A DNA stretch of 37,456 bases. Origin: Gammaproteobacteria bacterium. Lineage in GTDB: Bacteria > Pseudomonadota > Gammaproteobacteria > SZUA-229. Positions 1-37,456 of the stretch are shown here, one piece after another. The stretch covers positions 1 through 37,456 of the forward strand of contig JARFRD010000158.1 in assembly GCA_029287435.1 (NCBI GenBank). The letters are read 5' to 3'. The notes beneath the pieces are model-generated. The model saw nothing but the letters and a program-made list of their open reading frames with translations, ran no database searches and was not told the origin of the DNA. The stretch's first letter is position 1, and every line of letters starts with the position of its first letter. The translations under genes were made by a program, and so were the position numbers.

Positions 1-59
1 TGCCGATCCCATACGTCGTTGGATATCACATCAAAATACTCATGTACTAACGTGTACAT
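1..59 (-). CDS. possible 5' end of a minus-strand gene running off the window
   Basis: An ATG on the minus strand at 57-59 opens a frame with no stop to the window edge (19 codons, starting MYTLVHEYFD). A weak GGA-containing ribosome site lies about 10 bases upstream. The peptide is too short to assign to a family and could be chance. The rest of the stretch before nadD (60-196) shows no gene or clear promoter. Confidence 0.2.
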   Translation of the reverse strand, partial: MYTLVHEYFDVISNDVWDR

Positions 60-196
60 TCCGTTTTTTCCGTGATATCCGCCTCGTCTGAAATCGGCAG
101 CTTACTTCCTATGCATTTTTACATCGCCCTGTCTGAGAAAACCATTCACAGCTCTCGTGATCAACTATCATTTTCCCCTATGAGTTTGTTATCGCG

Positions 197-814
197 ATGA
201 TTGGCATTCTCGGTGGAACCTTTGATCCCGTTCACTACGGCCATCTACGCCCGGCGTTAGAGGTAATGGAATCGCTTGCGCTGGAACAGATGCGTTTTAT
301 TCCCAACAGTATTCCGCCACACCGTGAACAACCCTGGCTGGATTCGCAGCAACGCCTGCAGTTGCTGCAACTCGCTATTGGCGATCAGCCCGGTTTTGAG
401 CTCGATCAGCGTGAGCTCGAACGCACGGGCCATTCCTACATGGTCGATACCCTGGCGTCGCTGCAGGATGATTTTCCGGGCGCTGGCTTGTGCCTGGTGC
501 TGGGGATGGATGCCTTTATGGGGCTGAAAGACTGGCATCAGTGGCAGCGCATACCCGGGTTGTGCCACCTGGTGGTAACGACGCGCCCGGGTGCGGTGCT
601 GGACCAGGCTTTTCTGCAGGATATACCGGCAGAGCTGGTAAATTCAGCGGATGAACTTGGGCTAAAAGCTCACGGTCGAATCCTGTTAAAATCGGTGACA
701 CAGCTTGATATATCAGCCAGCCAGATCAGGCAGGCACTGAAACAGGGCAGAAGTGCACGCTACTTAATGCCGGATGCCGTGTATGACAAATTACTCACGA
801 TGGTAAATGACTGA
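197..814 (+). CDS. nadD: nicotinate-nucleotide adenylyltransferase
   Basis: This enzyme transfers AMP from ATP to nicotinate mononucleotide, giving deamido-NAD in the cytoplasmic NAD synthesis pathway. The 205-residue length is normal for bacterial NadD. The N-terminus has the nucleotidyltransferase signature [11 protein letters not shown] (residues 6-16) and the C-terminal part has SASQIRQAL, the counterpart of the family ISSTxxR motif. The ATG at 197 puts the first beta strand (MIGILGG) directly at the start; no strong Shine-Dalgarno precedes it. It leads a tightly packed run with rsfS and rlmH (gaps of 2-3 bases), the usual gammaproteobacterial neighbourhood. Confidence 0.97.
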
Positions 815-816
815 AT

Positions 817-1164
817 ATGCAAACAGATGAACTCAGGAAACTGGTAAAGAGCGCGCTTGAGGATTTAAAAGCTGAAAACATCGTGGAGCTGGATGTGCGT
901 GATAAAACCGATGTCACGGATTACATCATTGTCGCCAGTGGTAACTCGAACAGGCACGTGAAGTCCATCGCCGGCAATGTGGCACATGACGCGAAAAAAG
1001 CAGGGCATCTACCCATGGGTGTTGAAGGCGAAGAAGAGGGCGAGTGGGTGCTGGTTGATCTGGGTGATGTGGTCGTGCATGTTATGCAGCCGCAGATTCG
1101 CGAGTTTTACGGACTGGAAAATCTCTGGCAGGTCGGGTTATCACGGCAACAGGAATCACTTTAA
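817..1164 (+). CDS. rsfS: ribosomal silencing factor RsfS
   Basis: RsfS binds ribosomal protein uL14 on the 50S subunit and blocks subunit joining when nutrients are short. The 115 residues match the family length. The conserved core is visible as [20 protein letters not shown] (about residues 31-50), followed by the region around [20 protein letters not shown], both characteristic of the Iojap/RsfS fold. The start is 2 bases after the nadD stop, so the two are probably translationally coupled. rlmH follows after 3 bases. Confidence 0.96.
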
Positions 1165-1167
1165 TCG

Positions 1168-1638
1168 GTGCATATTCATATCCTAGCCGTCGGGCAGAAA
1201 ATGCCCGGTTGGGTAACTCAGGCCTGTGATGAATTTTTGAAACGCATGCCGCGTGAACTTCAGTTAAAAACAACAGAAGTTGCGCTGATCAAGCGTGGCA
1301 AGAATTCAGATATCGAGCGTATCAAGCGTGATGAAGGCAGAAAATTACTCGATGCTGTGCCTGCAGGAGCCAGTATTGTCGTGCTCGATGTCGGCGGTAA
1401 AAAGCTTTCAACGCAAGCATTAGCAACAAAGCTCGATCAATGGATGGCACAGGGGCAGGATGTAGCCATCATTATCGGTGGGCCCGATGGACTTTCAGAC
1501 GAAGTCTTATCTGCGGCCAGGCAAAAAATTGCCTTGTCTGAGTTAACATTCCCACATCCCCTGGTTCGTGTCATTCTGGTTGAACAGCTCTACCGTGCCT
1601 GGACCATCATTAACAACCATCCGTACCATAGAAGCTGA
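1168..1638 (+). CDS. rlmH: 23S rRNA (pseudouridine1915-N3)-methyltransferase
   Basis: RlmH is a SPOUT-class methyltransferase that modifies pseudouridine 1915 in helix 69 of 23S rRNA, using S-adenosylmethionine. The length (156 residues) is that of E. coli RlmH. The knot region shows the expected IIIGGPDGLSDEV segment and the C-terminal motif LVEQLYRAWTIINNHPYHR, both diagnostic. Translation starts at a GTG (1168) immediately after rsfS; the following residues HIHILAVGQKMP match the usual N-terminus. maf follows after 3 bases. Confidence 0.97.
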   Translation: MHIHILAVGQKMPGWVTQACDEFLKRMPRELQLKTTEVALIKRGKNSDIERIKRDEGRKLLDAVPAGASIVVLDVGGKKLSTQALATKLDQWMAQGQDVAIIIGGPDGLSDEVLSAARQKIALSELTFPHPLVRVILVEQLYRAWTIINNHPYHRS

Positions 1639-1641
1639 ATC

Positions 1642-2247
1642 ATGCCGGCTCGATTGATATTGGCATCTGCATCACCGCGTCGAAAGGAATTACTTGACCA
1701 GATCGGCGTCGATTACGAGGTGTATCCGGTCGATATTGACGAAAACATGCGTCGCGATGAGGGCGTTGTCGAGTTTGTGCAAAGACTGGCAGCGGAGAAA
1801 GCCCGGGCAGCGTATCAACGTTTATCAGAAAGCAATGCCGAAATTACATGCCTCGGTGCCGATACCGTGGTCGAGATTGGCGGCGATGCGCTTGGAAAGC
1901 CTGAAAACACCACGCAAGCAGCGCAAATTTTAGCTAGACTTTCAGCAAAGAAACATAAAGTCCATACAGCTATCGCATTGAAAAACGACAGCTGTGAACT
2001 GACAGATATTAGTACCAGTACAGTTGAATTTGCCGCATTGACGCCACAGCAGATTGAATCGTATATCAGCACGGGTGAGCCAATGGATAAGGCAGGCGCA
2101 TATGCGATTCAGGGAATTGCCGGACAATTTGTGACCCGGCTCGATGGCAGTTATTCAGGCGTCATGGGATTGCCCCTGTACGAAACTGCAAAATTACTGT
2201 CGGACTGTGGCGTTTCCGTGGTTATTAAAAAATCAGTAGAAGAATAA
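1642..2247 (+). CDS. maf: Maf family nucleoside triphosphate pyrophosphatase (YhdE-like)
   Basis: Maf proteins hydrolyse dTTP/UTP or modified nucleotides to monophosphates and pyrophosphate, acting as house-cleaning enzymes; some overexpressed members block septation. The N-terminal signature LASASPRRKELL (residues 5-16) and the central GADTVV segment carry the phosphate-binding and metal residues. The stretch VDIDEN followed by FVQRLAAEKA resembles the YhdE (dTTP/UTP) branch more than YceF. The position directly before rng and yhdP is the same as yhdE-rng-yhdP in E. coli and supports that branch. The exact substrate is inferred. Confidence 0.93.
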   Translation: MPARLILASASPRRKELLDQIGVDYEVYPVDIDENMRRDEGVVEFVQRLAAEKARAAYQRLSESNAEITCLGADTVVEIGGDALGKPENTTQAAQILARLSAKKHKVHTAIALKNDSCELTDISTSTVEFAALTPQQIESYISTGEPMDKAGAYAIQGIAGQFVTRLDGSYSGVMGLPLYETAKLLSDCGVSVVIKKSVEE

Positions 2248-2252
2248 TTAAT

Positions 2253-3719
2253 ATGTCTATCAGCAAGGAAATTCTGATCAATATCACGCCACAGGAAACG
2301 CGTGTCGCAATTCTCGAAAATGGAATGGTTCACGAGATCTACATCGAACGCAGCCGTAGCAAGGGCCTGGTTGGAAATATCTACAAGGGCAATGTTGCGC
2401 GTGTGTTGCCAGGAATGGAAGCAGCTTTCATCGAGGTTGGACTTGAGCGTGCGGCCTTCCTGCATGTTTCAGATGTAGCCCAGGCAAGACAGTCGAGCAA
2501 TGGCAATGGCCTGCCGCATATTAGCCAGCTGTTACGTGAAGGTCAGGAACTGCTGGTACAGGTGATCAAGGATCCGATAGGTACGAAAGGCGCGCGCCTG
2601 ACAACCAATATTACGATACCTTCAAGGTACCTTGTGTTCATGCCGAACTCGGATAATGTCGGTGTCTCGTCTCGCATTGAAGATGAAAACGAGAGAGAGC
2701 GTCTACGAAACATGCTGATAGATCAGGCGCATCGTATCGAAGGTGCCGGTTATATCGTGCGCACAGCTGCTGAAGTAGCGACGCCCGAATCCATCGATAG
2801 TGATGTGCAGTACCTCAATCGATTGTGGGATGCTGTTAACACAAAATCAAAAGATATCGCTGCGGGTACGGTTGTGCATAAAGATCTGCCTTTATATCTA
2901 CGCGTGTTAAGGGATATGGTTGATGAAGATCTTGAGAAGATCAGGGTCGACTCACGCGAAACCTATGCCATCATGGGTGAGTTTGCCAGTACCTATGTGC
3001 CAGAAGTCGCCGATGTGATTGAGCATTATCCGGGCGAACGACCCATCTTTGACCTTCATGGTGTCGAAGACGAAATTCAGAAAGGTCTGGAACGCAAAGT
3101 ACATCTCAAGTCGGGCGGTTACCTCATCATCGATCAGACTGAAGCGATGACAACGATTGATGTCAATACGGGTGCATTTGTCGGTAACAGAAACCTGGAA
3201 GAAACAATTTTCAAAACCAATCTCGAGGCGGCCCAGGCTATAGCGAGACAGCTGCGTCTGCGTAATCTGGGTGGCATCGTGATCCTCGATTTCATTGATA
3301 TGGTTGAGGAGGAACACAAGCGACAGGTTATGCGCGCACTGGAAAAGGCCCTGGAGAAAGACCATGCGCGTACCCAGGTCTGTGATGTATCAGCACTGGG
3401 TCTTGTCGAAATGACGCGTAAAAGAACACGCGAAAGTCTGGAACATGTTCTATGCGGCGTGTGTCCAACCTGTGAAGGGCGTGGCACGATTAAATCGGCA
3501 GAAACTGTTTGCTATGAAATCTTCAGGGAAATACTGCGTGAAGCACGCCAGTTTGATGCAAAAGAATTGCTCGTGCTGGCCTCGCAGGATGTGGTGGATT
3601 TGCTTGTCGATGAAGAGTCAGGCAGCCTGGCGGAACTCGAAGATTTTATCGATATACCCATCAAGTTCCAGGTCGAGGCCATGTTTACCCAGGAACAGTA
3701 TGACGTCGTTATTATGTGA
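2253..3719 (+). CDS. rng: ribonuclease G
   Basis: RNase G is an endoribonuclease of the RNase E/G family that trims the 5' end of 16S rRNA and cleaves some mRNAs. The 488 residues match the short RNase G form, without the long RNase E scaffold tail. An S1-like RNA-binding domain occupies roughly residues 38-130. The catalytic acidic segments are visible as TTIDVNTGAFVG and GIVILDFIDM, and a zinc-link-like CGVCPTCEGRG follows near residue 402. The gene begins 5 bases after maf. Length and synteny with yhdP favour RNase G over RNase E. Confidence 0.97.
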   Translation: MSISKEILINITPQETRVAILENGMVHEIYIERSRSKGLVGNIYKGNVARVLPGMEAAFIEVGLERAAFLHVSDVAQARQSSNGNGLPHISQLLREGQELLVQVIKDPIGTKGARLTTNITIPSRYLVFMPNSDNVGVSSRIEDENERERLRNMLIDQAHRIEGAGYIVRTAAEVATPESIDSDVQYLNRLWDAVNTKSKDIAAGTVVHKDLPLYLRVLRDMVDEDLEKIRVDSRETYAIMGEFASTYVPEVADVIEHYPGERPIFDLHGVEDEIQKGLERKVHLKSGGYLIIDQTEAMTTIDVNTGAFVGNRNLEETIFKTNLEAAQAIARQLRLRNLGGIVILDFIDMVEEEHKRQVMRALEKALEKDHARTQVCDVSALGLVEMTRKRTRESLEHVLCGVCPTCEGRGTIKSAETVCYEIFREILREARQFDAKELLVLASQDVVDLLVDEESGSLAELEDFIDIPIKFQVEAMFTQEQYDVVIM

Positions 3720-3762
3720 TGCACGTCATAGCTTATCGTCAGCAGTATATTAGAATCCATTA

Positions 3763-6700
3763 ATGGGCTTAATTAGAAAAACTCGCATCTGCCTGGTTAC
3801 AACCCTGGCAGTTCTGCTGATTTTGTTGGCAGTCGCATTCACCTTGTTGCGAGCATTCCTCCCACATGCGACGGGTTACCTTGCTGATATCGAGCAGGGT
3901 ATTAGCTTGCAAACCGGCTTTCCCGTTACCATCGGCTCCCTGGATGCCGATATGTACTATTTCACACCCCGTCTCAAGCTACTGGATGTGACGGTGTATG
4001 AAGATGATGGTATGGCTACCTTGCTTCAACTGGATGAAGTCAATGTCTCTCTGGCATTCATCGACTCGATTCGTCTGATGATGCCGATGGTGGGCAGTGT
4101 CAGTCTGCACGGTGCCGAGATTGAAATAGAAAGGCATCCCGAGGGTAGGTGGGTCGTGCAAGGGCGTGCATTCCAGCAAGGCGAATCATCCAAAGCATCA
4201 GCTGAGCTCATCGACCTGTTTCTGGTGGCTGATCTGTCACTCGTTGATAGTCGTATAGAGTGGCGAGATTTTACCGGTCGCAGCAGGGACATGGCGTTCG
4301 AAGGCGTTACCCTGATACACGAGAACGTATTTGGAACGCATTACCTGGAAGCCAACATGAGGCTGCCGCCTCAATACGGTGACACCCTGAGGGTGGTTGC
4401 CGAAATTGAAGGTAATGTACAGGATCTTGCCAATATCGAAGCGTTTATCCACATCAATGGTCAGTCACTTGATCTGCAAAGCTGGGTAGAGAGTACCAGG
4501 GCCAGGGATTATATCGGTGGTAAAGGGCGTGTAGATACTGAGCTCTGGTTTCACATCCATAAACAAAAACTGACGCGGATATCGGGTACGCTGTCAGCTG
4601 ATGACCTTGTACTGAATAAAGCCAATGATGCTTCCACAACGTGGTCCTTGAAGCATGTCGATGTGTCGCTATTCTGGCGTGAATTAAATGAAGGTTGGCG
4701 TCTTGATCTGCGTGATCTTGCGCTCGACTTTACAGACAGTTACTGGCGTGAGACGAGTGATGTTATTGTCGCTACGCATGAAGCTGACTGGATGGTACTT
4801 GCGAGTTATCTCAAACCGGCTGATTTGTTACCTGCGCTGGATATATTGCCCGATGATATTCAGATCGAAGAGGCTGCAAAGTATCGTGAATATGCGATTG
4901 ATGGGGAACTAACCAATCTTGATCTGGTGTTCACCAGGGGAGATGAGCCGGATGTTGATCTGAATGCCGCATTTGATGATTTGCAATTTTCCATACCCGG
5001 CAAAGATATATTCGTCAGTGGTCTTGATGGAGAAGTCAGTGTCGATGGAACGCATACCGAGCTGGAACTCGTCAGTAATTACTCCCAGATAGATATAGCC
5101 AGACTGTTTCGTTGGCCGATCCAGCTAACCCGGCTGGAAGGTAAGGTCATAATCGATGTGGCAGATGAAGTTGTGCGTATAAACTCGGACAGGCTCGAAG
5201 CCAGTAATGATGACCTGACCTCGGTCTCGCGCCTGTCCGTGGAGATGACAGAAGGTGGTGCACCATTTCTTGATATTCAAACCGCTTATGCGAATGGTGT
5301 GGCTGTAAATGCATACCGGTATATTCCATCGGGTATCCTGTCCGATGGTCTCGTCGGCTGGCTTGATGCTGCTTTCATCGATGGCTATGTGCCTTCAGGA
5401 GGCTTCCTGTTCAGAGGTTATGCCAATGAATTTCCATTCAAGGATAACCAGGGGGTAATGCAGGCGCTGTTTGATGTTCGCCAGGGACAACTGCATTTTC
5501 TGGATGGATGGCCTGATGTGAATAATATGACTGCTAGCGTGCATTTTCATAATGAATCTTTGAGCGTTGAGGAAGGACTCAGTGTTGAAGATCACGGTGG
5601 AGAAGCCATAGTAACAGCCTCGATACCTGATTTAAAAAATGCATTATTGACGGTTAATGGTGATGTCAGAGCGCCTGCAGAAGAGCTGCAACGCTATGTC
5701 TGGGACAGTGGGCTGAAAAAAATTATCGGCAAGCCGGTTGAGCACTTCCAGGCCAGTGGCGATACACGCGTCAAGTTCAAACTTGATGTGCCACTTGGGC
5801 AAAGAAGAGAGCGTGAAGGCGGAGACATTGAAGCCAGTGGTTCCTTGAGGTTTGCGGATAATGAAATGTATTTCCCGCTCATGGACTACCAGCTAACGGA
5901 TCTGACGGGCAAGCTTGATTTCACCACGCACAATCTGTTTGGCATAGGTATTACTGGTGCGTTTGAAGGGCAGCCTCTCAATATTGATGTCAGTACTATC
6001 GAAGCTGGAGATGATTCAGAAACGTTGGTCCATGTTTCAGGTGACTGGCGAGTTAACTCATTACTCAAGTCTTTTGAGTGGAGTGATGCGAGGTTTCTTG
6101 AAGGTACGGCACACTGGAAAGCGAATGTGCATGTACCACATAAGGTGACCGATCACGCAGTCATGTTTGATATCTCGTCCGACCTGGTGGGTGTCAAAGT
6201 TGACTACTCGGATGAAATTCAAAAAGTTGCATCAACGCCGCTTGCTTTTAAGGGTAACCTGAAAATACTTGGTGATGCCCGGAGCATCAACGTAACTGCC
6301 GGTGAGGCCATTGATCTCTCTGTTAATAGCGATGAAGACAATTTCTGGATATTCAAGGTTAAATCCCCTGTCATCAAGGGAAGCGGTAGAGTGCATGCCG
6401 AGTTTGATGCAGATACCACTATCGACCTGAATCTCGATCATTTAAGCCTGTCTGCTTTCGTCAAGGGCGACGGGTCGAATGCAAAACACATGCAGATAAA
6501 AGCCGCAAATGTACCGTCGATCAAGCTTAAAACGAAATCGCTTGTCTGGTATGACTGGCAGTTTGACAATGTCACGGTATCGAGCGATCAGCATTCGAGA
6601 GGGATGATCATCAACGAGATCAGGATCGATGATCCCTATGTGCAGGTTACTGGAAAGGGAAGCTGGCTGCGGCGCTCGTGGCGACTGGATGAGGAGACAA

Positions 6701-7356
6701 CATTCAACTTCGAGTTAAGCAGTGATCACATGGGAGAGATGCTGTCGAAACTCGGTTATTCGCGTTACGTTGATCAAAGCACAATGAAAGCAACGCTAAA
6801 CTGGCGGTGGCCTGGCGAACCCTATGCATTTAACTGGGAACGACTGACGGGCAATTCCAGCATCGAACTTGGTAAAGGCGTGTTAACCGATATCGAGCCC
6901 GGGGCTGGTGGTCGCTTCCTCGGCTTGTTTAATGTCCTGCACTTGCCAAAACGACTGAGCCTGGATTTTGAGGATGTTTACAAAGAGGGATTTGTGTTTG
7001 ATGCAATCAGTGGCAGTTATGTGTTTGGTGATGGGGATGCAATAACGCAGGATACAGAGATATCCGCTTCTGCAGCAAACCTGACCATGATGGGGCGAAT
7101 TGGTGTGGCAGACCAGGACTATGAGCTTGTGGCGATAGTGCGCCCGCAATCAACAGTCGCCACATTTGCCAGCGGCACGCTCCTTGGTGGGCCGACTATT
7201 GGTGTAGGCCTGGTGGTCTTGCAAAAAATAATTGGTATAGACCTGCTCGGCAAGGATGTATACTCAATCGAAGGCCCATGGGAGAATCCTGTGGTCAAGC
7301 AGATTTCAAGTTCAACTGCACAAGGTTTACCCGAAGAAGATGAAGATTTTGAGTAA
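3763..7356 (+). CDS. yhdP: YhdP family AsmA-like envelope protein
   Basis: This very large protein (1197 residues) has one N-terminal membrane anchor (about residues 8-30) and a long periplasmic part rich in beta strands. It belongs to the AsmA-like family (DUF3971/AsmA_2). In E. coli YhdP is one of the redundant bridge proteins with TamB and YdbH that move phospholipids from inner to outer membrane. The C-terminal region around GRFLGLFNVLHLPKRLSLDF and the closing VLQKIIGIDLLGKDVYSIEGPW are typical of YhdP. It follows rng after 43 bases, as in E. coli. The lipid-transport role is taken from the family. Confidence 0.93.
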   Translation: MGLIRKTRICLVTTLAVLLILLAVAFTLLRAFLPHATGYLADIEQGISLQTGFPVTIGSLDADMYYFTPRLKLLDVTVYEDDGMATLLQLDEVNVSLAFIDSIRLMMPMVGSVSLHGAEIEIERHPEGRWVVQGRAFQQGESSKASAELIDLFLVADLSLVDSRIEWRDFTGRSRDMAFEGVTLIHENVFGTHYLEANMRLPPQYGDTLRVVAEIEGNVQDLANIEAFIHINGQSLDLQSWVESTRARDYIGGKGRVDTELWFHIHKQKLTRISGTLSADDLVLNKANDASTTWSLKHVDVSLFWRELNEGWRLDLRDLALDFTDSYWRETSDVIVATHEADWMVLASYLKPADLLPALDILPDDIQIEEAAKYREYAIDGELTNLDLVFTRGDEPDVDLNAAFDDLQFSIPGKDIFVSGLDGEVSVDGTHTELELVSNYSQIDIARLFRWPIQLTRLEGKVIIDVADEVVRINSDRLEASNDDLTSVSRLSVEMTEGGAPFLDIQTAYANGVAVNAYRYIPSGILSDGLVGWLDAAFIDGYVPSGGFLFRGYANEFPFKDNQGVMQALFDVRQGQLHFLDGWPDVNNMTASVHFHNESLSVEEGLSVEDHGGEAIVTASIPDLKNALLTVNGDVRAPAEELQRYVWDSGLKKIIGKPVEHFQASGDTRVKFKLDVPLGQRREREGGDIEASGSLRFADNEMYFPLMDYQLTDLTGKLDFTTHNLFGIGITGAFEGQPLNIDVSTIEAGDDSETLVHVSGDWRVNSLLKSFEWSDARFLEGTAHWKANVHVPHKVTDHAVMFDISSDLVGVKVDYSDEIQKVASTPLAFKGNLKILGDARSINVTAGEAIDLSVNSDEDNFWIFKVKSPVIKGSGRVHAEFDADTTIDLNLDHLSLSAFVKGDGSNAKHMQIKAANVPSIKLKTKSLVWYDWQFDNVTVSSDQHSRGMIINEIRIDDPYVQVTGKGSWLRRSWRLDEETTFNFELSSDHMGEMLSKLGYSRYVDQSTMKATLNWRWPGEPYAFNWERLTGNSSIELGKGVLTDIEPGAGGRFLGLFNVLHLPKRLSLDFEDVYKEGFVFDAISGSYVFGDGDAITQDTEISASAANLTMMGRIGVADQDYELVAIVRPQSTVATFASGTLLGGPTIGVGLVVLQKIIGIDLLGKDVYSIEGPWENPVVKQISSSTAQGLPEEDEDFE

Positions 7357-7723
7357 ATTAATACTTGTACGTTTGCTGTTAATGTTGTGCATTTCCTTTG
7401 CCGTTATGAAACCGTATCAGGTAACTGCAGCACCGGCAGCTTTCGAGTTACATGCCGGACAATGGGAGGCTGTCAGAACAGCAAACCAGTTGCTTGATAT
7501 CGGGGAGCTACGACTAATAGTTAATGAATGGTCCATGGAACAGGAAGGCTATATTGAATTACAATACCCGGGAGGGGAAGAAGGTGAATTATGGGTGCAT
7601 CAGTTAATGGATCGACTGGTCGCTTTAGGTATACCTTCTGCCAGCCTTGTTTCAGTTCCCGGTAGCGGAACCGGTGATGTGATTCGCATACAGATCGTAA
7701 AATCAGGAGATTATTTCAGGTGA
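7340..7723 (+). CDS. small exported protein of unknown function between yhdP and the nitrilase gene
   Basis: A 127-residue protein with a probable cleavable signal peptide (basic MKILSK, hydrophobic core, cleavage near VTAAPA). The mature part is acidic, with no cysteine pair or motif I recognise. The segments GELRLIVNEW and GDVIRIQIVKSG read as beta strands. I place the start at the ATG at 7340, which overlaps the yhdP end by 17 bases; the frame is open further upstream, but that adds 28 residues lying inside yhdP and hides the signal peptide. Its end overlaps the next start (GTGA). Coupling with yhdP suggests an envelope role; this is inference. Confidence 0.72.
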   Translation: MKILSKLILVRLLLMLCISFAVMKPYQVTAAPAAFELHAGQWEAVRTANQLLDIGELRLIVNEWSMEQEGYIELQYPGGEEGELWVHQLMDRLVALGIPSASLVSVPGSGTGDVIRIQIVKSGDYFR

Positions 7724-8550
7724 GTATTGTTGCTGCCATTCAAATGGCATCCGGCCCTAACGTTAAGGCAAATCTTTCCGAGGCCGAAAAATTGATTAAA
7801 ACAGCAGTTCAACAAGATGCTGAACTCGTTGTGCTGCCGGAAAATTTTTCGATCATGGGAATGACGGAGACTGACAAGGTCGCTATTGCTGAAAAACCTG
7901 GTGATGGTGAAATTCAGAAATTCCTTTCCGAGCAGGCCGCCAAACATGATGTCTGGATTGTTGGTGGGACGGTGCCCATAGAATCTGATATCGCTGGAAA
8001 AGTATTCAGCGCGTGCCTGCTTTATGACAACAAAGGTGAAGTTGTTGCCCGTTATGACAAGATACATCTTTTCGATGTAACACTCGAGGCCAATAACGAA
8101 AGCTACACAGAATCTGAGACAATCGACGCTGGTGATGAAGTTGTCGTTGTCGATACGCCATTCGGCAAGCTGGGGCTGGCTATCTGTTACGATTTGCGTT
8201 TTCCGGAATTATTCAGAGCCATGGCAGATGTTGGCATGGAAATATGCGTGCTGCCTTCAGCCTTTACCAGCGCGACCGGCAGGGCACACTGGGAGCCGCT
8301 GTTAAGAGCGCGCGCTATTGAAAATTTATCTTATATGGTTGCGCCAGACCAGGGTGGTTACCATGTCAATGGCAGGGAAACACACGGCGATAGCATGATA
8401 ATCGATCCCTGGGGTGTTGTTCTTAATCGACTACCTCATGGTACCGGTGTCGTCGTATCCAAAATCGATCTGGATATGTTGAAGAAAACCAGGAAGAACT
8501 TCCCGGCACTTGAGCATCGTCGCCTTGACTGCAAGATTTCTTATTCTTGA
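7720..8550 (+). CDS. carbon-nitrogen hydrolase (nitrilase superfamily, Nit-type amidase)
   Basis: A cytoplasmic amidase of the nitrilase superfamily, most like the Nit1/YbeM branch whose better-known members hydrolyse deaminated glutathione. The catalytic triad is complete: Glu41 in VVLPENFS, Lys114 in RYDKIHLFDV and Cys156 in GLAICYDLRFPEL. The length of 276 residues is normal. The start is a GTG at 7720 overlapping the previous stop. A nitrilase gene after yhdP is conserved in several gammaproteobacteria, but there tldD normally follows; here the next gene is convergent darP. The substrate is inferred from similarity only. Confidence 0.92.
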   Translation: MSIVAAIQMASGPNVKANLSEAEKLIKTAVQQDAELVVLPENFSIMGMTETDKVAIAEKPGDGEIQKFLSEQAAKHDVWIVGGTVPIESDIAGKVFSACLLYDNKGEVVARYDKIHLFDVTLEANNESYTESETIDAGDEVVVVDTPFGKLGLAICYDLRFPELFRAMADVGMEICVLPSAFTSATGRAHWEPLLRARAIENLSYMVAPDQGGYHVNGRETHGDSMIIDPWGVVLNRLPHGTGVVVSKIDLDMLKKTRKNFPALEHRRLDCKISYS

Positions 8551-8574
8551 TCGAGAGATGATGCGCGCCTGGGT

Positions 8575-9090
8575 TCACGCATCCTGTGATTCCAGGTCTC
8601 TGAGGTATTTGAACAGTTTTCTCGCGGAGCCTGGTGGTTTGTTTTCCCTTGCTTCCTTGTCGGCCTGTCGTACCAGGTTGTGGATATGCTGACGGTCTAG
8701 TTGTGGATGTGCATCGATAATTTCACCAAGTACGACCTTGTCGTTTTCTAATAGACGGTCACGCCATCTTTCGATTCTCTTGAACTGTGCAGTGTTGGTA
8801 TCATTTTTATGCAGCACCTTGTTGAGTTGCGTAGCGATGTCTTCACTATCGCATGTGCGTATGATTTTCCCGATGTACTGACGTTGTCGTTTCAGTGCGC
8901 TATGGGATTTTAGTTTACGTGCCTCAAGTATGGCGAGCTCGAGTTCTTCCGGTAACGAAATACTTGCAAGCTCGTCGGCTTTCAGCTTGATCAGTTGTTC
9001 GCCAATTTTTTGCAGCGCGTCACAGTCACGTTTCTTCTGTGATTTGCTTATCCATTCTTCCTTGGCGCTATCGTCATTAATAGTCATCAT
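8575..9090 (-). CDS. darP: dual-action ribosomal maturation protein DarP (YjgA, DUF615)
   Basis: DarP (YjgA) associates with late 50S precursors and helps peptidyl-transferase centre maturation. The residues EWISKSQKKRDCDALQKIGE and the end NKPPGSARKLFKYLRDLE line up with E. coli YjgA, including its WVSKSEIKRD and NKPPKSARQIFQYLREL segments. The frame is open 18 bases further upstream, but ATG 9090 (or the adjacent ATG 9087) gives the normal length and overlaps the end of the DUF3108 gene. It is the last gene of the purM-purN-DUF3108-darP run and converges on the nitrilase gene, with 24 bases between them. Confidence 0.93.
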   Translation of the reverse strand: MMTINDDSAKEEWISKSQKKRDCDALQKIGEQLIKLKADELASISLPEELELAILEARKLKSHSALKRQRQYIGKIIRTCDSEDIATQLNKVLHKNDTNTAQFKRIERWRDRLLENDKVVLGEIIDAHPQLDRQHIHNLVRQADKEARENKPPGSARKLFKYLRDLESQDA

Positions 9091-9928
9091 ACATATCTGT
9101 TTCAACATCTTCGTCTTTCGAGCTATCAGTCAGTGTAAGCGTGCGTGTTACGCCGTTATTCTCGAAAGTAGCACTTTGTAGCCAGAGTGTTGATTTTAGC
9201 TCGCCATCTTTCCAGTGTTCGTACTTCACAGGAATATTATGATATTCAGGCAGCATCCACACATAGATAACCCGGTTTTTTTCAGCTTCCTTGACGACTG
9301 TTTTTAATGCTGAGTAATCAGTACCATTAAGCTTGATTGTTTCTTTACCCTGGTTTTCGAATAAATAGTTTTTCAGCTCGCCTTTCATAAGCAGGCCGTG
9401 TTCGTATGATGCCGTTTTCTTATCGGCGTTTATAATCATGATGGCCTGGATAGAGAGCGGGTCCCAGATGGGTTTATCACTGTTCAGGCTGATTTTTTCA
9501 CCTTTATAGATACCCGTGGCATTAACTTCAGGTTTCTTTTCGGAGTTATTCAGCCAGTTGATGTCGTAACGAACCGTGGAGGCTTCAGATTCCTCGGAAC
9601 CGTCCACGTGCGTATAGTCATGGTTCACGAGCAGTAGCTGTCCATCGTCCTGTTTAATGTCACTGTGGATGTCTACCTTGCCATCATAGAGAAAGGCCAG
9701 CCAGCCAACAGGGTATGTAGAGACCTTCATTGAAAGGCAGCTTTTTGTGCGTTCCAGGGAATGAGTTGCATGTGCCAGTGTGATGCCAAACACTTCAAGC
9801 TTGTAATTAGCCTCAAACTTCTGAGGAAGCCCGTTCCCCTCTGCAGATGCCGGCGCTGAAAGAAAAATCTGGAGGAAAATAAGAAAGCTTAAGGCTATTC
9901 TGAAAAGGTTAGCTGATTTGCTTGCCAT
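9077..9928 (-). CDS. DUF3108 periplasmic protein
   Basis: A 283-residue exported protein with a clear signal peptide (hydrophobic residues 9-24, cleavage near APASA-EG). The mature part has the DUF3108 layout: FEANYKLEVFGITLAHATHSLE near the N-terminus, then beta strands such as YVWMLPEYHNIPVKYEHWKDGE toward the end. Its molecular function is unknown. It overlaps the end of purN by 34 bases and the start of darP by 14 bases, so it is probably co-transcribed with both. DUF3108 genes often sit next to purN/purM in this class. Confidence 0.85.
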   Translation of the reverse strand: MASKSANLFRIALSFLIFLQIFLSAPASAEGNGLPQKFEANYKLEVFGITLAHATHSLERTKSCLSMKVSTYPVGWLAFLYDGKVDIHSDIKQDDGQLLLVNHDYTHVDGSEESEASTVRYDINWLNNSEKKPEVNATGIYKGEKISLNSDKPIWDPLSIQAIMIINADKKTASYEHGLLMKGELKNYLFENQGKETIKLNGTDYSALKTVVKEAEKNRVIYVWMLPEYHNIPVKYEHWKDGELKSTLWLQSATFENNGVTRTLTLTDSSKDEDVETDMYDDY

Positions 9929-10566
9929 AGTGCAGGCCTGCGTAAAATACTCTTATCCAATAGGATGTTATTATCATTCACTTCAAGTCTACCATCGATG
10001 TACCATGCAATGGCCATCGGGTAAATGATATGTTCCTGCTCCAGTACACGGGCAGCCAGTGTCTGTTCTGTGTCATCTGGAAGTACAGGTACTTCCGCTT
10101 GTATGACTACAGGACCATCATCAAGTTCAATGTTGACGAAATGAACACTGGCGCCATGCCGTGTCTTGCCTGCCTCGAGCGCACGGCGATGTGTGTTCAG
10201 CCCCTTGAATTCAGGAAGCAGTGACGGGTGTATGTTGATGATGCGATGCTCATAACGGTCGATGAACTTTTCAGTGAGTATGCGCATAAATCCGGCCAGT
10301 ACAATGAGGTTGGCGCCATACTTGTCGATCTCATCGATCAGCGCCTCATCGAACTGGTCTCGGTCAGTGATGGTCTTCTGGTCAATCACAACAGCATTTA
10401 TGCCCACTTTTCTGGCACGTTCCAGTCCCGGGGCGTCAGGCCTGTTGCTGATCACAGCAGCGATTTTGGCATTGATTGAGCCATTATTTACGGCATCGAT
10501 AATAGCTTGCAGATTGGTTCCGCTGCCGGAAATAAGTACGACGATAGATTTTGATGTTACGGACAA
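9895..10566 (-). CDS. purN: phosphoribosylglycinamide formyltransferase (GART)
   Basis: PurN formylates glycinamide ribonucleotide with 10-formyltetrahydrofolate, the third step of purine synthesis. The N-terminus VVLISGSGTNLQAIIDA binds the phosphoribosyl group; the catalytic Asn-His-Asp set is represented by IINIHPSLLPEFKG (the His in IHPS) and the later ELDDGPVVIQ. Length 223 is normal. No ATG is available before the conserved first strand; the best start is a TTG at 10566, giving MSVTSKSIVVLISG. It follows purM after 27 bases. Confidence 0.96.
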   Translation of the reverse strand: MSVTSKSIVVLISGSGTNLQAIIDAVNNGSINAKIAAVISNRPDAPGLERARKVGINAVVIDQKTITDRDQFDEALIDEIDKYGANLIVLAGFMRILTEKFIDRYEHRIINIHPSLLPEFKGLNTHRRALEAGKTRHGASVHFVNIELDDGPVVIQAEVPVLPDDTEQTLAARVLEQEHIIYPMAIAWYIDGRLEVNDNNILLDKSILRRPALWQANQLTFSE

Positions 10567-10593
10567 AGCGTATAACTTGGTTTCGTCAGGGGT

Positions 10594-11640
10594 TTACTCA
10601 AAGTCGACAAAGGCAGCGCCATCAGCAGATTCAATATTGCCAAGTCGCCAGGCCCTGGTGCCGTTTTCATTCAGGTTGTTAATAATGGCATCGGCTTCAT
10701 CGCTGGATGCTACAACTACCATGCCAACACCGCAGTTAAACGTACGGTACATTTCGTTCTGTTCAACGTTGCCGTGCTGTTGCAGCCATTTGAAAACGGC
10801 GGGCATATCCCAGCTGCCGGTGTCGACAACAGCGCGAGTGTTGTCGGGAAGTACGCGGGGCAGGTTTTCCAGCAGGCCACCACCAGTAATGTGTGCCAGT
10901 GCATGAATGTCGTAAGTTGGAAGAATATCTTTCAAGGCAGAGACGTAGATCTGTGTCGGCGCAAGTAGCGCATCTCCCAGTGATGTGCCATCACAATCTT
11001 CATTGAGGTCGCCACCGCTAACTTCAATGATCTTGCGGATGAGAGAGTAGCCGTTTGAATGTGGTCCACTCGATGCGAGAGCAATCAGTGTGTCTCCGGC
11101 TTTGACTTTACTGCCATCGATGGCTTTATCTTTTTCGACAATGCCCACACAGAAGCCGGCCAGGTCATAGTCGCCTTCATCATACATACCCGGCATCTCG
11201 GCTGTTTCACCACCGATCAGTGCGGCACCGGACTGGCGGCAGCCTTCAGCTATGCCTTCAATCACATCGGCGGCGATATCAGTATCAAGAGCAGCGGTGG
11301 CATAGTAATCAAGGAAAAACAGCGGCTCGGCGCCGAGTACCAGAATGTCATTGACACACATGGCGACCAGGTCGATACCAATGGTGTCATGCTTGCCTAA
11401 CTGGATCGCCAGTTTGAGCTTGGTGCCTACACCATCGGTACCCGAAACAAGCACCGGTTTTTTATAGCGATCCAGGGGTAGTTCAAACAGTCCGCCGAAT
11501 CCACCAATGCTGCCCAGTACTCCGGGACGTTTTGTGCTGGCGACACTGCCTTTGATTTTCTCAACAAGCGCATTGCCCGCATCAATATCGACGCCGGCAT
11601 CACGGTAACTTAATGGTTTTTGATTGTTTGACTCTGGCAT
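10594..11640 (-). CDS. purM: phosphoribosylformylglycinamidine cyclo-ligase (AIR synthetase)
   Basis: PurM closes formylglycinamidine ribonucleotide to aminoimidazole ribonucleotide using ATP, the fifth step of purine synthesis. At 348 residues it matches the family. Signatures seen are [13 protein letters not shown] at the N-terminus, [28 protein letters not shown]-type sequence (here [15 protein letters not shown]) and [16 protein letters not shown]. It is the first gene of the minus-strand run with purN and faces the DUF2066 gene across an 86-base divergent region. I saw no clear PurR operator there. Confidence 0.98.
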
Positions 11641-11726
11641 AACTTCTTCAGTGGCTCTTCAGGTGTGGTATTGTACACGCTCCCGGCGTTTCGATTTAGT
11701 ACTTTCCTGATAAAGTTGTCCAGATA

Positions 11727-12872
11727 ATGTTGTTCAAATTCAGATCCGAAATTCACTGTAGAAGCACCTGTCTCAAGATCTTGCTTTCTGGATTGATCCT
11801 GTCTGCTTTGGTCTTTGTGCCACAGGCCCAGGCCGTCGTGGTCAAGGGCATGTATCGTGTGGAATTTCCGGTCCCTGATCAAACTCGTGCTGTGCGCACT
11901 GCCGTATTCAATAAAGGCCTGGAGGAGGTTCTGATCAGGGCGTCTGGCCGACGCAATATTTTGAAGGAGATTAAAACGGGGAGTGCTTCCGCTTACGTGC
12001 AGCAATACAGCTATGCCGAACAGCAACAACCCATTGCAGATGGTGGTGTCGATAGTCGCGGTCAGCTTAAACCAGCAGTGCCAAAAAGCTATCTTCTGAC
12101 CGTTGAATATAATCCCGGAAAGATCGTACAGCTGTTACGCGATAACAATCAGCCTGTTTGGGGTGTATATCGAAACCAGGCCCTGATGTGGCTTGCTGTG
12201 AGGGACGGCACCAGTCGCTACGTATTGAAAGACACTGATAATTCGTTGTTGAAAGACGCGGCTGATGATTCCATGCAAAGGCGTGGTGTGCCCCTTGTCT
12301 GGCCTGTATACGACAAACAGGACAGGAATAAAATGCGCTTTGTTGATGCATGGGCGGCATTCGAGAAACCGGTCAAGGAGGCCTCGAAACGCTATACAAC
12401 CGGGCCCGTTATCGTTGGGCGTATGAGCTGGAACGGCAGCAAGTGGAATGGTGACTGGTCACTGTTTGTTGAAAATGCGAGCTATACATGGACGCTGAGC
12501 AGTACTGATTATAACGCCCTGATAGCAGAAGCAATCGACCTGTCAGCTGACGAGATTGGCAAGCATTATGCGGTACTTGAACGTCAGGGCATAAACGAAC
12601 CTGGATTACTGATAGAAGTAGGTAATATCGATTCCGTGGAGGATTTTCGCGCTGTACAGACATTTTTGAATAAACTGACCGCTGTGCGTCAGACAAGCGT
12701 CTCTCGTGTCGAAAATAACCGGGTTGAATTTGTTGTCGATTTGCGAGGAGACATGAATGATTTTGTCCGGCAGGTTTCAACCGACAGGGCGCTGCAGCCG
12801 GTGGTCAAGGATATTCAACCTGGCACCAGCCCTGAACAGTCTGCGCAACTCAAATACCTTTATCGCCAATAA
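11727..12872 (+). CDS. DUF2066 exported protein
   Basis: A 381-residue protein with an N-terminal signal peptide (hydrophobic stretch about residues 15-35, cleavage near AQAVV). The early segment VPDQTRAVRTAVFNKGLEEVLIRASGRR is typical of DUF2066. The position between purM (divergent) and hda (5 bases downstream) is a common gammaproteobacterial arrangement. The role is unknown; its gene is probably co-transcribed with hda. The C-terminal region from about residue 280 looks like a separate alpha/beta repeat domain. Confidence 0.88.
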   Translation: MLFKFRSEIHCRSTCLKILLSGLILSALVFVPQAQAVVVKGMYRVEFPVPDQTRAVRTAVFNKGLEEVLIRASGRRNILKEIKTGSASAYVQQYSYAEQQQPIADGGVDSRGQLKPAVPKSYLLTVEYNPGKIVQLLRDNNQPVWGVYRNQALMWLAVRDGTSRYVLKDTDNSLLKDAADDSMQRRGVPLVWPVYDKQDRNKMRFVDAWAAFEKPVKEASKRYTTGPVIVGRMSWNGSKWNGDWSLFVENASYTWTLSSTDYNALIAEAIDLSADEIGKHYAVLERQGINEPGLLIEVGNIDSVEDFRAVQTFLNKLTAVRQTSVSRVENNRVEFVVDLRGDMNDFVRQVSTDRALQPVVKDIQPGTSPEQSAQLKYLYRQ

Positions 12873-12877
12873 CCTGT

Positions 12878-13579
12878 ATGAAGCAGCAAGATTATCAGCA
12901 GCTGCCACTGTCGTTTGCGCCGCGTGAGCGATTTGTGTTCGAGACATTTACGCCGGGGTCTAATCAGCTGGCGATCAATTTGATCCGGGAACAGGCCATG
13001 GGTGGTGGTGAGCAGCAGATTTTGCTGTCAGCTGCCAGGGGTAATGGCAAGAGTCATCTGTTGCAGGCTGCCTGCAACCTCGCATCACAAACCGGGCAAT
13101 CTGTCTGCTATTTACCCGCGGCAGAAATCATCACCACATCTGCGCAGGTGTTCGAAGGGCTGGAACAACTGGACCTGGTTTGCCTCGATGATATTCATCT
13201 GTATATGCAAAAAGCGACATGGGAAGAGTCACTATTTGACCTGATTAATCGCATGAGGGAAGCCGGTAAGCGCCTGCTGTTTGCGTCGGCACAGCCGCTG
13301 GAGGCGATGACAATAAACTTGCCTGATCTTCGATCGCGTTTGGCCTGGGGCCCGGTATTTCAGCTGCTCGAACTCGATGACGATGACAAGATCAGGGCCC
13401 TTCGCCTGCGCGCTGAACAATATGGACTGGCGTTAACAGAAAATGTCGGTCGCTATCTGCTGAGCCATTATCCAAGGAATCTGTTCGAGTTGTTTGAACG
13501 TCTTGATGATCTCGACAGGGCCTCCATGGCGATGCAGCGCAAGCTAACCATTCCGTTTATCAAAAGCGTACTTGAATAA
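12878..13579 (+). CDS. hda: DnaA regulatory inactivator Hda
   Basis: Hda is an AAA+ protein that, bound to the DNA-loaded beta clamp, stimulates ATP hydrolysis by DnaA and prevents re-initiation of replication. The N-terminus has the expected clamp-binding peptide (QQLPLSF). A Walker A-like loop AARGNGKSHLLQA and the Walker B-like LVCLDDIHLY follow. The protein is 233 residues and lacks the DnaA DNA-binding domain, as expected for Hda. It sits right after the DUF2066 gene and converges on a DUF2069 gene with only 6 bases between stops. Confidence 0.95.
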   Translation: MKQQDYQQLPLSFAPRERFVFETFTPGSNQLAINLIREQAMGGGEQQILLSAARGNGKSHLLQAACNLASQTGQSVCYLPAAEIITTSAQVFEGLEQLDLVCLDDIHLYMQKATWEESLFDLINRMREAGKRLLFASAQPLEAMTINLPDLRSRLAWGPVFQLLELDDDDKIRALRLRAEQYGLALTENVGRYLLSHYPRNLFELFERLDDLDRASMAMQRKLTIPFIKSVLE

Positions 13580-13585
13580 ACGTAT

Positions 13586-13975
13586 TCAGTCCTGATCGTT
13601 TTCTTCTTGCTGATCTATTTGTTTCTGGTGCCTGCCGGCATAACGCGTATACAGCATCGTGCCCATGAAAAACAACATGCTCGTGGCAATGATGAACATG
13701 CCGTAGCGCATGTCTTCATCTCCACCGGCATACCAGACACCCACGACGAAGTAGAAAATGGCCAGGTACATGGCCCAGGCATGGGTATAAACTCGACCGG
13801 CTAACAGGCCACGCAGAGGAAACATCAACGGACCTAGCTGGATAATCAGCATGATGGATATGGCATGATCGGGGGTCTGATTGATCCACATGTGCCAGAC
13901 ATATATGCCAGTCATCAGGCCGAAATAACCCAGCAGTGCAATCCAGTACGAGACCTTGATGGCATTGATTCGCAT
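13586..13975 (-). CDS. DUF2069 inner-membrane protein
   Basis: A 129-residue protein with four probable membrane helices (about residues 8-26, 39-56, 64-83 and 91-108) and a charged cytoplasmic tail rich in Gln, Glu and Asp. The pattern with QLGPLMFPLRGLLAGRVYTHAW between helices 2 and 3 matches DUF2069, a family of unknown function that is often beside wrbA. It is the last gene of an arsC-wrbA-DUF2069 minus-strand run, 18 bases after wrbA. Confidence 0.85.
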   Translation of the reverse strand: MRINAIKVSYWIALLGYFGLMTGIYVWHMWINQTPDHAISIMLIIQLGPLMFPLRGLLAGRVYTHAWAMYLAIFYFVVGVWYAGGDEDMRYGMFIIATSMLFFMGTMLYTRYAGRHQKQIDQQEENDQD

Positions 13976-13993
13976 AGTGGTTAATTCAGCCGA

Positions 13994-14593
13994 TTAATTG
14001 CTACTGGCAAGTTTTCTGGCGGCTTCGGCCACACGTTTACCCAGTGCCAGGCACAGGGCGCGTTCGTCATCGCTGAGCGGGTGCTTCTCGAGGTCGTCGG
14101 TCAAGCGACTGGCGCCATAGGGTGAACCACCCGTTTCAGTGCGGAACAGTTCCAGCTGGGTGTATGGCAGCCCGACGATCATCATGCCGTGGTGAAGCAA
14201 GGGCAGCATCATGGTTAACAGCGTGGTTTCCTGGCCACCGTGCAGGCTGGTGCTTGCAGTAAAAACACCGGCGGGTTTGCCAGATAACGCGCCAGACATC
14301 CATAATGCGCTGGTGTTATCAATGAAATGCTTCAGTGCCGCGGGCATATTGCCAAAATGTGTTGGCGAGCCCATCACCAGCCCGGCACACTCTTCAAGGT
14401 CCTCATTACTGGCATACAGCGGGCCAGTGTCGGGGATCGCCGGTTCGACCTGCTCGCTCACCGCTGAGACCGGAGGCACCGAGCGTATGCGTGCCTGCAT
14501 GCCTTCGACCTGTTCAACGCCATGCGCGATCACATTGGCCATCTCTGCGGTTGTGCCTCCAGGGCTGTAATACAAAACCAGTATCTCGGCCAT
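13994..14593 (-). CDS. wrbA: NAD(P)H:quinone oxidoreductase, WrbA type
   Basis: WrbA is a flavodoxin-like FMN protein that reduces quinones by two electrons and so limits semiquinone stress. The FMN phosphate loop appears at the N-terminus (LYYSPGGTTAEMA). Further hallmarks are MGSPTHFGNMPAALKHFID and the flavin-side loop FTASTSLHGGQETTL. Length 199 equals the family norm. The ATG overlaps the last base of the arsC-like gene upstream, and DUF2069 follows, so the three genes are probably one transcript. Confidence 0.95.
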   Translation of the reverse strand: MAEILVLYYSPGGTTAEMANVIAHGVEQVEGMQARIRSVPPVSAVSEQVEPAIPDTGPLYASNEDLEECAGLVMGSPTHFGNMPAALKHFIDNTSALWMSGALSGKPAGVFTASTSLHGGQETTLLTMMLPLLHHGMMIVGLPYTQLELFRTETGGSPYGASRLTDDLEKHPLSDDERALCLALGKRVAEAARKLASSN

Positions 14594-14946
14594 TACAGGA
14601 TATCCAGTACGCTTTCAGGTGGGCGGCCAATTTTAGCGCGGCCTGCGTGTATCACGATCGGGCGCTCGATCAGTATGGGGTTGGCCACCATGGCTGTGAT
14701 CAGCTGTTCCCGGCTGAGCTCGGGATTGTCGAGACCGTTTTCCTTATAGGGCTTCTCGTGCGTGCGCATCAGCTCTCGCGGTTCCAGGTCCAGTAGTTCC
14801 AGAATTTCATCAAGTTCAGTATAGCTCGGCGGCGCTTTCAGATATTCAATGATCTCAGGGGTAACCCCTTTAGATTCAATTACTTGCATGGTTTGGCGGG
14901 ATTTGCTGCAGCGTGGATTGTGCAGAATTTTAACGCTCGAACTCAT
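14593..14946 (-). CDS. ArsC family reductase (YfgD-like)
   Basis: A glutaredoxin-dependent arsenate reductase fold of 117 residues. The catalytic cysteine lies in HNPRCSKSRQT near the N-terminus, and the anion-binding arginines are in LMRTHEK and in IERPIVIHAGRAKIGRP. No ars operon genes are nearby. The location near hda and purM/purN is that of E. coli yfgD, so a housekeeping thiol role is as likely as arsenic resistance. wrbA overlaps its end by one base. Confidence 0.92.
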   Translation of the reverse strand: MSSSVKILHNPRCSKSRQTMQVIESKGVTPEIIEYLKAPPSYTELDEILELLDLEPRELMRTHEKPYKENGLDNPELSREQLITAMVANPILIERPIVIHAGRAKIGRPPESVLDIL

Positions 14947-15128
14947 TATCTGTCTCCTTGGGCTGGAGCGATAGCATACTGGATGTGGCTAACGGGTAAA
15001 AGAGCTGGAGATAAATGACTGATTCTCCTTGACACGGTATGTACACATTGATACTTTTTGCATCTATAATTCTTCGAACACTATAACCAATAACGAATTC
15101 AAGATTCCCAACCCCTGGAGAGAGTTTT

Positions 15129-15773
15129 ATGACAATGCGAACAACCGCGCGTTTTCTGACCGCAGCCGTTTTAAGTCTTGGCCTGATGGCTGGATGTGCA
15201 ACTACTGGCGATGATGCTACAAGTGCTGCAGAGCAGGCTATTGCAGACGCCAAGGCCGCAAATGCTGATGCAAAAGCCCTTGGTAACGAATGGCGCGACA
15301 CAGGCAAGATGATCAAGGAAGCAGAAAAAGCACTGGCTGATGGTGACGCAGAAAAAGCTACAGCGCTCGCTGACCAGGCTAAAAAACAGGCACTCGATGC
15401 CCAGGCACAGAAGGCAGCTGAAGACAAACGCCTGATGGACTTGATGGCCACTACAACAGCTGGCTCGCTGAGTTCTCAATCAGCTGGCGCAGGTGCTGGC
15501 GCTGATTCCTACTCAGTCGTCCGTGGCGATAACCTCTGGGATATCTCCGGTAAGAGCGACATCTACGGTGATTCATACCAGTGGCCCCTGATCTACAAGG
15601 CAAACCGTGACCAGATCAAAGATCCTGACCTGATTTTCCCAGGCCAGAACCTGTCAATCGATCGTAATGCATCAGCTGCAGAAATTGATGCGGCAATCAA
15701 CCATGCCAAAACGCGTGGTGCATGGTCAGTTGGTGATGTTGAGCAGTCTGATCTGGATTTCCTCGCCAAGTAA
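15129..15773 (+). CDS. LysM-domain lipoprotein
   Basis: A 214-residue envelope protein. It has a lipoprotein signal with the acylated Cys at residue 23 (LMAGC; the Met at -3 is slightly unusual). An Ala/Lys/Glu/Asp-rich helical region follows (about 28-105), probably a coiled coil. A C-terminal LysM-like peptidoglycan-binding domain comes next (YSVVRGDNLWDIS to DLIFPGQNLSI, about 124-173), with a short helical tail. The ATG at 15129 has a good ribosome site (GGAGAG, 15117-15122). It is monocistronic: the strong terminator at 15797 follows. Coiled coil plus LysM suggests anchoring the outer membrane to peptidoglycan; that role is inferred. Confidence 0.88.
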   Translation: MTMRTTARFLTAAVLSLGLMAGCATTGDDATSAAEQAIADAKAANADAKALGNEWRDTGKMIKEAEKALADGDAEKATALADQAKKQALDAQAQKAAEDKRLMDLMATTTAGSLSSQSAGAGAGADSYSVVRGDNLWDISGKSDIYGDSYQWPLIYKANRDQIKDPDLIFPGQNLSIDRNASAAEIDAAINHAKTRGAWSVGDVEQSDLDFLAK

Positions 15774-15796
15774 TATCGCACCATTCTGATGTTTAT

Positions 15797-15825
15797 AAAA
15801 AGGCCCGCTTGCGGGCCTTTTTTTT
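15797..15825 (+). terminator. intrinsic terminator after the LysM lipoprotein gene
   Basis: A perfect 8-bp GC-rich stem (AGGCCCGC at 15801-15808 and GCGGGCCT at 15811-15818) with a 2-base core loop. It is preceded by A residues and followed by a run of eight T. It lies 24 bases after the stop codon. Confidence 0.93.
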
Positions 15826-15833
15826 AATAATTT

Positions 15834-16013
15834 TTTGCCACAGAGGCACAGAGGGCATAGAGATAATTTAATGTTTGTCATTTCGACCAACGGGCGAAAT
15901 CTCCCAATGATCCCATGACCTACAGGCAAGCCCCCAGCTCAAAATACAGGTAGGGTGGGCATCGCCCACCAGGCCCCCAAACAACTCTGTGTCCTCTGTG
16001 CCTCTGTGGCAAA
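15834..16013. mobile_element. 180-bp MITE-like palindromic element
   Basis: Two 29-base terminal inverted repeats, 15834-15862 and 15985-16013, match at 27 of 29 positions (outermost bases TTTGCCACAGAGGCACAGAG). The interior has no ORF. It holds two further dyads: ATTTCG/CGAAAT at 15880-15900 and GGTGGGC-ATC-GCCCACC at 15954-15970. The structure is that of a non-autonomous element or an interspersed repeat able to fold as a long hairpin. No convincing target duplication is visible; AATAA occurs on both sides but lies in A/T-rich sequence. Confidence 0.72.
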
Positions 16014-16055
16014 TAAACAAACTTTTTCACAAAATCCTGACATGACAACCCAGAC

Positions 16056-16340
16056 ATGACAATACTGTGCAGGCGTTTCCTGGTTTCTGGTCGGGTACAG
16101 GGTGTGTTTTATCGCTCCAGCACGCAGCAGTATGCGCGTCAGCTGGGTCTGCGCGGTTGGGTACGTAACCGGCGTGACGGGCGTGTGGAGCTGCTGGCCA
16201 GTGGCTCCGAAGAAAAGCTTGATGAACTGGAAAAATGGCTTGAAATCGGCCCGGAATACGCAAAAGTGACTAATATAAAGGTAATAACAGAAAATCAGGT
16301 GGATACTCCGAGCACATTCGAGGTATTTCCAACGATCTAA
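16056..16340 (+). CDS. acyP: acylphosphatase
   Basis: A 94-residue acylphosphatase that hydrolyses the carboxyl-phosphate bond of acyl phosphates. The signature VSGRVQGVFYR (residues 10-20) supplies the phosphate-binding Arg20, and GWVRNRRDGRVE supplies the catalytic Asn38. A 10-base direct repeat (GACATGACAA at 16039 and 16053) covers the start codon. The ATG of the second copy is the frame that gives the protein. The gene lies 42 bases beyond the MITE-like element, and the orphan pilB-like gene follows after 30 bases. Confidence 0.94.
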   Translation: MTILCRRFLVSGRVQGVFYRSSTQQYARQLGLRGWVRNRRDGRVELLASGSEEKLDELEKWLEIGPEYAKVTNIKVITENQVDTPSTFEVFPTI

Positions 16341-16370
16341 CGCACCTGGTGCGTTAACACAGGACAAATA

Positions 16371-18152
16371 ATGAACGCGGTATTAGACAAGCAAGATAAT
16401 AGAAAACTGGGACTGCACGAGATCCTGACATGGATGGAGCAGGACCAGCTTGTTGATGCCGAAAACGCACACATGCTGCGCACCATCGCGATTGGTGTCG
16501 ATTATGATAAGCAGCACCCTCTGCAGATAGTTGCGCAACGTAACTGGAAACACCCGGAACATGCAAAGCCGCTGTCCCTGGAGTTTTTGACCGAGTGGCT
16601 GGCGCAACGTCTGGAAATGCCCTATGTGCGAATCGATCCATTAAAAATAGAGGTTACCCAGGTTACCGACGTCATGTCGTATGCCTATGCGGCTCGCTAC
16701 AATGTACTGCCGATCAGGGTTGATGCTACATCGATTACAGTTGCTACTGCGCAGCCCTTTGATCGCGAATGGATCGATGAGCTGAGCCGCATTCATCGAA
16801 AGGAATTTGATATTGTCATTTCAAACCCTGACGATATCAATCATTACCTGATCGAGTTTTACACGGTTTCGAAATCCGTATCCGGTGCCCAGATATCCGG
16901 ACAACCCGCAGCCGCGAACATCCAGAACCTGGAACAGCTTATGGAGCTTGGCCGCAGTGGCAAGCTGGATGCGAATGACCAGCATGTGGTCAACATTGTT
17001 GACTGGCTGCTGCAGTATGCCTTTGACCAGCGTGCGAGTGATATTCATCTCGAACCGCGGCGTGACATGAGTAATGTGCGTTTCCGCATTGATGGTGTTA
17101 TGCACGATGTCTACGAGATACCAACCAATGTGATGGCAGCCGTATCAAGCCGCATCAAGATTATCGGACGCATGGATGTCGCAGAAAAACGCAGGCCGCA
17201 GGATGGCCGTCTTAAAACACGTACCCCTGAAGGCCAGGAAGTTGAGCTGCGTCTTTCAACCATGCCGACTGCGTTTGGCGAGAAACTGGTGATGCGTATT
17301 TTCGATCCCGAAGTACTGGTCAGAAATTACCGCGAACTTGGCTTCAGCGAACAGGACGATGTCATGTGGCAGTCTATGATCAGCCAACCCAACGGTATCA
17401 TCCTGGTGACGGGACCAACAGGCTCGGGTAAGACAACGACCCTGTATTCGACGTTAAAACAGTTGGCCAGCCCCGAAGTGAATGTCTGCACGGTTGAGGA
17501 CCCGATTGAACTGGTCGAGCCCAGTTTCAACCAGATGCAGGTACAGAGAAACATCGACCTGGATTTCTCCTCTGGCGTCAGAACCCTGATGCGTCAGGAT
17601 CCCGATATCATCATGATCGGTGAGATTCGTGACCGCGAAACGGCAGAAATTGCGATACAGGCAGCCTTAACCGGTCACCTGGTGCTATCGACACTGCACA
17701 CCAATGACGCGCCCTCGGCAATAACACGCATGATGGACATCGGTGTGCCACCCTACCTGTTACAGTCATCGATCCTGGGCGTAATGGCACAACGCCTGGT
17801 CAGAACCCTGTGCCCGCACTGCAAGCAGCCCGCTGAGATGAGCGACGAAGCCTGGGACGCGTTGGTCAAACCATGGAAAGCGAAGAAGCCGGATCACATG
17901 ATGGAACCCGTGGGTTGCCTCGAATGCCGAAACACCGGCTATATGGGGCGTATTGGTATCTACGAAATGTTTACCTTCACCGACAAGGTAAAAAGCCTGA
18001 TCAACGATTCCAGTGATATTTCAGAGATTCGCCAGCAGGTGATCAAGGACGGTCTGAAACCGTTACGACTCAGCGGTGCCAGCAAGGTTGCCAACGGCCT
18101 GACCACGGTCGAGGAAGTTCTGCGCGTTGCACCTCCACCTATAAGTCTCTGA
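16371..18152 (+). CDS. GspE/PilB family secretion ATPase (orphan)
   Basis: A 593-residue hexameric ATPase of the type II secretion / type IV pilus assembly class. The N-terminal about 150 residues resemble the GspE N-terminal domain. The motor has Walker A (GPTGSGKTTTLYS, about residues 345-357), an Asp box, Walker B-like DIIMIGEIRDRETAEIA and a His box in ALTGHLVLSTLHTND. A tetracysteine zinc site follows (CPHC, then CLEC). No pilin, pilC/gspF or secretin gene adjoins it, so its machine must be encoded elsewhere. It could serve pilus extension or secretion; sequence alone does not decide. Confidence 0.92.
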   Translation: MNAVLDKQDNRKLGLHEILTWMEQDQLVDAENAHMLRTIAIGVDYDKQHPLQIVAQRNWKHPEHAKPLSLEFLTEWLAQRLEMPYVRIDPLKIEVTQVTDVMSYAYAARYNVLPIRVDATSITVATAQPFDREWIDELSRIHRKEFDIVISNPDDINHYLIEFYTVSKSVSGAQISGQPAAANIQNLEQLMELGRSGKLDANDQHVVNIVDWLLQYAFDQRASDIHLEPRRDMSNVRFRIDGVMHDVYEIPTNVMAAVSSRIKIIGRMDVAEKRRPQDGRLKTRTPEGQEVELRLSTMPTAFGEKLVMRIFDPEVLVRNYRELGFSEQDDVMWQSMISQPNGIILVTGPTGSGKTTTLYSTLKQLASPEVNVCTVEDPIELVEPSFNQMQVQRNIDLDFSSGVRTLMRQDPDIIMIGEIRDRETAEIAIQAALTGHLVLSTLHTNDAPSAITRMMDIGVPPYLLQSSILGVMAQRLVRTLCPHCKQPAEMSDEAWDALVKPWKAKKPDHMMEPVGCLECRNTGYMGRIGIYEMFTFTDKVKSLINDSSDISEIRQQVIKDGLKPLRLSGASKVANGLTTVEEVLRVAPPPISL

Positions 18153-18240
18153 TTTTAAAGTCTGAAAACCCCTGTTCTGAATACTGGCACTATACTTGGC
18201 TGATTGAGTATAATCTACGGCTGGTTTCATGGGGTGATTT

Positions 18241-18627
18241 ATGAGTTATACCTTTTCCAAGACCGTCGATGATTCCTTCGATGATGCTGTAGAGCGCGTA
18301 ACAGCGCGCCTGGCAGAAGAGGGCTTTGGCGTACTGACAACCATCGATGTGAGTTCAACACTGAAGAACAAACTCGATGTCGATTTTCAACGTTATACGA
18401 TTCTGGGTGCCTGTAATCCGAATTACGCCTACAAGGCTCTGCAGGCGGAAGACAAAATAGGTGTCATGTTGCCGTGCAATGTCATCGTGCAACAAAAAGA
18501 TGGTGAGAAGGTTGAAGTTTCTGCCGTCGATCCAATGGCTTCGATGCAGGCAGTCGACAATCCTTCGCTTGGAGAAATCGCCACTGAAGTAAAACAGAAA
18601 CTACAGTCTGTAATTGAAGGGCTGTAA
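18241..18627 (+). CDS. DUF302 family protein
   Basis: A 128-residue single-domain DUF302 protein. The pattern of paired amphipathic helix and strand (SFDDAVERVTARLAEEGFGVLTTIDV) followed by LGACNPNYAYKALQAEDKIGVMLPCNV is diagnostic of the family. The function is unknown; many members accompany redox or sulfur genes, which is weak guidance. A TATAAT hexamer at 18209-18214 lies 27 bases before the start, but no good -35 pairs with it. The glutaredoxin gene follows 41 bases downstream. Confidence 0.9.
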   Translation: MSYTFSKTVDDSFDDAVERVTARLAEEGFGVLTTIDVSSTLKNKLDVDFQRYTILGACNPNYAYKALQAEDKIGVMLPCNVIVQQKDGEKVEVSAVDPMASMQAVDNPSLGEIATEVKQKLQSVIEGL

Positions 18628-18668
18628 TGTGTCTTTCTGTTTGTTATTGAGCTTGTTTGGTTACTAGT

Positions 18669-18932
18669 ATGTCTTCACATAATATAAAAGTTTATTCAGC
18701 CCGTCTCTGTGGATACTGCCGTGCGGCTGAGCGTTTGCTTACCAGTAAAGGTCTGGCCTATGAAATAATCAAGGTCGATGAAGATCCTGCACTTTTTGAG
18801 CACATGAAAAAGATTTCAGGCAGACAGACTGTGCCACAAATATTTATTGGTGATCACCATGTAGGCGGTTTTGATGATCTGTCTGCAATCAATCAGAGTG
18901 GTGAGCTGGATAAAATTCTGGCTTCGTCCTGA
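18669..18932 (+). CDS. grxC: glutaredoxin (GrxC type)
   Basis: A small thiol-disulfide oxidoreductase of 87 residues from the ATG at 18669. The active site is CGYC in ARLCGYCRAAERLL; glutathione-binding TVPQIFIGDHHVGGFDDL follows. It uses glutathione to reduce protein disulfides, and the dithiol active site indicates class I. A TTG four codons upstream could also start the frame, but the ATG fits the family. The terminator at 18973-19001 closes the gene. Confidence 0.93.
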   Translation: MSSHNIKVYSARLCGYCRAAERLLTSKGLAYEIIKVDEDPALFEHMKKISGRQTVPQIFIGDHHVGGFDDLSAINQSGELDKILASS

Positions 18933-18972
18933 TTAATACCTAACTGCGCAAAAATATAAAACCTGATTCTGA

Positions 18973-19001
18973 CGCTGACCCATGACAGGGTTGGCGTTTT
19001 T
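18973..19001 (+). terminator. intrinsic terminator between grxC and cysG
   Basis: A 9-bp stem (18973-18981 with 18988-18996, two G-T wobble pairs), a 6-base loop ATGACA and a run of five T. The in-frame ATG that could extend cysG upstream (18982) sits in the loop of this hairpin, which argues against that start. Confidence 0.72.
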
Positions 19002-19017
19002 CATTGACGGAGAACTG

Positions 19018-20460
19018 ATGGACTATCTGCCGATTTTCTACCGCGTAAAACAACGCCCCTGCCTGGTTGTTGGTGGTGGTGCAGTGGCCGCGAGAAAAGC
19101 CAGTTTATTGCTCAAAGCAGGGGCCAGGGTTACGGTTATTGCTCCGGAACTGCATACTGAACTCGCAAGACTGGTAGAGGCGAATAAAGTCACTCATGAG
19201 GCGCGTGAGTTCAGCGAGCAGGATCTGGATGGTTGTGTTCTCGTGTTTGCTGCAACAGATCAGCGCGATGTAAATGAGCAAATCTCATCCCTTGCCAGTC
19301 AGCGTAATCTGCCGGTAAATGTGGCTGATAACACCGAGCAGTGTAATTTCATCATGCCCTCTATTATCGATCGTTCACCGGTACAGATTGCCGTTTCAAC
19401 CAGTGGCTCTTCACCGGTGCTGGCGAGAATGATCCGCACCAGGCTGGAGGGCTTGATCCCTGCCGGCTATGGCAAACTGGGCGCGTTGGTAGAAGGATTC
19501 AGGGACAGGGTCAAAGCCGCTTTCCCGCACGTCGAACAGCGTCGGCGGTTCTGGGAAAATATTCTTGGAGGCACTGTCGCAGAACTCGTATTTACCGGTC
19601 ATGATAAAGAAGCGCGTGAGCTGCTGGAGAAGGCCATTGAAGATGCTTCAGACCAGCCGCAGATGGTAGGAGAAGTGTTTCTTGTTGGTGCCGGACCGGG
19701 CGACCCGGATCTATTGACGTTTCGCGCCTTGCGTTTGATGCAACAGGCTGATGTTGTTGTTTATGATCGACTGGTTTCGCCTGCGATCATGGAACTCGTA
19801 CGCAGTGATGCCGAGGTTGTCTATGTTGGCAAGGAGCGTGCAAAACATACGATGCAGCAGGAGAATATCAACCAGTTGCTGGTGCGTCTTGCCAGGGAAG
19901 GTAAACGTGTACTGCGCCTCAAGGGCGGGGACCCATTTATTTTTGGCAGAGGCGGTGAAGAAATCGAAGAACTCGCGCAGGAAAATATACCGTTCCAGAT
20001 AGTACCGGGTATAACCGCTGCAAATGGTTGTTCGAGCTATGCGGGTATTCCTTTAACGCATCGTGACTATGCGCAGTCGTGTGTATTCGTTACCGGGCAT
20101 CTTAAAGATGGTACCGTGGACCTGAACTGGAAAGCGCTGGCTCATCCCGACCAGACCGTGGTGTTTTACATGGGCTTGCACGGCGCACCCACACTCTGCA
20201 AGGAGCTGGTAGCACATGGTTTACCAGCATCAACACCGGTCGCGCTGGTCGAGCAGGGTACCACACCTCAACAACGTGTATTCACGGCCACGCTGGATAC
20301 TTTGCTGGATGTAATCGCTAACGAAGACATTAAGCCTCCAACATTAATTATTGTCGGAAAGGTGGTTGCATTGCATGAAAAATTACACTGGCTCGAAGAA
20401 CATCACCAGGATAATACTGATAGTGTCTTTGCCTATAAAAGCACAGAAACCAATAGTTGA
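19018..20460 (+). CDS. cysG: siroheme synthase (fused precorrin-2 dehydrogenase/ferrochelatase and uroporphyrinogen-III C-methyltransferase)
   Basis: A 480-residue bifunctional enzyme making siroheme, the cofactor of sulfite and nitrite reductases. Residues 1 to about 210 are the NAD-dependent dehydrogenase/ferrochelatase (VVGGGAVAARKASLLLKAGA; Ser-rich STSGSSPVLARMIR). From about 218 the methyltransferase follows (VFLVGAGPGDPDLLT, RLKGGDPFIFGRGGEE, VPGITAANGCSSYAGIPLTHR). The ATG at 19018 is preceded by GGAGAA and begins MDYLPIFYRV, the normal start. An ATG 36 bases further up lies in the grxC terminator. Its stop overlaps the next ATG by one base. Confidence 0.97.
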   Translation: MDYLPIFYRVKQRPCLVVGGGAVAARKASLLLKAGARVTVIAPELHTELARLVEANKVTHEAREFSEQDLDGCVLVFAATDQRDVNEQISSLASQRNLPVNVADNTEQCNFIMPSIIDRSPVQIAVSTSGSSPVLARMIRTRLEGLIPAGYGKLGALVEGFRDRVKAAFPHVEQRRRFWENILGGTVAELVFTGHDKEARELLEKAIEDASDQPQMVGEVFLVGAGPGDPDLLTFRALRLMQQADVVVYDRLVSPAIMELVRSDAEVVYVGKERAKHTMQQENINQLLVRLAREGKRVLRLKGGDPFIFGRGGEEIEELAQENIPFQIVPGITAANGCSSYAGIPLTHRDYAQSCVFVTGHLKDGTVDLNWKALAHPDQTVVFYMGLHGAPTLCKELVAHGLPASTPVALVEQGTTPQQRVFTATLDTLLDVIANEDIKPPTLIIVGKVVALHEKLHWLEEHHQDNTDSVFAYKSTETNS

Positions 20461-21164
20461 TGAGCATGAAAAACAAGATTAATAAAACCATCGTATTTTT
20501 TGCACTTACTGTCATGAGCGCAGCAGGCGTGACATTACCAACCCAGGTAGTGGCAGAAACTCGCTACGTAAGTGATGAACTCAAAGTCCCGATGCGCTCC
20601 GGCGCCACCAACAAGCATCGAATATTACGATTCCTGAAAAGTGGTACCCAGCTCAAAGTCCTGGAAACCGATGATGACAGTGGCTTTTCAAAAATTGCAT
20701 TACGCGATGGCAAGGAAGGCTGGGTAGAAAACGGTGACATGATGTCTCAGCCCAGTGCGCGTGATCGTATCGTGGTGGTTAACAATAAACTCAGCAAATC
20801 GCGTGAAGCCGTTAAAGAACTGAAAGCGACCATCGCTGAATTGAAGACAGAAAATACAGATCTGAAAAGAAAGCTGAATGCGTCAGACAAGCAGGGGAAG
20901 GCGCTTGAAAGCGATCTTGCCCATTTGAAAAAAGCGACGGCAAATCCACTGGCACTGGCCAACAAGAACAAGGCGCTGGAAGATGAGCTGAATTCAATCA
21001 CCCGTCTCAACAAACAGCTCGAGGACGAGAACAAGGCACTTGCTGATGCATCAGCCCAGGACTGGTTTATACTTGGCGCGGCAGTGTCGCTCGGCAGTCT
21101 GTTGTTTGGTTTATTGATTACACGAATTCGCTGGCAGAAAAAACGTAGCTGGGGAGATTTCTAA
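20460..21164 (+). CDS. ygiM: YgiM-like SH3-domain membrane protein (TIGR04211)
   Basis: A 234-residue protein with the domain order of E. coli YgiM: signal peptide (to about AETRYVSDEL), bacterial SH3 domain (RYVSDELKVPMRSG to GWVENGDMMSQP), a long coiled coil (about residues 95-195) and one C-terminal membrane helix before a basic tail (WQKKRSWGDF). RYVSDEL is shared with E. coli. The function is uncertain; SH3b domains usually bind wall peptides. The start at 20460 (or ATG 20466) overlaps the cysG stop, so translation may be coupled. Confidence 0.87.
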   Translation: MSMKNKINKTIVFFALTVMSAAGVTLPTQVVAETRYVSDELKVPMRSGATNKHRILRFLKSGTQLKVLETDDDSGFSKIALRDGKEGWVENGDMMSQPSARDRIVVVNNKLSKSREAVKELKATIAELKTENTDLKRKLNASDKQGKALESDLAHLKKATANPLALANKNKALEDELNSITRLNKQLEDENKALADASAQDWFILGAAVSLGSLLFGLLITRIRWQKKRSWGDF

Positions 21165-21305
21165 CAGTCACCGCATTCTTTTTTACGGCGGCTGTCCTCG
21201 CGTTGGAACAGGGTTTCCAGGCAATGATGAAGAATGAAATGAGCTGAATGCAGCCGGAAGGCATTGCAAACGTATAATAAGTTCAAATATATAACTACAA
21301 AACTG

Positions 21306-21332
21306 AAGCCTGACTACTGTCGGGCTTTTTTT
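21306..21332 (+). terminator. intrinsic terminator after the ygiM-like gene
   Basis: A 7-bp stem GCCTGAC/GTCGGGC (21308-21314 and 21319-21325, one G-T pair), extendable by flanking A/T pairs, with loop TACT and seven T. It lies 143 bases after the stop. I see no RNA gene or ORF in the stretch 21165-21305, which may be a long 3' UTR. Confidence 0.88.
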
Positions 21333-21358
21333 ATGCGCTCAGAGAACTGTTACACTGG

Positions 21359-21547
21359 ATGACATGTCCAACATCACGCAACAAAACGAGACTTCGAGCC
21401 GGCATATTTTCGGCCTGGATTCAGATCGTTTTTCCTCAACGCATGGTTGTTTGCGTGATTGCGATCACGATCTGGTATGTTATCGATGTATTTCAGACCA
21501 GCAATAGCTGGAGAACAGTGATTCACCAACCAGGGAGCCCGATGTGA
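21359..21547 (+). CDS. possible 62-residue membrane peptide before the hydroxylase gene
   Basis: An ATG frame of 62 codons with one hydrophobic segment (VVCVIAITIWYVI) whose stop overlaps the next gene's start, so translation could be coupled. There is no evident ribosome site and no family I recognise. A second overlapping frame (from 21364, 47 codons) is also open, which weakens the case. It may simply be a leader region. Confidence 0.25.
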   Translation: MTCPTSRNKTRLRAGIFSAWIQIVFPQRMVVCVIAITIWYVIDVFQTSNSWRTVIHQPGSPM

Positions 21548-22407
21548 GTTTTAATGAGCTTATCCTTCAAAATGAGGTGTTTATTCGCCTCGGATTCTTT
21601 TTTGGTATTTTCGCGGTTATGGCGATCTGGGAAGTGGTGGCGCCACGCAGGGCATTAACCGTATCCAAGGCGGTGCGCTGGGCTAATAACCTTGGACTGG
21701 TGTTTTTAAACACGTTTATACTGCGGTTGATCTTTCCTGCCGCAGCCGTTGGAATGGCCGCATTTGCCAGTAACCAGGGCTGGGGTGTCTTTAATTACTA
21801 TGATGTACCACTATTGTTGGCAGTGATTGCTTCTGTGGTGATTATGGACTTTGTTATCTATCTGCAACACGTCATGGTTCACGCGGTACCTGCATTATGG
21901 CGCTTGCATCGCGTGCATCACGCTGATCCTGATTTTGATGTCACTACCGGTGCGCGTTTCCATACCCTGGAAATCATTCTTTCCATGCTGATCAAGTTTG
22001 CCACTATCGCTGTGCTCGGCCCGCCTGTAGTTGCGGTTGTTATTTTCGAAGTAGTGTTGAATGCGACAGCAATGTTCAATCACAGTAACGTGCGATTACC
22101 CGTTGGACTTGATCGCATATTACGCTTGATTGTAGTCACACCTGATATGCATCGTGTACATCATTCAGTAGAGGATGATGAAGCCAACAGCAATTTCGGA
22201 TTTAACCTGCCCTGGTGGGATCGATTGTTCGGTACCTACAGAGATCAGCCGCGAGCTGGCCATGAAAATATGCGTATTGGTATTCACACTTATCGCGATC
22301 CAAAACTCGTTTCATGGTTGCACGGTATGCTGTGGTTACCGTTTATCGGCAAAGTGAGCAGCTATGCAATTAATCGTCGTCAATGGAGTGGCGAGGATGA
22401 ACAATAA
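21544..22407 (+). CDS. sterol desaturase / fatty acid hydroxylase superfamily membrane protein
   Basis: A 287-residue di-iron membrane oxygenase-type protein. Histidine boxes are HVMVH (109-113), HRVHH (122-126) and HRVHH (203-207), with further His at 140 and 180, as in the fatty acid hydroxylase superfamily. Membrane helices lie at about 14-31, 49-70, 89-107 and 143-175. The C-terminal FNLPWWDRLFGTY is also typical. The GTG start at 21544 has a strong ribosome site (AGGGAG, 21532-21537). The substrate cannot be read from sequence; bacterial relatives act on lipids or carotenoids. The next gene overlaps its end by 11 bases. Confidence 0.92.
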   Translation: MSFNELILQNEVFIRLGFFFGIFAVMAIWEVVAPRRALTVSKAVRWANNLGLVFLNTFILRLIFPAAAVGMAAFASNQGWGVFNYYDVPLLLAVIASVVIMDFVIYLQHVMVHAVPALWRLHRVHHADPDFDVTTGARFHTLEIILSMLIKFATIAVLGPPVVAVVIFEVVLNATAMFNHSNVRLPVGLDRILRLIVVTPDMHRVHHSVEDDEANSNFGFNLPWWDRLFGTYRDQPRAGHENMRIGIHTYRDPKLVSWLHGMLWLPFIGKVSSYAINRRQWSGEDEQ

Positions 22408-23362
22408 CCAGCTCATACGTATATTATTAATTCTCGGCCTGGTAGCAGGCATCGCGCTTGCAGTTCTGTTTCGGGATCGTTTCGATGCAGTTGCTCTCGA
22501 AACATGGGTTAGTGAAGCAGGTGTGTTGGCCCCGGTCGTCTTTATACTGATTTATACGCTGGCCACAGTGTTCTTCCTGCCCGGTTCGGTGTTAACGCTT
22601 GCCGGTGGCGCTTTATTCGGCCCGGTACTGGGGACTTTGTATAACCTCACAGGTGCAACCCTTGGCGCAATGCTGGCATTCCTGATATCTCGATACCTGG
22701 CTTCAGATTGGGTAACAGGTAAAGCAGGCGGCCGTGTAAAGCAGTTAATCAACGGTGTTGAGGCTGAGGGCTGGCGCTTTGTTGCGTTTGTCAGGCTGGT
22801 GCCGTTGTTCCCGTTTAATCTGCTTAATTATGCACTTGGGTTGACCAGAATCAGGTTCCTGCATTACAGCATAGCCAGCTACGTATTCATGTTGCCAGGT
22901 GCAATTGCATATACCTATCTCGGTTTTGCCGGTCGCGAAGCTATAGGTGGTGGGGAGGGGCTAATTCAGAAGATACTTATCGCGCTGGCTTTGCTAGCCG
23001 TGGTGGCTTTCCTGCCCAGGTTCATCGCTACGATACGGCGCGGTCCCACAATTGATATACCCGAGCTCAAACAACGTATCGATAACAACAGTACACTCAT
23101 TCTTGATGTGCGCACGGCTGAAGATTTCATCGGCGAACAGGGACATATCGACGCGGCAATCAATATAGCAGTTGAAGAATTACAGGACCGTTTGGACGAG
23201 TTATCTGAGTATCTAGAGCGTCCGATTGCGATTGTGTGCAGAACAGATAAACGTTCCGCCAAAGCGGCAATGCTGCTCACTCAAGCAGGATTCCATGATG
23301 TGCATGTAGTGCGTGGCGGGATGACAAAGTGGATCGAGGCGGGATTACCCGTAGAACGTTGA
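22397..23362 (+). CDS. TVP38/TMEM64 (VTT) membrane protein fused to a rhodanese domain
   Basis: A 321-residue fusion. Residues about 5-212 form a VTT/DedA-like integral membrane domain with the motif FVRLVPLFPFNLLNYALGL (131-149). Residues about 218-319 form a rhodanese domain with the start motif LILDVRTAEDF and the active-site Cys281 in VCRTDKRSAKAA. The ATG at 22397 lies within the end of the hydroxylase gene; an ATG 33 bases upstream is in frame but adds a non-typical tail. VTT proteins have been linked to lipid scrambling and ion or selenite handling; rhodaneses carry sulfane sulfur. The fused role is unknown. Confidence 0.9.
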   Translation: MNNNQLIRILLILGLVAGIALAVLFRDRFDAVALETWVSEAGVLAPVVFILIYTLATVFFLPGSVLTLAGGALFGPVLGTLYNLTGATLGAMLAFLISRYLASDWVTGKAGGRVKQLINGVEAEGWRFVAFVRLVPLFPFNLLNYALGLTRIRFLHYSIASYVFMLPGAIAYTYLGFAGREAIGGGEGLIQKILIALALLAVVAFLPRFIATIRRGPTIDIPELKQRIDNNSTLILDVRTAEDFIGEQGHIDAAINIAVEELQDRLDELSEYLERPIAIVCRTDKRSAKAAMLLTQAGFHDVHVVRGGMTKWIEAGLPVER

Positions 23363-23613
23363 TGCCAGGTATCCAATGGATGTACATTAAACGCTGACAG
23401 GGTGCTTGTGTTCTAACCAAAACCGGCCAGTAGCCTGCTGACGGTATAATCCGGCTGACTGACTGGATTGGCCTGAGAGTTTCACATAGGTGGTTATCGA
23501 TCAGGCATATGTCCTAAAGCCCGGTATTTGAGGCGCTTGCCTGATTTTATCTCATTTAAACAAGCCTTATTATCTCATTGTATTCAATAAGTTATGGTTA
23601 ATGAGGTGAAAAT

Positions 23614-24177
23614 ATGGCAAATCAGGATTACACCTATCCGGGGTATGCGAAAATCATGCATGCGGGTATGGCAATATTTGGAATAACAGCTTTTCTGACA
23701 GGAGAAATAGCTGAAAACGGCACAGGATCAACCGGGTACTATATTCATACCTATCTGGGGCTGTCATTAGCGGTGTTTGTTCTCGTACGCCTGTATGCGG
23801 GTATAAGTGGCCCAGGACCAATGCGGTTCTCTGGATGGTCTCCGTTTTCGTCAAATCAATGGAAACTGACGCTAGAGGACGTGCAAAGTCTGATCCAGCT
23901 TAAAGTGCCTGAACGAGGCATGCATGAGGGCTTATCTGGTATTACACAGGCATTTGGACTGATGTTGTTTGGCTGGATGGGATTGACCGGAATCGGCTTG
24001 TTCATTCTGGGCGATGGTGCGGAAGATTCTTTGTTTGAGCTCATTGAAGAGCTGCATGAAGTTGGTGAGGCGCTAATTCCACTCTACCTCGCACTCCATG
24101 TTGGCTCAGTCTTGGTGCATTCAATGGCCGGTAAACCGATTTGGGACAGGATGTGGAGATTCAGGAAATCCGGTTGA
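23614..24177 (+). CDS. cytochrome b561-like membrane protein
   Basis: A 187-residue, probably four-helix membrane cytochrome b (helices about 13-30, 42-62, 108-131, 152-170). Candidate haem ligands are His16 (IMHAGM), His45 (YIHTYLG), His104, His148, His162 and His169. The closing ALHVGSVLVHSMAGKPIWDRMW is typical of the cytochrome b561 / hydrogenase b-type cytochrome superfamily. A good ribosome site (GAGGTG) precedes the ATG. It stands alone after a 251-base gap in which I see no gene. The partner is unknown; although it is in the same window as the hydrogenase it is 10 kb from it, and Isp1 already fills the cytochrome role there. Confidence 0.85.
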   Translation: MANQDYTYPGYAKIMHAGMAIFGITAFLTGEIAENGTGSTGYYIHTYLGLSLAVFVLVRLYAGISGPGPMRFSGWSPFSSNQWKLTLEDVQSLIQLKVPERGMHEGLSGITQAFGLMLFGWMGLTGIGLFILGDGAEDSLFELIEELHEVGEALIPLYLALHVGSVLVHSMAGKPIWDRMWRFRKSG

Positions 24178-24223
24178 TGATCTCTGTCTTATTAACTATG
24201 GCGAACAATTATAGTCATCAAGC

Positions 24224-24700
24224 GTGAATATCAAGAACATCTTTCCAACACTGGTATTATTTTCGGCCGCCTTGTTTTTTGCCTATGACATCCTTGCTGA
24301 TTTCATGGCAAAAGATGAAGCCTTGTTGCACATTATTATCGAACTGTTTGTGTTCCTGGCCATAACTGTGGTTCTGTTTGGAGAGATTCGGCGCCTGAAG
24401 CAGGTTAAAGTTGAGCTTTCTGAAGAGAAGTCAAGAACAGCCCGGTTATCTGGTGAGCTACTGGCCGTCATGCGTAATCAGTTCGTTCAGTGGGGCTTGT
24501 CACGCTCTGAAAGCGACATAGCCTTATTGCTGATCAAGGGCCTGTCGATGCAAGAAATTGCTGACTTGCGCCAGGTCAAGGAGAAAACGGTAAGACAGCA
24601 GGCAACCAGTGTCTATGCCAAATCCGGCTATGCCGGACGCCATGAGCTCGTGGCGCATTTCATAGAAGACTTAATGCGTGATAACTCACTGGGAACTTGA
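24224..24700 (+). CDS. membrane-bound LuxR-type transcriptional regulator
   Basis: A 158-residue protein with two N-terminal membrane helices (about 6-24 and 35-53), a short coiled coil (about 55-85) and a C-terminal LuxR/GerE helix-turn-helix (92-150; LSRSESDIALLLIKGLSMQEIADLRQVKEKTVRQQ). It has no receiver or ligand-binding domain, so any signal must act through the membrane segment or by association with another membrane protein. The start is a GTG at 24224. It faces a histidine-kinase-like gene, with 12 bases between their stops. Confidence 0.87.
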   Translation: MNIKNIFPTLVLFSAALFFAYDILADFMAKDEALLHIIIELFVFLAITVVLFGEIRRLKQVKVELSEEKSRTARLSGELLAVMRNQFVQWGLSRSESDIALLLIKGLSMQEIADLRQVKEKTVRQQATSVYAKSGYAGRHELVAHFIEDLMRDNSLGT

Positions 24701-24712
24701 AGAAATATAAAG

Positions 24713-26242
24713 TTATTCAGTAAGTTCTAAATCTTCTGCATCAGGCTCATTCTGCGAAGAACCGTTGAGCGTTACATCTCTGATTGGCAGCTCAATATGG
24801 ATGGTAGATCCGAGTTCAATATCGGATGTCACGGCCATATTACCCTGATGTTGTTCGGTCACAATATAATATGAAAAAGAGAGGCGTTGGCCAGCATCAA
24901 AATCTTCTGCTGCAGATTTACCGGTAAAAAATGGTTCAAACAGATGCATTTGCTCTTCAGCCGTAAGTCCAAGTCCATTGTGCGTGATTTTAATCCACAG
25001 ATTGTCATAACTTGCTGACAGGTTAATCTTGATTGCCGGTTCGAAGCCCTCAACTTCATTTTTCAGCGACAGTGCATGGCAGGCATGACGAAACAGGCTT
25101 AACAAAACCTGCTGTAGTTCGGTGACATAACAGGGCACAAGGGGTAGATTTTTTTCGAACTTGCGTTCAAGTTTAATCTGCTTAAATGGTAGCTTTTCCG
25201 AAACAGAAATGACTTCATTGGCGAGTCTGATACTGTTTTCCATTACCTCAACAATGTTGGCCGTTTGTTTTTTACCTGTCCGGCTTCGGGAGAACGCTAG
25301 CAAATTACTGATAATGGTTGAGACCTGTTCGCCCTTGGCAGACATATCGGTGATTATTGTGTTCAGCTTTTGCGCTTCATCACTACCAGAGGCCTGTTCT
25401 GGATCAACGACACTGCTGTTATTAATAATCCGCTGAAAGCGTTGTAAATCCATCATCAACCCCTGCAGCGGCAGGTTAATATCGTGAGCCATGGTCGAAG
25501 CCAACTCACCCATAAATGATAATTTATCATTGTGAATCAACATATTTTCAGCAGCGGTTTGCTTCGTCACGTCATCGACAAGGATAACAACACCCGCATC
25601 AGGCTCCTGTAACGGGTAAATGGTAATCTCGTAATAATAGAGACTGCGCAGGCTTTGCTTGAGATGAATTATTTCATTACGTACCATCGATTGCTGAACA
25701 TGTTCAGGAAGAACGGTCGACTGCGGATAAGCTTCCCAAAGCGTTTTACCCAGTGCCTCTTCTGATGAGATTTCTGAAACCTCTTCGACCTTCTTGTTCC
25801 AGTGGGTGATGATGCCGTTTTTATCCAGGCCCACCAGCATCAACGGCATCGAGGTTAAAATATCCTTGATATACGATTCGGAAGAACGTAGCTGATCGGC
25901 AGTAATCTTGTGCTGTGAGACTTCGTTTTCCAACAGTCGATTACTCTCCAGCAAAAGCTTATTGGACTCATCCAGAGTTGCCGTTCGCTCCTTTACTCGA
26001 ATCTCCAGTTCATTTCTGATAGCTGTTAACTCGCGGTTTGCCCGGTAAGCCCTGCGACGCGCTATAAACAGGTAGACGGTCACTATCAATAACAGAACCA
26101 GCAAAATGCCGCCGACGGTATTCGCCAGGTGCTGCCAGTTTCGTACACCGTTTTCATCTTTGAAAAGGTCATTGTCAAATGTATACGCCAGAGCAGGTGA
26201 ACTCAGCATGGCCATAATTGACAGCAAAATCGTGTTTTTCAT
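24713..26242 (-). CDS. PAS-containing histidine kinase-like protein with degenerate ATP site
   Basis: A 509-residue membrane sensor: signal peptide (1-19), short periplasmic segment, membrane helix (43-61), coiled coil (64-120), PAS domain (about 123-230) and a HisKA-like helix with His253 (STMAHDINLPLQGLM). The HATPase region is recognisable (LFEPFFTGK, 435-442) but key residues differ. In the N box the conserved Asn is His386 (LFRHACHA). In the G1 box DNGxG reads HNGLG (His421). The G2 box GxGLGL reads GQRLSF (451-456). It may no longer bind ATP and may act as a signalling scaffold. It converges on the membrane LuxR gene. Confidence 0.88.
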   Translation of the reverse strand: MKNTILLSIMAMLSSPALAYTFDNDLFKDENGVRNWQHLANTVGGILLVLLLIVTVYLFIARRRAYRANRELTAIRNELEIRVKERTATLDESNKLLLESNRLLENEVSQHKITADQLRSSESYIKDILTSMPLMLVGLDKNGIITHWNKKVEEVSEISSEEALGKTLWEAYPQSTVLPEHVQQSMVRNEIIHLKQSLRSLYYYEITIYPLQEPDAGVVILVDDVTKQTAAENMLIHNDKLSFMGELASTMAHDINLPLQGLMMDLQRFQRIINNSSVVDPEQASGSDEAQKLNTIITDMSAKGEQVSTIISNLLAFSRSRTGKKQTANIVEVMENSIRLANEVISVSEKLPFKQIKLERKFEKNLPLVPCYVTELQQVLLSLFRHACHALSLKNEVEGFEPAIKINLSASYDNLWIKITHNGLGLTAEEQMHLFEPFFTGKSAAEDFDAGQRLSFSYYIVTEQHQGNMAVTSDIELGSTIHIELPIRDVTLNGSSQNEPDAEDLELTE

Positions 26243-26505
26243 AATTAAAATATCACCATAAAAAGTGATGCAAATCTACATTATGACCTGCACAAAGCGA
26301 ATTAGTTACATGGGAATTGCAATATTGGTTACTTTGAAGATGTATTTATCGTGACGAAACTAACGAATCGATACTTTTAACCGATAGCATGTATGCAGAC
26401 GAAGTGATTCAGTCGAAAATAAGAACTATTCTCAATAACGTCTAGCTCATTTTTATTGCCGACCCAAAGAAGGTATTCATCAGTCTGTAAGAATATCATT
26501 TATTG

Positions 26506-26817
26506 GTGTCAGATAATTTAACAGTAGTATTGCTTTATTTCATTCATATGAAACATAACTTTATGAATATGATGGCCGACAGCGGTCAGGTTATGTTACA
26601 TGTCTCAAACGGGGATGAGTTTTATATCTGGGCATACATGCGTGCTATTTCCCAGTCTGGCTCTAATGCAACCAGTGCTGATGCCTTCAACACTGGCATC
26701 ATGAATTTTCGGGGTACACTGGATCTGATTCCATCAGCATCTGCAGTGCCTCTACCCGCCGGTATATGGTTGTTTTGCTCCGGTCTTATCGGGGTTGCCA
26801 GAAGAAAGAAATCTTAG
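26506..26817 (+). pseudogene. C-terminal remnant of a PEP-CTERM-type exported protein
   Basis: The last about 25 residues form a PEP-CTERM/exosortase sorting signal: VPLPAGIWLFCSGLIGVARR followed by a basic tail. The preceding DAFNTGIMNFRGTLDL resembles the end of the usual beta-rich domain of such proteins. The frame opens with TTG/GTG codons just after a stop at 26488 and has no signal peptide, which these proteins need. Hence the gene looks truncated at its 5' end. A real short gene from the GTG at 26506 or the ATG at 26548 is less likely. No exosortase gene is in the window. Confidence 0.6.
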
Positions 26818-26840
26818 GTGCATAAAAGATAAGTATATTA

Positions 26841-26862
26841 GGCTCCTTTGGGAGCCGTTTTT
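26841..26862 (+). terminator. intrinsic terminator after the PEP-CTERM remnant
   Basis: A 6-bp stem GGCTCC/GGAGCC (26841-26846, 26851-26856), loop TTTG, then G and five T. Its survival supports a once-functional gene upstream. Confidence 0.82.
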
Positions 26863-26988
26863 ATTTGTGCTGACCGTCCACTATTGGCCGATATAGGACA
26901 TTGAAGTGGTATTTCAATACGGATATTATTTGTTCATCTGAGATAAAAAACTTTACTATAACAACTTAACTATCCATGTGAGGATATT

Positions 26989-27402
26989 ATGGGTGATATG
27001 CAGGAGAATAGATCTGTACCACGCATCGACTGTTATTCGCGCTCCATGTCAGATGAGAGTATTGAGTGCGGTATGGTGGTCGACATAAGTGAAACGGGAG
27101 CTGGACTGACGATACCAAAAGACACACCTTTATTTAAGGATATGGATACTGAGCGGGAAGCAAGTAGTTATGGTTGTCTCCATTTAAATATTTTCCATCC
27201 AGATTTTGCTGAGGAAAATAGTTTAGATATTAACGCCGATATAGCCTGGTTAGATTATGAATACTCGAAGGATCGTTTGAAGCTTGGTGTTCATTTTTCT
27301 GAAATGGATGATACCAAGTCAGGCTATGTGAAAAAATTTATCGACTGGATGCAGAAGAAACAGAATATTTTTTTACGTTGTGAACTAAAGAAATGCTCAT
27401 AA
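26989..27402 (+). CDS. PilZ-domain protein (probable c-di-GMP receptor)
   Basis: A 137-residue single-domain protein. The two PilZ signatures are present: RxxxR as RSVPR (residues 8-12) and DxSxxG as DISETGAG (about 32-39), and the strand LKLGVHFSEMD closes the barrel. This indicates binding of cyclic di-GMP in the cytoplasm. The ATG has a ribosome site (GAGG, 26979-26982). It is monocistronic, with no output domain, so it would act by protein contact. The target is unknown; surface adhesion, motility or exopolysaccharide are the usual ones. Confidence 0.85.
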   Translation: MGDMQENRSVPRIDCYSRSMSDESIECGMVVDISETGAGLTIPKDTPLFKDMDTEREASSYGCLHLNIFHPDFAEENSLDINADIAWLDYEYSKDRLKLGVHFSEMDDTKSGYVKKFIDWMQKKQNIFLRCELKKCS

Positions 27403-27470
27403 CAGGAAGAAGCTATTGGTAGTGTAAAGCTACCTTGAAACCATATATCAACGAGTCTGTCTCTTTAATA

Positions 27471-27974
27471 TTAATGTTCGCTGAGTATGCGTTCTCGAGT
27501 CCCGGTGTACTCATCTTTTGTAATAACACCCTTGCTATATAAATCCTCAAGCTCTTTCAGTCTTTGTTCTGTGTCGCCGACTGGTTTCACAGTCGGAGCT
27601 ACGATTGATTTATCCTTATCCTGTGTGTCCGTTGTTGTCGATAAAGATTTTACTGTTTCATTACATTCGAGTTCGGCGTGGATAGGATTACTCAAGATGT
27701 AATCATTAACCTGCAGTGTAAAATCATTGCAGCCATCCAGTTTAACTGTAAGTACACCATGTGCCTGGTACATAGCATCCTTCCAGCTGGCAGGAAAAGC
27801 TTTGTAAAGTTTGTAGCGTAGCGGTGTTACCCCCAGTTTCTTGCCGTCTGCGTATACTTCCGCGCCACTCGGGTTTGATGTCACATTTGCCGGTTTTTGC
27901 TGTTTTGCCGAGGAAGCCGCGCATCCATACAACAATATACTTACACTCAGAATCATGCCTGCAGCTTTAATCAT
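27471..27974 (-). CDS. lipoprotein with PEGA and SHOCT domains
   Basis: A 167-residue lipoprotein: signal with the acylated Cys at residue 18 (LLYGC), a PEGA domain (NVTSNPSGAEVYADGKKLGVTP, about residues 30-51, with following strands) and a C-terminal SHOCT motif (EQRLKELEDLYSKGVITKDEY). PEGA domains are common on surface proteins; SHOCT is a short oligomerisation element. Two cysteines (in DGCNDF and LECNET) could form a disulfide. It is monocistronic, and the function is unknown. The palindrome at 28038-28067 insulates it from the hydrogenase operon upstream. Confidence 0.82.
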   Translation of the reverse strand: MIKAAGMILSVSILLYGCAASSAKQQKPANVTSNPSGAEVYADGKKLGVTPLRYKLYKAFPASWKDAMYQAHGVLTVKLDGCNDFTLQVNDYILSNPIHAELECNETVKSLSTTTDTQDKDKSIVAPTVKPVGDTEQRLKELEDLYSKGVITKDEYTGTRERILSEH

Positions 27975-28037
27975 AGTTTCCTCTTAATACCAGGTTTTCA
28001 TTATCGTTCAGGTGTAAAACTGGGGACAATATACCTG

Positions 28038-28067
28038 TTAAAAGCCCCTCAAGTGAGGGGCTTTTAA
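28038..28067. terminator. bidirectional intrinsic terminator
   Basis: A perfect 14-bp inverted repeat (28038-28051 and 28054-28067) with a 2-base loop, containing AGCCCCTCA/TGAGGGGCT, with an A tract on one side and a T tract on the other. Reading leftward it is the second terminator after the hydrogenase operon. Confidence 0.9.
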
Positions 28068-28164
28068 TTTCAGTTGTACAGTCCGCTTCTAGCCGAAATC
28101 AGACATCTATTCATTGAATAGTAATAACAGTATTTATCGCGTAATTTTTGTCATCAGCGTGAAT

Positions 28165-28199
28165 AAAAAAAACCGGAATAAAGTATATCCCGGTTTTTT
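28165..28199 (-). terminator. intrinsic terminator of the hydrogenase structural operon
   Basis: On the minus strand an 8-bp stem CCGGGATA/TATTCCGG (one G-T pair) with a 5-base loop, flanked by A and T tracts. It lies 41 bases after the stop of the small exported protein gene. Together with the palindrome at 28038 it makes a tandem stop. Confidence 0.85.
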
Positions 28200-28239
28200 A
28201 TATCGCATTTGTGTTTGCACTTGTGTGCGAACAAGTAGG

Positions 28240-28431
28240 TCAATGCTTCAGTATCACGCCTATTGCAATTGCTACAACAACGGTGAGTACAATGAGCAGG
28301 TGTTCGCCGTGTATTGCTGCGTGAAAACTGTTCGCAACTTCGTGCCCGGGGTGTGCCAAGGCAGCCGAACTTGCCACACTTGATAGTGTTGTTGCGGATA
28401 ATAAGCGGATAAATAGTTTCTTTATGTGCAT
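28240..28431 (-). CDS. small exported histidine-rich membrane peptide of the hydrogenase operon
   Basis: A 63-residue protein, the last gene of the hydrogenase operon, 18 bases after the large-subunit gene. It has a signal peptide (1-26, cleavage ALA-HPGH). The mature chain of about 37 residues would begin HPGHE, then FHAAIHGEHLL (His37, 41, 44), then one membrane helix (about 45-61) ending in Lys-His. The HPGH start and HxEHLL are reminiscent of HupE/UreJ nickel permeases, but the protein is far too short to be one. I infer a metal- or haem-related accessory role; no function is established. Confidence 0.72.
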   Translation of the reverse strand: MHIKKLFIRLLSATTLSSVASSAALAHPGHEVANSFHAAIHGEHLLIVLTVVVAIAIGVILKH

Positions 28432-28449
28432 TATGTAGCTCCAGAATAA

Positions 28450-30171
28450 TCAGCGTACTTTAACCGTTGTCAGTTCCTTGCCGTCAGGATCTGTCATATG
28501 AACAGCACAGGCAATACATGGATCGAAGCTGTGAATGGTACGCAGGACTTCTATGGGTTGTTCAGGATCGTGCATCGTGTGATTGTCTTCGAGAGCAGCT
28601 TCATAGGCACCTGGCTGGCCATTTGCATCACGCGGACCGGCGTTCCAGGTGCTCGGGACCACAGCCTGGTAGTTTTTAATGCGCTCGTCCTCGATAACAA
28701 TCCAGTGAGCCAGGCCGCCACGAGGTGCTTCCATGAAGCCAACACCCTGTGCCTGTTTCGGCCATGAAGAAGGTTCCCAAAGTACTTCGTTAAAGGTGCG
28801 GGTATCTCCGGCCTTGATATTGGCCACGAGGTCATCGTACCAGCCTTGCATGGCATCGGCGAAAATCTTGGTTTCCAGTGTACGAGCAGCAGTGCGACCC
28901 AAAGTAGAGAACAGGGCTTCGACAGGCACATCCAGTTTATTCAGTGTCATGCCAACCAGATCCTTGGTCTGGTCATGGCCGGATGCATACAGCATCAGTA
29001 CACGTGCCAGCGGGCCAACTTCCATGGCGTTGCCTTTCCAGCGCGGTGACTTCAGCCATGAGTAGGACTGATCAACATCGAGGTGGTCGTAGGGCGGAGT
29101 AGGGCCAGTGTAATTCAGCTTGGTTTCGCCATCATAGGGATGCAGGCCTGTAGTTTTGCCACCGTCGTAGTCGTACCAGGAATGTGCGACGTATTCCTGG
29201 ATCTCGCTGCTATCATGCATGTTGACCTCATGAATCGTGCTCAGGTCGCGATTCAGAATGGCACCGCCAGGAATCAGGTAACCCGTCGGGTCTTCCATCC
29301 CATTGGAAGGAAAGTCGCCATAGGTCAGGAAGTTGCCCAGACCTTCACCACGGCTGCCCCAGTCCTTGTAGAAACTGGCGATCGCCAGGGTGTCAGGAAT
29401 ATAAACCTGTTCTACAAAGGTATTCATCTGGTTGATGATGTCCTGCACCTGGGCAAGACGCTTGGCGTTAATTGCTGAATCAGAATTCAGGTCAATCGGG
29501 CAGGGCACACCGCCAACAACGAAATTCGGGTGCGGATTTTTACCACCAAAAATAGTGTGCAAGCGGGCAACGTCACGCTGCCATGAGAGAGCTTCAAGAT
29601 AATGCGCCACAGCCATCAGGTTGGCTTCTGGTGGCAGTTTGTAAGCTGGATGGCCCCAGTATGCCTTGGCGAAGATGCCAAGCTGTCCGGCCTCGACAAA
29701 GTCTTTCAGCTTCTTCTTCATGTCGGCGAAGTAGCCGGGTGATGACTTTGGATAATTGCTCAGTGACTGTGCCAGTTCAGAGGTGGCTTTAGGATCAGCG
29801 CTGAGTGCAGAAACAACATCAACCCAGTCCAGCGCATGCAGGTGATAGAAGTGCATGACGTGGTCATGGATATACTGCGCGCCGTTCATCAGGTTGCGGA
29901 TCAGGTCAGCATTTTTCGGAACCTGGTAGTTCAGTGCATTTTCTACTGAACGGATAGAAGCCAAGCCATGCACCAACGTGCATACACCGCAGATACGCTG
30001 TGCAAATGCCCAGGCATCACGCGGGTCGCGGCCCTTCAGAATGGTTTCGATACCGCGAACCATGGTGCCAGAAGAATAGGCACTTGCGATCTTGTCGCCT
30101 TCCATTTGGGCTTCGATGCGCAGATGTCCCTCGATTCGGGTAATCGGGTCAACGACAATTCTGTCACTCAT
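28450..30171 (-). CDS. hynL: [NiFe]-hydrogenase large subunit (Isp-type, group 1e-like)
   Basis: This 573-residue catalytic subunit carries the NiFe(CN)2CO centre that splits H2. The nickel ligands are Cys61 and Cys64 (RICGVCTLVHG) and Cys552 and Cys555 (DPCIACAVH). After His558 a 15-residue tail remains; this would be removed by the maturation protease encoded at the start of the same operon. The protein lacks its own signal and would be exported with the Tat-bearing small subunit. It is separated from the small-subunit gene by isp1 and isp2, the order known from Thiocapsa roseopersicina hynS-isp1-isp2-hynL, which identifies the type. Confidence 0.96.
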   Translation of the reverse strand: MSDRIVVDPITRIEGHLRIEAQMEGDKIASAYSSGTMVRGIETILKGRDPRDAWAFAQRICGVCTLVHGLASIRSVENALNYQVPKNADLIRNLMNGAQYIHDHVMHFYHLHALDWVDVVSALSADPKATSELAQSLSNYPKSSPGYFADMKKKLKDFVEAGQLGIFAKAYWGHPAYKLPPEANLMAVAHYLEALSWQRDVARLHTIFGGKNPHPNFVVGGVPCPIDLNSDSAINAKRLAQVQDIINQMNTFVEQVYIPDTLAIASFYKDWGSRGEGLGNFLTYGDFPSNGMEDPTGYLIPGGAILNRDLSTIHEVNMHDSSEIQEYVAHSWYDYDGGKTTGLHPYDGETKLNYTGPTPPYDHLDVDQSYSWLKSPRWKGNAMEVGPLARVLMLYASGHDQTKDLVGMTLNKLDVPVEALFSTLGRTAARTLETKIFADAMQGWYDDLVANIKAGDTRTFNEVLWEPSSWPKQAQGVGFMEAPRGGLAHWIVIEDERIKNYQAVVPSTWNAGPRDANGQPGAYEAALEDNHTMHDPEQPIEVLRTIHSFDPCIACAVHMTDPDGKELTTVKVR

Positions 30172-30210
30172 GTTAAATCCTCAAATCGTTATATTTATTA
30201 GTTTACCCGG

Positions 30211-31467
30211 TTAGTCAGCCAGGTGTTCTGCCAGGGTTTCAGTCAGACTCAGCAGCGGTATCTCCATGTGATATTCCTCAAGTCCGTCCTCGAGATGAAT
30301 ACGGCAGTTTGAGCAGGCGCTGACAATAGCATCCGGCTTGATCTCATCCAGCTGGTCTTTCTTGCGCTGGAAAACTTTCAGCCTGATTTCATTAGCGCGT
30401 TCATTGGAGCTGACACCGCCACCGGCACCACAGCACCAGTTCATCTTGCCGGCATCGGGCATTTCCACGAAATCATCCGCAATCATGTTGAGCAGGTTGC
30501 GAGGTTCATCAATAACACCACCGCGACGCGAGATCTGGCATGGATCGTGATAAGTGAGACGCTGGCTTTCTTTACCGGTGGTTTTCAGTCGGCCATCCTT
30601 GCGGAATTCATCCAGAACTTCGAGTATGTGCCTGACCTTGAAGTCAAAAGGCTTACCGACCAGGTTGGGTCCATCCCAGCGAATAGCCATGTAGGCATGG
30701 CCGCATTCAGGGCTGATCACGGTTTTAACTTTCAGTTTCTCTGCAGCATCGACAATCCGTTGAACCAGTTCGGCAGCAATGTCGGATACGCCAATCTGGA
30801 TGCCGCTGTTGGTAGCTTCGAAGGCTTCACTCGAGATAGTCCAGGTGACACCGGCCTTGTCGAATATTTTCGCAACAGCTTCAATGAACTCGGGAAAGTT
30901 CATGATTTCCATCGACGATAACAGCAGCATGTAGTCGGCACCCACAACATCCACTGGAATGGTCATGCCCGTGTCATTTTCCACGTGTTTAATCTGTGCC
31001 TGTAGTGCAGGAAATTTGACACCCATGGGGCTGCCTATGGTAACAGCACGTTTTGTGGCGCCGATAAGGCCGTCAGGTGCATGACCAGCAGCGGCCATGC
31101 CTTCGCGTGTTTTACGAATCATCGCAGCAATATCATTGCCCACAGGGCAGACCATGGAGCAGCGTCCACAAAGGGTGCAACTGTCATACACCAGGGTTTC
31201 CCAATCTGCGAGTAGTTCGTCGGTGACGGGTTTGGTCAGGCCGAACAATTTACCGATACGACCAAACAGTGTGTATTCAGATTTCCAGATCCTGCGAAGC
31301 GGTTCGGTCTTGTTGATCGGTGTTCGTTCAGGGCCCCCTGTTTCTGTATAGAAAAGACAGGCATCAGCACACATGCCGCAATGCACGCAGCTGCTGAAAA
31401 ACGCGGCGACAGATGAGTCAACCTGTTCCTTCAGTGCATTGATACCTTTTTCTAAAGATGCGCTCAT
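30211..31467 (-). CDS. isp2: Isp2, HdrCB-like iron-sulfur protein
   Basis: A 418-residue cytoplasmic electron carrier. Two [4Fe-4S] sites are present (Cys27/30/33/37 and Cys97/100/103/107), as in HdrC and GlpC. One CCG domain follows, with Cys310, CCG at 345-347 and Cys385/388; HdrB proteins usually have two, and the first domain here has no cysteines. Isp2 is thought to pair with Isp1 to move electrons between the hydrogenase and the quinone pool or a thiol/disulfide acceptor. Its start overlaps the isp1 stop by 4 bases; hynL follows after 39 bases. Confidence 0.93.
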   Translation of the reverse strand: MSASLEKGINALKEQVDSSVAAFFSSCVHCGMCADACLFYTETGGPERTPINKTEPLRRIWKSEYTLFGRIGKLFGLTKPVTDELLADWETLVYDSCTLCGRCSMVCPVGNDIAAMIRKTREGMAAAGHAPDGLIGATKRAVTIGSPMGVKFPALQAQIKHVENDTGMTIPVDVVGADYMLLLSSMEIMNFPEFIEAVAKIFDKAGVTWTISSEAFEATNSGIQIGVSDIAAELVQRIVDAAEKLKVKTVISPECGHAYMAIRWDGPNLVGKPFDFKVRHILEVLDEFRKDGRLKTTGKESQRLTYHDPCQISRRGGVIDEPRNLLNMIADDFVEMPDAGKMNWCCGAGGGVSSNERANEIRLKVFQRKKDQLDEIKPDAIVSACSNCRIHLEDGLEEYHMEIPLLSLTETLAEHLAD

Positions 31468-32123
31468 GACTCTACCCCCCGGTAACCTGATATGGCACCG
31501 TTATACCAACGTGCCATGAATAACGTGAATGCGTGCATTAACTTGGTGAAAGGGAACACAATCATTAGTATTTCCACGCTTAGAATATGAATGCCCAGCA
31601 GTGTTGGTGCCGTAAAGCCGATACGATGGAACGCAATGTATCCAGTCACCAGCGGTGCAATGGTCACAAACCATACCAGCAGATCTTCAAAATTGGTCAG
31701 GTAGTGCAGTACCTTGTTACTAAACCGGTGAATCAGTATTGCAAGCAGGGAAATAATACTGATGACTGCAAAGGCATCGACGACGGGTGTTGGCAGTGCC
31801 GGCCAGCTGATACCGACAATATCCTTGATCAACAGGATATGGGGTGCGTACAGGAATATCGTGACGAAGAGTCCTATATGGAAGATGTACCCGGTGACGA
31901 TGGTAAACGTCGAACGCTTGAACGAGTCAGCTTGAGGTACTGATCGAGTCACAATCGTTCTGAGACCACTCGACATTTCAGAACCCTTGGCTTCGGCAAG
32001 ATTAGCTTTTCTGCCAAGCAGGATAATCTCGAAAATTCTTATCAGGACTCCGGCAACGAAGATGATAGTGGCAATCTGGAAACCGGGGCCACGCACCCAG
32101 TTCAGAAAATCAATTTCAGTCAT
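31464..32123 (-). CDS. isp1: Isp1, NarI-like cytochrome b subunit
   Basis: A 219-residue membrane protein with about five helices (roughly 16-36, 76-98, 117-133, 147-165, 176-200), of the nitrate reductase gamma subunit type. Candidate haem b ligands are His82, His95, His179 and His197. It would anchor the hydrogenase at the periplasmic side of the membrane and pass electrons inward to Isp2 or to quinone. The position between small-subunit gene (23 bases upstream) and isp2 (4-base overlap) is diagnostic of Isp-type hydrogenases. Confidence 0.92.
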   Translation of the reverse strand: MTEIDFLNWVRGPGFQIATIIFVAGVLIRIFEIILLGRKANLAEAKGSEMSSGLRTIVTRSVPQADSFKRSTFTIVTGYIFHIGLFVTIFLYAPHILLIKDIVGISWPALPTPVVDAFAVISIISLLAILIHRFSNKVLHYLTNFEDLLVWFVTIAPLVTGYIAFHRIGFTAPTLLGIHILSVEILMIVFPFTKLMHAFTLFMARWYNGAISGYRGVES

Positions 32124-32146
32124 AGTGTTCTCCTCATGTCGCCTGC

Positions 32147-33247
32147 CTATTTTTCAAGGTCTTCTATAGTCGTGTTGGGATGCGCCTTGGTGGCCGCATT
32201 TTTCTTGGCGCGGTTAAGCGCACCAGCCGCGACACCAACTGCTGCAGCACCGGCTGCTGTGTACAGTGCTGTTTGCGTAATGTTTTCTGTTGGCATTGAC
32301 AGGGCCTTGTAGAAGCCGCCACCATCCCAGAAATCGGGTTCCGAACAACCGATGCATGGGTGTCCGGCCTCAATCGGGAAGCTGGTACCGTTATTCCACT
32401 TGGTGGTTGCGCAGGCGTTGTAGGTAGTCGGCCCTTTGCAACCGAGCTTGAACAGGCACCAGCCTTTCTGGGCGCCTTCATCATCAAAAGTCTCGGCAAA
32501 CAGGCCCTTGTCATAGAAAGGTCGACGGTAGCATCTGTCGTGAATGCTCTGGCCATAAAATACTTTGGGTCGACCGATATGATCCAGCTCGGGGATGGTG
32601 CCAAAAGTCAGGAAATGGGTGACCACGCCGGTAATGACGACCGGGATCGGTGGACAACCGGGTACGTTTATAATGGGCTTGTCCTTGATTAAATCACCGA
32701 CCGATACCGCGCCGGTTGGATTCGGTTTCGCATGTGGAATGCCGCCATACGTTGCACAGGTGCCGACAGCGATAATGGCTGCAGCGCCTTTGGCAGTATC
32801 CATCAGCATGTCATAGTTGCTGATGCCGGCGATGGTTGAATAACCGGGATTATCCATCGGGATCGAGCCATCGACGACCAGAATGTAATTGCCATGATTT
32901 TCTTCCATGGCTGCTTCTCGCGCGGCCTCGGCAGCATGACCGGAAGCAGCCTGCAGCGTGTGGTGATAGTCCAGTGAAATGGAGTCGAAAATCAGGTTTT
33001 CAATGGTCGCTGAATGCGAACGTGTCAGTGATTCGGTACAGCCGGTGCATTCCTGGAAAGACAGCCAGATGACGGAAGGTCTTTTCGCATTCTCCAGTGC
33101 ATGAGCGACTTTCGGGATCATGGCGGGTGGAAGCGCCATCATCGATGCAGTCGCAGCACAGAATTTCAGGAAGCTGCGACGGGAAATACCCCGACTACGC
33201 AAGGTATCTCCAAGTGTCTTGTTCTTATCGTCAAATTTATTTGTCAT
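32147..33247 (-). CDS. hynS: [NiFe]-hydrogenase small subunit with Tat signal
   Basis: A 366-residue Fe-S subunit. The Tat signal is SRRSFLKF (residues 22-29), with cleavage near VAHA (50). The proximal cluster ligands are Cys67, Cys70, Cys164 and Cys198; the distal are His236, Cys239, Cys264 and Cys270; the medial are Cys279, Cys298 and Cys301. The two extra proximal cysteines of oxygen-tolerant group 1d enzymes are absent (Gly69 and Gly169 instead), so a standard cluster is expected. A weakly hydrophobic Ala/Gly-rich segment (327-344) and a basic/acidic tail end the protein. The gene overlaps the HyaF-like stop by 4 bases. Confidence 0.96.
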   Translation of the reverse strand: MTNKFDDKNKTLGDTLRSRGISRRSFLKFCAATASMMALPPAMIPKVAHALENAKRPSVIWLSFQECTGCTESLTRSHSATIENLIFDSISLDYHHTLQAASGHAAEAAREAAMEENHGNYILVVDGSIPMDNPGYSTIAGISNYDMLMDTAKGAAAIIAVGTCATYGGIPHAKPNPTGAVSVGDLIKDKPIINVPGCPPIPVVITGVVTHFLTFGTIPELDHIGRPKVFYGQSIHDRCYRRPFYDKGLFAETFDDEGAQKGWCLFKLGCKGPTTYNACATTKWNNGTSFPIEAGHPCIGCSEPDFWDGGGFYKALSMPTENITQTALYTAAGAAAVGVAAGALNRAKKNAATKAHPNTTIEDLEK

Positions 33248-33684
33248 TCCGATTTCTCCACCGATGACTCGTTGTTTTCTTCCAGGGTTGTATCAAATGC
33301 TTCGTACGCAGCAATCATATCTTCACGTTGCGAGCAAAGAATTTCAGGCATCATGGTTACTTCTATAAACCGGCCGATAATATCTTCTTCATCATTGTAA
33401 TGAGTAACAATCCATATACCTGCATACCGGGTTTCAGTGATTTCACTGGGTCCCAGTGCGTTCAGTTTCGCCTGTATTTCGCCCACGCCCAGTGTCTGCA
33501 GAATCCTGTCTTCTTCACCAGGTGCAAGTGGAATACTGCGTAAATCTATAACTGTTGTTTCGCCACTCTCTATCAGCTTGTTAAGAGCATGTTTGACTTC
33601 ATGTAACAGCGGCATGACATTCCACGTGAGGTCATTGCCGATCTGTATATTAAATGGGCTGGTGGCAGTTTCTGGCATAGTCAT
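33244..33684 (-). CDS. HyaF/HupH-like hydrogenase maturation domain protein
   Basis: A 146-residue protein corresponding to the HupH/HyaF C-terminal domain. The recognisable stretch runs from IPLAPGEEDRILQTLGVGEIQAKLNAL through ITETRYAGIWIVTHYNDEEDIIGRFIEVTMMPEIL. Full HyaF/HupH proteins are about twice as long, so this is a single-domain version. Members take part in hydrogenase (probably small-subunit) assembly. The start codon at 33684 follows the universal stress gene stop after one base, and the end overlaps hynS by 4 bases, so it is firmly inside the operon. Confidence 0.83.
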   Translation of the reverse strand: MTMPETATSPFNIQIGNDLTWNVMPLLHEVKHALNKLIESGETTVIDLRSIPLAPGEEDRILQTLGVGEIQAKLNALGPSEITETRYAGIWIVTHYNDEEDIIGRFIEVTMMPEILCSQREDMIAAYEAFDTTLEENNESSVEKSE

Positions 33685-33685
33685 T

Positions 33686-34531
33686 CTATGCGGTTATGAT
33701 CGGGCACTGAGGCTCGGCAGACCAGACCAGTAACGGGCAGTTCGCATGGCGTATGACTTCTGCGGTGACTGATTCGTCCATTGCGATCTTGTCGCCATCA
33801 TTACCATGCGTTGCCATTGATACCAGGTCAATATCCATGGCATCAACGCGATCAAGAATTTCCCTGATTGGGTGTTTGTATGTGGTCATATCCAATGAGA
33901 CCTTGAGCCCGGTATTGGCCAGCTCTACACTCTGGTCCTGTAGCTTGGCCTTGATCGCAGCCTTTTCATCTTCGGATTCGATATGCGCCAGTTCATCATG
34001 GAACAGAATAACTTCCGAATCGTGCATCTTGGCAAAGTGCTCTACACACTCCATTATGGCTGAAGATGCATCAGATCCATCCAGAGGAACCAGAATACGT
34101 CTGAACAGATCTTCGGTTCTTGGCTGCACAGGTTCCGGTCGTGTGCTGTGCAGTATGAAAATAGGGCAGGGCGACTGTTTCAGTACTTGCTCTGTAACGC
34201 TGCCTTCACGAATGCGCTCAATTCCGGAGCGGCCATGTGTAGACATAACTATCAATGTAGCCGGCGTCAAGATCGCCATTTTGATGATTTCCCTGACCGG
34301 GTCTCCCATGCGAACTTCGCGGTCAACAGACCAGCCCTCGAAATCGAGTGCTTCATAAATGATATTCACATTAGGGTGGGTATCGAGAGCTGCACGTGCA
34401 GTATCAACAGTTGGTGTTACATGCAAAAGAATTATGCGCGTTGTTTCTTTTGGGGAAATTGAACGCACATAAACCAGTGTTTCATCGGTGGATTCAGAAC
34501 CGTCTATCGGGATAAGAATTGTTTGTTCCAT
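33686..34531 (-). CDS. tandem-domain universal stress protein in the hydrogenase operon
   Basis: A 281-residue UspA-family protein made of two Usp domains (about 1-130 and 143-272). Domain 1 has the ATP-binding pattern THG-x9-GS (98-111). In domain 2 the matching stretch is THG-x9-ES (241-253), with Glu253 in place of Gly, so only the first domain may bind nucleotide. Each domain starts with the typical strand (ILIPIDGS, ILVPLDGS). It lies 27 bases after the protease gene and 1 base before the HyaF-like gene. Its role here is unknown; it may tie hydrogenase assembly to energy state, which is inference. Confidence 0.92.
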   Translation of the reverse strand: MEQTILIPIDGSESTDETLVYVRSISPKETTRIILLHVTPTVDTARAALDTHPNVNIIYEALDFEGWSVDREVRMGDPVREIIKMAILTPATLIVMSTHGRSGIERIREGSVTEQVLKQSPCPIFILHSTRPEPVQPRTEDLFRRILVPLDGSDASSAIMECVEHFAKMHDSEVILFHDELAHIESEDEKAAIKAKLQDQSVELANTGLKVSLDMTTYKHPIREILDRVDAMDIDLVSMATHGNDGDKIAMDESVTAEVIRHANCPLLVWSAEPQCPIITA

Positions 34532-34558
34532 TGTTATATGCCCCTGTATCAGCTCAAT

Positions 34559-35092
34559 TTATGCTGCACTAGAATTGTTACAATACTGTTTCGATGCAGA
34601 AAATTCTTGATCTGTATTAACTTCCTGCCATTGTCTGATTAAAGTAATGGCTTCCTTAACTGCCTGCTCAAGTCCCTTTCTTACTGCATCTGTCGGTTCC
34701 ATGCCCCAGTCCATATATTCCGGCTGGATACCGATCAGTGCACGATTCTCGGGTAGATGCTCGGTGATGCGCGCGATATCCATCAGATCGAGCAGGCCGA
34801 CTTCATGTGCGCTGCGTTTGCTGGTGCCGAGGAACTCATCCATGTCGGCGCCTACATAGGTTTTAACAGTGCCGGCTGGCTGATGGAGTTCGGCAGCATC
34901 AAATACGATCAGATTGTCACAGTCTTCAATCCATGTGGCCAGGGTGAAGCTCAGAGTGCCGCCATCGAGAAAGGTAAGATTTGGTATATCAGGATATTCT
35001 GATTGGAGAAGCTTCAACGCATGTATACCTGCGCCTTCATCGGAGAGCAGGGTATTGCCAATCCCCAGAATTAAAGTTTCGCTAGAGGTCAT
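34559..35092 (-). CDS. hyaD: hydrogenase maturation protease (HyaD/HupD family)
   Basis: This 177-residue nickel-dependent endopeptidase cuts the C-terminal tail of the large subunit after NiFe insertion. The N-terminus LILGIGNTLLSDEGAGIHAL contains the first nickel-binding acidic residue. The second acidic residue lies in LIVFDAAEL and the His in SAHEVGLLDL, matching the E/D/H set of the family. It is the first gene of the structural operon and is divergent from hypC, with 140 bases between their starts. Its presumed target is hynL, whose 15-residue tail is intact. Confidence 0.93.
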   Translation of the reverse strand: MTSSETLILGIGNTLLSDEGAGIHALKLLQSEYPDIPNLTFLDGGTLSFTLATWIEDCDNLIVFDAAELHQPAGTVKTYVGADMDEFLGTSKRSAHEVGLLDLMDIARITEHLPENRALIGIQPEYMDWGMEPTDAVRKGLEQAVKEAITLIRQWQEVNTDQEFSASKQYCNNSSAA

Positions 35093-35147
35093 TGATTTGC
35101 CTTGTAGGAGTTCGTGAAACTTTTTATCAGCGCATCATATGACCCTT

Positions 35148-35163
35148 GTTGACACAGGTCAAC
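35148..35163. promoter_or_regulatory. candidate FNR/ANR-type operator in the hyaD-hypC divergent region
   Basis: GTTGACACAGGTCAAC is a perfect dyad with 6-base arms and a 4-base centre. It matches the FNR/ANR consensus TTGATnnnnATCAA except for C and G at the inner positions. The centre is about 41 bases before a possible hypC transcription start (TTAAAT as -10, 35185-35190). It is also about 40 bases before a possible hyaD start (GATAAA on the minus strand, 35128-35123). A single bound dimer could therefore activate both operons. The first half also reads as a TTGACA -35 hexamer, so chance is possible. Confidence 0.55.
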
Positions 35164-35232
35164 TTGTTAGCGTATTTTGTCACGTTAAATGTATATTACT
35201 TTCAACTAATACATACCGGTTAGAATTATTCC

Positions 35233-35460
35233 ATGTGTCTTGGTATACCTATGCAAATAAAATCCATTGATGGATTTACTGCACATTGCGAAGCAAAAGG
35301 CGTTAAGCGTGACGTCAGTCTTTTCATGATGCAGGAAGAAGAACTCGGCGTTGATGACTATATTGTTGTGCATGTGGGTTATGCCATACAGAAAATTTCC
35401 GAACAGGAAGCACAGACAGCATGGGAGCTTTACGACCAGATGCTGGAAGCAGGTGTCTGA
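35233..35460 (+). CDS. hypC: hydrogenase assembly chaperone HypC
   Basis: A 75-residue HypC/HybG-type chaperone. With HypD it carries the Fe(CN)2CO unit and delivers it to the large-subunit precursor. The N-terminus MCLGIPMQI contains the essential Cys2, and DYIVVHVGYAIQKISEQEA is the conserved C-terminal half. It begins the hypCABD run; hypA starts one base after its stop. There is no obvious Shine-Dalgarno; the leader contains the candidate FNR site. Confidence 0.97.
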   Translation: MCLGIPMQIKSIDGFTAHCEAKGVKRDVSLFMMQEEELGVDDYIVVHVGYAIQKISEQEAQTAWELYDQMLEAGV

Positions 35461-35461
35461 G

Positions 35462-35836
35462 ATGCACGAGCTTGCAATTTGCCAGTCGCTGATGAACCAG
35501 GTCGAAAGTATTGCGCAGGAACGTAATGCAGCCAGCGTAACCTCGATTGTCATCGGTATGGGACCATTGTCCGGTGTTGAAGTACAATTGCTGAAGAATG
35601 CTTACCCGATTGCCAGCGCAGGCACGATTGCAGAGCATGCAGAACTGGTTGTCGAACAATTACCTATACGCGTTAAATGCAATAGCTGCGGTACTGAATC
35701 CGATGCATCACCAAACAAACTGGTATGTGCGCAATGTGGAGACTGGCGAACGACACTGGTCAGTGGTGATGAATTAATGTTGATGAGTGTTGAGCTTGAG
35801 AAAGCTGAACAAGCTACTGCAGAAACGCTGCATTGA
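35462..35836 (+). CDS. hypA: hydrogenase nickel incorporation protein HypA
   Basis: A 124-residue nickel chaperone that works with HypB to insert nickel in the large subunit. The nickel-binding start MHEL (His2) is at 35462, and the zinc site is formed by CNSCG and CAQCG (about residues 73-94). Reading the frame from an upstream ATG would add 37 residues inside hypC and hide the required N-terminus. The start lies one base after the hypC stop. A palindromic repeat occupies the gap to hypB. Confidence 0.96.
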   Translation: MHELAICQSLMNQVESIAQERNAASVTSIVIGMGPLSGVEVQLLKNAYPIASAGTIAEHAELVVEQLPIRVKCNSCGTESDASPNKLVCAQCGDWRTTLVSGDELMLMSVELEKAEQATAETLH

Positions 35837-35839
35837 TAC

Positions 35840-35925
35840 AAAGTTGAAAGTCATAAGTTTAAAGTTATAAGTTCGATTAAATCAATACATGCAACTTACA
35901 ACTTACAACTTACAACATATAACTA
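35840..35925. repeat. hairpin-forming repeat between hypA and hypB
   Basis: The left arm (about 35840-35873) holds repeats around TAAGTT and AAGTTATAAGTT. The right arm (about 35892-35925) holds three tandem copies of CAACTTA. The arms are complementary at about 24 of 33 positions, more with G-T pairs, so the transcript can fold into a long imperfect A/T-rich hairpin. It splits the hypA-hypB spacer of 107 bases, which is otherwise empty apart from the hypB ribosome site. Confidence 0.65.
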
Positions 35926-35943
35926 TTAAAACGGGAGTTATCT

Positions 35944-36810
35944 ATGTGTGACACTTGTGGTTGTAATATTACCCACGGAAACGAGAGTCTGATTCGCCCG
36001 GGTGGCAAGCTTGAAAAGACCGAGAGTGGCCGTGAAGCGGTGAGCGTGTTACATAACCTGCTACACGAGAATGATCACACGGCAAAACATAATCGTGATC
36101 ATTTTGATCAGCATAATGTGCTCGCGATCAACTTGATGTCTTCTCCCGGCGCAGGCAAGACAGCTTTGCTTGAAGCAACCATTCAACAGCTGGGTGCTGG
36201 TCTCAGAATGGCTGTTATCGAAGGTGACCTTGAAACCGAGAATGATGCCGAGCGTATTCGCAAACATGGGGTAGAGGCGATTCAGATAGCAACAGGTAGC
36301 GCCTGCCATCTTGATGCGCACATGATTCACCAGGCGTTACATAATCTCGACCTTTCAAAATTTGACGTCGTGTTTATCGAGAATGTCGGTAACCTCGTAT
36401 GTCCGGCAAGTTTTGACCTTGGGCAACACCTGAACGTTACCCTGTTATCCGTGCCGGAAGGTGACGACAAGCCGGCCAAGTATCCTGTTATGTTTCGCAC
36501 TGCAGACCTGGTATTGATCAGCAAGAGTGATTTATTACCGGTGCTCGACGATTTCAAACCCGAGTCAGCAAAGCGTTATCTTCGTGATATTGCCAGTACC
36601 GCACCGGTCGCGGAGCTGTCAGCAAAGAACAATGCCGGCATGGACTTCTGGCTCGACTGGATCAGCCAGCAGATCGATAGTCGTAAACAGTATCTTGAAC
36701 AGCATCCGGTGCAGACTGGTCACGCTCACGACCACGAGCATGATCATGGTCATCACCATCATCAAGCGCATCATACGCACCATCATCAACACGATGAGGA
36801 TGCTGTGTAG
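35944..36810 (+). CDS. hypB: hydrogenase nickel incorporation GTPase HypB with C-terminal His tail
   Basis: A 288-residue SIMIBI GTPase that drives nickel delivery with HypA. The N-terminus has the high-affinity nickel motif CDTCGC (residues 2-7). The P-loop is SSPGAGKT (66-73), and IEGDLETENDAERI and ENVGNLVCP follow, all typical. The tail from 260 to 283 contains 15 His in 24 residues, interspersed with Asp/Glu. In Rhizobium and Bradyrhizobium HypB the His-rich stretch lies near the N-terminus, so this placement is unusual. The ribosome site GGGAG (35933-35937) is good. hypD follows after 2 bases. Confidence 0.96.
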   Translation: MCDTCGCNITHGNESLIRPGGKLEKTESGREAVSVLHNLLHENDHTAKHNRDHFDQHNVLAINLMSSPGAGKTALLEATIQQLGAGLRMAVIEGDLETENDAERIRKHGVEAIQIATGSACHLDAHMIHQALHNLDLSKFDVVFIENVGNLVCPASFDLGQHLNVTLLSVPEGDDKPAKYPVMFRTADLVLISKSDLLPVLDDFKPESAKRYLRDIASTAPVAELSAKNNAGMDFWLDWISQQIDSRKQYLEQHPVQTGHAHDHEHDHGHHHHQAHHTHHHQHDEDAV

Positions 36811-36812
36811 GC

Positions 36813-37456
36813 ATGACTGCCAACGCTCAATCTGCTGCCAGACTATGGCTTGAGCGCATTCATGCGCTGCCGCAGCAGGGGCGCGTTAAAATCATGAACG
36901 TCTGTGGTGGTCACGAACGTTCGATAACGATGGCAGGCCTGCGTAAGGCATTGCCCGATTATATCGAGCTGGTTCCGGGCCCGGGTTGTCCTGTATGCAT
37001 CTGTCCCGAAGAGGATGTGTTTGAAGCGATACAGCTCGCCTTGAATGAAGACGTCATCATGGTGGCGTTCGGCGACATGCTACGTGTACCGGTCAATGTT
37101 CAAAAAACGCAGGCGCGGACCATGGAGCAGGCCAAAGCACAGGGTGCAGATATCCGGCCCATAGCCTCGCCCACTGAAGCGGTGCACATCGCCGAACAGA
37201 ATCCGGATAAACCTGTTGTGTTTTTCGCCGCCGGATTTGAAACCACCACGGCGCCGGTGGCAGCGATGATGGTCGAAGGTGTGCCTGATAATCTTTCTGT
37301 ATTGCTATCCGGTCGCCTGACCTGGCCGGCCGTAGCCATGTTACTGGAGTCGGGTTCACCGGGTTTTGATGCATTGATAGCGCCGGGGCATGTAGCAACG
37401 GTGATGGGACCGGAAGAATGGGAATTCGTGCTTGATAAGCACAACATCCCGGCCGC
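36813..37456 (+). CDS. hypD: hydrogenase maturation protein HypD (5' part, cut by window end)
   Basis: The first 214 codons of HypD, which carries a [4Fe-4S] cluster and, with HypC, assembles the Fe(CN)2CO group. Visible motifs are MNVCGGHERSI (catalytic Cys), GPGCPVCICPEED, FGDMLRVPV and FFAAGFETTTAPVA. The frame is open to the last base of the window with no stop, so the C-terminal cluster-binding part lies outside. The ATG is 2 bases after the hypB stop. hypE probably follows beyond the window; hypF is not present in it. Confidence 0.95.
   Translation, partial: MTANAQSAARLWLERIHALPQQGRVKIMNVCGGHERSITMAGLRKALPDYIELVPGPGCPVCICPEEDVFEAIQLALNEDVIMVAFGDMLRVPVNVQKTQARTMEQAKAQGADIRPIASPTEAVHIAEQNPDKPVVFFAAGFETTTAPVAAMMVEGVPDNLSVLLSGRLTWPAVAMLLESGSPGFDALIAPGHVATVMGPEEWEFVLDKHNIPA

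Follow-up and report, generated by a model that had tools for sequence, protein, structure and literature searches.

The window analysed here, a stretch of 37,456 nucleotides of contig JARFRD010000158.1 from a gammaproteobacterial assembly (GCA_029287435.1), carries a [NiFe]-hydrogenase operon on its minus strand. The gene order is HycI-type protease, universal stress protein, hupH-type gene, hynS, isp1, isp2, hynL and, in last position, the gene of a short peptide, with hypC, hypA and hypB lying divergent from the operon. The genes preceding that of the peptide are the following:

28450..30171, minus strand: hynL, [NiFe]-hydrogenase large subunit (PF00374, E 1.5e-240)
30211..31467, minus strand: isp2, Fe-S / CCG-domain protein
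31464..32123, minus strand: isp1, NarI-like cytochrome b (weak PF02665 match and gene order)
32147..33247, minus strand: hynS, small subunit with a Tat signal
33244..33684, minus strand: hupH-type maturation gene (PF04809)
33686..34531, minus strand: tandem universal-stress-protein gene inside the operon, between the protease and hupH-type genes (PF00582)
34559..35092, minus strand: hydrogenase maturation protease, HycI family (PF01750)

The HypB encoded at 35944-36810 combines an N-terminal MCDTCGCN with a very His-rich C-terminal tail, and is likely a nickel store. The same genome encodes a second hydrogenase large subunit, 62% identical to that of the window and ended by a contig edge (G000:C24:2-1504).

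The peptide is encoded by an open reading frame of 63 codons at 28240-28431 on the minus strand, whose translation, read from the sequence, is MHIKKLFIRLLSATTLSSVASSAALAHPGHEVANSFHAAIHGEHLLIVLTVVVAIAIGVILKH. Its gene, its parts and the signals around it are:

28240..28431, minus strand: putative mini-HupE gene, 63 aa, stop TGA at 28240-28242; conserved after hynL in relatives
28354..28431, minus strand: predicted signal peptide, residues 1-26, ending in A-L-A (sequence reading; AlphaFold2 helix 2-24)
28342..28353, minus strand: predicted mature N-terminus HPGH, with His27 as mature residue 1 (His1, invariant in relatives)
28300..28323, minus strand: H37-AAIHG-E43-H44, counterpart by alignment of the HupE helix-1 motif HPxxGxDH
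28249..28299, minus strand: single transmembrane helix, residues 45-61, followed by KH (sequence; AlphaFold2 helix 42-62)
28439..28442, minus strand: GGAG as ribosome-binding site, 7 nt upstream of the ATG
28167..28199, minus strand: hairpin whose 3' arm is U-rich, probably the terminator of the operon (RNA fold)

The hynL stop codon (TGA, 28450-28452) is separated from the peptide gene by an 18-nt gap, and 40 nt past the gene a 14-bp hairpin runs into a U tract (RNA fold z -5.9, with 0 of 200 shuffles as good), which is absent from the output of a simple terminator scan. A 63-residue peptide thus ends the hydrogenase operon, as the earlier note had read it, and the accompanying description of an exported product with a mature HPGH start, three more histidines and one helix is borne out by the predicted cleavage site and the sequence. 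The signal-peptidase motif ALA, followed by H, predicts the HPGH start, after which His37, His41 and His44 precede one hydrophobic helix (45-61), and the last residue (63) is a further histidine. Among relatives, the A-x-A motif followed by H is conserved, with alanine at position -1 of the predicted cleavage site in at least 90% of them, and the C-terminus is basic in most. AlphaFold2 models the peptide (mean pLDDT 72.5) with a signal helix at 2-24, a short helix at 32-39 and a membrane helix at 42-62 reaching a pLDDT of about 90 mid-helix, that is, with one transmembrane helix after the signal peptide as opposed to six in HupE/UreJ.

Members of the HupE/UreJ family take up nickel or, in some cases, cobalt; six helices are attributed to them, the first bearing the motif HPXXGXDH, and their genes occur in clusters for hydrogenase and for urease (PMC7689651). 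By profile comparison, the likeness of the window peptide to the N-terminus of HupE is one of homology, and the suggestion that it resembles a minimal piece of such permeases is thereby upheld. A profile of the mature peptides, from which the signal was excluded (A2), retrieves full-length HupE across Gammaproteobacteria and Pseudomonadota with E-values down to 2.5e-9, and alignment of peptides and HupE by hhalign, likewise excluding the signal peptide, gives a probability of 95.5% and E 1.4e-8 over 37 columns. Three histidines are invariant among 24 mature peptides, namely His1 and both histidines of H-x5-[D/E/H/Q]-H; His1 is also invariant in 33 full peptides, and His1 and both motif histidines are equally invariant in 11 full-length HupE. 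Exceptions to the motif are found in L045 and L034, which deviate, and in L041/L042, where the spacing is shorter.

When 31 peptides were scanned against Pfam at E up to 0.1, 22 matched HupE_UreJ (PF04955) and 17 matched DUF6732 (PF20506). Six relatives exceed the PF04955 cut-off of 23 (29.5, 29.3, 25.6, 25.1, 24.4 and 23.5 bits), and further ones fall below it; in these six the match is confined to positions 2-53 of the 179 in the model. The window peptide itself matches no Pfam family, neither HupE/UreJ nor DUF6732, so its link to HupE runs through relatives: it is placed by its alignment and its 46-48% identity to the peptides of G005 and G003, and a peptide from the same genus (G004/L030) passes both the DUF6732 (32.0 against 27) and the HupE_UreJ (25.6 against 23) thresholds. 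It keeps H-x5-E-H, with the P, G and D of HPxxGxDH replaced, while the 56-aa peptide of G028 has an unaltered, canonical HPMSGVDH. The second HupE metal motif, FHGxxHG, is present in full-length HupE and absent from the window peptide. AlphaFold2 gives full HupE a low confidence (pLDDT 52), its first elements (helices 3-26, 33-39 and 44-60) repeating the pattern of the one-helix form, and a sequence search found no solved structure of full HupE. The NCBIfam scan of the peptides returned chance-level matches only and no model naming them, hence they would usually be annotated as hypothetical; no description of one-helix HupE forms was found in the literature searched, outside which most subscription papers lie. 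Two further forms were observed: a 140-aa HupE in which the middle part is missing, near hypB (L155 1396-1818, in G155), which could be an intermediate between full and one-helix proteins, and an ORF of about 35 aa shortly after hynL (L070, ~8728-8850) with a signal peptide and AHGDH followed by no helix, perhaps further reduced or decayed.

To what extent is such a short reading frame maintained? Across 145 genomes, comprising the window's own and 144 relatives, the search with the window peptide found 18 genuine places including the window's own (E 3.6e-12 to 6.6e-4), all directly after hynL, so that the homologues sought downstream of other hynL genes do exist; matches in L019 and L020 were judged spurious. 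Since the genes downstream vary between genomes, the peptide's link is to hynL, and its start overlaps or abuts the hynL stop in many relatives. A hynL of at least 84% identity is present in 21 genomes of the window's family, 19 of which have the peptide, 18 from the sequence search and one (G028) from reading the locus; reading the locus of G021 revealed no peptide, and in G052 the contig ends at the site after hynL. No plasmid-borne homologue was found with either the window peptide or a ureG-linked peptide (see below) as query.

Substitution rates, proposed earlier as a check, indicate purifying selection, with dN/dS of 0.07-0.26 across unsaturated peptide pairs. For the mature part it is, for example, 0.07 in L051/L057, 0.10 in L022/L027 and 0.16 in L041/L042, and over the entire peptide it is 0.20 in L002/L003. 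To judge from these comparisons, the ORF is a conserved gene under purifying selection. The peptide does look like the first third of HupE, as a decaying and functionless hupE remnant might (a chance ORF being the other form of this reading), and yet it is intact in about 40 genomes and has its own terminator, and no remnants of later helices were found downstream; the low dN/dS and the absence of such remnants led to the pseudogene reading being ruled out, and functionlessness in general appears extremely improbable.

The site after hynL was sorted by eye in the 80 hynL loci nearest to that of the window, yielding 25 one-helix peptides (the least clear calls being L032, L034 and L045), 9 full-length HupE, 42 loci with neither and 4 unreadable ones. 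In a HynL tree of 103 rows, one-helix and full-length states interleave, and well supported branches force at least 8 changes of the former and at least 5 of the latter, in what is a quick tree with SH-aLRT support only, one long row (L142) and no polarisation of the older state. These counts are not frequencies, as the rows beyond the 80 were picked partly for carrying one of the forms. Truncation of HupE is inferred because the six-helix protein is the widespread form. Some hynL loci also encode a conserved protein of about 150 aa matching no Pfam family, whose gene separates isp2 from hynL or immediately follows hynL (L144 1747-2205, with similar ORFs after hynL in L056, L062, L063, L064, L066, L071 and L073), possibly an undescribed maturation factor.

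Hydrogenase operons of this type are not the only setting of the peptide. Six peptides known from the profile only, and left out of building it, all lie in clusters of nickel enzymes: beside hynL in G271, G177 and G154, beside hypE in G275, beside ureG in G563, and between ureA and ureB in G659. The ureG-linked peptide occurs in 11 of 24 genomes of the gammaproteobacterial genus of G563, five further loci of which (L246-L250) show ureDABCEFG followed by a one-helix peptide, and such a peptide also closes the ureDABCEFG operon at L211 4951-5133. This subgroup has H-x3-H and no D/E-H half, and its kinship to the other peptides appears weaker (A2 E 1.6e-4). Other examples are G016, where the peptide sits between a HycI protease gene and hybE in a Hyb-like cluster, and G096, where its neighbours are a hydrogenase protease gene and hypA/hypB, a separate gene for a hydrogenase large subunit lying about 3 kb away. 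DUF6732 peptides stand directly before cbiX-cobH-cobL in 9 of 10 alphaproteobacterial loci (L236-L244), and L245, the tenth, has an apparent B12-dependent ribonucleotide reductase nearby. This placement suggests a function in cobalt or iron supply; cobalt is likely given the cob neighbours, although, since CbiX proteins of Alphaproteobacteria can act as ferrochelatases (PMC4063343), it is not certain, and the metal may be iron. No cobalamin riboswitch was detected near the DUF6732 loci at gathering score, and no paper naming DUF6732 was found in the literature searched, which excludes most subscription papers.

These settings bear on the proposal that the peptide is an accessory, nickel- or haem-related, of Isp-type hydrogenases in particular. 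It could have a structural or assembly role as a subunit of the HynSL-Isp1-Isp2 complex, or be a haem or electron-transfer helper of Isp1 with its histidines serving haem or packing, as its gene comes last in the hynS-isp1-isp2-hynL operon and overlaps the hynL stop in several relatives. However, relatives are also found where Isp1 is absent, namely in a Hyb-like cluster, beside hypE, among hyp genes and in urease operons, the peptide is homologous to a metal permease, and 42 of the 80 close hynL operons do not have it at this site. We consider this reading distinctly unlikely, its haem or Isp1-partner version being rejected as the main one because of the relatives that lack Isp1. The restriction to Isp-type enzymes does not hold either, with peptides in Hyb-like, hypE, hypA/hypB, urease and cbiX-cobH-cobL settings, while the nickel link is probable.

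We favour, with a probability of roughly 60%, the reading that the window peptide is a reduced mini-HupE, a membrane-anchored periplasmic binder of Ni2+ or Co2+ that would supply metal to the enzyme of its operon. A periplasmic nickel- or cobalt-binding role is the best reading because the peptide repeats the HupE motif, would expose His1 and occurs in such genomic settings; since similar peptides lie in hydrogenase, urease and cobalamin-type clusters, helping nickel (or cobalt) supply is its most likely task. Exposed N-terminal histidines chelate metals of several kinds, and domains bearing such a His1 are fused to HupE/UreJ_2 permeases (PMC12537917). The mini-HupE would consist of the export signal, the metal-binding N-terminus and the first helix of a HupE/UreJ permease, kept as a stand-alone gene. 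Cleavage of the signal peptide would leave His1 as the N-terminus of a protein predicted to lie in the inner membrane with its N-terminus out and its C-terminus in, and the N-terminal amine, His1 and the H-x5-E-H cluster could together bind Ni2+ at the periplasmic face, the metal presumably being Co2+ in the cobalamin-linked relatives. The peptide may then concentrate metal for uptake and deliver it to another importer, self-assembly into a conduit being the less likely alternative. Metal supply would thereby be co-expressed with the enzyme requiring it.

Candidate importers were surveyed in 26 peptide-carrying genomes for four families (HupE/UreJ, HupE/UreJ_2, NicO and CbiM): HupE_UreJ_2 (PF13795) is present in 17, CbiM in 13, and NicO over the cut-off in 1. 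The window's genome (77% complete) encodes HupE_UreJ_2 and two CbiM, and no full PF04955 protein. In G154 and G271 (98-99% complete), no protein of the four families was found besides the peptide, therefore these partners are not obligatory. The same two genomes, and the fact that the one-helix form stands in for full HupE at the site following hynL, would fit a homo-oligomeric miniature permease, in which single helices form a ring around H-x5-(D/E)-H and pass Ni2+ in replacement of the six-helix protein; most genomes with the peptide nevertheless have another candidate importer (PF13795 in 17/26, CbiM in 13/26), and such a permease seems quite unlikely. Does the peptide need to serve uptake at all? 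An exposed N-terminal His chelator next to a His cluster, and the binding of several metals by N-terminal-His proteins (PMC12537917), could also suit a periplasmic buffer or protection peptide for Ni, Co, Cu or Zn, shielding the enzyme or taking part in sensing; its placement, however, tracks that of HupE/UreJ importers, which makes a role devoid of uptake very unlikely.

The peptide shows that selection can preserve HupE's metal site in helix 1 when the rest of the transporter is gone, and an unexplained Pfam family, DUF6732, would be tied to metal supply. More speculatively, and in our opinion unlikely, HupE may have been truncated several times independently, the 37-residue mature unit being by itself the smallest known Ni/Co uptake device, oligomerising or docking on unrelated permeases, with DUF6732 and the urease and hydrogenase peptides forming one functional class. 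Tiny and open to chemical synthesis, the mini-HupE would also lend itself to tests of how membranes capture the nickel required by hydrogenase and urease.

Among known systems, CbtB, the small subunit of a predicted cobalt transporter, is like the mini-HupE a protein of about 60 aa with one helix and a His motif, and differs in having this motif at the C-terminus and CbtA as partner; none of the 31 peptides matched CbtB at E 0.1. The Anglerase-HupE/UreJ_2 proteins (PF13795; PMC12537917) share a His1 exposed after signal cleavage and tied to a HupE-type helix bundle, whereas their His1 is borne by a folded domain fused to a whole permease. Closer in size are the DUF6732 proteins, of about 70 aa, with a signal peptide, an AHPGH mature end and one helix; the typical members found come from Alphaproteobacteria, lie ahead of cbiX, and bear GHDHW-type motifs together with an acidic tail, while the window peptide is under the reporting level of this family and adjoins hynL instead of cbiX. 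HupE/UreJ itself (PF04955) has in common with the mini-HupE the signal peptide, the mature His1, the helix-1 H-x5-(D/E)-H, the gene position after hynL and the kinds of gene clusters, and differs by its ~180-200 aa, its six helices and its second motif FHGxxHG, where the mini-HupE corresponds to helix 1 only, and in the window's clade the Gly of the HupE motif is replaced by a third His and the Asp by Glu.
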